64,000 bases of DNA, from positions 124,001-188,000 of the forward strand of contig NZ_RXOE01000008.1 of the NCBI RefSeq assembly GCF_003965815.1, in the 5' to 3' direction. The notes below the pieces were generated by a model. It made no database searches. It was not told the origin of the DNA and saw only the letters and a program-made list of their open reading frames with translations. Below are positions 1 to 64,000 of this stretch, piece by piece. The DNA is from Variovorax gossypii (GTDB lineage Bacteria > Pseudomonadota > Gammaproteobacteria > Burkholderiales > Burkholderiaceae_C). Numbering within the stretch: the first letter of the stretch is position 1; every line of letters begins with the position of its first letter. A program made the position numbers and the translations under genes.

Positions 1-504
1 GTCAGCAACGAGAACTTCAAGGGCAAGTGGTCGGTCGTGGTGTTCTACCCGGCTGACTTTACGTTCGTGTGTCCCACCGAACTCGGCGACCTGGCCGATC
101 ACTACGCCGAATTCCAGAAGCTGGGCGTCGAGATCTATGGCGTGTCGACCGACACCCACTTCACCCACAAGGCATGGCACGACACCTCGGACACCATCGG
201 CAAGGTCAAGTACCCGCTGATCGGCGACCCGAGCCAGCAACTGGCCCGTGCTTTCCAGGTGCTGATCGAAGAAGGCGAAGACGCCGGCCTGGCCTACCGT
301 GGCACCTTCGTGATCGACCCCGAAGGCAAGATCAAGACCATCGAAGTGCACGACAACGGCATCGGCCGTGACGCCGCCGAACTGCTGCGCCGCGTGAAGG
401 CTGCCCAGTACGTCGCCGCTCACCCCGGTGAAGTCTGCCCCGCCAAGTGGACCGAAGGCGCCGAAACGCTGAAGCCCTCGTTCGACCTCGTCGGCAAGAT
501 CTAA
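1..504 (+). CDS. ahpC: Alkyl hydroperoxide reductase subunit C, 5'-truncated by window edge
   Basis: Typical 2-Cys peroxiredoxin that reduces hydrogen peroxide and organic hydroperoxides in the cytoplasm; AhpF regenerates it. The reading frame is open from base 1, so roughly the first 20 residues lie outside the window. The peroxidatic cysteine sits in FVCPTE (codon at 70-72) and the resolving cysteine in EVCPAKW (codon at 436-438). The remainder matches the AhpC family to its C-terminal LVGKI, which makes this the robust 2-Cys Prx1/AhpC class. A GTG at 37 is internal and not the real start. It is followed by a strong terminator and then ahpF in the same direction. OxyR control is likely from the family but its site would be upstream of the window. 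Confidence 0.96.
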
Positions 505-517
505 GCGCCTCCCGCGC

Positions 518-553
518 GAAAGCCCGGGCGCTCACGAGGCCCCGGGCTTTTTT
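518..553 (+). terminator. Rho-independent terminator after ahpC
   Basis: AAGCCCGGG pairs with CCCGGGCTT around a short loop and is followed by a run of six T. It lies between ahpC and ahpF, so it probably lowers ahpF expression relative to ahpC, as is usual for this pair. Confidence 0.85.
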
Positions 554-595
554 GTCCCCAGTTGATAGTTTTCCGTTATCGAAAGAGAGTCCCTC

Positions 596-2152
596 ATGCT
601 CGACGCAAGCACCAAAGCCCAATTGAAGAGTTACCTCGAACGCGCCACGCAGCCGATCGAGATCGTCGCCTCGCTCGACGACAGCAAGGCCTCGGGCGAG
701 ATGCTGTCGCTGCTGAAGGACGTCGCCGAGTCGTCCCCGCTGGTCAGGCTGACCGAAAGCCGCGACGACAACCACCGCAAGCCCTCGTTCTCGGTCAACC
801 GCCCGAGCGAAAACCATGGCCCGCGCTTCGCCGGCCTGCCGATGGGCCACGAATTCACGTCGCTGATCCTTGCCCTGCTGCAGATCGGCGGCTATCCCCC
901 GAAGGTCGAGCAGGCCGTGCTCGACCAGATCAAGGCGCTCGACGGCGACTTCGAGTTCGAGATCTACGTCTCGCTCACCTGCCACAACTGCCCCGACGTG
1001 GTCCAGGCACTGAACCTGATGGCCGTGCAGAACCCGCGCATCCGCACCACGATGATCGAAGGCGGCACTTTCCAGGACGAAGTCAAGGAACGCCAGATCA
1101 TGGCCGTGCCGACTGTGTTCCTCAACGGCACCGAGTTCGGCCAGGGCCGCATGAGCCTGGAGGAAATCCTCGCCAAGATCGACACCAGCGGCGTCGAGCG
1201 CGAAGCGAAGAAGATCGCCGGCAAGGACCCGTTCGACGTGCTGATCGTCGGCGGCGGCCCCGCGGGCGCCGCGGCTGCCGTGTACGCCGCGCGCAAGGGC
1301 ATCCGCACCGGCGTCGCCTCCGAGCGTTTCGGTGGCCAGGTGCTCGACACCATGGGCATCGAGAACTTCATCTCGATCAAGGAAACCGAAGGACCGAAGT
1401 TCGCTCACGCGCTCGAGGAGCATGTGCGCGACTACGACGTCGACATCATGAACCTGCAGCGTGCCAAGGCGCTGGTGCCGGGCAACGGCCTCATCGAAGT
1501 GCAGCTCGAGAGCGGCGCTTCGCTCAAGAGCAAGTCGGTCATCATCTCGACCGGCGCGCGCTGGCGCAACATCAACGTGCCCGGCGAGCACGAGTTCAAG
1601 AACAAGGGCGTGGCCTACTGCCCGCACTGCGACGGCCCGCTGTTCAAGGGCAAGCGCGTCGCGGTGATCGGCGGCGGCAACTCGGGCGTCGAAGCGGCGA
1701 TCGACCTCGCCGGCATCGTGGGCCACGTCACTCTGATCGAGTTCGACACGCAGTTGCGCGCCGACGCGGTCCTGCAGCGCAAGCTCAGGAGCCTGAAGAA
1801 CGTCGACGTGTTCACCAACGCGCAGACCACCGAGATCACTGGCGACCAGAAGGTCAACGGCCTGATCTACAAGGACCGCGCGACGGGCGAGTCGAAGACG
1901 GTCGAGCTCGAGGGCGTGTTCATCCAGATCGGCCTGGTGCCCAACACCGATTGGCTCAAGGGCACGGTCGAGCTGTCGAGGCACGGCGAGATCATCGTCG
2001 ACGCGCGCGGCCAGACCTCCGTGCCGGGCGTGTTCGCGGCGGGCGATGCGACCACGGTGCCGTTCAAGCAGATCATCATCGCGGCCGGCGACGGCGCGAA
2101 GGCTGCGCTGGGTGCGTTCGACCATCTGATCCGCACATCGGCCCCAGCATAA
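596..2152 (+). CDS. ahpF: Alkyl hydroperoxide reductase subunit F
   Basis: FAD/NAD(P)H-dependent disulfide reductase (518 aa, the usual family length) that transfers electrons to AhpC. The N-terminal tandem thioredoxin-fold domain carries the CHNC redox pair (Cys129 and Cys132, the same numbering as the E. coli enzyme). The FAD-binding GGGPAG lies at 219-224, the catalytic CPHC at Cys342/Cys345, and the pyridine-nucleotide GGGNSG at 359-364. The C-terminus has the second FAD motif (GVFAAGDAT). The start ATG at 596 gives the expected N-terminus. It is separated from ahpC by a terminator, so it is expressed by read-through or from a weak internal promoter. Confidence 0.97.
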
Positions 2153-2164
2153 GTAAGCATTTGG

Positions 2165-2194
2165 TTGTTTGGTTGAGAATTATTCTCATAAAAT
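2165..2194 (+). promoter_or_regulatory. Fur-box promoter of the heme-uptake operon
   Basis: A perfect 7-1-7 inverted repeat TGAGAAT-T-ATTCTCA lies at 2174-2188, matching the core Fur-box architecture. It falls between a candidate -35 (TTGTTT, 2165-2170) and -10 (TAAAAT, 2189-2194) separated by 18 bp, so Fur binding should block polymerase directly. The local A+T richness contrasts with the surroundings. It drives the TonB receptor gene and probably the four overlapping genes behind it. Confidence 0.85.
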
Positions 2195-2203
2195 GACCGG
2201 CTC

Positions 2204-2311
2204 GGGCCCCGCAGTGCCGGGGCCCTTCAATGCCAGCCAGGTCACCATGCGCAGCCGCCTGCGCCAAGAGGTCCAGCGAGCAGTTTCTTAACTGTTTTCT
2301 GGACCTTTTTC
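2204..2311 (+). promoter_or_regulatory. Structured leader of the heme receptor mRNA with terminator-like hairpin at the start codon
   Basis: Two hairpins are visible. Hairpin 1 pairs GGGCCCCG (2204-2211) with CGGGGCCC (2218-2225), almost at the predicted 5' end of the transcript. Hairpin 2 pairs AGGTCCAG (2269-2276) with CTGGACCT (2299-2306), with an inner stem CAGTT (2281-2285) / AACTG (2290-2294), and is followed by TTTTT directly before the GTG start at 2312. It therefore has the form of an intrinsic terminator and also covers the only visible ribosome-binding purines (GGA, 2301-2303). A 14-codon reading frame (2247-2291) starts in the leader and ends inside hairpin 2. Whether it acts as attenuator or translational switch is inference. 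Confidence 0.6.
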
Positions 2312-4540
2312 GTGGCCGCCCAAACCAAGCTCCGTCCTTCCCATCGCATTGCCCCTCGCGTTGCTCTTCTGCCCTGCCTGATCGCCTCCGGGCTCGGCCT
2401 TGCCGCGCCCTCGTGGGCACAGCAGCGCGTCGCGGCGCTCAACGAAGTGGTGGTGAGCGGCTCGCGCTCCGAGCAGGCGAGGGACGACCTCGCGGTGAGC
2501 ACCGAGGTCATCGGCCGCGACGACATCGAATCGAAGCAGATCACCGACATCCGCGATGCCGTGCGCGACCTGCCGAACGTGTCGGTCAAGCGCTCTCCCG
2601 CGCGCTTCGGCCTCGCGCAGGGCAACACCGGCCGCGATGGCAACGCCGGCTTCAACATCCGCGGCCTCGACGGCAACCGCGTGCTGCTGTTGACCGACGG
2701 CATCCGCACGCCGCGCAGCTACGTCTTCAGCGCCAACGCCTTCGGGCGCGACTACTTCGACATCGGCCTCGTCGAGCGCATCGAGATCATCAAGGGCCCC
2801 GCTTCCGCGCTCTACGGCTCCGACGGCCTCGCGGGCCTGGTGAACTTCATCACGCGCGATCCGTCGTCCTACCTGCGCGAGGGCAAGAGCTTCGGCGGCA
2901 GCGCCAGCATCGGCTATAGCGGCGACGACAACGGCACGCGCGGCGGCGTCACGCTCGCGGGCAAGGCGAACGACACGCTGCAGTGGCTCATCTCGGCCAA
3001 CGTGGGCCGCTCCAGCGCGCTGGAGAACATGGGCACCAACAACGCAGCCAACGTCGACCGCACCACGCCCAACCCGCAGCGCGACCGCAACAAGGCGCTG
3101 CTCGCCAAGGTCATCCTCACGCCCAACGCCGACCAGCGCCACGGCTTCACCTTCGAGCACATCGACAAGACCAGCCGCTACGACCTGCTCTCGGGCGCCT
3201 CCAAGCCGCCCTTTTCATCCACCTCGGTCATCGGCCTCAACGCGAAGACCGACCTGCAGCGCGACCGCTTCACCTACGACGGCCGCCTGCGCCTGAACGC
3301 CGCCGTGGCCGACAACCTGCTCGCCGTGGTGAGCTACCAGAAGGCGAAGTCGCGCGAGTTCATCTACGAAGACCGCTACACCGCCGCCGACCGCACGCGC
3401 GACGTCACCTACGACGAGAGCACGTGGCAGCTCGGCCTGCAGGCCGACAAGACCATCCGCATGGGTGACTGGGCGCAGAAGATCACCTACGGCTTCGATT
3501 ACACCCGCACCAACGTCGAGAATCTGCAGACCGGCCTGGTGCCGCCGACCGGCGAGAGCTACCCGCTCAAGCGCTTCCCCGACACGCGCGAGACCTCGTC
3601 GGCGTTCTACGTGCAGGACGAGTTCATCCACGACCGCTGGAGCATCACGCCCGGCATCCGCTTCGACCGCTTCTCGCTCGACGCCAAACAGGCCGGCTTC
3701 AATGCACAGGCCGTGTCGCTCTCGGGCTCGGCCGTGTCGCCCAAGCTGGGCGTGCTGTTCCGCGCCACGCCGCAGTGGAGCGTGTACGGCAACTACGCCT
3801 CGGGCTTCAAGGCGCCCAACGCCTTCCAGGTGAACAATTTCTTCGAGAACGTGATCTCGGGCTACAGGACGATTCCCAACCCGAACCTCAAGCCCGAGAA
3901 GAGCCAGAACATCGAACTCGGCCTGCGCGGGCGCACCGGCATCCTGAGCTTCGACGTGGCCGCCTTCACCGGCGACTACAAGGACCTGATCGAGAACGAC
4001 CGCCAGGTCGGCGGCGTGTTCGGCTCGCGCACCAACCCGGCCACCTTCCAGTCGGTCAACATCGGGCGCGCACGCATCAGCGGCTTCGAGATCAAGGGCG
4101 AGCTCGATTTCACCAACGACGGCAACGGCTTCACTGTGCCCTTCGCCTACGGACAGACGCGCGGCCGCGACCGCACCAACAACCGGCCGCTCAATTCGAT
4201 CGACCCGAGCAAGGCCAGCGTCGGCGTCAAGTACCAGGCGCCGGTGTGGAGCGTGCGCCTCGACGCCGTGAACCACGCGCGCAAGAAGTGGTCCGATATC
4301 GACGGCACCGAGGTCACGACCGGTACCCAGTTCCAGACACCCGCTGCCACCACCTTCGACCTGAGCGCGCAGTGGCGAATCCGCAAGGACCTGCGCCTGA
4401 ACGCATCGATCACCAACCTCACCAACAAGCGCTACTGGATGTGGAGCGACGTGCGCGGCCTGACCTCGACGTCGAACATCCGCGACGCCTACACCCAGCC
4501 GGGGCGCAGCTTCAACGTGTCGCTGGTGGCGGACTTCTGA
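2312..4540 (+). CDS. hmuR: TonB-dependent heme/hemoglobin receptor
   Basis: Outer-membrane receptor (742 aa) for heme or a heme protein, energised by TonB. Residues 1-36 form a signal peptide ending SWA before QQ. Next come a TonB-box-like stretch (EVVVSGSR), a plug domain (roughly 45-165, ending in GLVNFITRD), and a 22-strand-type barrel ending in a C-terminal Phe. The family motifs appear as FKAP (FRAP in most members) and NPNL. The histidine usually found between them in heme receptors such as HemR is absent here: the interval contains no His. The start is a GTG, because no ATG in frame gives a signal peptide. It heads a co-directional operon with HemS-type and ABC transporter genes, which is the main support for heme rather than siderophore as ligand. 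Confidence 0.88.
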   Translation: MAAQTKLRPSHRIAPRVALLPCLIASGLGLAAPSWAQQRVAALNEVVVSGSRSEQARDDLAVSTEVIGRDDIESKQITDIRDAVRDLPNVSVKRSPARFGLAQGNTGRDGNAGFNIRGLDGNRVLLLTDGIRTPRSYVFSANAFGRDYFDIGLVERIEIIKGPASALYGSDGLAGLVNFITRDPSSYLREGKSFGGSASIGYSGDDNGTRGGVTLAGKANDTLQWLISANVGRSSALENMGTNNAANVDRTTPNPQRDRNKALLAKVILTPNADQRHGFTFEHIDKTSRYDLLSGASKPPFSSTSVIGLNAKTDLQRDRFTYDGRLRLNAAVADNLLAVVSYQKAKSREFIYEDRYTAADRTRDVTYDESTWQLGLQADKTIRMGDWAQKITYGFDYTRTNVENLQTGLVPPTGESYPLKRFPDTRETSSAFYVQDEFIHDRWSITPGIRFDRFSLDAKQAGFNAQAVSLSGSAVSPKLGVLFRATPQWSVYGNYASGFKAPNAFQVNNFFENVISGYRTIPNPNLKPEKSQNIELGLRGRTGILSFDVAAFTGDYKDLIENDRQVGGVFGSRTNPATFQSVNIGRARISGFEIKGELDFTNDGNGFTVPFAYGQTRGRDRTNNRPLNSIDPSKASVGVKYQAPVWSVRLDAVNHARKKWSDIDGTEVTTGTQFQTPAATTFDLSAQWRIRKDLRLNASITNLTNKRYWMWSDVRGLTSTSNIRDAYTQPGRSFNVSLVADF

Positions 4541-4580
4541 TCGCCGCTTCGCAACGCTTTCTCCACAACAAGGAAACCCG

Positions 4581-5684
4581 ATGATGACCGCCGAAGACAT
4601 CCGAGCCCGTTTCGCCGAACTGCGTGCCAAGGGCATGCGCCACAAGGACGCCGCCGCGGCCATGGGCCTGTCCGAAGGCGCGGCGGTGGCCGCGCACGCA
4701 GGCACGCACGACAGGGCTCTGCGCGCCACGCGCCTGCGCGGGCCGTGGGTCGAACTGCTGCAGGCGCTGGAGCTGTGCGGGCCCTTGCTCGCGCTCACGC
4801 GCAACGAGACCACCGTGCACGAGAAGACCGGCGTCTACGAGAAGGTGTCGGGCAGCGAGGCGATGGGGCTCGCGCTGGGCGAGGCCATCGACCTGCGCCT
4901 GTTCTTCAGCCGCTGGCATGCGGGCTTCGCGGTGAGCGAGGCCGCCGCGAACCCTGGTGTGCCGCCTTCGCTGAGCCTGCAGTTCTTCAATACGGAGGGC
5001 GTGGCCGTGCACAAGATCTTCGTGCGCGAAGCCACCGACCGCGATGCGTTCCAGTCGGTAGTCGAAGGCTTCACCGCACCCGACGAGCCAGTGGCGTTCG
5101 CTGCGCTCGAGGAGAAGGCCGCACCGCGCGACGACAGAGCCATCGACACGACCGGCCTGTCGAAGGCCTGGCGCGGCATGCAGGATACGCACGAGTTCTT
5201 CGGCTTGCTGAAGAAGTTCGACGTCGAGCGCCAGCAGAGCTTTCGTCTCACCGAGGGCGAATTCACGCAGCGCGCCGATGCGAGTGCCATTCGCGGACTG
5301 CTGCACGAGGCCGCGTTCGACGGCACGCCGATCATGGTGTTCGTCGGCAGCCCTGGCTGCATCCAGATCCATACCGGCCCGGTGATCCGCATCGAGCCGA
5401 TGGAGATGAAGAACCCCGACGAGAACGCTCCGCCAATCCGCTGGCTCAACGTGCTCGACCCGGGCTTCAACCTGCACCTGCGCGAAGACCGCATCGCCAG
5501 CGTGTGGATCGTCGAGAAGCCGACCAGCGACGGCGTGGTGACCTCGGTCGAGGCCTTCGACCAGCATGGCGAGCTGATGGCGATGTTCTTCGGCGCGCGC
5601 AAGCCCGGCGTGCCGGAGCGCGAAGAATGGCGGCGCATCGTGCGCGAGCTTCCGCGTCTTCAACCTACGGCACAGAACCAATGA
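4581..5684 (+). CDS. hmuS: Hemin-degrading/heme-trafficking factor, HemS/HmuS family
   Basis: Cytoplasmic heme-binding protein of 367 aa that accepts heme after import and either degrades it or passes it on. The sequence shows the family's two-domain layout: an N-terminal helical segment (AAAAMGLSEGAAVAA), the RWHAGFAV region of the first half, and the C-terminal half ending SVWIVEKPTSDG...FDQHGELMAMFFGARKPG, which closely fits HemS/ChuS. The start ATG-ATG at 4581/4584 follows AAGGAAA. Its stop overlaps the next gene by four bases (ATGA), indicating translational coupling. Whether it is a true heme oxygenase-like enzyme or a chaperone cannot be told from sequence. Confidence 0.88.
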   Translation: MMTAEDIRARFAELRAKGMRHKDAAAAMGLSEGAAVAAHAGTHDRALRATRLRGPWVELLQALELCGPLLALTRNETTVHEKTGVYEKVSGSEAMGLALGEAIDLRLFFSRWHAGFAVSEAAANPGVPPSLSLQFFNTEGVAVHKIFVREATDRDAFQSVVEGFTAPDEPVAFAALEEKAAPRDDRAIDTTGLSKAWRGMQDTHEFFGLLKKFDVERQQSFRLTEGEFTQRADASAIRGLLHEAAFDGTPIMVFVGSPGCIQIHTGPVIRIEPMEMKNPDENAPPIRWLNVLDPGFNLHLREDRIASVWIVEKPTSDGVVTSVEAFDQHGELMAMFFGARKPGVPEREEWRRIVRELPRLQPTAQNQ

Positions 5685-6583
5685 CCGGCTTCGACGAAAT
5701 GTCCCACCGCCTTCCCCAGCGCCGCGACGTGCTGCGCCTGCTCGGCGCATCGTCGCTCAGCACCACCGTACTGCCGCTGTTCGCGCAGGATGCGAAACTG
5801 CCGAAGCTCGTGACCGTCAGCGGCGCGATCACCGAAGTCGTGTACCTGCTGGGCGCGCAGGCCCAGCTCGTCGGCACCGACACGACCAGCCTCTATCCCG
5901 CGGCCGCGCGCTCCACGCCCAAGGTAGGCTACATGCGCCAGCTCTCGGCCGAGGGCCTGCTGTCGCTCAAGCCCGACGCGATCATCGCCACCAACGAGTC
6001 GGGTCCGGCCGTGGTGCTCGACCAGGTCCGCAGCGCGGGCGTGAAGGTCGAGATCATCGAGGCCGACCACAGCTGGGGCGAGGTGCAGCGCAAGGTGCAG
6101 GCCGTCGGCCGCGCCGCTGCGCGCGAGGCGCAGGCGCGCGAACTGCAGGCACGGCTCGATGCCGAGTGGAACCAGGTGCAGCAGCGAGTGGCCGCCGCCG
6201 CTGGAAAGGGGCGCAAGCCGCGCGTGCTGTTCGTGCTCTCGCACAGCGCGAGCCCGCAGGTCTCGGGCGAAAAGACCGCCGCGCATTCGGTGATCGGCTT
6301 CGCCGGCGGCGTCAATGCGCTCGGCGGCTTCCAGGGCTACAGGCCGATGACGGCCGAGGCCATGGCCAGCGCCGCGCCGGACATCATCCTCACCAGTACG
6401 CAGAGCATCGAGGCCCACGGCGGCGTCGACAGGTTCTGGGAGCGGCCCGAGCTCGCGCTCACGCCGGCGTTCAGGAAGCGCAGCCTCATCACGCAGGACG
6501 CGCTGCTCCTGCTGGGCTTCGGCCCGCGCATGCCGTCGGCCGTTGCGGAGCTGCACGAGAAATTCCTGGCCGCGCTGGCATGA
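5681..6583 (+). CDS. hmuT: Heme ABC transporter periplasmic binding protein
   Basis: Periplasmic heme carrier (300 aa) feeding HmuUV. A twin-Arg-like positively charged N-terminus (QRRDVLRLLGASSL) precedes a hydrophobic signal ending near FAQ, followed by the class III binding-protein fold. The GYMRQLSAEG motif (Tyr84) corresponds to the conserved heme-ligating tyrosine region of HmuT/PhuT/ShuT, and LSLKPDAIIATNESGP follows it as in the family. The start ATG overlaps the hmuS stop (ATGA) and the stop overlaps hmuU in the same way, so hmuSTUV are coupled. Confidence 0.92.
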   Translation: MTGFDEMSHRLPQRRDVLRLLGASSLSTTVLPLFAQDAKLPKLVTVSGAITEVVYLLGAQAQLVGTDTTSLYPAAARSTPKVGYMRQLSAEGLLSLKPDAIIATNESGPAVVLDQVRSAGVKVEIIEADHSWGEVQRKVQAVGRAAAREAQARELQARLDAEWNQVQQRVAAAAGKGRKPRVLFVLSHSASPQVSGEKTAAHSVIGFAGGVNALGGFQGYRPMTAEAMASAAPDIILTSTQSIEAHGGVDRFWERPELALTPAFRKRSLITQDALLLLGFGPRMPSAVAELHEKFLAALA

Positions 6584-7614
6584 CGCAGCGCTTCACGGCC
6601 CGGGCTGTGCTGGGCGGCAGCGCGCTGCTGCTCGTCGCGGCCCTCGTGGTGGGGGCGGTGTCGGGCGCCTATGCCATCAGCCTGCCGCAGCTCTGGAATG
6701 TGCTGGCGACGCTGGGGCAGGGCGCCGACAAGTCGCCCGAGCACCTCGTGTTCCTCAACATCCGCCTGCCGCGCCTCGTGCTCGGCGTGGCGGCCGGCGC
6801 GGGCCTCGGCATGGCGGGCACGCTGATGCAGGGGCTGTTCCGCAACCCGCTGGCCGATCCGGGGCTGGTGGGCATCAGCAGCGGCGCGGCGCTTGCGGCG
6901 GGCATGACGATCATCCTCGGCGCGTGGTTCTGGCCGGTGCTGCCGCGCACGCTCGGCAGCTGGACTCTGGTGCTCATGGCCTTCGGCGGCGGGCTGTCGG
7001 TGACCCTGCTGATCTACACCCTGTCGCGCAGCGAGGGCGGCACGCGCATGGCGCTGATGCTGCTCGCTGGCATTGCGGTGAATGCGCTGGCGAGCGCGGG
7101 GCTCGGTTTTCTCAGCGTGATGGCGACCGACGAGCAGTTGCGCAGCCTGCAGTTCTGGCTGCTGGGCAGCCTGGGCGGCGCGCGCTGGAGCGCCGTGCTG
7201 CTGGTCGGCGCGGCGGTGCTGCTTGCGTGCGTGGCGGCGCGATCGCTGGCGGCACCGCTCAATGCCATCGCGCTGGGCGAGGCGCAGGCGGCGTTGCTCG
7301 GCGTGGACGTGGAGCGCGTCAAGCGGCGCGCCATCCTCGTCACGGCAGTGGCCGTGGGCGCGGTGACGGCGACGACCGGGATCATCGGCTTCATCGGCCT
7401 GATCGCGCCGCACTGGGTGCGCATGGTGGCGGGGCCGGATCACCGTGTGGTGCTGCCGGCGTCGGCGCTGCTCGGTGCTGCGCTGGTGCTGGCCGCCGAT
7501 ACCGTGGCGCGCACGGCGATGGCACCGGCCGAGCTGCCGCTGGGCGTGCTCACGGCCTTCATCGGCGTGCCGATGTTCCTCTGGATGCTGCGGCGCTTCA
7601 GGGGGCGCATATGA
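6580..7614 (+). CDS. hmuU: Heme ABC transporter permease
   Basis: FecCD/BtuC-family inner-membrane permease of 344 aa with about nine or ten hydrophobic segments. Diagnostic stretches are LPRLVLGVAAGAGLGMAGTLMQGLFRNPLADPGLVGISSGA, typical of this family's segment 2-3 region, and GFIGLIAPHWVRMVAGPDHR, which forms the coupling helix contacting the ATPase. ATGA overlaps join it to hmuT upstream and hmuV downstream. Heme specificity is inferred from the operon. Confidence 0.93.
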   Translation: MTQRFTARAVLGGSALLLVAALVVGAVSGAYAISLPQLWNVLATLGQGADKSPEHLVFLNIRLPRLVLGVAAGAGLGMAGTLMQGLFRNPLADPGLVGISSGAALAAGMTIILGAWFWPVLPRTLGSWTLVLMAFGGGLSVTLLIYTLSRSEGGTRMALMLLAGIAVNALASAGLGFLSVMATDEQLRSLQFWLLGSLGGARWSAVLLVGAAVLLACVAARSLAAPLNAIALGEAQAALLGVDVERVKRRAILVTAVAVGAVTATTGIIGFIGLIAPHWVRMVAGPDHRVVLPASALLGAALVLAADTVARTAMAPAELPLGVLTAFIGVPMFLWMLRRFRGRI

Positions 7615-8417
7615 CTGCGGTGCAACGCGATCCGATGGCCTTGTGCTGCTCCGACGTGGAGGTCCAGGTGGGCGGCAAGACGCTGCTGGCCGGCGCCTCG
7701 GTCCATCTCGCGCCGGGCAGGGTGACCGCCATCCTCGGGCCCAACGGCGCGGGCAAGTCGACGCTGCTTTCGGTGCTGGCCGGCCAGCGCGCACCGACCC
7801 GGGGCAGCGTGTCGCTCGACGGCCGCCCGCTCGCGGAACACGGCATGCCCGAACTGGCGCTGCGCCGGGCGCTGATGCCGCAGGAGAGCGCGGTCGCCTT
7901 CGACTTCACCGCGCAGGAGATCGTGGCGCTGGGCCGTTACCCGCATCGCCGCGCGCCGGGGCTGGACGAGGACGCGATCGTCGACGAGGCGATGTCGCTG
8001 ACCGACGTGTCGGCGCTGGCGCCACGCATCCTCAACACCCTGTCGGGCGGCGAGAAGGCGAGGGCGCACATGGCGCGGGCGCTGGCCCAGCTGTGGCATC
8101 CGAGGCACGACGGCGCGAGCCGCTGGCTGCTGCTCGACGAGCCCACGGCGGCGCTGGATCTCGCCCATCAGCACTCGGCGATGCGCCTGCTGCGCGACTG
8201 GGCCGCTCGCGGCGTGGGCGTGGTGGCCGTGCTGCACGACCTGAACCTGGCGCGGCGCTATGCCGACGAGGTGGTGGTGCTCGGCGGAGCCTCGGGTGGG
8301 CTGGTGCAGGGCGCGGCGGCCGAGGTGCTGCAGCCGGGGCTGATCGAAGCCGTGTGGGGCACGCCATGCCAGCCCGTAACCAGCACGGACGGCACGGTCC
8401 AGTATCTCTTCGGCTAG
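7611..8417 (+). CDS. hmuV: Heme ABC transporter ATP-binding protein
   Basis: Cytoplasmic ATPase of 268 aa that powers HmuU. It has Walker A GPNGAGKST (43-51), signature LSGGEKARA, Walker B WLLLDEPTAALD and the H-loop VLHDLNLA. The length and the insertion before Walker B (WHPRHDGASR) are typical of HmuV. The ATG overlaps the hmuU stop. It ends the operon; the next gene is convergent 39 bp away, and no convincing terminator is visible in that gap. Confidence 0.94.
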   Translation: MTAVQRDPMALCCSDVEVQVGGKTLLAGASVHLAPGRVTAILGPNGAGKSTLLSVLAGQRAPTRGSVSLDGRPLAEHGMPELALRRALMPQESAVAFDFTAQEIVALGRYPHRRAPGLDEDAIVDEAMSLTDVSALAPRILNTLSGGEKARAHMARALAQLWHPRHDGASRWLLLDEPTAALDLAHQHSAMRLLRDWAARGVGVVAVLHDLNLARRYADEVVVLGGASGGLVQGAAAEVLQPGLIEAVWGTPCQPVTSTDGTVQYLFG

Positions 8418-8456
8418 GGCCGCCGGATGCCGTTTGCTATTTGAAAGATAGCGAGC

Positions 8457-9284
8457 TCAGTAGACCAGCCGCTCCGGCCGCAGCTCCTGCAGGATCGTGG
8501 TGGCGATTTCCTCGATCGACTTGGTGGTGGTCGAGAGCCAGCGGATGCCCGCGCGCCGCATCATCGCCTCGGCCTCGGCCACCTCGTGGCGGCAGTTCTC
8601 GATGCTGGCGTAGCGCGAATTGGGCCGCCGCTCGTTGCGGATCTCGCTGAGCCGCTCGGGCTGGATGGTCAGGCCGAAGATCTTCTTGCGATGCGGAATC
8701 AGGGCCGGCGGAAGCTGGCGGCGGTCGAAATCTTCCGGAATCAGCGGGTAGTTGGCCGCCTTCAGGCCGTGCTGCATCGCCAGGTAGAGCGAGGTGGGCG
8801 TCTTGCCGCTACGGCTCACGCCCACCAGGATCACGTCGGCACCCTCGAGATCGCGGTTGCTCTGGCCGTCGTCGTGCTGCAGGCTGAAGTCGATCGCGGC
8901 GATGCGGTCGTTGTATTCCTTGCTCTTGCTGACGTCGCTGAAGCGGCCGATGCGGTGGTTCGACTTCATGGCCAGCTCGATCTCGAGGGGGCGCACGAAG
9001 GTGCCGAACATGTCCAGCAGCATGCCCTTGCAGCCGGTTTCGATCACTTCCAGCACATCCATGTTGGCCAGCGTGGTGAAGACGATGGGCCGGACGCCCT
9101 CGATTTCGGCGGTGTGGTTTATTTGCCTCACCGCCTGGTGGGCCTTGTCGACCGTGTCGGTGAAAGGCAGCCGCACGTGGCGCGGCTTCATCTCGAACTG
9201 GGCCAGAACGGCGTTGCCGAAGGTCTCGGCGGTGATGCCGGTGCCGTCTGAAACAAAGAAAACAGTGCGTGAATGCATGGTCAT
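8457..9284 (-). CDS. ppsR: PEP synthase regulatory protein (kinase/pyrophosphorylase, DUF299)
   Basis: Bifunctional ADP-dependent kinase and Pi-dependent pyrophosphorylase that inactivates and reactivates PEP synthase by phosphorylating a threonine next to its catalytic histidine. The 275-aa product begins [20 protein letters not shown], characteristic of the family, and carries the P-loop-like [16 protein letters not shown] second ATG two codons downstream is an alternative start. It is divergent from ppsA, its substrate enzyme, with 177 bp between them. Confidence 0.94.
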
Positions 9285-9322
9285 GCGGCCTTGTCCTGCG
9301 GCAGGGACAACCTTGCCCCGCC

Positions 9323-9328
9323 TACAAT
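9323..9328 (+). promoter_or_regulatory. Candidate -10 element of ppsA
   Basis: TACAAT in the context CCTACAATCAGGG lies in the divergent ppsR/ppsA gap. No good -35 at 16-18 bp is evident, so this is only a candidate. A transcript from here would have a leader of about 125 nt before the ppsA start at 9462. Confidence 0.35.
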
Positions 9329-9461
9329 CAGGGCCATTATCGGGAATCCGCTTTCCCAACCCAATTCTCTCCATGCACACCGCGCCCGCACCCAAAGCAA
9401 CGAGAACGATCGTGCCGCGCCGTCTGCATGCGGCACAGGTTTCAACTTCTGGAGCTTTCCC

Positions 9462-11855
<2,394 letters not shown>

Positions 11856-11887
11856 GCAAGCAGGTCGAAGGCCGAAGCTCCTGGATT

Positions 11888-11915
11888 GCGGTAATCCCCA
11901 TGGGGGGATTCCCGC
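11888..11915 (+). repeat. Inverted repeat downstream of ppsA
   Basis: AATCCCC (11893-11899) pairs with GGGGATT (11904-11910), flanked by further GC complementarity. No T-tract follows, so it may stabilise the 3' end or terminate weakly. Confidence 0.35.
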
Positions 11916-12000
11916 GACCCGGGAGTGTGATTGAAACAAATTGCGTATTTGATGCCAGACTGGCGGGACTCACGGGCGTATCCCGGAAGGGAAGACCACC

Positions 12001-12450
12001 ATGATCCTCGTCAAGACAGAAGCCGGCCACCAGGCACTGAAGGACCGCTCGGTCCCGCTGTCGCCACGCCAGCGCTCGGCGTTCATCCTGTTCGACGGCA
12101 AGCGCTCGGTCGATGACGTGCTGGCTGCCGGCATGGGCATCGTCCGCGAAGACATCGACCAGATGGTCGCTCTGGGTGTGCTGGAGCAGGCGGCGGGAAG
12201 CGCGGCGCCTTCTGCGGAGAGTGCCGCGCCTGTCCAGGGCTCTTCCGGTCGCAGCAAGCAGCAGCGCTATAAGGATGCCTATCCCATCGCGACCCAGCTG
12301 ACCGGCGGCCTGGGGCTGAAGGGCTTCCGGCTCAACCTCCAGGTCGAGGCCGCGACGGGATACGACGACCTGCTGGCGCTGGCGCCGAAGATCCGCGCGG
12401 CCGTCGGCGCCGAGAAGGCCGCGCCGCTCGACAAGGCGCTCAACGACTGA
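12001..12450 (+). CDS. Conserved hypothetical protein, possible winged-helix fold
   Basis: I do not recognise the family. The 149-aa product has an N-terminal portion (about 1-65: [23 protein letters not shown]...[15 protein letters not shown]) that reads like a small helical or winged-helix module of the kind used for protein or DNA contacts. A low-complexity Ala/Ser/Pro linker (about 65-85) and a C-terminal helical part follow. No signal peptide or membrane segment is seen. It stands alone between ppsA and the rpsF operon, with its own ATG at 12001. Confidence 0.7.
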
Positions 12451-12455
12451 GCAAC

Positions 12456-12485
12456 TTGCCGGATCGCTTCCGGCAGGGCTATAAT
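12456..12485 (+). promoter_or_regulatory. Sigma-70 promoter of the rpsF operon
   Basis: TTGCCG (12456-12461) and a consensus TATAAT (12480-12485) are separated by 18 bp, placed just after the upstream gene and about 80 bp before rpsF. Confidence 0.75.
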
Positions 12486-12501
12486 TGCCGGCTTTGCCTT
12501 G

Positions 12502-12528
12502 CCACACTGCGCCCGACGCTGCAGGTGG
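12502..12528 (+). promoter_or_regulatory. Candidate S6:S18 autoregulatory leader hairpin
   Basis: In the leader of rpsF, CCAC-A-CTGC (12502-12510) pairs with GCAG-GTGG (12521-12528) leaving a single bulged A and a 10-nt loop containing CCCGA. Leaders of rpsF operons in many bacteria carry a hairpin with a CCG-containing element bound by the S6:S18 complex; this one resembles that layout, but I cannot score it against the motif model. Confidence 0.45.
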
Positions 12529-12565
12529 CTTTTCCTCTTCCTCGGAAGAATCCACAAGGAGTGCC

Positions 12566-12940
12566 ATGCGTCACTACGAAATCATTTTGCTGATCCACCC
12601 GGATCAGAGCGAACAAGTTCCGGCCATGCTGGAGCGCTACAAGGGCCTGATCACGGCCGGCGGCGGCAAGGTCCACCGCGTTGAAGACTGGGGCCGCCGT
12701 CAGCTGGCCTACCAGATCAACAAGCTCAACAAGGCCCACTACCTGTGCGTCAACATTGAAGCTGAGCAAACCGTGATGGGCGAACTGGAACACGCGTTCA
12801 AGTTCAACGACGCCGTTCTGCGTCACCTGACCGTCCAGAAGAAGAAGGCCGAAACCGGTCCTTCGTCGATGATGAAGACGGTCGAGCGCGAAGAGGCCCG
12901 CAAGGCCCAGCAGGCCGAGTACGCCGCCAACAACAACTGA
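12566..12940 (+). CDS. rpsF: 30S ribosomal protein bS6
   Basis: Small-subunit protein that pairs with S18 on the platform. The 124-aa product starts [17 protein letters not shown] and has [17 protein letters not shown] and [11 protein letters not shown], typical of S6, with an acidic tail. The ATG at 12566 follows AAGGAG. It is the first gene of rpsF-priB-rpsR-rplI. Confidence 0.97.
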
Positions 12941-12944
12941 TGGC

Positions 12945-13259
12945 GTGACTGCCGCCGCTGCGGCAACCGGGGTCAACCAGCTTCTGCTGACCGCCTCCGT
13001 TGCCGAACTCGGAACCCTGCGATTCACGCCAGCCGGCTTGCCAGCCATAGACCTGAAGCTCGAACACGAGTCGACGCTCCAGGAGGCAGGAAAGCCCAGG
13101 CAGGTGAAGACGGCCCTCAAGGCCGTTGCCTTCGGCGCCATCGCCGAACGGCTCGCAAGACAGTCGATGGGAAGTCTCTGGCGTTTTCAGGGTTTCCTCG
13201 CGACACCGGGCAACGGCAAGCATCCGGTCCTGCACATCCAGGATTTTCAGCAAGATTAA
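12945..13259 (+). CDS. priB: Primosomal replication protein N
   Basis: Single-stranded-DNA-binding OB-fold protein (104 aa) that assists PriA in restarting replication forks. The sequence fits PriB: NQLLLTASVAELGTLRFTPAGLPAIDLKLEHES, then a basic central part and a C-terminal GKHPVLHIQDF. The start is GTG at 12945; an ATG that overlaps the rpsF stop (12940) runs straight into a stop codon and is excluded. The position between rpsF and rpsR is the conserved one. Confidence 0.93.
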   Translation: MTAAAAATGVNQLLLTASVAELGTLRFTPAGLPAIDLKLEHESTLQEAGKPRQVKTALKAVAFGAIAERLARQSMGSLWRFQGFLATPGNGKHPVLHIQDFQQD

Positions 13260-13280
13260 TTTTCGACAAGAGGTCCCGAA

Positions 13281-13562
13281 ATGGCCACGTTCAAGAAATT
13301 CAACAAAGACAAGCGCCCGAAGCGCAACACCCAGTCGCTGCTGTTCAAGCGCAAGCGCTTCTGCCGCTTCACCGTCGCTGGCGTCGAGGAAATCGACTAC
13401 AAGGACATCGACACGCTGCGTGACTTCATCAGCGAAAACGGCAAGATCATCCCCGCACGCCTGACCGGCACGCGCGCGATCTACCAGCGCCAGCTGAACA
13501 CCGCCATCAAGCGCGCGCGCTTCCTGGCCATGGTGCCGTACAGCGACCAGCACCGCGTCTAA
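13281..13562 (+). CDS. rpsR: 30S ribosomal protein bS18
   Basis: Partner of S6 on the 30S platform, 93 aa. It contains the S18 core [39 protein letters not shown] and the basic C-terminal segment [17 protein letters not shown]. The ATG at 13281 follows AGAGGT. Confidence 0.97.
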
Positions 13563-13574
13563 GGAGTCGACACC

Positions 13575-14027
13575 ATGCAAATCATTCTTCTGGACAAGGT
13601 TGTCAACGTCGGTGCCCTGGGCGACATCGTCAAGGTCAAGGACGGCTACGCACGCAACTTCCTGATCCCGTCGGGCCGCGCTCGCCGCGCCACCGCCGCC
13701 AACAAGGCCGAATTCGAAGCCAAGCGCGCCGAACTCGAAAAGGCTGCGGCCGCCAAGCTGGCTGAATCGCAAGCCCAAGGCGAAAAGCTCGGTGGCACGA
13801 CCATCAAGCTGACGCAAAAGGCTGGCGTCGACGGCCGTCTGTTCGGCTCGGTCACCAACGGCGACATCGCCGAAGAACTGGGCAAGCAAGGCTACAAGGT
13901 TGCCAAGGCGCAAGTGCGCCTGCCCAACGGTCCGATCAAGATCGTTGGCGACAGCACCGTGAGCGTTGCCCTGCACACCGACGTGGTGGTCGACATCACC
14001 GTGACGGTCTACGGCGAAACCGCCTGA
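13575..14027 (+). CDS. rplI: 50S ribosomal protein bL9
   Basis: Large-subunit protein bL9, 150 aa with the two-domain architecture: an N-terminal rRNA-binding domain ([32 protein letters not shown]), a long connecting helix rich in Ala, Glu and Lys (about 45-75), and a C-terminal domain. Last gene of the operon, followed by a clear terminator. Confidence 0.97.
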
Positions 14028-14054
14028 TCTTCCACAGCGCCTCGTGCGCTGCAC

Positions 14055-14086
14055 AAAAGCCGCCTTCGGGCGGCTTTTGTTTTTCC
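14055..14086 (+). terminator. Rho-independent terminator of the rpsF-rplI operon
   Basis: AAAAGCCGCC and GGCGGCTTTT form a 10-bp stem around a TTCG tetraloop, followed by GTTTTT. Confidence 0.92.
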
Positions 14087-14137
14087 GGGAGCGAGTTGTC
14101 CCGTCTTTTCCAGCCGATTGCACTGGAAGATCACCGT

Positions 14138-14158
14138 TTATTCACAACCTTGTCCACA
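14138..14158 (+). promoter_or_regulatory. Pair of DnaA-box-like sites upstream of dnaB
   Basis: TTATTCACA (14138-14146) fits the TTATNCACA consensus and TTGTCCACA (14150-14158) differs from TTATCCACA by one base. They are in the same orientation, 3 bp apart, and end 48 bp before the dnaB start. Confidence 0.6.
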
Positions 14159-14206
14159 CGCGCATCGACCTGCGCGGCTTAGCATGCAGGGTTGCAAGGG
14201 AAGTCC

Positions 14207-15613
14207 ATGTCCGCCGTTTTCTCCTATGCCGACAACGATCCGTCGGCAGACCGCCAAGTCGCTCAACTGCGCATTCCGCCTCACTCCATCGAGGCCGAAT
14301 CGAGCGTGCTCGGCGGCCTGCTGCTCGACAACGGCGCCTGGGACCGCATGGGCGACCTGCTGGTCGACGGCGACTTCTACCGCCATGAGCACAAGCTGAT
14401 CTACGCGGCCATCGGCGGGCTGATCAACGCCAGCAAGCCGGCCGATGTGATCACCGTCTACGAGCAGCTGCAGAACCTCGGCAAGGCCGACGAGATCGGC
14501 GGGCTGGTCTACCTGAATTCGCTCGCGCAGTACGTGCCCAGCGCGAGCAACATTCGCCGCTATGCTGAGATCGTGCGCGAGCGCTCCATTCTTCGCAAAC
14601 TGGTTTCCGCCAGCGACGAGATCGCCACCAACGCCTTCAATCCGCAAGGCAAGGCGGTGGACAAGATCCTCGACGAGGCCGAGCAGAAGATCTTCAACAT
14701 CGGCGAGGAAGGCACGCGGATGAAGCAGGGCTTCCAGAGCATGGATGCCCTGGTGGTCGACCTGCTCGACCGCGTGACGGAGATGGCCGAGAACCCGAAC
14801 GACATCACGGGCGTTCGCACCGGCTTCAACGACTTCGACAAGATGACTTCGGGCCTGCAGCCGGGCGACATGATCGTGCTGGCCGCGCGTCCCTCGATGG
14901 GCAAGACCTCACTCGCAATCAACATCGCCGAGCACGTGGCGCTCGACGAAGGCCTGCCGGTGGCCGTGTTCTCCATGGAAATGGGCGCCGCCCAGCTGGC
15001 GGTGCGTATCGTGGGCTCCATCGGCCGAATCGACCAGGGCCACCTGCGCACCGGCAAGCTCACTGACGAGGAGTGGCCGCGGCTCACCGAGGCCATCGAG
15101 AAGCTGCGCACCGTGTCGCTGCACATCGACGAAACGCCGGGCCTGTCGACCAGCGAGCTGCGCGCCAACGCGCGCCGCCTGGCACGCCAGTACGGGCGCC
15201 TAGGCCTGATCGTGGTCGACTACCTGCAGCTCATGTCGACCAGCAGCTCGGGCGACGAGAACCGCGCCACGGCCGTGGGCGAAATCTCGCGCGGCCTGAA
15301 GATGCTGGCCAAGGAACTCAAGTGCCCGGTGATCGCGCTGTCGCAGCTCAGCCGCGGCGTGGAGAGCCGCACCGACAAGCGCCCCATGATGAGCGACTTG
15401 CGCGAATCCGGCGCCATCGAGCAGGACGCGGACATCATCATGTTCATCTACCGCGACGACTACTACAACAAGGAGTCGAAGGAGCCGGGCGTGGCCGAGG
15501 TGATCATCAGCAAGCACCGTAACGGGCCGACCGGCACCGTCAAGCTGGCCTTCCTGAAGCCGCTCACCAAGTTCGAGAACCTGGTCGGCTACAGCAACAA
15601 CGACGAGTACTGA
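14207..15613 (+). CDS. dnaB: Replicative DNA helicase
   Basis: Hexameric 5'-3' helicase of the replisome, 468 aa. The N-terminal primase-interacting domain begins RIPPHSIEAESSVLGGLLLD (about 22-41). The RecA-like domain has Walker A in ARPSMGKTS (227-235), Walker B in LIVVDYLQLM, and the C-terminal ELKCPVIALSQLSRGVESR and RYRDDYYNKES regions. The ATG at 14207 follows AGGGAAG; an upstream in-frame TTG (14192) is a less likely start. Two DnaA-box-like sites precede it. Confidence 0.96.
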   Translation: MSAVFSYADNDPSADRQVAQLRIPPHSIEAESSVLGGLLLDNGAWDRMGDLLVDGDFYRHEHKLIYAAIGGLINASKPADVITVYEQLQNLGKADEIGGLVYLNSLAQYVPSASNIRRYAEIVRERSILRKLVSASDEIATNAFNPQGKAVDKILDEAEQKIFNIGEEGTRMKQGFQSMDALVVDLLDRVTEMAENPNDITGVRTGFNDFDKMTSGLQPGDMIVLAARPSMGKTSLAINIAEHVALDEGLPVAVFSMEMGAAQLAVRIVGSIGRIDQGHLRTGKLTDEEWPRLTEAIEKLRTVSLHIDETPGLSTSELRANARRLARQYGRLGLIVVDYLQLMSTSSSGDENRATAVGEISRGLKMLAKELKCPVIALSQLSRGVESRTDKRPMMSDLRESGAIEQDADIIMFIYRDDYYNKESKEPGVAEVIISKHRNGPTGTVKLAFLKPLTKFENLVGYSNNDEY

Positions 15614-15650
15614 TCCGGCGTCGCCAAGGCGTTGAAGAAGAAGAGGGCCG

Positions 15651-16415
15651 TCAGCCCGTGTTGTCGTTCTTGCCGCTGCCGTTGTTCCACGGCGGCGGCG
15701 TGCCCGGCTTCTGCGGCACCACCTTGCCTTGCGCCGTCTCGGCGTTGACCTGTCGCAGCAGGTCGGCCAGCGTCTTGCCTGCTTCGTCGCGAAATCGATC
15801 GGGCAGCACTTCGATTGCATCCATGCGGTCCAGGCGAAAGCCCCGGAAGTCGTCGCGCAGCTCGCACCAGGTCGACAGCGTCCAGACCTTGCCCCAATAG
15901 AAGCAGCCCAGCGGACGTACCGTGCGCTCGCTGGCGTCGCCGGAAACATCGCGGTAGTGCAGCCGCAGCTTGTTGTGCGACTGCGTCGCCTCGCGCAGCG
16001 TCTGCAGCCGCACGCGCAGGGTGTCGTCCAGGCCCAGTCCCGGGGCATAGAGCGCCAGCGCCTCGGCCGAGACGCGCGCCGCGGGCGGCAGCACCGACAG
16101 GATCTTGCCCAGCCCGGTCTCGATGTCGCGCGCCAGTGCCGGATCGACCCAGCTCTGCGCGAGCCGCGCCGCGGCCACGAGCGCCGCGGCCTCGTCCTGC
16201 GTGAACATCAGCGGCGGCAGTTCGAAGCCCGCGCCCAGCCGGTAGCCCACGCCGGCCTCGCCCTCGATGGGCACGCCCTGGTGCTGCAGGTCGGCGATGT
16301 CGCGATACACCGTGCGCTCCGACACCTCGAGGCGTTGCGCCAGGAATGCGGCCGTGGTCAGCCGGCGTCCGCGGATGAGCTGCACGAGCTGGAAGAGGCG
16401 GTCGGCGCGGCGCAT
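15651..16415 (-). CDS. WYL-domain transcriptional regulator (YafY type)
   Basis: DNA-binding regulator of 254 aa. An N-terminal HTH (MRRADRLFQLVQLIRGRRLTTAAFLAQRLEVSERTVYRDIADLQ, about 1-45) of the DeoR/HTH_11 kind is followed by a WYL ligand-sensing domain with KLRLHYRD, RTVRPLGCFYWGKVWTLSTWCELR and FRGFRLDRM. It is the last gene of a five-gene minus-strand group; its ATG overlaps the stop of the MGMT-like gene by one base. The palindrome at 18227-18250 ahead of the first gene is its likely operator (inference). Confidence 0.88.
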   Translation of the reverse strand: MRRADRLFQLVQLIRGRRLTTAAFLAQRLEVSERTVYRDIADLQHQGVPIEGEAGVGYRLGAGFELPPLMFTQDEAAALVAAARLAQSWVDPALARDIETGLGKILSVLPPAARVSAEALALYAPGLGLDDTLRVRLQTLREATQSHNKLRLHYRDVSGDASERTVRPLGCFYWGKVWTLSTWCELRDDFRGFRLDRMDAIEVLPDRFRDEAGKTLADLLRQVNAETAQGKVVPQKPGTPPPWNNGSGKNDNTG

Positions 16416-16885
16416 CAGCGGGCTCCGGTGAGCTTCTTTGCGAAGTCTTCGACGAAATAGCGCTTGCCGCGCTGCACGACCGTATGGCCCTCGGCCTCGA
16501 GCCTCGACATCTGCGCCTCGATGCCGCCGGGGTACTTGGCATTGAGCTCGCCGCCGACCTTGAGGGTGCGCCACCAGGGCGCCGCGCTTTCCGTCTTCGG
16601 TGTTTCCTCGGCGGCGTGCGCGACCATGTGCGCGAAGATCGCCGTGGTCACGGTGCAGCCGATGGTCGCCTGGTGGCGCAGCGCGATGTCTTCGCCGATG
16701 CCCATCACCGTCGCGAGCCGGCCCTCGGGAATGCTGCGCATCGCGGCCTCCACCTCCTGTGGCGATGGCGTGGCGATGGTGCCCTCGCCGTGCCGGGAGC
16801 GCATGGCGGCGGGAATCTCCTTGACGCTCGGCAGGTGGGGGTAGCTGGCCAGCCGGTCGCGCCAGCTCTTCTTCGTGGTGCTCAT
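16415..16885 (-). CDS. MGMT/ATL-like alkylated-DNA-binding protein
   Basis: 156-aa protein whose middle and C-terminal part resembles the DNA-binding domain of O6-alkylguanine-DNA alkyltransferases: EVEAAMRSIPEGRLATVMGIGEDIA, then APWWRTLKVGGELNAKYPGGIEAQMSRLEAEGHTV. The catalytic PCHR of the repair enzyme is replaced by PWWR, as in alkyltransferase-like (ATL) proteins, which bind alkylated bases without repairing them. The N-terminal 35 residues are unassigned. It overlaps the GyrI-like gene by four bases and the WYL regulator by one. The assignment rests on motif resemblance only. Confidence 0.65.
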   Translation of the reverse strand: MSTTKKSWRDRLASYPHLPSVKEIPAAMRSRHGEGTIATPSPQEVEAAMRSIPEGRLATVMGIGEDIALRHQATIGCTVTTAIFAHMVAHAAEETPKTESAAPWWRTLKVGGELNAKYPGGIEAQMSRLEAEGHTVVQRGKRYFVEDFAKKLTGAR

Positions 16886-17331
16886 GAAACTCCGATGTGG
16901 ATCGCCACCTTGTCCGGCCCTTCATAGGCTTCGAAGTCGCTGCGATACCGGCGGGCAACCTCGGGGTGCGCCTCGAAATACTGCCAGATGCGCTCCCAGG
17001 TGGCGATCACCATCTGCGGCATCTGGCCCTGGCCGTTGAAGACCAGATAGTCGCCGGCCTCCACGGGAAGGCTGCCATCGCCGCCGGAGACGGCGACGCC
17101 CGCCGTCACGTCGAAGGCGCTGTGGGCGTCCGATTCGTAGGCCGAGTAGACGCTGAAGATGCGGGCGTCGCCGGTGCGGTCCGGCGTCGATGCATAGGTT
17201 TCCTCGCCGAAGAAGCGGCCCCACAGCTTTCCGATGCGTGCCGTGGCCGGGTCGCTCTCCTCGCGGTTGGTCGTGCGGATGGTGAGGCCTGCGACGCGGA
17301 ATGCATCATGGTGCTGGCGAACTGGTTCCAT
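16882..17331 (-). CDS. GyrI-like / effector-binding domain protein
   Basis: 149-aa stand-alone SOUL/GyrI-fold protein of the AraC-type effector-binding family: FRVAGLTIRTTNREE at the N-terminus, LWGRFFGEETYA, RIFSVYSAYESDAHSAFDVTAGVAV, and EAGDYLVFNGQGQMPQMVIATWERIWQYF. Such domains bind small cationic or aromatic ligands; some inhibit DNA gyrase or sense drugs. No DNA-binding domain is attached. It sits between EVE and MGMT-like genes. Confidence 0.78.
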   Translation of the reverse strand: MEPVRQHHDAFRVAGLTIRTTNREESDPATARIGKLWGRFFGEETYASTPDRTGDARIFSVYSAYESDAHSAFDVTAGVAVSGGDGSLPVEAGDYLVFNGQGQMPQMVIATWERIWQYFEAHPEVARRYRSDFEAYEGPDKVAIHIGVS

Positions 17332-17344
17332 TTGGTTTTTCTCC

Positions 17345-17794
17345 TCAGAGCAATAGTGTTTTCAGGTCGGCCTTCATGGCCTGGGCGATCAGTTTCATGT
17401 CGGCGTCGGTGACGTCGAACATGCCGAAGCGGAACTTGTAGCCCCACTGCTTTGGGTTCTCGATGAAGGCCAGCCGCTCGATCAGCGGGGCGATAGGCGT
17501 CTCGTGCCCGGCAGCGTAGACCATGTCGCGCCGCCACGGCACGAAGCCGTTGCCCATGTCGAATTCGTACGGCTCGCCCGGCTGCACGATGCCGATCGAC
17601 ACGAAGCTCTGCAGCTTGTCCGTGCCTCCGAACACCGAGGCCGGCGAGTAGTAAGCCACGCGGTCGCCCGCCGAGAGCCGCTTGAGCGGCGCGTGCTTGC
17701 CGTGGCCGACCTGCATGTAGCCGAGCGGCCGGTGGTCGCGGCCGCGCCGTGCATGCTCGGCGCTGGCCACGGCGATCCAGTTGCGCTGTGCCAC
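17345..17794 (-). CDS. EVE-domain protein (UPF0310)
   Basis: 149-aa EVE-fold protein, related to the PUA/YTH/ASCH group that recognises modified bases in DNA or RNA. Recognisable segments are MAQRNWIAVASAEHARRGR, GYMQVGHGKHAPLKRLSAGDRVAYYSP and ENPKQWGYKFRFGMFDVTDADMKLIAQAM. The start is GTG at 17794, 6 bp after the VOC stop, so the two genes are co-transcribed. EVE proteins are often linked to restriction or modification, but no such genes lie nearby. Confidence 0.85.
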   Translation of the reverse strand: MAQRNWIAVASAEHARRGRDHRPLGYMQVGHGKHAPLKRLSAGDRVAYYSPASVFGGTDKLQSFVSIGIVQPGEPYEFDMGNGFVPWRRDMVYAAGHETPIAPLIERLAFIENPKQWGYKFRFGMFDVTDADMKLIAQAMKADLKTLLL

Positions 17795-17800
17795 GGTGGA

Positions 17801-18172
17801 TCACTCCTGCGCGTGCAGGCCGACTTCGTTGCCCTCGGTGTCGCGCAGATGGGCAATGAAGCCCAGGCCGGGCGGCAGGGCGGACTTGGGCGCCACGATC
17901 TGCCCGCCGGCCGCCTCGACGCGTGCCAGCACGGCGTCGATGCTGGGATTGCAGTCGAGATAGATGCGGATGCCCGTGCCGGCGCGCGCACTGCCATTGG
18001 CGCCGCCTTGCAGCGCGCCGCCGGTGGCTGGCTTGTCGTGCGGGAAGATGGCGAGTGTCTCGCCGCCGAAGTCTTCGCGGCGCAGCTTGCGTGCGAGCAC
18101 GGTCTCGTAGAAGGTCTGGGCGCGGTCGATGTCGGCGACCGGGATCTCGAACCAGGTGATGGCGTTTTGCAT
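17801..18172 (-). CDS. VOC-family (glyoxalase/bleomycin-resistance fold) protein
   Basis: 123-aa protein beginning MQNAITWFEIPVADIDRAQTFYETVL, the standard VOC opening with one His/Glu-type metal motif per half, and ending GLGFIAHLRDTEGNEVGLHAQ. It is probably a metal-dependent lyase, dioxygenase-like enzyme or drug-binding protein; the substrate is unknown. It is the first gene of the minus-strand group and lies 55 bp downstream of the palindrome at 18227-18250. Confidence 0.88.
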   Translation of the reverse strand: MQNAITWFEIPVADIDRAQTFYETVLARKLRREDFGGETLAIFPHDKPATGGALQGGANGSARAGTGIRIYLDCNPSIDAVLARVEAAGGQIVAPKSALPPGLGFIAHLRDTEGNEVGLHAQE

Positions 18173-18226
18173 TCGGGGCTCTCTTTCTTTCGTTGCGTTG
18201 GAAGGAGCCCGGATGGTGCTGCCGGC

Positions 18227-18250
18227 CTACTGACAGCGTCTTGTCAGTAG
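18227..18250 (-). promoter_or_regulatory. Perfect palindromic operator candidate for the WYL-regulated operon
   Basis: CTACTGACA-N6-TGTCAGTAG, a perfect 9-bp inverted repeat, lies between the phoH terminator and the VOC start. A further TGTCA half-site follows on the plus strand (18253-18257). It has no T-tract and a position typical of an operator rather than a terminator. Confidence 0.65.
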
Positions 18251-18266
18251 CCTGTCACCACGGATG

Positions 18267-18303
18267 AAAAAAGCCCGCGCTGCTCGGAGAGCATGCGCGG
18301 GCT
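18267..18303 (-). terminator. Rho-independent terminator of phoH
   Basis: On the minus strand, GCCCGCGC and GCGCGGGC form an 8-bp stem followed by TTTTTT, 25 bp after the phoH stop. Confidence 0.9.
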
Positions 18304-18326
18304 CGCGTGGGGCCGTACCCCGTGGA

Positions 18327-20105
18327 TCAGAGCACGTCGCTCGCGAAGTCGGCCAGGCGCGAGCGTTCGCCGCGCGCCAGCGTGATGTGCCCGCCGTGCG
18401 GCCAGCCCTTGAACTTGTCGACCGCGAAGGTCAGGCCCGAGGAACCTTCCGTGAGGTACGGCGTATCGATCTGCGCAAGGTTGCCCATGCAGATGATCTT
18501 CGTGCCGGGGCCGGCGCGGGTGATCAGCGTCTTCATCTGCTTGGGCGTGAGGTTCTGTGCCTCGTCGATGATCACGTACTTGTTGAGGAAGGTGCGCCCG
18601 CGCATGAAGTTCATGCTCTTGACCTTGATGCGGCTGCGGATCAGCTCGTTGGTGGCCGCGCGGCCCCATTCGCCGGCGCCGCCGCCGTCGCCCTTGGCCA
18701 GGAACTCGAGGTTGTCGTCGAGTGCGCCCATCCAGGGGCCCATCTTTTCCTCTTCGGTGCCGGGCAGGAAGCCGATGTCCTCGCCCACGCTCACGGTGGC
18801 GCGAGTCATGATGATCTCGGTGTAGCGGCGGTCGTCCAGCACCTGCGTGAGGCCGGAGGCCAGTGCCATCAGGGTCTTGCCGGTGCCGGCGGTGCCGGTC
18901 AGCGTGACGAAGTCGATCTCCGGGTCCATCAGCAGGTTCATCGCGAAGTTCTGCTCGCGGTTGCGGGTGTTCACGCCCCAGACGGCGTTCTTGCCCGAGC
19001 TGTAGTCCTTGAGCGTCTTGAGCACCGCCGTCTTGTCGCGGATCTCGGTGACGCGGGCATACATGCTCGGCTCGCCGGGGGCCTCGAAGTACACGAACTG
19101 GTTGATGAACAGGTTGGGCACCAGCGGGCCGGTGATCCGGTAGAAGGTGTTGCTGCCGCTCTGCCAGCTTTCGATGGTCTTGCTCTGGCGAGTCCAGAAG
19201 TCGGCCGGCAGCGCCAGCGAACCCGCGTAGAGCAGGTCGCCGTCTTCCAGCGTCTTGTCGTTCTGGTAGTCGTCGGCGGCCAGGCCCAGCGCGCGCGCCT
19301 TGACGCGCATGTTGATGTCCTTCGACACCAGCACCACTTCCTGCTTCGGCCGGCCGGGGCGGTCCTTGGCGTATTCGTCGCGCAGCGCGTGCACCACGCC
19401 GAGGATCTGGTTGTCGGCCTTGCCCTGGGGTAGGCTGATCGGCAGGGAGTAGTCGAGCGGGGCGGTCTGGAAGAACAGCCGGCCGCCGGCCTCGCGGTGG
19501 CCGGTGGTATCGAGCTTCAGGCCCTTGTCGATGTCGGCGTCCTGGGCGGCGGCCAGCGCGTCGAGCGTGCGGCTGGTCTGGCGGCCGTTGCGGGCGACTT
19601 CGGTGGTGCCCTTCTTGTGGCCGTCGAGCTCCTCCAGCACGATCATCGGCAGGAAGATGTCGTGTTCCTCGAAGCGGAACAGGCACATCGGGTCGTGCAG
19701 CAGCACGTTGGTGTCGAGCACGAACAGCTTGGCCGGACCGGTCGATTTGCTGCGCTTGGCGCGCGCCGGAGGCAGTGGTGCTGCTGCGGGCGCCGAGACG
19801 GGCTCTGCGGCGGGCACCTTGGTTTCGACCTGCACGAGCGCCTGCGGCTGCGGTGCGCTCACGGGTGCGGGCGTGGATTTCGACGATTTGGCCCGGCGCG
19901 CCGGGCGCACGGCCTCGCCGCCGCCAGCGCCTTCGGCGCCGAGGCTGTCGAACAATTCCAGTGGCTGCGGACTGCGCGCCACGGCTTCGTCGGCGCGCGA
20001 ATCACCGGAGCGTCGCGAGCCGCGGTGCGAGGACCGGGCGGGCGCGTCGAGTGCGTCCGGCGAGAGCAGTGCAGCGCGTTTCGTGGGTGCGGGAGGCAGT
20101 GGCAT
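18327..20105 (-). CDS. phoH: PIN-PhoH fusion ATPase (PhoH2 type)
   Basis: 592-aa protein joining a PIN-type ribonuclease domain to a PhoH ATPase/helicase domain. Residues 1-125 are a Pro/Ala-rich, apparently disordered extension. PIN begins at LFVLDTNVLLHDP (Asp131) with VLEELDGHK and later acidic residues. The PhoH part has Walker A GTAGTGKT (404-411), VGEDIGFLPGTEEEKM and Walker B YVIIDEAQNLTPKQMKTLITR. PhoH2 proteins unwind and cleave RNA; the role here is not known. It is monocistronic between two terminators. Confidence 0.92.
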   Translation of the reverse strand: MPLPPAPTKRAALLSPDALDAPARSSHRGSRRSGDSRADEAVARSPQPLELFDSLGAEGAGGGEAVRPARRAKSSKSTPAPVSAPQPQALVQVETKVPAAEPVSAPAAAPLPPARAKRSKSTGPAKLFVLDTNVLLHDPMCLFRFEEHDIFLPMIVLEELDGHKKGTTEVARNGRQTSRTLDALAAAQDADIDKGLKLDTTGHREAGGRLFFQTAPLDYSLPISLPQGKADNQILGVVHALRDEYAKDRPGRPKQEVVLVSKDINMRVKARALGLAADDYQNDKTLEDGDLLYAGSLALPADFWTRQSKTIESWQSGSNTFYRITGPLVPNLFINQFVYFEAPGEPSMYARVTEIRDKTAVLKTLKDYSSGKNAVWGVNTRNREQNFAMNLLMDPEIDFVTLTGTAGTGKTLMALASGLTQVLDDRRYTEIIMTRATVSVGEDIGFLPGTEEEKMGPWMGALDDNLEFLAKGDGGGAGEWGRAATNELIRSRIKVKSMNFMRGRTFLNKYVIIDEAQNLTPKQMKTLITRAGPGTKIICMGNLAQIDTPYLTEGSSGLTFAVDKFKGWPHGGHITLARGERSRLADFASDVL

Positions 20106-20143
20106 GTGTCAGATCGCTCGCAGAAAGTGGGAACCAGAAAACG

Positions 20144-20173
20144 AAAAAGCCGCCTGAAGACCAAGGCGGCTTT
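20144..20173 (-). terminator. Rho-independent terminator of bcp
   Basis: AAAGCCGCCT and AGGCGGCTTT form a 10-bp stem; on the minus strand it is followed by TTTTC. It separates bcp from phoH and could work in both directions. Confidence 0.85.
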
Positions 20174-20316
20174 GTTCGGAGGATGCGGTCGTGGAGCTCA
20201 ACGGCATGAGGCCATTATGCACACCGCGGATGACGCGCCGGAGGCTCTTTACGCACCGCGTTGGGCAATTCCCACGCGGAAGCGGAAAAGCGCACGACCG
20301 GCTTGCCGGACGGCGG

Positions 20317-20793
20317 TCAGGCGGCCTTCTTGAGTGCCTTGACGGCCTTGAGCACGTCGTCGACATGGCCGGGAACCTTGAGCCCGCGCCATTCGGCCTT
20401 CAGGATGCCGTCGGCGCCGATCAGGAAGGTGCTGCGCTCGATGCCCTTGACCTTCTTGCCGTACATGATCTTGTTCTTGACCACGCCGAACATGTGGCAC
20501 ATTTTTTCTTCGGTGTCGGCGATGAGCTCGAAGGGCAGCTCGAGCTTGGCCTTGAATTCGTCGTGCGACTTCATGTTGTCGCGCGACACGCCGAACACGG
20601 TGGCGCCGGCCTTTTCGAAGTCCTTGTAACGATCGCGGAACTGCATCGCTTCGGTGGTGCACCCCGGAGTGTTATCTTTCGGGTAAAAATACATGACCAG
20701 CACGTGGCCGAGATGCGAGGTGTTCGAGACCTTGATGCCGCCCGTGGCGTTGGCGTCGAATTCAGGAATGGGTTTGTTGACAACGATCGCCAT
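20317..20793 (-). CDS. bcp: Peroxiredoxin, Bcp/PrxQ family
   Basis: Thioredoxin-dependent peroxiredoxin of 158 aa acting on hydrogen peroxide and lipid hydroperoxides. The peroxidatic Cys45 is in NTPGCTTEA. The position of the resolving cysteine found in E. coli Bcp (five residues later) is Met50, so this enzyme is not the classical CX4C type. The only other cysteine visible is in EEKMCHMFG. The ATG at 20793 is chosen over an upstream extension because it gives the usual MAIVVNKPIPEF start. Confidence 0.92.
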   Translation of the reverse strand: MAIVVNKPIPEFDANATGGIKVSNTSHLGHVLVMYFYPKDNTPGCTTEAMQFRDRYKDFEKAGATVFGVSRDNMKSHDEFKAKLELPFELIADTEEKMCHMFGVVKNKIMYGKKVKGIERSTFLIGADGILKAEWRGLKVPGHVDDVLKAVKALKKAA

Positions 20794-20942
20794 GAAACTT
20801 GTTTTCTCCGTTAGATTCCGTTCCCGAGCCCTCTCGCCCTGTTTCGCCCAGGGCTTGCTCAAGGAATGGAGGATTGGTCGTTGCTAACTTTGGGGTAGCC
20901 GGCCTGTTCGCAACCCGGTATTTTACCCCGAAAACACCTCTA

Positions 20943-21326
20943 TCAGCCACCCGCCGGGCTCTCGACCAGCAGGGCGGCGATCACGTGCCGGCCTTCTCCG
21001 GCCAGGATGTTGTAGGTCCGGCAGGCTGCCGCCGTATCCATGGTTTCCACGCCGGTGCGCTGTGCCATCAGCGGCTTCAGCCAGGCGGGTTGGGGGAAGC
21101 GGATGCGGTTTCCGCTGCCGAAAATGATCAATTCGGCGCCCAGGGCCGCCAATTGAGCGAAATGTTCGGCGCCGAGCTGGTCGAAGCTCGAACAATTCCA
21201 CTCGAAGCGCTCGCCGCGCGAGCCAACCACTACGCTGCCTTCTACTTTTTCGTTGTTGATCGCCACCCAGCCTGGGCCGTGTGCTGTGAGCGATTGAGCG
21301 TCGGATTTGTCGGGCTGGAGCTTCAT
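20943..21326 (-). CDS. Mth938-like domain protein (DUF498)
   Basis: 127-aa protein of the Mth938/NDUFAF3-like fold: MKLQPDKSDAQSLTAHGPGWVAINNEKVEGSVVV, then LGAELIIFGSGNRIRFPQPAWLKPLMAQRTGVETMDTAAACRTYNILAGEGRHVIAALLVE. The mitochondrial relative is a complex I assembly factor; the bacterial function is unknown. The start is set at 21326 because that Met begins the conserved region; a longer form to 21374 would overlap the leader of the divergent aminotransferase. Confidence 0.82.
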   Translation of the reverse strand: MKLQPDKSDAQSLTAHGPGWVAINNEKVEGSVVVGSRGERFEWNCSSFDQLGAEHFAQLAALGAELIIFGSGNRIRFPQPAWLKPLMAQRTGVETMDTAAACRTYNILAGEGRHVIAALLVESPAGG

Positions 21327-21436
21327 CTGGGCGCTGGGAACTGTGGTCAAATTATAGGTTTTCCCTAGTGCCACGGGGCTCGCAAGGGCCTTTGATTCCG
21401 CGTAAGCAAACTCTAACCCGCGCCCGGGAGGGCCCT

Positions 21437-22669
21437 TTGAAGCAGCTCAAGAAATCGGCCAAGCTGGCCAACGTCCTCTATGACATCCGCGGTCCCATCA
21501 TGGACGCGGCCAAGCAGATGGAAGAGGACGGCCAGAAGATCATCAAGCTCAACATCGGCAACCTCGCCGTGTTCGGCTTCGATGCTCCGGAGGAAATCCA
21601 GCAGGACATGATCCGCAACCTGCCCACCTCGGCCGGTTACTCCGACAGCAAGGGCGTCTTCGCGGCACGCAAGGCGGTGATGCACGAGACGCAGAAGCAG
21701 GGCATCGCGGGCGTCACCCTCGACGACATCTACCTGGGCAACGGCGCCAGCGAGCTGATCGCCATGTCCACCAACGCGCTGCTCAACGACGGCGACGAGC
21801 TGCTTCTGCCGGCCCCCGACTACCCGCTGTGGACCGCCTCCACCAGCCTCTCCGGCGGCACGCCGGTGCACTACCTGTGCGACGAGGCCAACGGCTGGAT
21901 GCCCAACCTCGACGACATCCGCGCCAAGATCACGCCGCGCACCAAGGGCATCGTGGTCATCAACCCGAACAACCCGACCGGCGCGCTGTACTCCGACGCG
22001 CTGCTCAAGAGCATCGTCGGCATCGCGCGCGAGCACGGCCTCGTGATCTTCGCCGACGAGGTCTACGACAAGGTGCTCTACGACGGCGCGAAGCACACGG
22101 CCATCGCCAGCCTGTCGACCGACGTGCTCACGCTCACCTTCAACTCGCTTTCCAAGAGCTACCGCTCGTGCGGCTACCGCGCCGGCTGGCTCGTGGTGTC
22201 GGGCGACAAGCGCAGCGCGCAGGACTACATCGAGGGCCTGAACATGCTCTCGAACATGCGCCTGTGCGCCAACGTGCCGGGCCAGTGGGCCATCCAGACA
22301 GCGCTCGGCGGCTACCAGAGCATCAACGACCTCGTCTGCGATGGCGGCCGCCTGCGCCGCCAGCGCGACCTGGCCTACGAGCTGATCACCGCCATCCCGG
22401 GCGTGAGCTGCGTCAAGCCGACCGCTGCGCTCTACATGTTCCCCAAGCTCGATCCGGAGGTCTATCCGATCGAGGACGACCGCCAGTTCTTCCTCGAGCT
22501 GCTGAAGGAAACCCGCGTGATGCTGGTGCAGGGCACCGGCTTCAACTGGGCCACGCCCGACCACTTCCGCATCGTGTTCCTGCCCCATGAGGACGACCTG
22601 CGCGAGGCCATCAACCGCATCGCGAAGTTCCTGGAGCAGTACCGCTTGCGCCGCAAGTCACGCCAATGA
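21437..22669 (+). CDS. alaA: Alanine aminotransferase-type PLP enzyme
   Basis: Class I/II aminotransferase of 410 aa that most resembles AlaA, the pyruvate/glutamate-alanine transaminase. Landmarks are IIKLNIGNLAVFGFDAPEE, the NPNNPTGALYS motif, the ADEVYDKVLYDG loop and the PLP lysine in FNSLSKSYRSCGYRAGW. The start is TTG at 21437, preceded by GGGAGGG; no ATG gives the family N-terminus (KQLKKSAKLANVLYDIRGPI). ATGA overlap joins it to the DUF1176 gene and through that to hom and thrC, linking alanine with aspartate-family synthesis. Confidence 0.9.
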   Translation: MKQLKKSAKLANVLYDIRGPIMDAAKQMEEDGQKIIKLNIGNLAVFGFDAPEEIQQDMIRNLPTSAGYSDSKGVFAARKAVMHETQKQGIAGVTLDDIYLGNGASELIAMSTNALLNDGDELLLPAPDYPLWTASTSLSGGTPVHYLCDEANGWMPNLDDIRAKITPRTKGIVVINPNNPTGALYSDALLKSIVGIAREHGLVIFADEVYDKVLYDGAKHTAIASLSTDVLTLTFNSLSKSYRSCGYRAGWLVVSGDKRSAQDYIEGLNMLSNMRLCANVPGQWAIQTALGGYQSINDLVCDGGRLRRQRDLAYELITAIPGVSCVKPTAALYMFPKLDPEVYPIEDDRQFFLELLKETRVMLVQGTGFNWATPDHFRIVFLPHEDDLREAINRIAKFLEQYRLRRKSRQ

Positions 22670-23702
22670 TCCCTGCCCGCATCGCTGCCGCAGCGGCGCT
22701 GTCGTTCGCCGCACTGTCCGCCGGCGCCGCCGGCAAGGACGGCGTCTCGTTCTCGCACAACGACTGGGAACTGGCCTGCGACAACACCCGTACCTGCCGT
22801 GCCGCCGGCTACCAGTCCGAAGGCGCGGACATCACGGAACCGGTGTCGATGCTCATCACGCGCAAAGCGGGCCCGGGCACATCCATCGAAATCGAACTCC
22901 AGACCGGCGGCGAGAAGGCAACCAAGGGCCCCGTGCGCTTCAAGGTCGGCAAGGCCGCCTTGTCCGGCCTCAAGGACAGCTCCACCAGCCTCGACCAGGA
23001 CCAGGTCCGCGCGGTGCTCCCCGAGTTGCTCAAGAACGACGATGCCACGCTCATGGACCGCGGCGGACAGAAATGGGTTCTCTCGCTCTCCGGCCTCAAT
23101 GCCGTGCTGCTGAAGATGGACGAGGTCCAGGGCCGTGTCGGTACGCCGGGCGCGCTCGTGCGCCGCGGCAGCAAGCCCGAATCCACGGTGCTGCCACCGG
23201 TGCCAGCGCCCGTCGTGCACGTGGTCGTGCCGCCGAAGGCGCGCCCCGGCGATGACGGCCTGGCCGCGCGCATCTTCCCGTCGCTGAAGCAGTCCGATGC
23301 CAAGGACGGTTGCAACAACCACGACGACTTCAACGCCAAGTCGCTGAACGTCTCGCGCCTGACCGATCGCAAGGTGCTGCTGTCCTTCGGCTGCGGCATG
23401 GGCGCCTACAACTACTCCAGCCTGCTCTGGATCGCCAACGACAAGCCGCCCTATGCGCCCGTCGCCATCGAGGCCAACGGCGACTTCGACGAGAAGGACG
23501 GCAGCGTCACCTCCTCGATGAAGGGCCGCGGCATCGGCGACTGCTGGTCGAGCGAGACCTGGAGCTTCAACGGCAAGGACTTCGTGCGCACCGCCGCCGC
23601 GGGCGACGGCATGTGCCGCGGCTTCGCGGGCGGTGCCTGGAGCCTGCCGCGCTATGTCACCCGCGTGGAGCTTTCCGAGCCGTCCGCCACCCCATCCAAA
23701 CC

Positions 23703-23706
<4 letters not shown>
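22666..23706 (+). CDS. DUF1176 secreted/periplasmic protein
   Basis: 346-aa protein with a signal peptide (MIPARIAAAAALSFAALSAGAAG) followed by the DUF1176 region: HNDWELACDNTRTCRAAGY at the start, a central part with KVLLSFGCGMGAYNYSSLLWIAND, and a C-terminal GIGDCWSSETWSFNGKDFV...MCRGFAGGAW. Cysteines occur in pairs, as expected for an exported disulfide-bonded protein. Function unknown. It overlaps both neighbours by ATGA, so it is an embedded member of the amino-acid operon. Confidence 0.85.
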
Positions 23707-25052
<1,346 letters not shown>

Positions 25053-25074
25053 GGACGGCCCAAGAGAGAACAAC

Positions 25075-26490
25075 GTGAACTACCTGAGCACCCGCGGCCA
25101 CCCCGACCGCAAGCGCTTCTGCGAAATCCTCCTCGAAGGCCTTGCGCCCGATGGCGGCCTCTACCTGCCCGAGCAGTACCCGCAGATCGACACCGCCACG
25201 CTCGCCAAGTGGCGCAAGCTGCCGTACGCCGAGCTGGCCTTCGAGATCCTCTCGCTCTACATCGACGACATTCCGCCGGCAGACCTGAAGGCGATCTGCG
25301 CGAAGACCTACACCGCCGAGGTGTTCGGCACGGACGAGATCGTTCCGCTGCGCGAGCTGGAAGACGGCGTGTACCTCGAAGCCCTGTCCAACGGCCCCAC
25401 GCTGGCCTTCAAGGACATGGCGATGCAGCTGCTGGGCAACCTGTTCGAGTACGAGCTGGCCCGCCGCGGCGCCGAGCTCAACATCCTGGGCGCCACCAGC
25501 GGCGACACCGGCAGCGCGGCCGAGTACGCCATGCGCGGCAAGAAGGGCGTGCGCGTCTTCATGACCTCGCCCGACGGCCGCATGAGCCCGTTCCAGCAGG
25601 CGCAGATGTTCAGCCTGCAGGACGCAAACATCCACAACATCGCCATCACCGGCGTGTTCGACGACTGCCAGGACATCGTCAAGGCGGTGTCGAACGACCT
25701 GGCCTTCAAGCGCAAGTACCGCATCGGCACGGTCAACTCGATCAACTGGGCGCGGCTGCTGGCGCAGGTCGTCTACTACTTCGCCGGCTACTTCCAGGCC
25801 ACCGCGAGCAACGACAAGCCGGTGAGCTTCACCGTGCCCTCGGGCAACTTCGGCAACGTCTGCGCGGGCCACGTGGCCCGCTCGATGGGCCTGCCGATCC
25901 ACACGCTGGTGGTCGCCACCAACGAGAACGACGTGCTCGACGAGTTCTTCCGCACCGGTGTCTACCGCGTGCGCGCCGCGGTCGATACGCACGAGACCTC
26001 CAGCCCGTCGATGGACATCAGCAAGGCCAGCAACTTCGAGCGCTTCGTGTTCGACCTGGTCGGCCGCGATCCCGCCAAGCTGCGCAAGCTGTTCGTGGAC
26101 GACCTGGGCCTGAACGGCAGCTTCGACCTGAGCGCCGATCCGGCGTTCGCACAGGCCGCCGGGCGCTTCGGCTTCCGCAGCGGTCGCAGCACGCATGCCG
26201 ACCGTCTGGCCACCATCCGCGACACCGACAAGCGCTTCGCCACGCTGGTTGATCCGCACACGGCCGACGGCCTCAAGGCCGCGCGCGAGCAGCTCACCCC
26301 CGGCGTGCCGATGGTGGTGCTCGAGACCGCGCTGCCGATCAAGTTCGCCGCCACGCTGGTCGAGGCGCTGGGCGAGGAGCCCGCGCGCCCGAAGAAGTTC
26401 GAAGGCATCGAGGCACTGCCCAAGCGCGTCGTCAAGCTGCCGGCCGACGCGGAAGCCGTGAAGGCTTTCATCGCAGAAAACTGTGACTGA
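25075..26490 (+). CDS. thrC: Threonine synthase
   Basis: PLP enzyme (471 aa) converting O-phosphohomoserine to threonine. It begins MNYLSTRGHPDRKRFCEILLEGLAPDGGLYLPE; the PLP lysine is in LAFKDMAMQLLG, and GATSGDTGSAAEYAM binds the phosphate. It is the long class II-type found in proteobacteria. GTG start at 25075, 22 bp after hom. No thrB (homoserine kinase) is in this window. Confidence 0.95.
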   Translation: MNYLSTRGHPDRKRFCEILLEGLAPDGGLYLPEQYPQIDTATLAKWRKLPYAELAFEILSLYIDDIPPADLKAICAKTYTAEVFGTDEIVPLRELEDGVYLEALSNGPTLAFKDMAMQLLGNLFEYELARRGAELNILGATSGDTGSAAEYAMRGKKGVRVFMTSPDGRMSPFQQAQMFSLQDANIHNIAITGVFDDCQDIVKAVSNDLAFKRKYRIGTVNSINWARLLAQVVYYFAGYFQATASNDKPVSFTVPSGNFGNVCAGHVARSMGLPIHTLVVATNENDVLDEFFRTGVYRVRAAVDTHETSSPSMDISKASNFERFVFDLVGRDPAKLRKLFVDDLGLNGSFDLSADPAFAQAAGRFGFRSGRSTHADRLATIRDTDKRFATLVDPHTADGLKAAREQLTPGVPMVVLETALPIKFAATLVEALGEEPARPKKFEGIEALPKRVVKLPADAEAVKAFIAENCD

Positions 26491-26508
26491 CGGCGGCGGC
26501 TCTCCGGC

Positions 26509-27054
26509 ATGAAGGTCGTCGGTTTCGCCGGCTATTCGGGCGCGGGCAAGACCACGCTGCTCGAGCGCCTCATTCCCGCGCTCAAGCGGCTCGGCCAGCG
26601 CGTGTCGGTGGTCAAGCACGCGCACCACAAGTTCGACATCGACCATCCCGGCAAGGACACGTACCGCCATCGCGAGGCAGGTGCCTTCGAGGTGGTCGTC
26701 GCTTCCGACAAGCGGCTGGCGGTGATGCGCGAGTTCGAGGTTCCCGTCGAGCTCAGCGTGCACCAGCTGCTGGCCGAGGCGCATCCGGCCGCCGACTGGG
26801 TGCTGGTCGAGGGTTTCCGGCACAGCGACCTGCCCAAGATCGAGATCTGGCGCGAGCCGGGGGCGGGCGAGGCTTCGCGCCCCGTGCTGTACCCCGACGA
26901 TCCCTTCGTCGTCGCCGTGGCCACCGATGCGCCCGCCGGCCTGCCGCAGCCCACCGAGCGGCCGCTCTTCGACCTCAACGATGCCGAGGCCATTGCGAAG
27001 TGGTTGATCGACAGCGGCGACCGCTTCGAATACAACCCCGATCACCATGGCTGA
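26509..27054 (+). CDS. mobB: Molybdopterin-guanine dinucleotide biosynthesis adaptor protein
   Basis: GTP-binding protein (181 aa) that assists MobA in making the guanine dinucleotide form of molybdenum cofactor. P-loop GYSGAGKTTL at 8-17, HHKFDIDHPGKDTYRHREAGA, and DWVLVEGFRHSDLPKIEIWR are typical. It follows thrC by 18 bp and overlaps moeA by 8 bp. Confidence 0.93.
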   Translation: MKVVGFAGYSGAGKTTLLERLIPALKRLGQRVSVVKHAHHKFDIDHPGKDTYRHREAGAFEVVVASDKRLAVMREFEVPVELSVHQLLAEAHPAADWVLVEGFRHSDLPKIEIWREPGAGEASRPVLYPDDPFVVAVATDAPAGLPQPTERPLFDLNDAEAIAKWLIDSGDRFEYNPDHHG

Positions 27055-28333
27055 TTCACCCGTTCCCTTCGCCGCTTCGTCCTCCCGCCCGCCGCTGATG
27101 CCTCTCGACGAGGCGATCGCGACGCTGCTCGCGAAGGCGGCGCCGGTGCTGCCCACCGAAAGCGTCGGCACCTTCGACGCCGATGGCCGCGTGCTGGCGC
27201 AGGATCTCGTTTCCGGCCTCACGGTGCCGCCGCGCGACAACAGCGCGATGGACGGCTACGCCGTGCGCTTGGCCGACTGCGCCGCGCCGGGCGCGGAGCT
27301 GAAGGTGGCCCAGCGCATTCCCGCCGGCACCGTGGGCACGCCGCTCGTGGCCGGCACCGCGGCGCGCATCTTCACCGGCGCGCAGATCCCCGAGGGCGCC
27401 GATGCCGTCGTGATGCAGGAAGACACCGCCGCCACGCCGCAGGAAGGCAGCCTGGGTTCGGTGCGCATCGCCATCGTCCCGGCAGCCGGCCAGTGGATTC
27501 GCCGCGCCGGCGAGGACGTGGCCTCCGGCGATGTCGTGCTGAAAAAGGGCGAGCGCCTGACCCCCGCCGCGCTGGGCCTCGCGGCCAGCGTCGGTTTCGA
27601 CCGCCTGCAGGTCGCGCGCAAGCCGCGCGTGGCCATGCTCTCCACCGGCGACGAGCTGGTGATGCCCGGCGAGGTCGCCCCCGACGCGATGAAGCCCGGC
27701 GCCATCTACAACTCCAACCGCTTCTTCATGCGGGCCCTGCTGCTCCGCCTGGGCTGCGAGGTGAACGACCTGGGCATCGTGCCCGACAACCGCGAAGCCA
27801 CCATCGTGGCGCTGCGCGACGCGGCCGAGGCGAGCGACCTGATCATCACGACCGGCGGCGTTTCCGTCGGCGAGGAAGACCACATCCGCGCGGCGCTGCA
27901 GTCGCTGGGCGAGCTGCAGCTGTGGTCGCTGTCGATGAAGCCCGGCAAGCCTTTCGCCTACGGCTCCATCGCGCGCAGCAGCGGGCAGGGCGCCTGCCAT
28001 GTGACGGGGCTGCCGGGCAACCCGGTGTCGAGCTTCCTCACCTTCCTGATGCTGGTGAGGCCCTTCCTGCTGACGCTTCAGGGCGCCACGCGCGTTGCGC
28101 CCGAGTCGGTGAAGATCCGCGCCGATTTCGACTGGCCGCGCGCCGACAAGCGCCGCGAGTTCCTGCGCGTGCGGCGCAATGCGGCCGGCGGCCTCGATCT
28201 GTTCGGCAACCAGAGTTCGGGCGTGCTCACCTCGATGGTCTGGGGCGACGGCGTGGTCGACAACCCGGCGGGCAGGACGATCAAGTCGGGCGACATCGTC
28301 GACTTCATTCCCTTCGCATCGCTGCTGGGCTGA
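27047..28333 (+). CDS. moeA: Molybdopterin molybdenumtransferase
   Basis: Inserts molybdate into adenylylated molybdopterin; 428 aa. Family motifs are PPRDNSAMDGYAVR, RIFTGAQIPEGADAVVMQE, PRVAMLSTGDELV, IYNSNRFFMRALL, ITTGGVSVGEEDHI and GLPGNPVSSFLTF. The last domain is the MoeA domain IV beta-barrel. Followed 5 bp later by moaD. Confidence 0.96.
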   Translation: MADSPVPFAASSSRPPLMPLDEAIATLLAKAAPVLPTESVGTFDADGRVLAQDLVSGLTVPPRDNSAMDGYAVRLADCAAPGAELKVAQRIPAGTVGTPLVAGTAARIFTGAQIPEGADAVVMQEDTAATPQEGSLGSVRIAIVPAAGQWIRRAGEDVASGDVVLKKGERLTPAALGLAASVGFDRLQVARKPRVAMLSTGDELVMPGEVAPDAMKPGAIYNSNRFFMRALLLRLGCEVNDLGIVPDNREATIVALRDAAEASDLIITTGGVSVGEEDHIRAALQSLGELQLWSLSMKPGKPFAYGSIARSSGQGACHVTGLPGNPVSSFLTFLMLVRPFLLTLQGATRVAPESVKIRADFDWPRADKRREFLRVRRNAAGGLDLFGNQSSGVLTSMVWGDGVVDNPAGRTIKSGDIVDFIPFASLLG

Positions 28334-28338
28334 ATCGC

Positions 28339-28590
28339 ATGAAAGTCCAGGTCCGTTATTTCGCCTCGGTGCGCGAGGCGCTTTCCAGCAGCGGCGAAGC
28401 CGTCGAGACGCGAGCCGAAACGCTGTCGGCCCTGCGCGACGAACTCATCGGCAGGGGCGGCGCCTACGCCACCGCGCTTGCTCGCGGCAAGGCGGTGCGC
28501 ATGGCGCTCGACCAGGTCATGAGCGACGAAGCCGCGGCCCTGCGAGAAGGCTGCGAGGTCGCCTTCTTCCCGCCCGTTACGGGCGGTTGA
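28339..28590 (+). CDS. moaD: Molybdopterin synthase small subunit
   Basis: Ubiquitin-fold sulfur carrier (83 aa) with the required C-terminal Gly-Gly (PPVTGG). It donates sulfur from its thiocarboxylate to cyclic pyranopterin through MoaE. The start MKVQVRYFASVREAL is the standard one. Its last 14 bases overlap, tail to tail, the DapA-like gene on the other strand. Confidence 0.93.
   Translation: MKVQVRYFASVREALSSSGEAVETRAETLSALRDELIGRGGAYATALARGKAVRMALDQVMSDEAAALREGCEVAFFPPVTGG
28570..28586. repeat. Perfect 17-bp palindrome at the moaD/dapA-like convergent overlap
   Basis: CCGCCCGT-T-ACGGGCGG lies in the coding overlap of two tail-to-tail genes. It could act as a bidirectional pause or mRNA 3' stabiliser; no T-tract follows. 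Confidence 0.5.
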
Positions 28591-29473
28591 GCCGGGCGTC
28601 CAGCGCCACGAGGCGCTCGCGCAGGTTGTCGGACGCACGGGTCATCGGCGAGCGCAGTTCGTCGCGCATTTCGCCGGCGTGGGCCAGCAGGACCTTCACC
28701 GGGCCGGGATTCGGCTCGGCGAAGAGCAGCTCCACCAGCGGCTGCAGCGCCTGCCATTCGGCGCGGGCCTCCGCCAGCCGGTTGGCAGCCAGCAGCTTCA
28801 CCAGCTGCACGAAGCGCCGCGTCTGCACGTTGCCGCTGGCCGCGATGGCGCCCACGCCGCCTTCGGCCATGGTGCCGAAGATCTGGTGGTCCTCGCCCGT
28901 CAGCACCTGCAGCCGGCCGTCGGCAATCACGGCGCGCGTCTTGGCCATGTCGCCGCCGCAGTCCTTGATGCCGCGGATGCGGGGATGCTCGGCCAGCGCC
29001 AGCAGCGTCTCGCGGGCGATGCTGACGCCTGTGCGGTAGGGAATGTCGTAGACCAGCACGGGCACCGAGCTGGCGTCGGCGATGGCATGGAACCATTCGA
29101 GCAGACCGGCCTGCGAGGGGCGAACATAGTGCGGCGCGGCCACCAGGAGGCCCGCCAGAGGCCGTTCGGAGAGCCTGCGGGCCCAGGCCGTGGCCTTGCC
29201 CAGGTGATAGCCGGAAATCCCCATCACGACCGGCAGGCCGCCGGCCGCGCCCAGCACCGTGTCGAGCACGGCCAGCTGCTCGGTCTCGTCGAGCGCGGCG
29301 GCCTCGCCGGTGGAGCCGCAGGGCACGAAGCCCGTCACGCCGTCGTCGGCAAGGCGCCGGACCAGCGAGGCGAGGGCGGTGTGGTCGACCGCGCCGTCGC
29401 GGAACGGAGTGACGAGGGCCACCCAGAAACCGGAAAAGTCGGGGGTGTCGGGGCTTGGTTGTTGTTGAGGCAC
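28577..29473 (-). CDS. Dihydrodipicolinate synthase-family (DapA-like) aldolase/lyase
   Basis: 298-aa class I aldolase of the DHDPS/N-acetylneuraminate lyase superfamily. It has GSTGEAAALDETEQ, the catalytic Tyr142 in VYDIPYRTG and the Schiff-base Lys170 in GIKDCGG. It may be a true DapA or a paralogue acting on another keto acid; sequence alone does not decide. GTG start at 29473. It interrupts the molybdopterin genes on the opposite strand. Confidence 0.85.
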   Translation of the reverse strand: MPQQQPSPDTPDFSGFWVALVTPFRDGAVDHTALASLVRRLADDGVTGFVPCGSTGEAAALDETEQLAVLDTVLGAAGGLPVVMGISGYHLGKATAWARRLSERPLAGLLVAAPHYVRPSQAGLLEWFHAIADASSVPVLVYDIPYRTGVSIARETLLALAEHPRIRGIKDCGGDMAKTRAVIADGRLQVLTGEDHQIFGTMAEGGVGAIAASGNVQTRRFVQLVKLLAANRLAEARAEWQALQPLVELLFAEPNPGPVKVLLAHAGEMRDELRSPMTRASDNLRERLVALDARLNRP

Positions 29474-29557
29474 GCGGGCTTCCTTTCAGGAATCGACCGA
29501 TGGAAAGAACCACCGTCCGATGCGCGCGCAACCCAGGAGGGGCCAAAGCCTTCTGCA

Positions 29558-29586
29558 GGTTCCGTCGCTCATCCGACGACGGAACC
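29558..29586. repeat. Inverted repeat in the gap before moaE
   Basis: GGTTCCGTCG (29558-29567) and CGACGGAACC (29577-29586) form a 10-bp stem with a 9-nt loop in the 264-bp gap between the DapA-like gene and moaE. A T-rich stretch (GGTTTTTTGG) lies about 25 bp beyond. I see no gene in this gap. It might terminate, or be a structured leader of moaE. Confidence 0.5.
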
Positions 29587-29737
29587 TCGGCTCCGGTCAG
29601 ACGAGCTTTGGTTTTTTGGCTTTGTTGCTGCTGCCTTGGCCTGCGCGGCGGCCTTCAGGGTGCGAAGGCACCGGGAAGAGCGTGGGCGTGGCGAGGCAGG
29701 GCATCGGCACAGTCTATCGCGATGCCACAATTCGGAC

Positions 29738-30214
29738 ATGAGCGTTGCGCGTGTTTCGATCCAGACGAACGATTTCGACCTCTCGCGGGAGGTCGCCACG
29801 TTGCGCGACGGCGACAAACGCGTGGGCGCCATTTGCAGCTTCGTCGGCACGGTGCGCGACCGCAACGACGGCAGCAGCGTCTCGTCGATGGAGCTGGAGC
29901 ACTACCCCGGCATGACCGAGAAGGCCATCGAGGCCATGATCGACGAGGCCCATCGCCGCTTCGACATCCTGGGGGCGCGCGTGGTCCATCGCGTCGGGCT
30001 GCTGCAGCCCGAGGACCAGATCATGATGGTGGCGGTGGTCTCGGCCCATCGCGGCCAGAGCTTCGAGGCCTGCGAGTTCCTGATGGACTACCTCAAGACC
30101 CAGGCGCCCTTCTGGAAGAAGGAGCAGACGCCCGAAGGCGCCCGCTGGGTCGATGCGCGCGTAGCCGACGACGCGGCCCTGGCGCGCTGGGGCATCAGCG
30201 CCCCGAACGCCTGA
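29738..30214 (+). CDS. moaE: Molybdopterin synthase large subunit
   Basis: Catalytic subunit (158 aa) that adds sulfur from MoaD to the pterin. It contains GAICSFVGTVRDRNDG, ELEHYPGMTEKAIEAM, VVHRVGLLQPEDQIMMVAVVSAHRGQSFEACEFLMDYLKT and the active-site APFWKKE. It is separated from moaD by the DapA-like gene, so it needs its own promoter. Confidence 0.95.
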   Translation: MSVARVSIQTNDFDLSREVATLRDGDKRVGAICSFVGTVRDRNDGSSVSSMELEHYPGMTEKAIEAMIDEAHRRFDILGARVVHRVGLLQPEDQIMMVAVVSAHRGQSFEACEFLMDYLKTQAPFWKKEQTPEGARWVDARVADDAALARWGISAPNA

Positions 30215-30223
30215 GAACCCTGT

Positions 30224-31216
30224 TCAGAGTGGCTTGAAGCCGCTCGATTGAATGATTTTTTCCCAGGTCTGCGTGTACGTGCGCACGCGCCCCGCGAACT
30301 GGCCCTGCGGCTCGTAGCCCACCGTCAGGCCCATCGTCGTGAGCTTCTGCTTCACGTCGGGCATGGCCAGCACCTTCTGCAGCGCGTCGCCGTACTTGTC
30401 GATGATCGGTTGCGGCGTGCCCACGGGCGCGAAGATGCCGTAGTAGGGCAGGTCCTCCAGATTCGAGAAGCCCAGCTCGGTGAAGGTCGGCACGTTCGGG
30501 ATCACCGCCTGCCGCTTGGAACCGATGGAGGCCACGATGCGCACCTTGCCCGCCTTGTGGTTCTCGATGAAGTCCGGCACCGAGGCGATGCCCGCGGTGA
30601 TCTGGTTGCCCAGCATGTCGGCCGTCATGGGCGCGCTGCCGCGGTAGGGCGCGGGCTGCACGTCGATCTTGTACTTGTCCGAGATCATCTTCACCAGGAA
30701 CTCCGGAATCGATGCCGGCGCCGGAATGCCGATGGTTTCCTTGCCGCCTTTCTGCGTGCGGACCCACTTCACGTACTCGTCGATGCTCTTGGCCGGTGTG
30801 CCGCCCGACACCGCCAGCACGTTGGCGAAGGTAGCGAAGCCGGCCACGGGCACGAAGTCGGTGGCGGGGTTGAAGCCCGGGTTCTTCACCACCTGCGGCA
30901 GGATCGAGATGGTGTGGTCGTGCGACAGGAACAGCGTATGACCATCGGCCGGCGAAGACTTCAGCACCGTCGCCGCGATCTGCCCGCCTGCGCCGGCACG
31001 GTTCTCGACCACCACCGGCACGCCCAGCACGTCCTTGAGTTTTTCGCCCAGCGTGCGTGCAATGGCGTCGGTGCCGGCGCCGGCGGGGAAGCCCACCAGC
31101 AGGCGGATCGGCGTGCCGCTCTGGGCGTGGGCCGGTGCCAGCGCGGCACCCGACAGACCCAGCGCCAGCAGCATTTGCACCCCGAGCGACACGACATTGC
31201 GCCTTGAAAAGGACAT
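30224..31216 (-). CDS. Tripartite tricarboxylate transporter-type binding protein (Bug/TctC family)
   Basis: 330-aa periplasmic binding protein with signal peptide ending APAHAQ. Family features are PIRLLVGFPAGAGTDAIARTLGEKLKDVLGVPVVVENRAGAGGQIAA near the N-terminus and APYRGSAPMTADMLGNQI in the middle. Bug proteins bind small carboxylates or related acids. No TctA/TctB membrane genes are present, so the ligand and partner are unknown. ATG at 31216 follows GGAG on the minus strand. It is divergent from clpB. Confidence 0.9.
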   Translation of the reverse strand: MSFSRRNVVSLGVQMLLALGLSGAALAPAHAQSGTPIRLLVGFPAGAGTDAIARTLGEKLKDVLGVPVVVENRAGAGGQIAATVLKSSPADGHTLFLSHDHTISILPQVVKNPGFNPATDFVPVAGFATFANVLAVSGGTPAKSIDEYVKWVRTQKGGKETIGIPAPASIPEFLVKMISDKYKIDVQPAPYRGSAPMTADMLGNQITAGIASVPDFIENHKAGKVRIVASIGSKRQAVIPNVPTFTELGFSNLEDLPYYGIFAPVGTPQPIIDKYGDALQKVLAMPDVKQKLTTMGLTVGYEPQGQFAGRVRTYTQTWEKIIQSSGFKPL

Positions 31217-31278
31217 GATGGACTCCAAAAACAGCAGAAGTGGAAAGAACAAGAAAAAGCCCCGCAAGCGTTTTCGCA

Positions 31279-31306
31279 CTTGAAGGGACGGCCGACGTCC
31301 CTATTT
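31279..31306 (+). promoter_or_regulatory. Sigma-32-type heat-shock promoter of clpB
   Basis: CTTGAA (31279-31284), a 14-bp spacer and CCCTATTT (31299-31306) match the heat-shock sigma consensus. The spacer holds an inverted repeat GGGACG-N5-CGTCCC (31285-31301; the last bases lie in the -10). Transcription would begin about 13 bp before the clpB start, giving a very short leader. Confidence 0.8.
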
Positions 31307-31325
31307 TGAATGCAGGAATCAAGCC

Positions 31326-33947
<2,622 letters not shown>

Positions 33948-33953
33948 AGTCGG

Positions 33954-34301
33954 ATGATGAACTTCGTAATACGCGTCATTCTTCTGCTCCTGGGGCTGGT
34001 TTTCGCGGCCAGCCTGGCTGTTGCGGTCATGCTGCTGGCGGCCGTCTGGGGCGTTCGCTACGCCTGGGGGCGCCTCACGGGCAAGCCCGTGACGCCCTGG
34101 ATGGCTTCGATGGGCGGGCGCTTCAATCCCCGCTCGGGCTTCGACCGATTTCGCAATGCGGCACAGCCGGCCGAACCGACCGCTGCCGACGTTGCCAACG
34201 CCCGGGCACGCGGCGAATCGGTGGAGCGCCCGGTGCGCATCCGAGGCAGCGCCAGCGACGTGACCGACGTTTCGCCCAAGTCGGTTTCTCCGCGCGGCTG
34301 A
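33954..34301 (+). CDS. Small single-pass membrane protein of unknown function
   Basis: 115 aa. A strongly hydrophobic N-terminal stretch (about 4-34: FVIRVILLLLGLVFAASLAVAVMLLAAVWGV) predicts one membrane helix or an uncleaved signal. A basic, Pro/Arg-rich soluble tail follows. No family is recognised. It starts 7 bp after clpB (ATG 33954 or 33957), so it may be co-transcribed in the heat-shock unit. Confidence 0.65.
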   Translation: MMNFVIRVILLLLGLVFAASLAVAVMLLAAVWGVRYAWGRLTGKPVTPWMASMGGRFNPRSGFDRFRNAAQPAEPTAADVANARARGESVERPVRIRGSASDVTDVSPKSVSPRG

Positions 34302-34374
34302 CCGGCCGGCATCCGGCGCTATTTCGAGCGCGACAGCCGGTCGCGCCGTTCGCCGTCAGAATCGTCCTCCTGGA

Positions 34375-34402
34375 GCCGCGGCTCGCCAGCCGCGGCTTTT
34401 TG
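34375..34402 (+). terminator. Rho-independent terminator after the small membrane protein gene
   Basis: CCGCGGCT (34376-34383) pairs with AGCCGCGG (34388-34395) around a 4-nt loop, followed by CTTTTT. It ends the clpB unit just before the thiolase gene. Confidence 0.88.
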
Positions 34403-34425
34403 CTTTCATCCAGGAGAGACACCCA

Positions 34426-35610
34426 ATGACTTCGCGCGACATCTTCGTGGTCGGCATCGCCCGCACCGCCATCGGCACCTTCGGCGGCTCGCTGAAGGAC
34501 GTGCCCAACACCCAGCTTGCCACCACCGCCGTCAAGGCAGCCATCGAGCGCAGCGGCGTCGCAGCCGATGCCATCGGCCACGTGGTCATGGGCAACGTGA
34601 TCCCCACCGACGTGAAAGACGCCTACCTGAGCCGCGTGGCGGCCATCGACGCGGGCTGCCCCATCGAGACGCCGGCCTTCAACGTCAACCGCCTCTGCGG
34701 CTCGGGCCTGCAGGCCATCGTGTCGGCCGCGCAGGCCATCGCATTGGGCGACTGCGACATCGCCATCGGCGGCGGCTCCGAGTCGATGAGCCGCGGTCCG
34801 TATTTCGACACCTCGGCACGCTACGGCGCTCGCATGGGCGATGCGGTGCTGGTCGACTACATGCTCGGCATCCTCCACGACCCGTGGGAGAAGATCCACA
34901 TGGGCATCACGGCCGAGAACGTGGCCGCGCGCTATGGCATCACGCGCGATCAGATGGACGAACTGGCGGTGAGCAGCCAGCAGCGCGCGGCAGCCGCCAT
35001 CGCGGCGGGCCGCTTCAAGGAGCAGATCGTTCCGGTCGAGGTGAAGACGCGCAAGGGCGTCGTGCTCTTCGACACCGACGAGCACGTGCGTGCCGACACC
35101 ACCGTCGAGACGCTGTCGAAGATGAAGCCCGCGTTCAAGAAGGACGGCCTCGTCACCGCCGGCAACGCCTCGGGCATCAATGACGGCGCGGCCGCAGTGG
35201 TGCTGGCCAGCGGCGAGAGCGTCAAGGCGCGCGGGCTGAAGCCGCTGGCGCGCCTGGTGGGCTATGCGCACGCCGGCGTCGAGCCTGCGTACATGGGCAT
35301 CGGCCCGGTGCCGGCCACGCGCAAGGTGCTGGAGCGCACCGGCCTGAAGGTGAGCGACTTCGACGTGATCGAGTCGAACGAAGCCTTCGCGGCGCAGGCC
35401 TGCGCCGTCATCAAGGAACTGGGCTTCGATCCGGCCAAGGTCAATCCGAACGGCTCGGGCATTTCGCTGGGCCATCCTGTGGGCGCGACCGGCGCGATCA
35501 TCACGACGAAGGCGATCGCCGAGCTGCAGCGCACTGGCGGTCGCTATGCGCTGGTCACGATGTGCATCGGCGGCGGGCAGGGCATCGCGGCCGTCTTCGA
35601 ACGCGTCTGA
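34426..35610 (+). CDS. Acetyl-CoA acetyltransferase (thiolase)
   Basis: 394-aa thiolase that condenses two acetyl-CoA to acetoacetyl-CoA or cleaves 3-ketoacyl-CoA. The acyl-accepting cysteine is in [14 protein letters not shown], the NEAF motif in [10 protein letters not shown], His in GHPVGATGA and the second cysteine in MCIGGGQG. The biosynthetic (PhaA/BktB-like) rather than degradative role is likely but not provable. No other lipid or PHB gene is adjacent; arfB follows 5 bp later. Confidence 0.92.
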
Positions 35611-35615
35611 GCCGC

Positions 35616-36023
35616 ATGCTCCGTCCGCTCGTCCTGATCGACCCTGACGAGGTCGACTTCAGCGCCATCCGGGCGCAGGGCGCGGGCGGGCAGAACGTCA
35701 ACAAGGTGTCGAGCGCGGTGCACCTGCGCTACGACATCCATGCCAGCTCATTGCCGGCCGACGTGAAGGAACGGCTGCTCGCGCTGCGCGACAGCCGCAT
35801 CACGCAGGAAGGCGTGTTCGTGCTCAAGGCGCAGCAGCACCGCACGCAGGAGATGAACCGTGCCGACGCGCTCGCGCGCCTGCAGGCGGTGGTCGACAGC
35901 GTGGCCGTCGCTCCTCGCGTGCGGCGCGTGACCAAGCCCACCTACGGCTCGAAGCAGCGCCGGCTCGAAGGCAAGAGCCAGCGCTCGCAGATCAAGAGCC
36001 TGCGCGGGCCGGTTCGGGACTGA
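35616..36023 (+). CDS. arfB: Alternative ribosome-rescue factor / peptidyl-tRNA hydrolase
   Basis: 135-aa YaeJ/ArfB protein with the GGQ catalytic motif at 24-26 (AQGAGGQNVNK) and a lysine/arginine-rich C-terminal tail (KPTYGSKQRRLEGKSQRSQIKSLRG) that enters the mRNA channel of stalled ribosomes. It is the release-factor-like rescue protein rather than RF1/RF2, which are longer. Its 3' end overlaps a frameshifted minus-strand gene by 32 bp. Confidence 0.93.
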   Translation: MLRPLVLIDPDEVDFSAIRAQGAGGQNVNKVSSAVHLRYDIHASSLPADVKERLLALRDSRITQEGVFVLKAQQHRTQEMNRADALARLQAVVDSVAVAPRVRRVTKPTYGSKQRRLEGKSQRSQIKSLRGPVRD

Positions 36024-36528
36024 GCGTTCCGGCACCGCCGCGCAGCCGGCGAATCTGCAGGCCGACGCCGATCAGGTACAGCACGAACAGCACGCCCGTG
36101 ATCGCCTTGAGCTCCGGCGCGTCGGCATTCGGCAGCAGCGGGGCGCCGAGCGGCAGGCGCGTGAGCGTTTCGGTGAAGGCCGGGATCCAGTGGAACAGGA
36201 AGCTCGCCGAGAACGCGATGGCCTCCACGTAGCGCGCCCACTTGCCGAAGAGCACGCCACGCCCGGCGAGCGCGCCCACGGCCAGCGCGAGCAGCGTGAT
36301 GATGCCCAGCGCATGCGGCTTGCCGAAGCCGCCGTGCTGGAAGATGCCGAAGCCCGTGAGGCAGGTCAGCACGGTGGTCCACACGAAGAGCCGGCCCAGC
36401 CCGGGTGCGCATCGTGATTTCCTTGTAGCGGAACAGGGCCAGGAGCCCCGCGACGACGGCGATCAGGCTGATCGCGGTGTGAACGATACCCAGGGACGTG
36501 AGCCCCAGCCATCCTGTCGGTGCCATGC
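35992..36528 (-). pseudogene. Frameshifted multi-pass membrane protein gene
   Basis: The N-terminal part (from ATG 36528, preceded by GGAGG) reads MAPTGWLGLTSLGIVHTAIS...FRYKEITMRTRAG with one or two membrane helices. After about 46 codons that frame turns into low-hydrophobicity Arg/Ala/His-rich text. The next frame carries the natural continuation RLFVWTTVLTCLTGFGIFQHGGFGKPHALG... to the stop at 35992, with three more hydrophobic segments. Removing one base near 36394 (in the GGGCC run) joins the two into a single protein of about 178 aa. It is either a real inactivating +1 frameshift or a sequencing error. Family not recognised. Confidence 0.75.
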
Positions 36529-36654
36529 GGACCTCCTCGTGATCGTGGTGCGGCATTCTGGCGCTTTGTTTCAAATTTGCCGAATCTGGGATGAATTGAG
36601 TGCCAAAGGCCCTGCTTTACGGGTCTGAAACATCTCCCAAGCACAATCGTATTC

Positions 36655-37239
36655 ATGAGAAGAGTTCTCTTTCCGCGTGCGAGGCTTGCTGCAGCGCTCC
36701 TTTTGGTGCCGCTGGCCGTGCTGCTGAGCGCCTGTGGCCCGGGCGTGGCCGGGCCGGTGCAGAGCACCGCCGCGGCGCCCGAGCTCAAGTGGGAAGAGCT
36801 GATCCCCAAGAGCTGGGACCCCACCAGGCGCTACCGCAACATCAGCCTCGAAGCCCTGCGCGACAACGATCCGCGCGCGATCCAGATGCTCGACGAGATG
36901 CGCGCCGTCTGGGACAACGCGCCGGTCAACGTCGCGCTCGACGGCAAGGCGGCCAAGCTCGCCGGTTTCGTCGTCCCGCTGGACAACACGCAGGAGGGCA
37001 TCCGCGAATTCCTGCTGGTGCCGTACTTCGGCGCCTGCATCCATACCCCGCCGCCGCCCGCCAACCAGATCGTGCGCGTGGTCGCGGCCTCGACCGTGAA
37101 GGGCCTGCACGCGATGGACACGGTGTACGTCAGCGGCACGCTGAAGGCGGCGCGCTACTCGTCGGCGGACATGGGCGTGAGCGGCTACGAGATCAAGTCG
37201 GCCGCGGTCGAGCGCTTCGTGCCGAAGCAGCCGCAGTGA
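36655..37239 (+). CDS. DUF3299 lipoprotein
   Basis: 194-aa protein with a lipoprotein signal: basic start, hydrophobic core and LLSACG lipobox (Cys about 27). The mature part has WEELIPKSWDPTRRY, KLAGFVVPLDNTQEGIREFLLVPYFGACIHTPPPPANQIVRV, and VYVSGTLKAARYSSADMGVSGYEI, the hallmarks of DUF3299. Function unknown; the Cys/His cluster GACIHTPPPPANQ suggests metal binding and members are often near metal or copper handling genes. Confidence 0.88.
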   Translation: MRRVLFPRARLAAALLLVPLAVLLSACGPGVAGPVQSTAAAPELKWEELIPKSWDPTRRYRNISLEALRDNDPRAIQMLDEMRAVWDNAPVNVALDGKAAKLAGFVVPLDNTQEGIREFLLVPYFGACIHTPPPPANQIVRVVAASTVKGLHAMDTVYVSGTLKAARYSSADMGVSGYEIKSAAVERFVPKQPQ

Positions 37240-37249
37240 GCGGCCGTGC

Positions 37250-38137
37250 TCAGCCGCCCATGCGGCGAGACAGGAAATCCAGGAACGACGTGATGCGCGC
37301 CGACAGCTGCGTGTTGCGGTAGTACACGGCATTCACCGGCTGGCGCACGTCCGCCGTCTCCTTTGCCAGCACCTGCACCAGCGCGCCGCTTTCGCGGTCG
37401 GCGCCCGTCATGAAGTCCGACAGGCAGACGATGCCCACGCCCGCCAGCGCCAGCTGACGCAGCGTTTCACCGCTCGACGCCACCAGCGTGGGCGCGATGT
37501 TCCATTCGTCGCCGTGCACGCCGCGCAGGGGCCAGCGGTTCAGCGATTCGGGTTGCGTGAAGCCCAGCAGGGTGTGGTCGGCCAGGTCGGCCACCTTGCG
37601 CGGCTTGCCGTGCGCCTCGAGATACGCCGGGCTCGCGAGCACGCGCAGCCGGTGCGTGCCCAGCGGGCGCGCATGCAGCGTCGAGTCGCGCAGCGGGCCG
37701 ATGCGGATCGCGATGTCGGTGCGGCGCTCCAGCAGGTCGATGGGCAGGTCGTCGGTGTCGAGCTCGAGGCTGATCTGCGGATAGAGGCTGCGGAACTCGG
37801 GCACCAGCGGCACGATGGCATGCAGCATGAAGGGCGAGGCCGCGTTCACGCGCAGCCGGCCCGCAGGCTGCTGGCGGCGCGCGGCCATGTGCTCCTCGGC
37901 GTCGTCGATGGCATCGAGGATCGCGCGCGTGCGCTGCAGGAAGGCCGCGCCTTCCTCCGTGAGCTCGAGCCGCCGCGTGGTTCGGCGAAGCAGCGTGGTG
38001 TCGAGCTTCTGCTCGAGCCGGCTCAGCGCGCGGCTGATGCCCGAGACGGTCTGCGACAGCTGCTCCGACGCGGCCGTGATCGAGCCCGTGTCCACCACCG
38101 TGCGGAACGCGACGAGTTCTTCGATGGTGGTCTTCAT
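37250..38137 (-). CDS. LysR-family transcriptional regulator
   Basis: 295-aa LTTR: N-terminal winged HTH (LVAFRTVVDTGSITAASEQLSQTVSGISRALSRLEQKL, about 7-45) and a C-terminal periplasmic-binding-like effector domain. ATG 38137 is used; a 10-residue upstream extension would start inside the SulP stop region. It lies 13 bp downstream of sulP on the same strand, so they probably share a transcript, which is unusual because LTTRs are commonly divergent from their targets. Confidence 0.92.
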   Translation of the reverse strand: MKTTIEELVAFRTVVDTGSITAASEQLSQTVSGISRALSRLEQKLDTTLLRRTTRRLELTEEGAAFLQRTRAILDAIDDAEEHMAARRQQPAGRLRVNAASPFMLHAIVPLVPEFRSLYPQISLELDTDDLPIDLLERRTDIAIRIGPLRDSTLHARPLGTHRLRVLASPAYLEAHGKPRKVADLADHTLLGFTQPESLNRWPLRGVHGDEWNIAPTLVASSGETLRQLALAGVGIVCLSDFMTGADRESGALVQVLAKETADVRQPVNAVYYRNTQLSARITSFLDFLSRRMGG

Positions 38138-38150
38138 GGGGGCTGGCGTG

Positions 38151-39869
38151 TCAGGCGGCGGCTTCATGCTCCGCAGGCACCTCGACGCGCGGCATCAGTG
38201 CAGCGAGCGCCTCGCCGTCGGTGCGATAGCTGAACAGCATCGGCCCCGGCGCCAGCAGCCCGGCGCTTTCCAGCACCTGCATCGCGGGCAGCTTCATCCC
38301 GCTCAGGTGAAGGCGGATGCCCTTGGATTCCATCATCCGGCGGATCGAGCCGAACACTTCGGCGCCGGTGATGTCGATGCGGTTGATGGGCTGCGCGAAC
38401 AGGCACACGTCGGTGAGCCCGGGCTGCTCGGCCACCGCCACCGTGAGTGCGCGTTCCAGCGTGGAGGCGGAGGCGAAGTCGAGTTCGGCGTCCATGCGCA
38501 GCGCATAGAGATTCGGCGCCAGCGGCGGCAGCTTCCACAGGTGGCGGTCGCGCAGGCTGCCGTCGGGGTGCAGGCCCACCTCGATGATGCGCGGGTGCAG
38601 GTGCCGGTACATGTAGTGCGCCAGGGCGGCAAGCAGCCCGCCGAGAACGCCCCAGTAGATGCTCGGCGCGGTCGCGATGGTCAGCACGAAGGTGCCGAAG
38701 GCGATGCCTGCCTCGATGCGCGAGATGCGCCACAGCGCGGTGAAGCTCGCCGGCTTCACCAGCCCGAGGATGGCCGTGACCACCACTGCCGCCAGCACCG
38801 CCTGCGGCACGTGATAGAGCAGCGGCATCAGCCACAGCAACGCACCGGCCACCACGACCACGCTGAAGAGCGTCGCCCAGCCGGTCTGCGCGCCCGCGTA
38901 CAGCGTGATGGCCGAACGCGAGAAGGACGAGCTGGTGGGAAACGCACCCGTGAAGCCCGATGCCAGCTTGGCCAGGCCCTGGCCGATCAGGTCCTGGTTT
39001 TCGTTCCAGAGCGTGCCGGCGCGCGCGTTGTCGACCTTGGCGCTGGACGCCGTCTCGAGAAAGCTCACCAGAGTGATCATCAGCGCCGGCAGCACCAGCG
39101 CGCTGAAGGTGCTCAGCGGCAGCAGGCCGGGCCAGTAGAACGAGGGCAGGCCCGAGGGCAGGGTGCCCACCACCGCGCCGCCGCGCAGCGCGTAGTCGAC
39201 CAGCCAGCTGATGGCCGCCGCGCCGGCCACCAGCGCCATGGTGGTCGGAAAGCGCGGCAGCAGGCGCTTGCCCAGCCACAGCACCGCAATGCTGCCGAGG
39301 CCGAATGCGATGGCCACGAGGTCGGGCAGCGGCCCGCCCTGCAGCACCTGCGGAATGGTCCGCCCGGTGAAGCCCAGCAATGCCGGCAGCTGTGAAATGG
39401 CGATCAGCACCGCCGCGCCCTGCGTGAAGCCGATGAGCACCGGCGAATTCACCAGCCGCAGCAGCCAGCCGAAACGTCCGGCGCCCAGCACGATCTGGAT
39501 CGCGCCCGACATCAGCGTGAGCCACACCGCCATCGCCACCCACTCGGCGCTGCCTGCCACGGCCAGCGGCGCGAGCGAGGCGCCGACCAGCAGGCTGGTG
39601 AGCGCCGTGGGCCCCACCGACAGCCGCTGCGAGGAACTGAACATCACCGCGATCAGCGCCGGGAACAGCGCCGCGTACACGCCCGTGACCAGCGGCATGC
39701 CCGCCAGCGCCGCATAGGCCACGCCCTGCGGAATGACCATCAGCGCCACGGTGATGCCGGCCATCGCCTCGTTGCGCAGCAGCGCTGCGGAAGGACGGGG
39801 CCAGGCCAGGCAGGGAACCCAGCGGGACAGGCGCTGGCGCAGGGAAGGAGAGGGGGCAGCCGGGGTCAT
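38151..39869 (-). CDS. SulP-family anion transporter with STAS domain
   Basis: 572-aa SLC26/SulP permease. The membrane part (about 1-430) has ten or more hydrophobic segments and the family motifs AGITVALMVIPQGVAYAALAGMPLVTGVYAALFPA and VSFLETASSAKVDNAR...NENQDLIGQGLAKLASGFTGAFPTSSSFSRSAI. The C-terminal STAS domain spans about 445-560 (ITGAEVFGSIRRMMESKGIRLHLSGMK). Substrate may be sulfate, bicarbonate or another anion. ATG 39869. Confidence 0.93.
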   Translation of the reverse strand: MTPAAPSPSLRQRLSRWVPCLAWPRPSAALLRNEAMAGITVALMVIPQGVAYAALAGMPLVTGVYAALFPALIAVMFSSSQRLSVGPTALTSLLVGASLAPLAVAGSAEWVAMAVWLTLMSGAIQIVLGAGRFGWLLRLVNSPVLIGFTQGAAVLIAISQLPALLGFTGRTIPQVLQGGPLPDLVAIAFGLGSIAVLWLGKRLLPRFPTTMALVAGAAAISWLVDYALRGGAVVGTLPSGLPSFYWPGLLPLSTFSALVLPALMITLVSFLETASSAKVDNARAGTLWNENQDLIGQGLAKLASGFTGAFPTSSSFSRSAITLYAGAQTGWATLFSVVVVAGALLWLMPLLYHVPQAVLAAVVVTAILGLVKPASFTALWRISRIEAGIAFGTFVLTIATAPSIYWGVLGGLLAALAHYMYRHLHPRIIEVGLHPDGSLRDRHLWKLPPLAPNLYALRMDAELDFASASTLERALTVAVAEQPGLTDVCLFAQPINRIDITGAEVFGSIRRMMESKGIRLHLSGMKLPAMQVLESAGLLAPGPMLFSYRTDGEALAALMPRVEVPAEHEAAA

Positions 39870-39950
39870 GGATGTTTGCGGGCGCACGGGAGAGAACTGC
39901 AGGCACATGCGCGGTGCGCCGCGCGGGAGCGATGCGGAATGCGGGGCGAG

Positions 39951-39970
39951 GTCAGATCAGGTCAGATCAG
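39951..39970. repeat. Tandem duplication of a 10-mer at the end of the DUF2501 gene
   Basis: GTCAGATCAG occurs twice in tandem; the DUF2501 stop codon lies in the second copy. Probably a slippage product. Confidence 0.6.
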
Positions 39971-40426
39971 TGAAGTGGCGTTCTTGAGCACGTAGTCGCA
40001 GGCCTTTTCCTTGACCTTCGACGACAGGCCCTTGAAGTTCAGCGACTTGCCGTCGCCGCCCTGCAGCAGGCCCTTGGCGCCGCTGGCGAAGCCGGTCTCC
40101 TGCTTCTTCTGCCCGGTGATCTTGGCGAGCAGCTTGTCCTTCACCGAGGCGGCGTCGCCGCCCAGGTAGTTGTTCTTCACGCAGTACTGCAGCACGCCGG
40201 CCGCGTTGCCCATGGTGCTGGTGCCGATGGCCGGCATCTTGAAGCCAAGGCTGCTGCCCAGGTTGCCGAGCGCCGATCCGCCTGTGCTGCTGCCTGCGCC
40301 GCCTTGCGAGTTGGCGGTGGCCGCCTCGCCGGCCTTTTCCTTCAGCTGGTCGAGCAGGTTGTTGGCTTGTGCCGAGGCGCCTGCGGCGAGCAGCGCCAGG
40401 GCGATGAGGGTGGAACGGGCGTGCAT
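39962..40426 (-). CDS. DUF2501 periplasmic protein (YjjA-like)
   Basis: 154-aa protein with signal peptide MHARSTLIALALLAAGASAQA, a Gly/Ser-rich linker (about 35-55), and the DUF2501 region MGNAAGVLQYCVKNNYLGGDAASVKDKLLAKI...VKEKACDYVLKNATSLI. Two cysteines probably form a disulfide. Function unknown. Monocistronic, no clear terminator. Confidence 0.85.
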   Translation of the reverse strand: MHARSTLIALALLAAGASAQANNLLDQLKEKAGEAATANSQGGAGSSTGGSALGNLGSSLGFKMPAIGTSTMGNAAGVLQYCVKNNYLGGDAASVKDKLLAKITGQKKQETGFASGAKGLLQGGDGKSLNFKGLSSKVKEKACDYVLKNATSLI

Positions 40427-40521
40427 GTTGTCCTCCTGTCGGTAGCGTGGTGGAAAGCGGCCACCAGCATAACGGAGACGCCGGGGCGAGGCCCCGGCTG
40501 CAGTCGCCCTCGCGCCTGTGC

Positions 40522-41886
40522 TTACTTCGAACGCGGCGGGCGCTTTTCGAGCAGCGGTGCGCTGGTGCCTTGCACGCCGACCAGGCCGAGCACCGTCACC
40601 AGCGAGTTCTGCGCGCCCTTCCAGCCGTCGGTCACGTCGATCCACTCGCTGAGCGCGTGGAAGCCGCCGGTCTTGCCGCCGCCGCCGATGATGATGGCCG
40701 GGATGCCCAGCGACATCGGCACGTTGGCGTCGGTGCTCGCGCCGGTCAGCAGCGTCTTGTGGCCGAAGGCCGCGTTCGAGCGCGTTGCGGCCTCGACGAT
40801 CACCGTGTCAGACTGCGTGCGGCCGCCCGGACGGTCGCCGATGAGCTTGGTGCTCACGCTCAGCGTGTTGACGTTCCAGCGCTTGTTCTCCTCGACCACG
40901 GCTTCGTCGATGGCGGCCAGGATCTTCTTCTCGGTCTCGAGCAGCGGCGCCATTTCGTCTGAGCGGATGTCGACCGCCATGCGCGCGTCGGGCGCGATGG
41001 TGTTCACCGAAGTGCCGCCGCCGACCGTGCCGACCGTGAACGTCGTCTTGGGGAAGCTCGGCGTGCGGATGTCGGCGATCTTCGCGATGGCGCGGCCCAT
41101 GCCGTGAATGGCGCTCGGCACCTGGCCGAAGGCGCCGTAGCTGTGGCCGCCGGGGCCCTTGAAGGTCACTTCGTAGCGGTGGCTGCCCGTGCCCAGCATC
41201 AGTACCGTGCCGTCGGCGGCGGGCTCCAGGCCGACCATGCCGTCGATGTCGAGGTTGTCGCGAAAGATCGCCTTGATGCCGCGCAGGTTGCCGAGCTCTT
41301 CCTCGCCCACGTTGCCCACGATGAGCAGGTCGCCCACGGTCTGGATCTTGTTGTCGTTCAGCACCTTGAGCCACGACAGCAGCACCGACAGGCCGCGCGT
41401 GTCGTCGGAGATGCCGGGTGCGTAGAGCTTGCCGTCGCGCTCCTTGACCTTCACGTCGGTGCCGGCGGGGAACACGGTGTCGAGGTGGGCGGAGATCAGC
41501 AGCTTCGGCCCGTTGCCCGTGCCCTTGCGCAGGCCGACCACGTTGCCTTCGGCGTCGATCTTCGCGTCCGTGAGGCCCAGCGCCTTCATGCGGGCCAGGA
41601 AGGCCTCGGCGCGCTTCTGCTCCTTGAAGGGCGGGGCCTCGATCTCGGTGAGCATCTTCAGGTCCTCGACCGAGCGGTCGTGGTCGGCCTTGACGGCCTC
41701 CAGCAGCTTCTGGATCGCGGGCGAGGCCATCAGCTGGGTGTAGGCCTTGTCCACTTCGGGCCGCACCTGCGTCGGCGTGGCGGCGACGGAGCCGCCCTGG
41801 GCATGGGCGATGCCGGTGGCCGCAGCGGCCAGGGCAAAGACGACCGAGGCGAGCGGGGCGAGGCGAAGCGGCGCGTGACGAGGCAT
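40522..41886 (-). CDS. Secreted M20-family metallopeptidase
   Basis: 454-aa exopeptidase/deacylase with a signal peptide ending GIAHAQ. Zinc ligands and catalytic residues are visible in SAHLDTVF, APGISDDTRG, VGEEELGN, GLEPAADG and the C-terminal GFHALSEW; the dimerisation (lid) domain begins at FKGPGGHSYGAFG. Peptidase T-like or carboxypeptidase G2-like activity is possible; substrate unknown. It is divergent from a LysR gene 157 bp away. Confidence 0.88.
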   Translation of the reverse strand: MPRHAPLRLAPLASVVFALAAAATGIAHAQGGSVAATPTQVRPEVDKAYTQLMASPAIQKLLEAVKADHDRSVEDLKMLTEIEAPPFKEQKRAEAFLARMKALGLTDAKIDAEGNVVGLRKGTGNGPKLLISAHLDTVFPAGTDVKVKERDGKLYAPGISDDTRGLSVLLSWLKVLNDNKIQTVGDLLIVGNVGEEELGNLRGIKAIFRDNLDIDGMVGLEPAADGTVLMLGTGSHRYEVTFKGPGGHSYGAFGQVPSAIHGMGRAIAKIADIRTPSFPKTTFTVGTVGGGTSVNTIAPDARMAVDIRSDEMAPLLETEKKILAAIDEAVVEENKRWNVNTLSVSTKLIGDRPGGRTQSDTVIVEAATRSNAAFGHKTLLTGASTDANVPMSLGIPAIIIGGGGKTGGFHALSEWIDVTDGWKGAQNSLVTVLGLVGVQGTSAPLLEKRPPRSK

Positions 41887-42043
41887 GGTGCGGGGATGTC
41901 CTTGTATTTGAGGCGAACCAGGTCGAGGTGAACGGCGCCGCGGAAGCTGGCCGGGTGCGGCGTCGTCAGCAATTCTTATGGCTGTGTTAGGCGCGCGCTC
42001 TGGTTTAATCTTCCGCGTTGTCAGTTTTTCTAACGAGGCTCCC

Positions 42044-42955
42044 ATGCGCCGCCACATTCCCAGCACCCGAGCGCTGCTGATATTCGACGCGGTGGCTCGC
42101 CACCACGGCGTCGGCAAGGCCGCCGAGGAGCTGTGCCTCACGCACAGCGCAGTGAGCCAGCAGCTGCGGCTGCTGGAGGAGCAGATCGGCGTGCGGCTCG
42201 TGCAGCGCACCGCGCGCGGCACTGAGCTCACCGAGGCCGGGCGGCGCTATCACGGGCAGATTTCCGGCGACCTGCTGCGGCTGCAGAACCACACGCTGGA
42301 AGCCATGGCGCAGCGCGCCGACGGCCTGCGCCTGCTGGTGGGCGCTGTGCCGGTGCTGGCCGAGGGCTGGCTCACGCCGCGGCTGCCCGAGTTCGTCTCG
42401 CGGAATCCGGGCTGCAGCCTGCACCTGCAGGTGTTCCCTACGCATCTCTACATGGAGGACCAGCCCTTCGACGTGGGCGTGCAGTACGACGACGCCGTAT
42501 GGCCGGGCGCGAATGCGCAGCCGTTGATGGGCGAATCCTGCGTCGCGGTGTGTTCTCCCCGGGCGAAGGGGCGCGCGGCCATGGCTCGGGGTGACTTCCG
42601 CGCGGCACAGCTGCTGCAACTGCGCACGCGCATGGGGGCGTGGGAGGAGTGGTTCGGGCAGGTCCCGAACCTGCGCGCGCCGGACAACCTGGTGGCGGGG
42701 CACCGCTTCGACCTGTTCTCGTCGCTGGTCGCGGCGGTGCGGGCGGACCTCGGCGTGGGGCTCGTGCCCGACTACTTCGTGGAGCGCGAACTGCGTTCGG
42801 GTGAACTGGTGCTGGCCTGCCCGCATCGTGCACCCTCGAGCCGGGGCTACAGCGTGTTCGTGGCGCCAAGCCGCACGGATGACCTGCTGGTCGGCGCCTT
42901 CGTGGCATGGCTGCGCGCGGCGGCCGCGCCGCCAGTGCAGGCGGTGGCCGCCTAG
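42044..42955 (+). CDS. LysR-family transcriptional regulator (GcvA-like)
   Basis: 303-aa LTTR with HTH at about 5-60 (RALLIFDAVARHHGVGKAAEELCLTHSAVSQQLRLLEEQIGVRLVQRTARGTELTE), the GcvA/AmpR-like subgroup. Divergent from the M20 peptidase, which it may control. Its stop overlaps the convergent ketosynthase stop by four bases. Confidence 0.92.
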   Translation: MRRHIPSTRALLIFDAVARHHGVGKAAEELCLTHSAVSQQLRLLEEQIGVRLVQRTARGTELTEAGRRYHGQISGDLLRLQNHTLEAMAQRADGLRLLVGAVPVLAEGWLTPRLPEFVSRNPGCSLHLQVFPTHLYMEDQPFDVGVQYDDAVWPGANAQPLMGESCVAVCSPRAKGRAAMARGDFRAAQLLQLRTRMGAWEEWFGQVPNLRAPDNLVAGHRFDLFSSLVAAVRADLGVGLVPDYFVERELRSGELVLACPHRAPSSRGYSVFVAPSRTDDLLVGAFVAWLRAAAAPPVQAVAA

Positions 42956-44160
42956 GCGCGCTTGAAAAGCAGCACCGAGTTCGTGCCGCCGAAGGCGAAC
43001 GAGTTGCTGACGGCGGCTTCGAGCGACGGTGCTGCCGCGTCGTCCTGCGTCACGAGGTTGAGCTGGCAGTCGGGGTCGATCTCGCGGCAGTTCGCGTTGG
43101 GCGGCAGCTGCCGCTGGTTCAGCGCGAGCACGGTGACGAGCGCCTCGATGGCGCCCGCCGCACCGAGCATGTGGCCATGCAGCGCCTTGGTGGAGCTCAC
43201 GCGCAGCGCGTCGAGATCGTCGCCCCACACCTCGGCCAGCGCGTTGCGCTCGACCACGTCGCCGATGCGCGTTGCCGTGCCGTGGGCGTTGCAGTAACCC
43301 ACGTCGCGCGGCTGCAGTCCGGCCGTGCGCAACGCGGCGCGCAGCGCGCGGGCCTGGCCCGGCGAGTCGGGCTTGGTGAGATGGGTGGCATCGCTGCTCA
43401 GGCCCCAGCCGGCCAGCGTGGCGTAGCTGCGGGCGCCGCGCGCGCGTGCGCGTTCTGCCGATTCGAGGATCAGGAAGGCCGCGCCTTCACCGAGTACGAA
43501 GCCGCTGCGGTCGGTGGCGAAGGGCCGCACCGCGCCGGCAGCCTCGCCGGGCTGGAAGCTGGCCAGCGTCTGCATGGCCTGCCAGGCCACCACCACGCCC
43601 GGCACGATCAGCGCCTCGCTGCCGCCGGCAATGGCGAAGTCGACTTCGCCGCGCTGCACGGCCTTGGCCGCCTCGGCGATCGCGACCGACGACGAGGCGC
43701 AGGCGACCGAATAGGTGAGCACCGGGCCCTGCACGCCCTGGCGCATTGCCACATGGGCGGCCGGCGCGTTGGGCATGAAGGCGGGAATGGTGAGCGGCGA
43801 CACGCGGCCGTTGCCGCGGTAGGCCGCCTCGAGTGCCGCGGCTCCGCCCATGCCGCAGCCGGAGAAGACGCCGACGCGCTCGGGGTCGGCATCTGAAACG
43901 GCCAGGCCCGCGTCGCGCATCGCCAGGTCGGCGGCGGCCACGGCCAGCTGGCTCACGCGGTCGACGCCGGCGAGCTGCAGCTTGGTGAACCAGCGGGTTT
44001 CGTCGAATGCCGCGGTGGCCGCGGCTGCCGGCTTGGGCAGGTCGGGAAAGACGGGCTGTATGGCGGAGCGGCCCTGCAGCAGGGCCTGGAACAGGGCGCC
44101 GGGTTCGTCGCCATGCGGTGCGACGACACCCAGCCCGGTGACTGCGACCTCGTGGTTCAC
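42952..44160 (-). CDS. Beta-ketoacyl-ACP synthase (KAS II/FabF type)
   Basis: 402-aa condensing enzyme with an intact Cys-His-His triad: Cys154 in YSVACASSSVA, His293 in NAHGTAT and His330 in STKALHGHMLGAAG. Ends SNSFAFGGTNSVLLFKRA. The start is GTG at 44160, overlapping the ACP stop (GTGA). It is a second, dedicated KAS rather than the housekeeping fabF, since no fabD/G/acpP genes surround it; partners are the adjacent ACP and a PAP2 membrane enzyme. Confidence 0.93.
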   Translation of the reverse strand: MNHEVAVTGLGVVAPHGDEPGALFQALLQGRSAIQPVFPDLPKPAAAATAAFDETRWFTKLQLAGVDRVSQLAVAAADLAMRDAGLAVSDADPERVGVFSGCGMGGAAALEAAYRGNGRVSPLTIPAFMPNAPAAHVAMRQGVQGPVLTYSVACASSSVAIAEAAKAVQRGEVDFAIAGGSEALIVPGVVVAWQAMQTLASFQPGEAAGAVRPFATDRSGFVLGEGAAFLILESAERARARGARSYATLAGWGLSSDATHLTKPDSPGQARALRAALRTAGLQPRDVGYCNAHGTATRIGDVVERNALAEVWGDDLDALRVSSTKALHGHMLGAAGAIEALVTVLALNQRQLPPNANCREIDPDCQLNLVTQDDAAAPSLEAAVSNSFAFGGTNSVLLFKRA

Positions 44161-44399
44161 GCGGCTTTCGCGGCCCTGACCTTGTCGACCAGCAGCGCGA
44201 GTTCGGCCAGGGTGTCGATGCTCGCGTCCTCGTCGGGCATGGTGATGCCGAAATGGTCTTCGATGGCGAACAGAAACTCGGCGAGGGCCAGCGAATCGAG
44301 TCCGCCGGTTTCACGCATGGAGGCGTGAGGGTCGAGCTTCGACGGTTCGATGCCGTACTTCTCGTGGATCAGGTCCTGCAATTCCTTCAGCGAACTCAT
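44157..44399 (-). CDS. Acyl carrier protein
   Basis: 80-aa acidic carrier with the phosphopantetheine serine Ser36 in GGLDSLALAEFLFAIEDHFGI (DSL motif). It differs from housekeeping AcpP (no DLGADSLDTVE), indicating a specialised carrier. ATG 44399 is chosen because the upstream residues lack helix I character. Coupled by overlap to the KAS gene. Confidence 0.92.
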   Translation of the reverse strand: MSSLKELQDLIHEKYGIEPSKLDPHASMRETGGLDSLALAEFLFAIEDHFGITMPDEDASIDTLAELALLVDKVRAAKAA

Positions 44400-44495
44400 C
44401 GTGCAATGCCTGTCGTCGTGTGCCGTCCGATCGATCGCCGCCCTGTGCGGTCCTTGAGTCAATCGATCCCTTCCTCGTCGGCCAGTGGTGAGTGG

Positions 44496-45230
44496 TCAGT
44501 GTTTACGGATGATATCCGCTCCCACGCAAGGGGAATCCCTGCGCTCGCGCGCGCCCGGCCGCCAGCGCATCGAGGGTAGGGCGAACGCCATACCCAGCAG
44601 CGCCCCGGCCGCCACGTCGAGCGCCACGTGCTGCTTGACCGCCAGCGTCGAATAGGCGATGGCGGCGAACCAGGCCCAGTTCAGCACACGCCAGAAGGCC
44701 GGCGTGCGCGCCTCGCGCAGCACGTCCTCGATGCGGATGGCGGTGAAGATGGCCACCGCCACGTGCATCGACGGGCAGGCATTGCCCGCCGCGTCCACGC
44801 CCTGCAGCATCGCGAAGCCCGGGTAGCCGGAGACGTCGATGGCCAAAGGGGGTATCTGGGTCGGCCAGAAGTAGAAGATGCCCAGGCCGGTGACGCACAG
44901 CCCCCCGATCCACAGCCCGTAGACCACCAGTTCGCGGAAGGTGAGCTGCAGCCCCGGCGCGATGCCCACGTACACCCAGAGCGAGAGGTACGGGCCCAGC
45001 AGGAAGGCCTGGAACGGGATCAGGTGGTCCAGCGGCGTCAACGGCATCACGACGATCGGGAACGACGGATTGCGCAGCAGGTGGAAGTAGCCGATGAAGA
45101 ACAGCCACGTGAAGACCGTGGTGCCGACCGCCTTCAGCAGGAAATGGCGGCGCACGCGCAGCCAGATGTCGGCGGTCCATGTGGGCGGCCTGGCGCCGGA
45201 TGCTGCGTTCAGGGAGATCGGTGAGTGCAT
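44496..45230 (-). CDS. PAP2-superfamily membrane phosphatase/phosphotransferase
   Basis: 244-aa protein with about five or six hydrophobic segments. Catalytic motifs C2 and C3 are seen as ACPSMHVAVA and YSTLAVKQHVALDVAAG. The C1 motif KX6RP of ordinary lipid phosphatases is not visible. The PSMH form and the KQHxxxD motif resemble the Aur1/inositol-phosphotransferase branch (PAP2_3), which moves phospho-head groups between lipids. It is the first gene of a PAP2-ACP-KAS operon. Confidence 0.85.
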   Translation of the reverse strand: MHSPISLNAASGARPPTWTADIWLRVRRHFLLKAVGTTVFTWLFFIGYFHLLRNPSFPIVVMPLTPLDHLIPFQAFLLGPYLSLWVYVGIAPGLQLTFRELVVYGLWIGGLCVTGLGIFYFWPTQIPPLAIDVSGYPGFAMLQGVDAAGNACPSMHVAVAIFTAIRIEDVLREARTPAFWRVLNWAWFAAIAYSTLAVKQHVALDVAAGALLGMAFALPSMRWRPGARERRDSPCVGADIIRKH

Positions 45231-45292
45231 GGTGTTTGTCGGCCGCCGATCTTGCCAGAGCGCCGTGAAGCACCCGCCGCTGCGTCGCCGTG

Positions 45293-46171
45293 TCAGGCGG
45301 GCGCGGGCCGCTTGCGGTGCTGGAACGAGGTGGGCGAGCGGCCTGTGGCGGCCTTGAACATCGCGCAGAAGGCGCTGTCGGTGGCGTAGCCGCTGGCGGC
45401 GGCCACCTGGCTCACCGCCATGCCGCGCGCCAGCAGCGGCAGCGCGTGCGCCATCACGGCCTGCTGGCGCCACTGCTGCCAGCTCATGCCGAGCTGGTCG
45501 CGGAACAGGCGCGCCACCGTGCGCTCGCTGGCGCCGATGGCGGCGGCGCGCTCGGCCAGCGTGGCGCGGTCGGCCGGGTTGCGCAGCAGCGTCTCGCAGA
45601 GCTGGCGCAAGCGTTTGTCGGTGGGCAGCGGCACGTCGATGCGGATCTGCGTGGCGCGCTCCAGCTCGTCGACCAGCAGCGGCGCGATCATGCGTTCGCG
45701 CTGCGGCGCATGCGCGTCGGCCGGCGGCAGGCCGTCGGGCGTGGTGTCGAGCGCGAGCATCAGCGCGCGCAGCAGGGGGCTGATCTCGAGCACCTCGCAC
45801 TTCTCCCACGAGGGCGCGATCCAGGCGTGCAGGTAGACGGTGCGCAGTTCCGCGTCCTCGATCAGCGTGATGCTGTGCGGCATGTTGGCCGGCACCCAGA
45901 GCGCCCGCGAGGGCGGCACGATGTAGCTGCCGTCCTGCGTGCTCAGGCGGATCACGCCGCGCGTGGAAAAGGTGAGCTGCGGCCACGGGTGCTCGTGCAG
46001 CTCGACGAGCGTGTCGGCGCTCAGGAAATGCTCCTTGGCGCGCAGCGGCCGCACCGCGTCGGGGGCGTAGAGGTGCGGCGTGAGGGAGGCAACGCTGTTG
46101 ATCGGGGTGGGCCCGCGCAGCCTGGCGGCGGACGCGGCGCTCCTTGGGGGGGATGAGGCGGCGCTTGGCAT
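45293..46171 (-). CDS. AraC-family transcriptional regulator
   Basis: 292-aa regulator: N-terminal cupin sensor (FLSADTLVELHEHPWPQLTFSTRGVIRLSTQDGSYIVPPSRALWVPANMPHSI) and C-terminal double HTH (ATLAERAAAIGASERTVARLFRDQLGMSWQQWRQQAVMAHALPLLARGMAVSQVAAASGYATDSAFCAMFKAATGRSPTSF). Divergent from an MFS exporter 89 bp away, its likely target. ATG 46171. Confidence 0.93.
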   Translation of the reverse strand: MPSAASSPPRSAASAARLRGPTPINSVASLTPHLYAPDAVRPLRAKEHFLSADTLVELHEHPWPQLTFSTRGVIRLSTQDGSYIVPPSRALWVPANMPHSITLIEDAELRTVYLHAWIAPSWEKCEVLEISPLLRALMLALDTTPDGLPPADAHAPQRERMIAPLLVDELERATQIRIDVPLPTDKRLRQLCETLLRNPADRATLAERAAAIGASERTVARLFRDQLGMSWQQWRQQAVMAHALPLLARGMAVSQVAAASGYATDSAFCAMFKAATGRSPTSFQHRKRPAPA

Positions 46172-46260
46172 GGTTTCGACAAATGTTGTCGCTGTATCGC
46201 CATTCTGCCGCTTCCCCGCCGCATAGCATCGGTGCCCGCCCCGTTTTTTTGTAGCAATCC

Positions 46261-47526
46261 ATGTCTTCAACCTCGCCCACGAGCGCCGCTTCCTCCTCTC
46301 CCCAGACAACCCTGCGCACCGACGCCAAGCTCATCGGGCTGGTCGGCCTGGCCCATGCGGTCAGCCACTTCAGCCAGCTCATCCTGGCGCCGCTGTTCCC
46401 GTGGCTGAAGGACGCGTTCAACGTGAGCTATGTCGAGCTGGGCGCGGTGCTCACCGTGTTCTTCGTGGTCTCCTGCATCGTGCAGGCGGCTTCGGGCTTC
46501 ATCGTCGACAAGCTGGGGCCGCGGCCGGTGCTGTTCGTCGGACTCGGGGCGCTGGGGCTGGCGGCCTTCGGCTACTCGGTGGCCCAGAGCTACTGGATGC
46601 TGCTGGTGTGCGCGGTTGTCGGTGGCATCGGCAACGGCGTGTTCCACCCGGTCGACTACACGCTGTTCAACCGCAAGGTCGCGCCGACCCGCCTGGGCCA
46701 TGCCTACAGCGTGCACGGCATCACGGGCAGCCTGGGCTGGGCGCTGGCGCCGGCCTTCGTGGTGCCGATCGCCATCGCCTTCTCGTGGCGCGTGGCGCTG
46801 GCCTCGGCCGGCGCGGTGGCGCTGCTGGTGCTGCTGGTGCTGTGGGTCTACCGCAGCGTGCTGTCGCTCGACGCGGCGGCCGTGCACAAGGCCACGGGGC
46901 AGGGCGAGCACGCACCCGCCGGCGGCGAGTTCGACTTCCTGCGCATCCCGGCCGTGTGGATGTGCTTTGGTTTCTTCTTCTTCTATGCCGTGGTGATCAG
47001 CGTGGTGCAGACCTTCGCGCCCGTGGCCGCGGGGCACCTGCACGCCGTGCCGGTGGCGCTGGTGGCGGTGTGCCTCACGGTCTACATGGTGGCGAGCGCC
47101 GCGGGCATGGTGGTGGGCGGCTTCCTGGCTTCCGATCCCTCGCGCTGCGAGCGCATCGTGGGCGTGGGCTTCGGCGTCGCCGCTGCGCTGGCTCTCGCGC
47201 TGGCCTTCGCCGACTTTCCGCCGATCGTGGTGCCGGTGCTCTTCGGTGCCATGGGCTTCGTCTCGGGCGTCGCGGGCCCGTCGCGCGACCTGCTGGTGAA
47301 GAAATCGACCCCGCCCAATGCGACCGGGCGCGTCTACGGCGTGGTGTACGCCGGCCTCGACATCGGACAGGCCGTGGCGCCGCTGGTGTTCGGCCGGCTC
47401 ATGGACCACGGCCAGTACACCAGCGTGATCGTGGGCCTGGCGCTGGTGCAGGGCGTGCTGATCGCCAGTGCCTTCAACGTGCGTCGCGTGCGGCGCACGG
47501 CGCTGGTGGTGCCGGCCTCCGCCTGA
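46261..47526 (+). CDS. MFS transporter
   Basis: 421-aa 12-helix major-facilitator protein. The cytoplasmic loop 2-3 motif is DKLGPRP. It resembles the Fsr/NreB-like efflux group by SHFSQLILAPLFPWLKDAFNVSYVELGAVLTVFF. Substrate unknown. Divergent from the AraC regulator. Confidence 0.9.
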   Translation: MSSTSPTSAASSSPQTTLRTDAKLIGLVGLAHAVSHFSQLILAPLFPWLKDAFNVSYVELGAVLTVFFVVSCIVQAASGFIVDKLGPRPVLFVGLGALGLAAFGYSVAQSYWMLLVCAVVGGIGNGVFHPVDYTLFNRKVAPTRLGHAYSVHGITGSLGWALAPAFVVPIAIAFSWRVALASAGAVALLVLLVLWVYRSVLSLDAAAVHKATGQGEHAPAGGEFDFLRIPAVWMCFGFFFFYAVVISVVQTFAPVAAGHLHAVPVALVAVCLTVYMVASAAGMVVGGFLASDPSRCERIVGVGFGVAAALALALAFADFPPIVVPVLFGAMGFVSGVAGPSRDLLVKKSTPPNATGRVYGVVYAGLDIGQAVAPLVFGRLMDHGQYTSVIVGLALVQGVLIASAFNVRRVRRTALVVPASA

Positions 47527-47575
47527 GTCTGCGGCCCACGCGGCTGAACGAAGTGCGGTCGATATCATCGACCGC

Positions 47576-48328
47576 ATGCAAGCCTTGTATGTCTATGTGG
47601 TCGCCGGCGCCGTGCTGGCGGGTTTCGTGCAGGGCCTGTCGGGCTTTGCGTTCGGCCTGGTGGCGATGTCCGTCTGGGCGTGGACCCTGGAGCCACAGCT
47701 TGCCGCCGTGCTCGCCTTGTTCGGGGCGCTGACGGGGCAGGTGATTGCCGCGGTCACCGTGCGGCGCTCCTTCGACAAGAGCGTTCTCTGGCCCTTCGTG
47801 CTCGGCGGGTTGGTCGGGGTGCCGTTCGGCGTTTGGCTGCTGCCGCACCTCGATCTTGTCGTCTTCAAGCTTTGTCTCGGTGTGTTGCTGGTGCTGTGGT
47901 GCCCTGCGATGCTGATGTCGCAGCATCTGCCGAAGGTCGAGTTCGGGGGGCGCGCGGCTGATGCTGTGGCTGGTGCCATCGGGGGAGCTATGGCGGGCAT
48001 CGGAGGGTTCTCGGGGACCATTCCTACGCTGTGGTGCACGTTGCGTGGGTTTCAGCGGGATACGCAGCGGGCTGTGATCCAGAACTTCAATTTGTCGATG
48101 TTGCTGGTGGCGTTCGGGATTCACGTTTTCAGCGGGAATATCGGGCGGGCTGTTGTGCCGTTGCTGGGGGTTGTTGCGCTGGCGGTTGCTGTGCCTGTTT
48201 TGTTGGGGGCTCGGCTTTATATCGGGATCAGTGAAGGGGCGTTTCGGAAGGTTGTTTTGGGGTTGTTGACGGCTTCCGGGGTGGCTTTGTTGGCTTCTGC
48301 TGTTCCTGCTTTGTTGGCTCGTGGCTGA
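47576..48328 (+). CDS. TSUP-family (TauE/SafE) membrane transporter
   Basis: 250-aa protein with eight hydrophobic segments and the TSUP duplicated pattern: GFVQGLSGFAFGLVAMSVWAW in the first half and IGGFSGTIPTLWCTLRGF in the second. It exports or imports sulfonates, sulfoacetate or other small anions. From about 47990 to the stop the coding strand becomes C-poor and T-rich (many GTT, TTG, GCT, GGG codons), unlike the first half and unlike the MFS gene before it. Confidence 0.88.
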   Translation: MQALYVYVVAGAVLAGFVQGLSGFAFGLVAMSVWAWTLEPQLAAVLALFGALTGQVIAAVTVRRSFDKSVLWPFVLGGLVGVPFGVWLLPHLDLVVFKLCLGVLLVLWCPAMLMSQHLPKVEFGGRAADAVAGAIGGAMAGIGGFSGTIPTLWCTLRGFQRDTQRAVIQNFNLSMLLVAFGIHVFSGNIGRAVVPLLGVVALAVAVPVLLGARLYIGISEGAFRKVVLGLLTASGVALLASAVPALLARG

Positions 48329-48379
48329 GGTTTGTTGGTTGTTTGCTTTCCGAGGCCGGGAGTTCCGCCCGGCGGCGGA

Positions 48380-48413
48380 CCTACTTTCTTTTGCTTCGCC
48401 AAAAGAAAGTAGG
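48380..48413. repeat. Left hairpin of the inverted-repeat element
   Basis: CCTACTTTCTTTTG (48380-48393) pairs perfectly with CAAAAGAAAGTAGG (48400-48413); loop CTTCGC. A 14-bp stem. Confidence 0.92.
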
Positions 48414-48914
48414 CAAAGAAAAGGCGACCCCACTGTCTGCGACCCCTTCGCTGTGCGAAGGGGCAACCTGCGGTGCTCGCGTTTCGCGGGGTCTCGCAGA
48501 ACTCGCTTCGCTCAAACAGCTGCGATCCCTGATCCGCGAAACGCTGCGCTCCTCGGCGCAGCCAGAGGGAGGGGAGATGTGCGGGCCTTTGCTTCGCTCG
48601 GCCCCCAAGGCACAGCAAACGCTTCGCGCCTGCTGTGCTTGGAATAGAGCGTAGTGTCTGCAGGAGTCGCGGGGACTCAATATGTGGCCGAGCGAAGCGA
48701 AGGCCAATCCAGGCTGTTCAGAAGGCCGAGCGCAGCGATGGCCTGCTCGGTCTCCAACTCCCTTCTGGCTGCGCCGAGGAGCGCAGACGTAGGAGGGATA
48801 AGGGCCGCAGCTGTTTGAGCGAAGCGAGTTCTGCGGACCCCCTCCTACGTCGAGCACCGCAGGTTGCCCGTAGCGCAGCGAAGGGACGCAGACAGTAGGG
48901 TCGCCTTTCTTTTG

Positions 48915-48948
48915 CCTACTTTTCTTTGGCGAAGCAAAGAAAAGTAGG
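48915..48948. repeat. Right hairpin of the inverted-repeat element
   Basis: CCTACTTTTCTTTG (48915-48928) pairs perfectly with CAAAGAAAAGTAGG (48935-48948); loop GCGAAG, the complement of the left loop. The C position inside the T-run differs from the left hairpin, but pairing is preserved in both. Confidence 0.92.
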
Positions 48949-48993
48949 TCGGCCGCCGGGCCGAGACCCGGCCCCGGGAAGCAAACACTCCGC

Positions 48994-49899
48994 TTACCGA
49001 GGCAAAGCCAAAGCAAACGGCAAACTGACAACCCCCAGCAAGGTAGACAAAGTCACCAGCCCAGCCACGTAGGGCCCGTTGTACCCCATGCGAGCCGCCA
49101 ACACATAAGCACTAGAAGCAGTAGGCACAGCAGAAAACGCCATCAACACAGCCCCCTGCGCAGCATCGAGCCGCAACAACCGAGCCAACCCCCAGGCCAC
49201 CAACGGCAGGAACAGATGCCGTATAGCCAGCACGGACACCGCCAGCGTCTTCCCTGCCCCCAGAGTAGAGAACTTCATCCCCGCCCCCGCGGCCAGCAGC
49301 CCGAGCGCCAGCGACGCAGCCCCGATTCGCGTAAGCGTAGGCGTGGCCCACGTAGGCACCGTGAGCCCCAGCACATTGGCCAGCAACCCCGCCACGGTCG
49401 CGACGATCAACGGATTGCGCACCAGCTGCCGCACGAACCCCGTCTGCGCATGCCGCGTCATAGGCCACACGGCCGCGATGTTGAAGATGGGCACGCACAC
49501 GCCGATCAGCACGGCGATCAGCAGCAGTCCCTCGGAGCCTCCGAGCCGTTCGGCCAGTGCCAGGCAGATGAAGGAGTTGAAGCGGAAGGCGATCTGCGCG
49601 CTGGCCGCGTGGTCGCGCCGGTCGATGTGGGTGCCCAGGCCCGGGATGAAGGGCAGGGCATAGGCCAGCGCGATGCCGCAGGCTCCTACGCCGAAGCCCG
49701 CGGTGAGCAGGCTCGAGGTCGCGCCGAAGTCGAGCGGGCTGCGCACGATGGAGTGGAACAGCAGTACAGGAAAGAGAAAGTAGTAAACCAGGCTCTCGAC
49801 CTGGTCCCACACGCGACGATCGAGGGCGGTGTAGCGGCAAAGGAGCCAGCCGATGGCGATGAGGGAGAAGTCGGGGAAGAGCAGCTGCGCGTAATTCAC
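48994..49899 (-). CDS. AEC-family (auxin efflux carrier-like) transporter
   Basis: 301-aa membrane protein with about ten hydrophobic segments in two inverted halves: LLFPDFSLIAIGWLLCRYTALDRRVWDQVESLVYYFLFPVLLFHSI and LAIRHLFLPLVAWGLARLLRL...FSAVPTASSAYVLAARMG. AEC proteins of this type move small organic acids. GTG start at 49899. Its last 300-400 coding bases, next to the inverted-repeat element, are T-rich and C-poor on the coding strand (TCT GCT GTG CCT ACT GCT), mirroring the TSUP gene on the other side. Confidence 0.9.
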   Translation of the reverse strand: MNYAQLLFPDFSLIAIGWLLCRYTALDRRVWDQVESLVYYFLFPVLLFHSIVRSPLDFGATSSLLTAGFGVGACGIALAYALPFIPGLGTHIDRRDHAASAQIAFRFNSFICLALAERLGGSEGLLLIAVLIGVCVPIFNIAAVWPMTRHAQTGFVRQLVRNPLIVATVAGLLANVLGLTVPTWATPTLTRIGAASLALGLLAAGAGMKFSTLGAGKTLAVSVLAIRHLFLPLVAWGLARLLRLDAAQGAVLMAFSAVPTASSAYVLAARMGYNGPYVAGLVTLSTLLGVVSLPFALALPR

Positions 49900-50021
49900 C
49901 GCTTCGAGGATAAACCCGCTTGACCATGGGTAATCCAGAGCACGGAGAACGCCCCCGAGCCGCTAGCATCCGTGCTTCGTTTTTCGACATCGGTCGAGTC
50001 AGATCAAATAAGGAGTTTTCG

Positions 50022-50996
50022 ATGCAACGTCGTCAATGGGGCGCAATGGTGGGAGCCGCGGCACTGGTCATGGTCGCGGGTCAGAGCTTTGCGCAGGGTT
50101 ATCCCAACAAGCCCGTCGAACTGAGCGTTCCGTTCGCACCGGGCGGCACGACGGACATCGTGGCGCGCGTGATCTCCGATCCGCTGGGCAAGGTGCTGGG
50201 CCAGCCGGTGGTGGTGATCAACCGCGCCGGTGGCGGCGGCATCGTCGGCGCGGCCGAGACGGCACGCGCCACGCCCGACGGCTACAAGCTCGGCATCGCC
50301 ACGGTCTCGAGCACGGCGGCCAACCCGGCCATCAACCCGAAGACGCCGTACGACCCGATCAACGACTTCACGCCGATCATCAACATCGCGGCCACGCCGA
50401 ACATCATCGCGGTCAACCCGAGCTTCCCGGCCAAGAACTACGCCGAGTTCGTTGCCGAGCTGAAGAAGAATCCCGGCAAGTACTCGTACGCCTCGTCGGG
50501 CACGGGCGGCATCGGCCACCTGCTGATGGAGCTCTACAAGAGCCTGACCAACACCTTCGTCACGCACATCCCGTACCGCGGCGCGGGCCCGGCGCTGAAC
50601 GACGTGGTGGCCGGCCAGGTGCCGATCATGTTCGACAACATCCCCTCGGCAATGCCCTTCATCCAGAGCGGCAGGCTGGTTCCCATCGTGGTGTCGGCCC
50701 CGCAGCGCCTGGCCGCGCTGCCCAACGTGCCCACCTTCAAGGAAGTGGGCCTGGAGCCGGTGAACCGCATGGCCTACTACGGCATCCTCGGCCCGAAGGG
50801 CCTGCCGAAGGAAGTGGTCGAGAAGATCAGCGCGGGCGTGAAGAAGGCCGTAGAAGAGCCGGCGGTGCGCAAGCGCATCGAGGACACGGGCTCGCTGATC
50901 GTGGCGAACACGCCCGACCAGTTCTCGGCGCAGATCAAGGCCGAGTACGAGGTCTACAAGCAGGTCGTGAAGAAGCAGAACCTGAAGCTCGACTGA
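50022..50996 (+). CDS. Bug/TctC-family periplasmic binding protein
   Basis: 324 aa; signal peptide ending GQSFAQ, then YPNKPVELSVPFAPGGTTDIVARVISDPLGKVLGQPVVVINRAGGGGIVGA and HIPYRGAGPALNDVVAGQVPIMFD, all diagnostic. ATG 50022 follows AAGGAG. Divergent from the AEC transporter (122 bp), which could be its partner or share its substrate class, though this is only positional. Confidence 0.92.
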   Translation: MQRRQWGAMVGAAALVMVAGQSFAQGYPNKPVELSVPFAPGGTTDIVARVISDPLGKVLGQPVVVINRAGGGGIVGAAETARATPDGYKLGIATVSSTAANPAINPKTPYDPINDFTPIINIAATPNIIAVNPSFPAKNYAEFVAELKKNPGKYSYASSGTGGIGHLLMELYKSLTNTFVTHIPYRGAGPALNDVVAGQVPIMFDNIPSAMPFIQSGRLVPIVVSAPQRLAALPNVPTFKEVGLEPVNRMAYYGILGPKGLPKEVVEKISAGVKKAVEEPAVRKRIEDTGSLIVANTPDQFSAQIKAEYEVYKQVVKKQNLKLD

Positions 50997-51018
50997 CGGT
51001 CGCTCCTCGCACCAGCGA

Positions 51019-51050
51019 AGCCGCCCGCGTGCCGGGCGGCTTTTTCTTTT
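51019..51050 (+). terminator. Rho-independent terminator after the TctC gene
   Basis: AAGCCGCCCG (51019-51028) pairs with CGGGCGGCTT (51033-51042), followed by a long T-run. It separates the TctC gene from xerD. Confidence 0.92.
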
Positions 51051-51066
51051 TGCTATCTTGCAAGGC

Positions 51067-51987
51067 ATGACCGAGGCCGCCCCGCAGACACAGACGAAGA
51101 CACCCGAGATCGACGATTTCATCGACGCCCTGTGGCTCGAGGACGGGTTGTCGAAGAACACGCTGGCGGCCTATCGCCGCGATCTCGCGCTGTTCGCGCA
51201 GTGGCTGGCCGCGCAGCGCAGCGGCACCGCGCTCGACGCAGCGAAGGAAACCGACCTGCAGGCCTACATGGGTGCGCGCCTGTCCACCAGGGGCAAGGCC
51301 ACGTCGGCGAACCGGCGGCTCACGGTGTTCAAGCGCTACTACCGCTGGGCGCTGCGCGAGCGGCGCATCACGGCCGACCCGAGCATCCGGCTCATGCCCG
51401 CGCGGCAGATGCCGCGGGCCATCAAGACGCTTTCCGAAAAGCAGGTCGACGACCTGCTGGGCGCGCCCGACGTCGAGTCGCCGCTGGGCCTGCGCGACCG
51501 CGCGATGCTGGAGCTGATGTACGCGAGCGGTCTTCGCGTGAGCGAGCTGGTCGCGCTCAAGGCGATCGATATGAGCCTCAACGACGGCGTGCTGCGCGTG
51601 CTCGGCAAGGGCAGCAAGGAGCGGCTCGTGCCTTTCGGCGGCGAGGCGCGGCGCTGGATCGAGCGCTACCTGGAAGAGTCGCGCCCGGCCATCCTCGACG
51701 GACAGCAGACGCCCGACCTGTTCGTGACCGCACGTGGCGCGGGCATGACGCGCGTGATGTTCTGGATCATCGTGAAGAAGCACGCCACCGCGGCCGGCAT
51801 CCACGTGCCCCTGTCGCCGCACACGCTGCGCCATGCCTTCGCCACGCACCTGCTGAACCACGGCGTCGACCTGCGCGCGGTGCAGCTGCTGCTGGGGCAC
51901 GCCGACATCTCCACGACGACGATCTACACGCACGTGGCGCGCGAGCGCCTGAAGCAGCTGCATGCGCAGCACCATCCGCGCGGTTGA
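51067..51987 (+). CDS. xerD: Site-specific tyrosine recombinase XerD
   Basis: 306-aa recombinase resolving chromosome dimers at dif with XerC and FtsK. The full catalytic set is visible: Arg157 (SGLRVSEL), Lys181 (GKGSKER), His252 and Arg255 (HTLRHAFATH), His278 (LLGHADIST) and the nucleophile Tyr287 (IYTHV). The N-terminal SAM-like domain begins DDFIDALWLEDGLSKNTLAAYRRDL. Length and sequence match the housekeeping enzyme rather than a phage or integron integrase, and no att sites or mobile genes surround it. Confidence 0.94.
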   Translation: MTEAAPQTQTKTPEIDDFIDALWLEDGLSKNTLAAYRRDLALFAQWLAAQRSGTALDAAKETDLQAYMGARLSTRGKATSANRRLTVFKRYYRWALRERRITADPSIRLMPARQMPRAIKTLSEKQVDDLLGAPDVESPLGLRDRAMLELMYASGLRVSELVALKAIDMSLNDGVLRVLGKGSKERLVPFGGEARRWIERYLEESRPAILDGQQTPDLFVTARGAGMTRVMFWIIVKKHATAAGIHVPLSPHTLRHAFATHLLNHGVDLRAVQLLLGHADISTTTIYTHVARERLKQLHAQHHPRG

Positions 51988-52030
51988 GGGCGCGCGGTTT
52001 CTTTCCCCGAAAAACAAGGAGACACGATTC

Positions 52031-53002
52031 ATGAAAAAGAAGATGGCGACGCTGCTCGCGGCAGCACTGCTGGCTGCGGGCACCGCTGCGTTCGCGCAGG
52101 GCTTTCCGACAGCCAAGCCCATCCGCCTGATCGTCGGCTATCCGCCCGGCGGCGGTATCGACTTCGCGGCGCGCACAGTGCAGGTGCCGCTGCAGGAGGC
52201 GCTCAAGCAGCAGCTGGTGGTCGACTACAAACCCGGCGCGAGCGGCATGATCGCGGCCACCGAGCTCACGCGCCAGCCCGCCGACGGCTACACGCTGCTG
52301 CTGGCCAACACGGGGCCTTTCGCCATCGCGCCGTACCTGCAGAGCAAGCCGCCGTACGACCCGATCAGGCAGTTCACCTACATCGGGCAGATCAGCCAGG
52401 GCAGCTACATCGCGGTGACGCGGCCCGACCATCCGGCGAAGAACCTCAAGGAGTTCGTCTCCTGGGCCAAGGGCCAGCCGGGCAAGGTCAACTTCGCCTC
52501 GGGCGGCAACGGCACCTCGACGCACCTCAACGGCGAGCTGATGAACCAGGTTACGGGGCTCGACATGACCCACGTGCCGTACAAGGGCAGCGCGCCCGCC
52601 GTGCAGGACCTGATCGGCGGGCAGACGCAGATCCTGATCGACGCGGGCAGCGTGCTGCTGCCGCAGGTGAAGGGCGGCAAGCTCAAGGCGCTGGCGGTGA
52701 CCGGCCCGGTGCGCGATCCGCAGCTGCCCGACGTGCCGACGGTGAAGGAGCTGGGCCTTGCGGGCATGGAGTCGGTCGGCTTCCAGGGGCTGGTCGGGCC
52801 GGCCAACATGCCGAAGGAGGTCGTCGAGCGGCTTTCCGGCGAGCTGGCGAAGGCACTGGCGCAGCCGGAGATCAAGGCCAAGTTCGCGACGGCGGGCGCC
52901 GAGGTGCATTCGCTCGGCCCGGTCGAGTTCGCGGCTTTCGTGAAGGCGGACAATGAGAAGTGGTCCAGGCTGATCAAGGAGCGCAAGCTGCAGCTGGACT
53001 GA
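52031..53002 (+). CDS. Bug/TctC-family periplasmic binding protein
   Basis: 323 aa. Signal peptide MKKKMATLLAAALLAAGTAAFAQ; mature part KPIRLIVGYPPGGGIDFAARTVQVPLQEALKQQLVVDYKPGASGMIAA and HVPYKGSAPAVQDLIGGQTQILID. ATG 52031 follows AAGGAG. Followed by a second paralogue 51 bp downstream. Confidence 0.92.
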   Translation: MKKKMATLLAAALLAAGTAAFAQGFPTAKPIRLIVGYPPGGGIDFAARTVQVPLQEALKQQLVVDYKPGASGMIAATELTRQPADGYTLLLANTGPFAIAPYLQSKPPYDPIRQFTYIGQISQGSYIAVTRPDHPAKNLKEFVSWAKGQPGKVNFASGGNGTSTHLNGELMNQVTGLDMTHVPYKGSAPAVQDLIGGQTQILIDAGSVLLPQVKGGKLKALAVTGPVRDPQLPDVPTVKELGLAGMESVGFQGLVGPANMPKEVVERLSGELAKALAQPEIKAKFATAGAEVHSLGPVEFAAFVKADNEKWSRLIKERKLQLD

Positions 53003-53053
53003 CGCCATCCATCACGCAAGCAGGCAGACGATCCGGGCTGCCAAACACACGAC

Positions 53054-54046
53054 ATGAATTTCCTCGCTTCCTCGAAGCCCTCGCGCCGCACGGCGACCCG
53101 ACTCCTCGCCGCCGCCGCGCTGTGCGCCGCATCCGGCGCTTTCGCGCAGGCCGTGCCCAAGACCGTGCGCCTCATCGTCGCCTACCCGGCGGGCGGCGTC
53201 AGCGACGTGGTCGCGCGCGCACTGGGCGACCGGCTCGCGGCGCAGATGGGTGTCACGGTGATCGTTGACAACCGTGCCGGCGCGAGCGGCGCCATCGGCA
53301 TGGACGCGGTCGCCAAGGCCGCGCCCGATGGCGCGACGCTGGGCTTCTCGGCCATCAGCCCTCTGGTGCTGAGCCCGCACCTGGGCAAGCTGCCCTTCGA
53401 TCCGCTGAAGGACGTGGCGCCGGTGGCCAGCGTGATGTATTCGCCGGTGCTGCTGATCGCCACGCCGGCGAGCAAGGCCAAGGACTTCAAGGCGCTGATC
53501 GACGATGCCAAGGCGCATCCGGGCGCGGTGCGCTGGGCGACCTCGGGGCCGGCCTCGCTCGGCCACATCGTGCTGGAGCAGCTGCGCGCGGCGGCCGGCG
53601 TCGACATCACGCACGTGCCCTACAAGGGCGGCGGACAGCAGCTCAACGACGCGATCGGCGGGCAGTTCGAGATCCTGTCGACCAACGCGAGCCCGACGCT
53701 CTCTTCGCACATCCAGTCGGGCAAGCTGCGCCCGCTGGCGGTGGGCGCACCCGCGCGGCTCGAAAGCCTGCCGCAGGTGCCCACGCTGGGCGAGCTGGGC
53801 TACAAGGCGGCCAACATCAATTCGCTGTTCGGCGTGTTCGCGCCCGCAGCCACGCCTGCCGCGCTGGTCGCGAAGTACAACGCCGAGATCAACAAGGCGC
53901 TGGCCAGCCCCGAGCTACGCGCCAAGCTCACGGCCACCGACAACGTGCCGACCGGCGGCACTTCGGCGGCGTTCGCGAAGGAAATCGCCAGCGAGTTCGA
54001 GAGCAACGGGCGCATCGTCAAGGCGGCGGGCATCAAGGCCGACTGA
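53054..54046 (+). CDS. Bug/TctC-family periplasmic binding protein
   Basis: 330 aa. Signal peptide ending SGAFAQ; VRLIVAYPAGGVSDVVARALGDRLAAQMGVTVIVDNRAGASGAIG and HVPYKGGGQQLNDAIGGQFEIL. Tandem with the previous gene but clearly diverged in sequence, so they probably bind different ligands. No tctAB or catabolic genes adjoin. Confidence 0.92.
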   Translation: MNFLASSKPSRRTATRLLAAAALCAASGAFAQAVPKTVRLIVAYPAGGVSDVVARALGDRLAAQMGVTVIVDNRAGASGAIGMDAVAKAAPDGATLGFSAISPLVLSPHLGKLPFDPLKDVAPVASVMYSPVLLIATPASKAKDFKALIDDAKAHPGAVRWATSGPASLGHIVLEQLRAAAGVDITHVPYKGGGQQLNDAIGGQFEILSTNASPTLSSHIQSGKLRPLAVGAPARLESLPQVPTLGELGYKAANINSLFGVFAPAATPAALVAKYNAEINKALASPELRAKLTATDNVPTGGTSAAFAKEIASEFESNGRIVKAAGIKAD

Positions 54047-54083
54047 CGCCTTCATGACACCTCGGCTTGTGGGTTGATCTTCC

Positions 54084-54101
54084 CTACCTTATAGTAGGTA
54101 G
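54084..54101 (+). promoter_or_regulatory. TetR operator 1, overlapping the TetR start region
   Basis: CTACC-N8-GGTAG palindrome ending at the base before the TetR ATG. The same arrangement recurs at 54732-54749 before the thiolase gene. TetR binding here would give autoregulation. Confidence 0.75.
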
Positions 54102-54677
54102 ATGACCAACGCCACAGCCCTGGCCACCGGCAGCACCCGCGAGCAGATCCTCGCGGTGGCGCGCGGCTTCATCGAAACGCGCTCCTACCTGGGCTTCAGC
54201 TTCCAGGACGTGGCCGACGCGGTCGGCGTGCGCAAGGCCAGCCTGTATCACCACTTCCCGACCAAGGAGGCGCTGGGCGTCGCGGTGATCCGCGGGGCGA
54301 CGCAGGGCTTCAAGGACTGGGACGCCGCCCGGACGCGCGAGCCGAAGGACGCGCTCGAATCGTATTTCCGCATGTACCGCAATACGCTGCGGGCCGGCTC
54401 GGGCATGTGCCCCGCGGGGGCGGTGGCTCCCGGCTGGGGCGTCATCAACGACGAGCTGCGCCTGGCCGTGCAGGAGCTGCGCAACACGCAGGTGACCTGG
54501 CTCACCGGCGTGCTGGGTGCGCTGATGCCCGAGCGCAAGACGGGCGCCTCGGTGGCTTCGCTGGCCGCCTATGTGTTCTCGGTCTGCCAGGGCGCGCTGC
54601 TGTCGGCGCGCATGACGGGCCGCGTCGACGATTTCGACGAAGCCATCGCCCAACTCAGGAGTTCCTTGCCGGGCTGA
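54102..54677 (+). CDS. TetR-family transcriptional regulator
   Basis: 191-aa repressor with a standard N-terminal HTH (TREQILAVARGFIETRSYLGFSFQDVADAVGVRKASLYHHFPTKEALGVAVI, about 11-62) and a helical ligand domain. ATG 54102. It is followed by its own terminator and then by the thiolase-MaoC pair that carries the same operator, so acyl-CoA or a related metabolite is a plausible ligand (inference). Confidence 0.93.
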   Translation: MTNATALATGSTREQILAVARGFIETRSYLGFSFQDVADAVGVRKASLYHHFPTKEALGVAVIRGATQGFKDWDAARTREPKDALESYFRMYRNTLRAGSGMCPAGAVAPGWGVINDELRLAVQELRNTQVTWLTGVLGALMPERKTGASVASLAAYVFSVCQGALLSARMTGRVDDFDEAIAQLRSSLPG

Positions 54678-54693
54678 GCGCCCGGCCTCGCGC

Positions 54694-54719
54694 AGGCACG
54701 CTTCGGCGTGCTTATTTTT
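54694..54719 (+). terminator. Rho-independent terminator after the TetR gene
   Basis: GCACGC-TTCG-GCGTGC hairpin followed by TTATTTTT. Confidence 0.82.
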
Positions 54720-54731
54720 CGACCTCGAAGC

Positions 54732-54749
54732 CTACCGATTGGAAGGTAG
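54732..54749 (+). promoter_or_regulatory. TetR operator 2, upstream of the thiolase-MaoC operon
   Basis: CTACC-N8-GGTAG, identical in both half-sites and spacing to 54084-54101 while the central 8 bp differ. It lies 23 bp before the thiolase ATG, overlapping the expected promoter/leader. Confidence 0.75.
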
Positions 54750-54772
54750 TCAAACCCGCTGGAGCACATCCC

Positions 54773-55906
54773 ATGAAAGCCGTCATTTCCGCCTACGCCC
54801 GTTCCCCGTTCCATTTCGCGAAGAAAGGCGCGCTTGCCGAAGTGCGGCCCGACACGCTCGCCGCCGGCGTGGTGCGCGGCCTGCTGCAGCGCACCGATCT
54901 CGATCCCGCGCTGCTCGAAGACGTCATCCTCGGCTGCGCCTACCCCGAGGCCTCGCAGGGCAACAACCTGGCGCGCATCGTCGGGCTGCTGGCCGGCCTG
55001 CCGCACGAGGTGGGCGGCATGACGGTCAACCGCTTCTGCGGCTCGTCGATGCAGGCCGTGCACATCGCCGCCGCGCAGATCGAGGCGGGCATGGGCGATG
55101 CGTTCCTGTGCGTGGGCGTGGAGTCGATGACGATGGTGCCGCAGGGCGGCTTCAACTTCTCGCCGAGCCCGGAGCTCAAGGAGAACACCGACGCCTACAT
55201 CTCGATGGGCGAGACCGCCGAGAACGTCGCGCAGCGCTGGAACGTGAGCCGCGTCGACCAGGAAGCCTTCGCGGTGGAGTCGCACCGCAAGGCGGCCGAG
55301 GCGCGCGCGCAGGGGCGGCTGGCGGGCGAGATCGTGCCGGTGCGCCTGGCTTCGGGCGATGTCGTCGATGCCGACGGCTGCATCCGTCCGACCACTTCCG
55401 CCGAGGCGCTGGCCAATCTGAAGCCCGCGTTCCGCCCCGACGGCGTGGTCACGGCCGGCACCTCCTCGCCGCTGACCGACGGCGCTGCAGCGGTGCTCGT
55501 CACCAGCGACGAATTCGCGGCGAAGCACGGGCTGAAGGCACTGGCGCGCATCCGCTCGTTCGCGACCGTGGGCGTCGACCCGGCGATCATGGGCATCGGC
55601 CCGATCCCCGCCACGCGCAAGGCGCTGGCGCGCGCAGGCCTGAGCGCAGCCGACCTCGACGTGATCGAGATCAACGAAGCCTTCTCCTCGCAGGCGCTGG
55701 CCTGCATCCGCGATCTCGGGCTCGACCCGGCGAAGATCAACCTCGACGGCGGCGGCCTTGCCATCGGTCATCCGCTGGGCGCGACCGGTGCGCGCATCAC
55801 CGGCAAGGCGGCGTCGCTGCTCGCGCGCGAGAACGGCCGCTATGCGCTGGCCACGCAGTGCATCGGCGGAGGGCAGGGCATCGCGACGATCCTCGAGCGC
55901 GTCTGA
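54773..55906 (+). CDS. Acetyl-CoA acyltransferase (thiolase)
   Basis: 377-aa thiolase. Acyl-binding Cys in NRFCGSSMQAVHIAAAQIEAG, NEAFSSQA, GHPLGATGA and CIGGGQG complete the active site. The FCGSSMQA form and shorter length resemble degradative 3-ketoacyl-CoA thiolases (FadA-like) rather than PhaA. Controlled by the TetR next door; co-directional with a MaoC-domain gene 51 bp downstream. Confidence 0.92.
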   Translation: MKAVISAYARSPFHFAKKGALAEVRPDTLAAGVVRGLLQRTDLDPALLEDVILGCAYPEASQGNNLARIVGLLAGLPHEVGGMTVNRFCGSSMQAVHIAAAQIEAGMGDAFLCVGVESMTMVPQGGFNFSPSPELKENTDAYISMGETAENVAQRWNVSRVDQEAFAVESHRKAAEARAQGRLAGEIVPVRLASGDVVDADGCIRPTTSAEALANLKPAFRPDGVVTAGTSSPLTDGAAAVLVTSDEFAAKHGLKALARIRSFATVGVDPAIMGIGPIPATRKALARAGLSAADLDVIEINEAFSSQALACIRDLGLDPAKINLDGGGLAIGHPLGATGARITGKAASLLARENGRYALATQCIGGGQGIATILERV

Positions 55907-55957
55907 GCGCCGAGCCGCCCGAGAATGGCGGCTGCCACTGACAACAAAGGAGACCCC

Positions 55958-56410
55958 ATGGCCAAGCTGTATCTCGAAGACCTGAAGGTCGGCGACCGCT
56001 TCCGCAGCAGCGAGCACGCGCTGGACGTGGCGCAGATCAAGGCCTTCGCGCAGCAATTCGATCCACAGCCTTTCCACACCGACGAGGAGGCCGCGAAGAA
56101 CACCTTCTTTGGCGGCCTCGCCGCGAGCGGTTGGCACACGGCCGCGCTCACGATGAAGCTGCTGGTCGAGAGCGGCATCCCGCTGGCCGACGGCATCATC
56201 GGCTCGGGCGGCGAGCTGCAGTGGCCCAGGCCCACGCGGCCCGGCGACGTGCTGCACGTGGAGGGCGAAGTGACCGCGATCGTGCCTTCGCGTTCCAAGC
56301 CAGGCCGCGCGATGGTGACGATGCACTGCCAGACGCTCAACCAGCGCGGGGAGGTGCTCCAGGACTTCTCGCCGAAGCTGGTGGTGCACGCCAGGCCCGC
56401 ATCGGCCTGA
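55958..56410 (+). CDS. MaoC-family hot-dog dehydratase (enoyl-CoA hydratase-like)
   Basis: 150-aa single hot-dog protein with the hydratase-2 motif region IKAFAQQFDPQPFHTDEEAAKNTFFGGLAASGWHTAAL: the Asp and His of FDPQPFHTD are the expected catalytic pair. It probably hydrates a trans-2-enoyl-CoA for the adjacent thiolase. ATG 55958 follows AAAGGAGA. Confidence 0.9.
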   Translation: MAKLYLEDLKVGDRFRSSEHALDVAQIKAFAQQFDPQPFHTDEEAAKNTFFGGLAASGWHTAALTMKLLVESGIPLADGIIGSGGELQWPRPTRPGDVLHVEGEVTAIVPSRSKPGRAMVTMHCQTLNQRGEVLQDFSPKLVVHARPASA

Positions 56411-56417
56411 GCCGCGT

Positions 56418-57104
56418 TCAGACCACGCGCAGGCCCAGTTCCTCCACCAGCGAGGCGGCCTGCCGGTGCGAGATGGTGGCGCCCTTGAACTGCGCCGCGT
56501 TCGCGAGCCGCAGCCCTCCCAGGTCGACCTCGCGCAGGTCGGCGCCCTCGAAGCGCGCGAGCTTCAGGTGCGCGTTGCGCAGGCTGCCGCCTTCGAACAC
56601 CGCCTCGCGGAAATCGCAGCCGGACAGGTCGGCCTCGGAGAAGTCGAGCTGTTCGAGCTTCTGCTTGCGAAACGACATGCCGCGCAGGTGCGCGTCGACC
56701 AGCAGCGAATCCTTGAAACCGATGCCCAGCGCCGACACTTCGCCGAAGTGCGCGCCGGTGAGCTTCACGCCGCTGAAGAACGCCGAAGCCAGCTTGGCGC
56801 GCGCCCATTGCGTGTTGTTCAGGTCGCTGTCCTGGAAGCGGGCGTTCGTCAGGTCCGCGAGGCCGAAGTCGGCCTGGCGCGCCCTGCAGCCGGCCCAGCG
56901 GCTGTCCGACAGCAGGGTGCGGTCGAACGAGGTCTCGGCGAAGTTGCACAGCGTGAATTGCACGCCGCGCAGGTCGAGGCGCGACAGGTCGGCTTCGTCG
57001 AAATTGCAGCGCTCGAAGTGCAGCGGCTCGTTGCCCTTGCGGTCCTGCAGGCAGGCGAGCAGGTCGGGGCGCGACCAAGTCTGGTCGGAGATCACGATGG
57101 TCAT
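56418..57104 (-). CDS. Pentapeptide-repeat protein
   Basis: 228-aa protein built mostly of A(D/N)LXX-type pentapeptides from about residue 28 to 210 (FERCNFDEADLSRLDLRGVQF, LADLTNARFQDSDLNNTQW, LDFSEADLSGCDFREAVFEGGSLRNAHL), expected to form a right-handed quadrilateral beta-helix. A short gap in the repeat occurs near the middle. Qnr/MfpA proteins of this fold mimic DNA and protect gyrase, but no specific signature for that is seen. Its ATG overlaps the DUF455 stop. Confidence 0.88.
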   Translation of the reverse strand: MTIVISDQTWSRPDLLACLQDRKGNEPLHFERCNFDEADLSRLDLRGVQFTLCNFAETSFDRTLLSDSRWAGCRARQADFGLADLTNARFQDSDLNNTQWARAKLASAFFSGVKLTGAHFGEVSALGIGFKDSLLVDAHLRGMSFRKQKLEQLDFSEADLSGCDFREAVFEGGSLRNAHLKLARFEGADLREVDLGGLRLANAAQFKGATISHRQAASLVEELGLRVV

Positions 57105-57913
57105 TCGGGGCGGGAGTCGGTCAGCGCACGAAGCTCTTCGGGGCTGAAGCCCGCCCGGCTGCGTGCCTCGAGGTTGAAGGGCGGTTTGTGGCGCGGTGCG
57201 TCGTAGCGCGCGACCAGCGCCGGATAGGTCGCCTCCGCATCGAGGCCGGCGCCATCGCACAGCCAGCGATACCAGTGGTTGCCGATGGCCACGTGGCCCA
57301 CTTCGTCGCGCAGGATGATGTCGAGGATCTCCACCGCGCGCAGCGCATCGGGCGTGTTCACGCGCTTGAGCTTGCCCTGGATGAGCGGCGTGGCGTCGAG
57401 CCCGCGTGCTTCGAGCGTGCGCGGCACCAGCGCCATGCGGGCGAGCACGTCGTCCTTCGTCTTCTCGCACATGTTCCACAGGCCGTCGTGGCCGGGGAAG
57501 TCTCCGTAGCGCCAGCCCATGTCCTGCAGGTGCGCGTGCAGCAGGGTGAAGTGCAGCGCCTCCTCGTCGGCCACGCGCAGCCAGTCGCGGTAGTAGGCCT
57601 CGGGCATGCCGTCGTAGCGCCAGACGGCGTCGAGCGCGAGGTTGATCGCGTTGAACTCGATGTGGCAGATCGAATGGATCAGCGCGGCCCGGCCTTCGGT
57701 GGTGAAGGGCGAACGCTTCTGCACGGCGGTGGCGGCCACGCGTTGCGGCCTGTCGGGGCGACCCGGAACGCCGATGTCGTCGCCCGCGACGCGGATGGGG
57801 TCTGTTGCTATGGATTCGGTAGCGCCGGACGCCGATATGGCGCGCGTCGCCGCTACCTTCTCATCGGGGTCTGTAAGGCGAAGCGCGGCCAGCGCGCTCA
57901 ATCGGGGGTGCAT
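57101..57913 (-). CDS. DUF455 ferritin-like protein
   Basis: 270-aa protein with a four-helix ferritin-like di-iron pattern: RAALIHSICHIEFNAINLALDAVWRYDGMPEAYYRDWLRVADEEALHFTLLHAHL and ILDIILRDEVGHVAIGNHWYRWL supply the ExxH ligands. Function unknown; a mono- or di-oxygenase role is possible. ATG 57913 gives the usual start. ATGA overlap with the pentapeptide gene downstream. Divergent from the carbonic-anhydrase-like gene. Confidence 0.88.
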   Translation of the reverse strand: MHPRLSALAALRLTDPDEKVAATRAISASGATESIATDPIRVAGDDIGVPGRPDRPQRVAATAVQKRSPFTTEGRAALIHSICHIEFNAINLALDAVWRYDGMPEAYYRDWLRVADEEALHFTLLHAHLQDMGWRYGDFPGHDGLWNMCEKTKDDVLARMALVPRTLEARGLDATPLIQGKLKRVNTPDALRAVEILDIILRDEVGHVAIGNHWYRWLCDGAGLDAEATYPALVARYDAPRHKPPFNLEARSRAGFSPEELRALTDSRPE

Positions 57914-57954
57914 CCCTACAATTCTAGGTTTTGACCTTGCAGGGACCGGAAACA

Positions 57955-58479
57955 ATGGCGCTCTACGAACTCGACGGTGTGGCACCCCAGGTGGGCGAAG
58001 GTGCATGGGTGGCCGACAGCGCGGAGGTGATGGGCAACGTCAGGCTGGCGGACAACGCCAACGTGTGGTTCGGCGCCGTGTTGCGTGGCGACACCGAGAC
58101 GCTGAGCATCGGGCGCAACAGCAACATCCAGGACCTGTCGGTGCTGCATGCCGACATCGGCTGCCCCCTGACCGTCGGCGACAACGTGACGGTAGGCCAC
58201 CAGGTGATGCTGCACGGCTGCACCATCGGCGACAACACGCTGATCGGCATCCAGGCCGTGGTCTTGAATAACGCGAGGATCGGCCGCAACTCGATCGTTG
58301 GCGCAGGCAGCGTGGTGACCGAGGGCAAGGAGTTTCCCGACAACTCGCTCATCATGGGATCGCCCGCCAAGGTGGTGCGCACCCTCGACGACGAGGCGGC
58401 CGCCAAGCTGCGCCACGGCGCGGAGAACTACGTGGCCAACGCCCGGCGCTTCGCCAAGGGCCTGAAGAAAATTGGCTAA
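57955..58479 (+). CDS. Gamma-class carbonic anhydrase-like protein
   Basis: 174-aa left-handed beta-helix protein with hexapeptide repeats (I/V-G-X4). Zinc-binding histidines are in the VTVGHQVMLHGCTIGDN segment, with another expected in DLSVLHAD. It is the YrdA/CaiE/PaaY type. Carbonic anhydrase activity is known for some members only. ATG 57955. Confidence 0.9.
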   Translation: MALYELDGVAPQVGEGAWVADSAEVMGNVRLADNANVWFGAVLRGDTETLSIGRNSNIQDLSVLHADIGCPLTVGDNVTVGHQVMLHGCTIGDNTLIGIQAVVLNNARIGRNSIVGAGSVVTEGKEFPDNSLIMGSPAKVVRTLDDEAAAKLRHGAENYVANARRFAKGLKKIG

Positions 58480-58512
58480 CCCCCAGGCTTGCCCACTTCG
58501 TGTGGCCGCCAA

Positions 58513-58565
58513 CCCCCTTGCAGGGGGCAATACCGGCGGCCCGGCAAAGCCGGTTCCGCGGTATT
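58513..58565. repeat. REP-like palindromic unit upstream of hslO
   Basis: A short hairpin CCCCC-ttgca-GGGGG (58513-58527) is followed by a nested palindrome: outer AATACC (58529-58534)/GGTATT (58560-58565), inner CCGGC-AAA-GCCGG (58541-58553). This arrangement matches intergenic repeats I associate with Variovorax and relatives. Confidence 0.65.
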
Positions 58566-58603
58566 CCGCGCGAAGACTGTTTTATTGAGAGAGGACCAAT
58601 GTT

Positions 58604-59602
58604 TTGAGCGAGCTGCACAAATTCCTGTTCGATGGCCTGCCGGTGCGCGGCATGATCGTGCGCCTGACGGATGCGTGGCAGGAGATCCTCGCGCGGCGCG
58701 CCTCCAACACCTCCACCGGCGCCTATCCGCAGCCCGTGGTCGAACTGCTCGGCGAGATGACGGCGGCGGCCACGCTGATGCAGGCCAACATCAAGTTCAA
58801 CGGCGCGCTGATCCTGCAGATCTTCGGCGACGGCCCCGTCAAGGTGGCGGTGGCCGAGTCCAAGCCCGACCTGAGCCTGCGCGCCACCGCCAAGGTGATG
58901 GGCGATCTGCCCGCCGATGCGCACCTACCCGACATGGTCAACGTGAACAACAAGGGCCGCTGCGCCATCACGCTCGACCCCAAGGACAAGCTGCCGGGCA
59001 CCACCCCCTACCAGGGCGTCGTGCCGCTCTTCGGCGACAACGGCGAGAAGCTCGGCAAGCTCAGCGACGTGCTTCAGCACTACATGCTGCAGAGCGAGCA
59101 GCTCGACACCACGCTGGTGCTGGCCGCCGACGACAAGGTCGCCGCGGGCCTGCTGATCCAGCGCCTGCCGGTGAAGGGCGAGGGCAACCTCGAAGGCACC
59201 GCCGACAAGGACCACGACCAGGCCAACGAAGACCAGATCGGCCGCAACGAGGACTACAACCGCATCTCGATCCTCGCGTCGAGCCTGACGCGCGACGAGC
59301 TGCTCACGCTCGACGTCGAGACCATCCTGCGCCGCCTGTTCTGGGAAGAGAAGCTGCTGCGCTTCGAGCCGCAGGCCGGCATGCTCGGCCCGCGCTTCGC
59401 CTGCACCTGCGGCCGCGAGCGCGTGGCGCAGATGATCCGCGGCCTCGGCGAGCAGGAGGCCGAGAGCATCCTCGCCGAGCGCGGCAACATCGAGGTGGGT
59501 TGCGACTTCTGCGGCAAGCAGTACCGCTTCGACGCGGTCGACGCTGCGCAGCTGTTCACGCCGCTGGGCGACCAGATCCCGGGCAGCCCGGTCGTGCAGT
59601 GA
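58604..59602 (+). CDS. hslO: Redox-regulated molecular chaperone Hsp33
   Basis: 332-aa holdase activated by oxidation and heat. The C-terminal zinc site has both cysteine pairs, RFACTCGRERV and GCDFCGKQY, 35-40 residues apart. The N-terminal core includes YPQPVVELLGEMTAAATLMQANIKFNGALILQIFGDGPVK. Start is TTG at 58604 after GAGAGAGG; the nearby ATG (58599) hits a stop after two codons. Confidence 0.93.
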   Translation: MSELHKFLFDGLPVRGMIVRLTDAWQEILARRASNTSTGAYPQPVVELLGEMTAAATLMQANIKFNGALILQIFGDGPVKVAVAESKPDLSLRATAKVMGDLPADAHLPDMVNVNNKGRCAITLDPKDKLPGTTPYQGVVPLFGDNGEKLGKLSDVLQHYMLQSEQLDTTLVLAADDKVAAGLLIQRLPVKGEGNLEGTADKDHDQANEDQIGRNEDYNRISILASSLTRDELLTLDVETILRRLFWEEKLLRFEPQAGMLGPRFACTCGRERVAQMIRGLGEQEAESILAERGNIEVGCDFCGKQYRFDAVDAAQLFTPLGDQIPGSPVVQ

Positions 59603-59623
59603 GCGGCTGCGCCAACGAGCCTT

Positions 59624-60478
59624 TCAGCGCAGCACCTTGACCATCGCGGCGAGCCGCTCGTTCGCGTAGCCGGCCGCCAGCGCGCGGTCGAACATGCCGG
59701 CCAGGAAATGGGGAAAGCTCGCGTCCAGCTTCGCCTCTCGCGCCTGCTTCACGAACAGCCGGCCCGAGCCCGCGCAGGTGGCCATCGAGCTCTCCGGCTC
59801 GCCGTAGCGTCCGGCCTCGATGGCGTCACCCTCGGCGCGGATCATTTCCCCCAGCACCGGCGATATCGCGCCGATCATCCGGCCGAACTCGCCCACGCCC
59901 AGCCCTTCGGACTCGCAGATGCGCGCGCCGTGGAAGAAACCGCTCATCGCGCCGAACATGCACGACAGCGTGGCCAGGTCCCAGGCCGCCGCGTTGCCGA
60001 TGGCTTCGCCCATGTACATGAGATTGCCCGCGATGGTCTCGAGCACCGGGCGGCAGGCGGCCAGCGCGCGTTCCTCGCCGGAAATGAAGAGCGGCGTGTC
60101 GGGCCGGCCGATCTGGCCAGGCGTGGCGAGCAGGGCGCCGTCGAGATAGGCCACGCCGTCGGCGGCTGCCCAGGCCTCGCGCGCGTCCTGCGGCGTGCCG
60201 GTGCTCAGCTGCACGAGCACCTTGCCGCGCAAGGCGGCGGCCACGCCGGGCATGGCGAGGATCGCGCGCGCTGCCGCGTAGTCGGCCACGCACATCAGCA
60301 CGATGGGGCTCGCTTCGACGGCGCTGCGTGCGTCGGCGGCGAGCAGCGTGCCCTGGTTCAGCAGCGGCTTCGCACGCTCGGCGGTGCGGTTCCAGAGGGT
60401 CAGCGTGTACCGGGGTTGAAGGGCGCGCGCGAGCGCGATGCCCATGGGGCCGAGGCCGATGAGGGATACGTCGGTCAT
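59624..60478 (-). CDS. NAD(P)-dependent oxidoreductase, imine reductase-like
   Basis: 284-aa beta-hydroxyacid dehydrogenase superfamily protein: Rossmann motif SLIGLGPMGIALARAL and STGTPQDAREAWAAADGVAYLDGALLATPGQIGRPDTPLFISG. The C-terminal helices (MGEAIGNAAAWDLATLSCMFGAMSGFFHGA) resemble imine reductases/reductive aminases, with Asp in WDLA where the proton-donor residue lies. A 3-hydroxyisobutyrate-type substrate is the alternative. Same strand and next to an SDR. Confidence 0.85.
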   Translation of the reverse strand: MTDVSLIGLGPMGIALARALQPRYTLTLWNRTAERAKPLLNQGTLLAADARSAVEASPIVLMCVADYAAARAILAMPGVAAALRGKVLVQLSTGTPQDAREAWAAADGVAYLDGALLATPGQIGRPDTPLFISGEERALAACRPVLETIAGNLMYMGEAIGNAAAWDLATLSCMFGAMSGFFHGARICESEGLGVGEFGRMIGAISPVLGEMIRAEGDAIEAGRYGEPESSMATCAGSGRLFVKQAREAKLDASFPHFLAGMFDRALAAGYANERLAAMVKVLR

Positions 60479-60512
60479 GTCGTTCTCCGTTCCTTTTCTT
60501 GTCTGTTCGTCG

Positions 60513-61280
60513 TCAGGCCGCGGCGGGCGTCAGCTTCTGGCCCAGCCCGCCGTCGACGGTGAGCCGCGCGCCGGTCGTGAAGGTCGCCTCGAAGGCGAAG
60601 AACAGCACCGCGCGCGCCACCTCGTCGGCGGTGCCGTGGCGCCGCATCGGCGTGATCTGGTCGCCCAGCCGGATGAACTCCGCGCGTTCCTCCGGCGTCG
60701 CGTCGGCAACGCCTAGCGTGGGCGTGTCGATGAAGCCCGGGCTCACCACGTTCACGCGGATGCCGCGCGCCAGCAGCTCCGCCGCGAAGCCCGAGGCGAA
60801 GGAGCGCAGCGCGGCCTTGGTCGCGCTGTAGACGCTCAGGCCGTGCATGCCGCCTTCGTCGGCGATGGACGAGGTGACGACGATGGAGCCACCCTCGCGG
60901 ATCAGCGGCGCGAGGCGTTGCACCGTGAAGAACGGGCCCTTGGTGTTGATCGCGAAGGCGCGGTCGTAGCCGGCCTCCGTCACCTGGTCGAAGGGTTCCA
61001 GCGTGGAGATGCCGGCGTTGATGTGCAGCAGGTCGATCTGGCCGAAGCGCTCGCGCACGGTGGCTGCCAGCGCGTCGATGTCGGCCAGCGAGCCTGCGTC
61101 GGACGCCAGCACATGGGCACCCGAGCCGAGCGTGCGCCGCGCGGATTCGAGGTTCTCGGGGTTGCGCCCGGTCACCAGCACCTCGGCACCGCCCGCGAGC
61201 AGCGCCTGCGCTGTCGCGAGGCCCATGCCGATGGTTCCGCCGGTGATGACGGCCTTCTTGCCGCCGTAGATGTTCGTCAT
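60513..61280 (-). CDS. Short-chain dehydrogenase/reductase
   Basis: 255-aa classical SDR. Cofactor motif [18 protein letters not shown] in HINAGIS, catalytic Ser in VVTSSIAD and YxxxK as YSATKAAL. The basic residue after strand 2 (GRNPENL) favours NADP(H). Divergent from an AraC regulator. The imine-reductase-like gene follows 34 bp downstream, so they probably form one transcript. Confidence 0.93.
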
Positions 61281-61352
61281 GATTCGCTTGCCTTTGAGTG
61301 GATGAAGTTCAAGGCTGCGAATGATCCGGATCGGTGCCCGCCGGGTCGCGCA

Positions 61353-61378
61353 CGTTCGGCCGTGCTGGAGCACGAACG
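61353..61378. promoter_or_regulatory. Nested palindrome in the SDR/AraC divergent gap
   Basis: CGTGCT-GG-AGCACG (61361-61374) lies inside an outer CGTTCG (61353-61358)/CGAACG (61373-61378) pair, between the two divergent start codons. Candidate operator for the adjacent AraC regulator. Confidence 0.45.
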
Positions 61379-61425
61379 GACGACGCCGCGCGATGCCGTG
61401 AAGCACCGCGCTCGATAATGTTCCG

Positions 61426-62226
61426 ATGAGCGACACCGATCTCGACACGAGCCTGCGCGTGGACCTGCGCGAGACGCCCGGCGGCATCGTCGGCTACGAC
61501 GCGCTGCCCGATCACCGCATCAAGCTGCACATCGGCGGACCGGTGGCTGGCGCCTGCAGGCTGCACAACTTCCTGTACACGCGCGGCGATCTCGACATCC
61601 TGCCGGCGGGCATCACCGACGTCTGGCACGAGGAAGCGCCGAGCACCTCGGTCGTCGTGCGCATGCCGCCCGTGCTGCTGAAGCGCACCGCCGAAGAGAT
61701 GGGGCTGCCGCCCGAGCGGGCCGTGCTCGACCAGCGCCACCAGTTCCGCGACGCGCGCATCGAGCACGTCGCATGGGCGCTCGACGCCGAGCGGCGAGCG
61801 GGCTTTCCCAACGGCAGGCTCTACACCGACAGCCTGGGCACGGCACTCGCGGTGCAACTGCTCGCGGGGCAGGAAGCCGCCGCAGGCACCGCATCGACGC
61901 AAGGACTGACGCGGCCGCAGCTGCGCCGCGTGACCGAATTCATCGAGGCGAATCTCGACGGCGATCTTTCGCTGGCCGCGCTGGCCAACATTGCCGGCCT
62001 CAGCGCATCGCACCTGAAGACTCAGTTCAAGCGCTCCATCGGCCTGCCGGTGCACGAGTACGTGGTGCATCGCCGCGTAGACCGCGCGCGCGGCCTGCTG
62101 CTGCGCAGCGAGATGCCGGCGAGCATGGTCGCCCTGGAGAGCGGCTTCTCGCACCAGAGCCACATGGCGCGCTGCATGCGCCGCGTGCTCGGCGTCACGC
62201 CGGGCGAAGTGCGGCGCGCGGGCTAG
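61426..62226 (+). CDS. AraC-family transcriptional regulator
   Basis: 266-aa regulator with the C-terminal double HTH ([99 protein letters not shown]) and a variable N-terminal sensor. Divergent from the SDR and imine-reductase-like genes, which it probably controls. Confidence 0.93.
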
Positions 62227-62365
62227 GGCGCCTGCTCCGCCATCGGCCGGGCGACGCGGCCGATTTCTTCCCATCCTCCCTCCGAAACCTGCCTTGGCGG
62301 CACGGTGGCACGGCGGCGCTCAGGGCAAACCCGAGCTTGCCGCGCGCTGCCGCATGGCACACATT

Positions 62366-62404
62366 ATGCAAATGGATTTGCGAATTTGATTTTCATGCAA
62401 ATTC
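62366..62404 (+). promoter_or_regulatory. AT-rich regulatory region of the glnHPQ-type operon
   Basis: The 220-bp gap before glnH contains an AT-rich island with GCAAAT-GG-ATTTGC (62368-62381), GAATTTG-N9-CAAATTC (62382-62404) and two copies of ATGCAAAT (62366-62373, 62395-62402). This looks like promoter plus operator; the regulator is unknown. The first 130 bp of the gap show nothing I can name. Confidence 0.55.
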
Positions 62405-62446
62405 AATTGCACCAATTCGGTGAACTCTTACTCCGGAAGGATTGTC

Positions 62447-63199
62447 ATGAAGAAACTCGTACTCCGACTGCTCGCGGCCGCGGCCGTCGCCACGTCGTTC
62501 ATCGCCGCTCCCGCCACCGCGGCCGGCCCGCTGCTGGTGGCGGTCGATACCGCCTTCGTTCCCTTCGAGTTCAAGGAAGGCGACAAGTACGTGGGCTTCG
62601 ACATCGACCTGTGGGAGGCCGTGGCCAAGGAGCTGAAGCTCGAATACAAGCTGCAGCCGATGGACTTCGCCGGCATCCTGCCCGCGCTGCAGACGAAGAA
62701 CGTCGACGTGGCGCTGGCCGGCATCACCATCAAGGACGAGCGCAAGAAGGTCATCGACTTCTCCGACGGCTACTACGACAGCGGCTTCATCCTCATGGTG
62801 CCCGCCGCCAGCAAGATCGCCGGCGTGGCCGACCTGAAGGGCAAGACGCTGGCCATCAAGACCGGCACCTCCGCCGCCGACTACGCCAAGGCCAACTTCG
62901 CCGGCACCGAACTGCGCCAGTTCCCGAACATCGACAACGCCTACCTCGAACTGATGACCGGCCGTGTCGACGCCGCCATGCACGACACGCCGAACGTCCT
63001 GTACTACATCGCGACCGCCGGCGCGGGCAAGGCCAAGGCGGTGGGCCAGCAGATGATGGCGCAGCAGTACGGCATCGGCTTCCCCAAGGGCAGCCCGCTG
63101 GTGCCGCAGGTGAACGCGGCGCTCGCGAAGATCAAGGCCGACGGCCGCTACGCCGCCATCTACCGCAAGTGGTTCAAGGCCGAACCGCCGAAGCCCTGA
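62447..63199 (+). CDS. glnH: Amino-acid ABC transporter binding protein (glutamine-type)
   Basis: 250-aa periplasmic protein: signal peptide [26 protein letters not shown], then [67 protein letters not shown], closely like GlnH. The ligand-contacting Asp in [11 protein letters not shown] is present. ATG 62447 after GGAAGG. Glutamine is likely; related polar amino acids are possible. Confidence 0.92.
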
Positions 63200-63221
63200 G
63201 CGGCACGCCACGGAGCCATTC

Positions 63222-63878
63222 ATGGATTTCGACTGGTCAGTGATCGCCGGCGCGCTGCCGGCGCTCTTGAAGGGCGCGCAACTCACGGTGCTCATCACCG
63301 TGGCGGGTCTTGCCGGAGGCACGCTGCTGGGCGTGCTGTTCGGCCTGATGCGCGCCTACGGAAACAGCCTCGTCGCGAGCATCGGCTTCGCCTACGTGGG
63401 GCTGGTGCGGGGCACGCCCATCGTGGTGCAGGTCATGTTCATCTACTTCGCATTGCCCGGCCTGCTGGGCGTGCGCGTCGACCCGATGACGGCGGCCATC
63501 GCCTCCATCGTCATCAATTCAGGCGCCTACATCGCGGAGATCGTGCGCGGCGCCTTCCTCTCCGTGCCCCGCGGCCTGAGCGAGGCGGGGCTGGCCATGG
63601 GCCTGCCGCGCTGGCGGGTGCTGGCGTTCGTCGTCGGCCCTGTCGCGTTCCGGCGCATGACGCCGGCGCTGGGCAACCAGTTCATCGTGAGCCTGAAGGA
63701 CACCTCGCTCTTCATCGTCATCGGCGTCGGCGAGCTGACGCGCCAGGGACAGGAAATCATGGCAGCCAACTTCCGCGCCATCGAGATCTGGAGCGCGGTC
63801 GCGGCCATCTACCTGCTGCTGATCGGGCTGCTCACGCTCGGCCTGCGGACTGTCGAAAGAAGGATGCGCATCCTGTGA
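63222..63878 (+). CDS. glnP: Amino-acid ABC transporter permease (glutamine-type)
   Basis: 218-aa His/Glu/Gln/Arg-type permease, about five hydrophobic segments. Family hallmarks are LVRGTPIVVQVMFIYFALPGLLG and the EAA-like loop FLSVPRGLSEAGLAMGLPRWRVLAFVVGPVAFRRMTPALGNQFIVSLKDTSL. The stop overlaps the glnQ GTG start. Confidence 0.93.
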   Translation: MDFDWSVIAGALPALLKGAQLTVLITVAGLAGGTLLGVLFGLMRAYGNSLVASIGFAYVGLVRGTPIVVQVMFIYFALPGLLGVRVDPMTAAIASIVINSGAYIAEIVRGAFLSVPRGLSEAGLAMGLPRWRVLAFVVGPVAFRRMTPALGNQFIVSLKDTSLFIVIGVGELTRQGQEIMAANFRAIEIWSAVAAIYLLLIGLLTLGLRTVERRMRIL

Positions 63879-64000
63879 ACATCGTCGAATTCAAGAATGT
63901 GGAGAAGCGCTTCGGCGCCAACAAGGTGCTCGACCGCGTGAGCCTGCAGATCCGCAAGGGCGAGGTCGTGGTGCTGATCGGCCCCTCGGGCTCGGGCAAG
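63875..64000 (+). CDS. glnQ: Amino-acid ABC transporter ATP-binding protein, 3'-truncated by window end
   Basis: Only 42 codons are in the window: VEFKNVEKRFGANKVLDRVSLQIRKGEVVVLIGPSGSGK, i.e. up to Walker A. GTG start at 63875 overlaps the glnP stop (GTGA). Completes the glnHPQ transporter. Confidence 0.93.
   Translation, partial: MNIVEFKNVEKRFGANKVLDRVSLQIRKGEVVVLIGPSGSGK

What the first reader, a model, noticed from the sequence alone, without database searches (positions are those of the whole stretch)
48340..48987. 648-bp inverted-repeat element with compensatory changes in nested stems
Seen: the gap between two convergent genes is one mirror-symmetrical structure of about 290-bp arms. 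Corresponding inner stems in the arms have different sequences but both stay paired: CGTTTCGCGG/CCGCGAAACG (48480-48489/48534-48543) in the left arm and ACGTAGGAGGG/CCCTCCTACGT (48787-48797/48840-48850) in the right arm. The 14-bp hairpins also differ at matched positions (TTTCTTTT versus TTTTCTTT) with pairing kept, and the inner block CAGAACTCGCTTCGCTCAAA between the stems is conserved. Paired changes point to selection or recombination maintaining a folded DNA or RNA form, not random decay. Inference: a mobile or structural repeat family (large cruciform, bidirectional terminator, nucleoid-binding site or non-coding RNA), possibly spread between tail-to-tail genes.
Basis: partly seen in the sequence, partly recalled or inferred. 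Interest (0 to 1): 0.8.

Follow-up and report, generated by a model that had tools for sequence, protein, structure and literature searches.

The report
Paired triple-helix pseudoknot repeat element
A long DNA palindrome beside bacterial gene ends proves to be two mirror-image copies of a folded RNA-like structure, each ending in a knotted triple helix whose three strands appear to have changed together during evolution.

Summary
Window 48340-48987 (a Variovorax genome) is a 648-bp imperfect inverted repeat. The genome holds six full copies, one half copy and a fragment. Matches occur in 89 of 100 genomes of the genus and 129 of 299 of the family. The arms are two related types, A and B. Read from the centre outward, each arm is a ~215-nt structured unit: covarying stems, a conserved UGUYUGAGC...GCGAGU loop and, near its outer end, an H-type pseudoknot whose third strand fits the hairpin as a parallel pyrimidine triple helix. 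In the lower hairpin G.U outnumbers A.C 72 to 4 on the outward strand, which points to RNA. A covariance model hits 95 of 369 genomes of the class, 78 of 272 genera. Variovorax copies sit just after stop codons, mostly between tandem genes, often at sites shared between species. Structure: strong. RNA level: likely. Exact function: not shown; RNA 3'-end formation and protection is my best guess.

The parts
48340..48987 (.). whole element, inverted repeat, arm A left and arm B right
48348..48566 (-). arm A, outward-reading structured unit (219 nt as aligned)
48764..48980 (+). arm B, outward-reading structured unit (217 nt as aligned)
48424..48427 (-). arm A pseudoknot stem S1, 5' strand (TCGC)
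48415..48422 (-). arm A third strand (TTTTCTTT)
48380..48413 (-). arm A hairpin S2 (CCTACTTTCTTTTG / CAAAAGAAAGTAGG) with loop GCGAAG whose GCGA pairs with S1
48364..48379 (-). arm A outer GC hairpin; on the + strand a terminator-like hairpin followed by CCTACTTTCT
48501..48518 (-). arm A conserved loop motif TGTTTGAGCGAAGCGAGT
48480..48543 (-). arm A inner stem P2, CGTTTCGCGG/CCGCGAAACG (48534-48543 with 48480-48489) and what it encloses
48901..48904 (+). arm B pseudoknot stem S1, 5' strand (TCGC)
48906..48913 (+). arm B third strand (TTTCTTTT)
48915..48948 (+). arm B hairpin S2 (CCTACTTTTCTTTG / CAAAGAAAAGTAGG) with loop GCGAAG whose GCGA pairs with S1
48949..48964 (+). arm B outer GC hairpin; on the - strand a terminator-like hairpin followed by CCTACTTTTC
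48812..48829 (+). arm B conserved loop motif TGTTTGAGCGAAGCGAGT
48787..48850 (+). arm B inner stem P2, ACGTAGGAGGG/CCCTCCTACGT (48787-48797 with 48840-48850) and what it encloses
48570..48760 (.). centre between the arms, with smaller inverted repeats; no sigma-70-like promoter found

Best explanation
Shown by sequence comparison: the element is a pair of outward-facing copies of one structured unit. Reading 5'->3' from centre to edge: closing stem, inner covarying stem P2, conserved loop UGUYUGA-[small hairpin]-GAGU, then the S1 5' strand, a pyrimidine third strand, a 14-bp hairpin S2 whose loop pairs with S1 (H-type pseudoknot), and an outer GC hairpin. The third strand lies parallel to the purine strand of S2 and matches it base for base (U.A-U and C.G-C triples). 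Inferred: the unit works as RNA in the outward sense. Because the two units face outward, a transcript that crosses the element from either side carries one such unit near its 3' end. My best guess at the mechanism: the element forms and protects RNA 3' ends. The outer GC hairpin plus the U-rich hairpin strand slow or stop incoming transcription. In transcripts that cross the element, the triple-helix pseudoknot blocks 3'->5' exonucleases, much as the MALAT1/ENE triple helix does (recalled). Copies within a genome are partly kept alike, perhaps by gene conversion.
For: Third strand: all 143 distinct outward arms carry a perfect parallel run of at least 5 triples, 114 of 143 at least 8, in 18 strings, several of them length variants. 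With third strands dealt out anew, runs of 8 or more fall from 114 to about 47 of 164. Nine arms with a mirror-symmetric hairpin core AAAGAAA and one with AAAGAGAAA keep a matching third strand, so the rule is 'third strand matches hairpin', not 'third strand differs from hairpin'. S1: at least 4 Watson-Crick pairs in 111 of 143 arms, 26 distinct helices, fixed register; shuffled loops give a mean of 35, maximum 50 in 300. Strand: hairpin positions 10-14, G.U 72 against A.C 4 with no condition on those positions; inner stem P2 37 against 11; RNAalifold -49.7 outward against -40.6 kcal/mol inward on the same 33 arms, aligned anew for each strand. Setting: a called stop codon faces the element within 60 bp in 46 of 55 rows, 41 of 49 distinct Variovorax copies.
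Against: No transcript was seen. Single arms between tandem genes lie sense 8, antisense 14, which does not fit a purely sense 3'-UTR role; some of these 'single' arms may have a partner that my scan missed. Stem P3 shows A.C 18, G.U 0; 12 of the 18 lie at two positions at the base of five related helices, but this goes against the RNA reading. 32 of 143 arms do not reach 4 pairs in S1. If the outer hairpins ended incoming transcripts efficiently, the outward pseudoknot would rarely be made in mRNA. No sigma-70-like promoter was found in the element. No U-tract follows the outer hairpin in the outward sense. RT-PCR with oligo(dT), as in PMC3521395, is not strand-specific, and the later sRNA-seq paper PMC5719362 does not name candidate 684 in its main text. 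Counts of arms are not corrected for relatedness.
Confidence: 0.5

Rival explanations
1. DNA-level element: the arms are folded single-stranded DNA (intrastrand triplex) that acts as ends of a non-autonomous mobile element or as a recombination/replication structure, like BoxC/PIT motifs.
For: Outward-facing pair like transposon ends (37 outward pairs, 5 inward pairs, 57 single, 2 other of 101 groups); same pyrimidine-purine-purine topology as BoxC on the inward strand, a motif reported to fold as DNA in vitro (PMC4666352, abstract and parts read); presence and absence at the window's site in relatives; both arms are kept in most pairs whatever the gene direction.
Against: G.U:A.C 72:4 on one strand is an RNA-like signature; many sites are shared between species; no match in the phage collection at E 1e-5; the 3.1-kb pair in L271 encloses no transposase that I could recognise by eye in its translated ORFs (not searched with profiles).
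Confidence: 0.25
2. Trans-acting small RNA genes: two divergent sRNA genes share a central control region and each ends in the triple-helix pseudoknot.
For: Head-to-head units, loop motif of conserved sequence, independence of neighbouring gene direction, RF02421 sRNA next to arms in L271.
Against: No promoter-like site in the window copy and no terminator-like site at its outward ends; several similar copies per genome with unrelated neighbours.
Confidence: 0.15
3. Plain bidirectional intrinsic terminator that happens to be large.
For: Outer hairpins followed by T-rich tracts on both sides, just after gene ends.
Against: Explains neither pseudoknot, third strand, loop motif nor the 200-nt conserved arm; terminator-like sites 3 found against 1.6 in shuffles.
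Confidence: 0.07
4. Selfish palindrome kept symmetrical only by gene conversion between arms and copies, without a selected fold.
For: The six own copies are 90-94% identical, while their full-length orthologues elsewhere are 82-93%, so copies are partly homogenised.
Against: Homogenisation is not general: in G049 some paralogues are only 84-89% alike. Arms A and B stay different; the third-strand rule and S1 pairing are within one arm and hold in single arms too.
Confidence: 0.03

Closest known systems
BoxC / PIT / TMECO intrastrand triplex motifs (PMC4666352: abstract, sections 15 and 16, text parts 2 and 3 of 10 and a term search seen)
   Same: Short pyrimidine-purine hairpin plus a third strand, interspersed, sometimes in inverted pairs (five sites in E. 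coli MG1655), many copies in proteobacterial genomes.
   Different: TMECO is G/C-rich, 34-37 nt, purine motif; the paper's main text has no 'pseudoknot' and neither 8-mer of this motif.
REP / BIME, GTAG- and CGTC-tagged palindromes (PMC3733652 and PMC2817692, passages)
   Same: Extragenic palindromes, predominantly between tandem and convergent genes, often close together in opposite orientation.
   Different: 20-40 bp with an unpaired tag; here 400-800 bp and no fixed tag (the four bases are paired and vary).
[quoted passage not shown] telomerase RNA and MALAT1/ENE recalled)
   Same: Two interleaved stems with a third strand in the major groove.
   Different: Interspersed repeat near gene ends in many genera; about 8 consecutive triples with covariation; no ligand or poly(A) partner known.
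Rfam RF02421 Bp1_684 (Burkholderia sRNA)
   Same: In L271 it begins inside the outer strand of the arm's hairpin and runs on, same strand.
   Different: Covers the region outside the arm, not the pseudoknot; the window element itself has no match.
ERIC, NEMIS/Correia, RPE and other small bacterial repeats (PMC2229807, passages)
   Same: Intergenic, structured, some proposed to act in RNA stability.
   Different: About 100-155 bp in the passages seen; 'triplex' and 'pseudoknot' do not occur in that text.

Membership tests
H-type triple-helix pseudoknot | Hairpin loop pairs with an upstream strand (two interleaved stems) | tested here: met
   111 of 143 arms with 4 or more Watson-Crick pairs, 26 helices
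H-type triple-helix pseudoknot | Loop 1 forms parallel pyrimidine triples with the purine strand of stem 2 | tested here: met
   by covariation only: 143 of 143 arms with a run of 5 or more; no structure solved
BoxC/TMECO | Consensus CCCTCNCCC-N3-6-GGGNGAGGG-N3-GGGNGAGGG | tested here: not met
   A/T-rich strands
BoxC/TMECO | Pyrimidine-purine-purine order on one strand | tested here: met
   inward strand of each arm
GTAG/CGTC REP | 20-40 bp palindrome with an unpaired tetranucleotide tag at one end | tested here: not met
   648 bp; the four bases pair and vary
REP with RAYT | Tyrosine transposase flanked by the repeat | not tested
   no search for the transposase was made
MITE | Terminal inverted repeats with target-site duplication | not tested
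   ends are inverted but duplications were not examined
Known Rfam RNA | Match at gathering score | tested here: not met
   window 47800-49600, two matches at E 0.81 and 0.88, far below their cut-offs
Intrinsic terminator | GC hairpin directly followed by a U-run | tested here: inconclusive
   two outer hairpins pass a loose scan, 3 sites found against 1.6 in shuffles

The most novel reading that the evidence does not exclude
A class of structured bacterial RNA not in Rfam, present in about a quarter of the genomes sampled from the window's class (Gammaproteobacteria in GTDB, by recall), often as outward-facing twins just after stop codons, whose 3' pseudoknot is locked by a covarying RNA triple helix that protects or defines RNA 3' ends: a bacterial counterpart of MALAT1/ENE-type 3'-end triple helices.
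Probability: 0.35. Interest if true: 0.88.

Novelty: new variant of a known kind. Interest (0 to 1): 0.75.

Why it matters
Base triples rarely leave a readable trace in sequence. Here third strands match their hairpins through many changes, and the pseudoknot stem varies too, in dozens of genera. If it acts as RNA, it gives a genetically tractable bacterial model of triple-helix RNA protection and a likely function for a repeat near gene ends that Rfam does not cover. If it acts as DNA, it is a selected, strand-specific triplex whose role in recombination could be tested.

Tried and rejected
Codon model trained on the window alone: it called wrong genes and was replaced by one trained on 30 annotated genes of a Variovorax record, all 30 3' ends recovered on that same record. 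It still missed the left gene of the window copy.

Autonomous version: the 3.1-kb outward pair in L271 and the 1.1-kb pair in L302 hold ORFs in which I recognised no transposase; judged by eye, no profile search.

'Third strand must merely differ from the hairpin': rejected by ten mirror-symmetric arms.

Sense 3'-UTR role for single arms: not supported (8 sense, 14 antisense).

General concerted evolution: I first took it as general; one search shows it in G000 and G061 but not clearly in G049 and G016, so I now claim it in part only.

Phages and E. coli: no match at E 1e-5. Hairpin pattern in viral contigs: 53 stretches; 17 distinct arm-like structures in them by a loose scan, some clearly low-complexity; not followed.

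Common function of neighbours: none apparent in ten flanking proteins of five own copies.

Two Rfam hits on TwoAYGGAY in L278 (43.7 bits, cut-off 43, and 39.3) noted, not pursued.

One search crashed in its last print after giving its counts; one search repeated the analysis with changed settings.

Full report
WHAT IS THERE. The window lies in a Variovorax genome (relatives). 48340-48987 is an imperfect inverted repeat with arm blocks 80-90% complementary and very stable predicted folds on both strands. It fills the gap between two convergent ORFs. The genome has six full copies, one half copy and a 92-base fragment, and 13 hairpins of this type at up to 3 mismatches, all in these copies. The six own copies are 90-94% identical to one another.

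SPREAD. 89 of 100 genomes of the genus match and 129 of 299 in the family, 76 of 141 genera. A plain pattern for the central hairpin occurs in 27 of 398 genomes of the phylum sample; all 27 are listed as own genus, family, order or class, and the reversed control pattern gave zero in the listing. A covariance model of the hairpin plus upstream strand (R1, 60 arms) hits 95 of 369 genomes of the class, 78 of 272 genera. Named plasmid or replicon records with matches are from Variovorax, Comamonas, Diaphorobacter, Paraburkholderia, Pasteurella, Pseudoalteromonas and Aeromonas, most over the hairpin only. There was no match at E 1e-5 in the phage records or in complete E. coli genomes.

THE ARM. 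Seen from the centre outward, the arm ends in: S1 5' strand, pyrimidine third strand, hairpin S2, outer GC hairpin. Arm A has hairpin strand AAAAGAAA and third strand TTTTCTTT; arm B has AAAGAAAA and TTTCTTTT. Each third strand, laid parallel to the purine strand, gives U.A-U and C.G-C triples throughout.

COVARIATION OF TRIPLES. From all loci then in hand, viral ones left out, a scan for hairpins with an upstream pyrimidine tract gave 164 distinct sequences. Of these, 21 were set aside because a purine tract follows the hairpin and the triple run is under 6; by inspection of the list they are arms read inward. All 143 left have a perfect run of at least 5 triples: 9 in 7 arms, 8 in 107, 7 in 21, 6 in 5, 5 in 3; 18 third-strand strings, several of them length variants. 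With third strands dealt out anew among the 164, runs of 8 or more fall from 114 to about 47; in the earlier run 115 of 165 full matches against a mean of 48, maximum 60 in 200 shuffles. The scan required pyrimidines upstream, so it is not blind to a third strand, but it did not ask for a match. Nine arms with a mirror-symmetric core AAAGAAA and one with AAAGAGAAA separate the triple rule from mere avoidance. One own copy, L005, carries the B-type hairpin and B-type third strand in both arms: hairpin and third strand changed together there, by mutation or by conversion from the other arm.

THE PSEUDOKNOT. The hairpin loop pairs with the bases just before the third strand: at least 4 Watson-Crick pairs in 111 of 143 arms; 32 arms do not reach this. 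The loop side starts directly after the hairpin strand in 108 of 111, and the other side ends one base before the third strand in 98 of 111. There are 26 distinct helices. Shuffled loops give 35 on average, 50 at most in 300. On a MAFFT alignment of 60 arms the 18 pairs of S1 and S2 have 86% paired cells against 75% shuffled and at most 59% when slid; S1 alone has 63%.

WHICH STRAND. With no condition on hairpin positions 10-14, 139 outward arms show 598 Watson-Crick, 72 G.U, 4 A.C and 21 other pairs. A.C here would be G.U on the opposite strand. The inner stem P2 gives 37 G.U to 11 A.C. P3 gives 0 to 18; 12 of the 18 lie at two positions at the base of five related helices, but they count against. 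RNAalifold on the same 33 arms, aligned anew for each strand, gives -49.7 kcal/mol outward and -40.6 inward. I take this as selection on the outward single strand, most simply RNA.

REST OF THE ARM. A motif UGUYUGAGC-[hairpin of variable length]-GCGAGU lies about 90-140 bases upstream of the end of the hairpin's first strand; 118 distinct arms carry it together with the pseudoknot end, in 36 sequence forms. In one search it, or a looser form, was found in 283 of 398 scan rows (rows overlap, because one arm can give two). Rows without it include L190 (Pasteurella multocida), L191 and L271's relatives, and L209 and L279-L281.

PAIRING AND PLACE. In 101 groups of arms from loci L159-L186, L188-L217 and L271-L320, mostly other genera but with a few Variovorax, 37 are outward pairs, 5 inward pairs, 57 single, 2 more complex. 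'Single' includes partners missed by the scan or cut by contig ends. In Variovorax a first set gave 26 tandem, 8 convergent, 1 divergent of 35. The larger set of 55 rows (49 distinct copies, six fetched twice) gives 38 tandem, 9 convergent, 1 divergent and 1 unknown after removing repeats; in 41 of the 49 a called stop codon faces the element within 60 bases. One group of six rows (L095, L104, L119, L324, L329, L333) shows gaps of 637-665 bases, probably an uncalled gene.

HISTORY. Both flanking proteins match between loci for 120 pairs, which include pairs of a copy with its own second fetch, so many sites are old. Full-length comparisons of own copies with orthologues elsewhere run from 82% (L004/L340) to 93% (L005/L323), while own copies among themselves are 90-94%; the two copies of G061 are 91.5% alike but 82-85% to full-length orthologues in G000 and G016. 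That is concerted evolution in these genomes. It is not general: in G049 several paralogues are 84-89% alike, less than some orthologues in G016 and G051 (up to 96%). At the window's own site the neighbour gene was found in 11 of 80 relatives' loci: five have gaps of 1-21 bases, two (L012, L060) keep only a short palindrome like the element's ends, L028 has a partial copy, the other three are rearranged or longer. L014 holds a copy that runs to its contig end. The element can therefore be lost or gained.

FUNCTION. Position after stop codons, outer hairpins followed by T-rich strands for incoming transcripts, and an outward pseudoknot that any crossing transcript carries near its 3' end suggest a role in forming and protecting RNA 3' ends. 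Against it: single arms are not biased to the sense strand (8 sense, 14 antisense) and no transcript was seen.

PRIOR WORK. Intrastrand triplex motifs are known as DNA elements (PMC4666352). I saw its abstract, sections 15 and 16, two of ten stretches of its text and a term search; the main text does not contain 'pseudoknot' or these 8-mers. I found no paper on this element in searches of an open-access library; most subscription papers are not in it, and I saw listings only, apart from the passages cited. The earlier report of such motifs in Haemophilus influenzae, known to me only through that paper, may include relatives.

Noticed in passing
L278 2437-2506 (-) and 2801-2865 (+): In a genome with 41 hairpin matches (G582, unnamed) two stretches near an arm hit Rfam TwoAYGGAY around its cut-off (43.7 and 39.3 bits, cut-off 43), about where the inner arm domain should lie.
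   Followed up: no
L012 and L060, gap between the two ORFs flanking the window's site: Close relatives keep only a short palindrome (TGTTTGCTTTCCGGGGCCGGG... in L012) at the window's site, like the two ends of the element joined: remnant or precursor.
   Followed up: partly
L205, L285, L286 (genome G774): Apparently one-armed forms near gene ends between tandem genes, the arm in either orientation.
   Followed up: partly
L218-L270: 17 distinct arm-like structures in viral contigs by a loose scan, some probably low-complexity chance matches.
   Followed up: no
window 48570-48760 and both arms: GCTTCGC/GCGAAGC recurs in many of the hairpin loops; as DNA d(GCGAAGC) is recalled as an unusually stable mini-hairpin.
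   Followed up: no
hairpin S2, position 12 from the loop: A T.G pair sits at this one position in 39 of 139 arms (G.U either way 47), perhaps a structural preference.
   Followed up: partly
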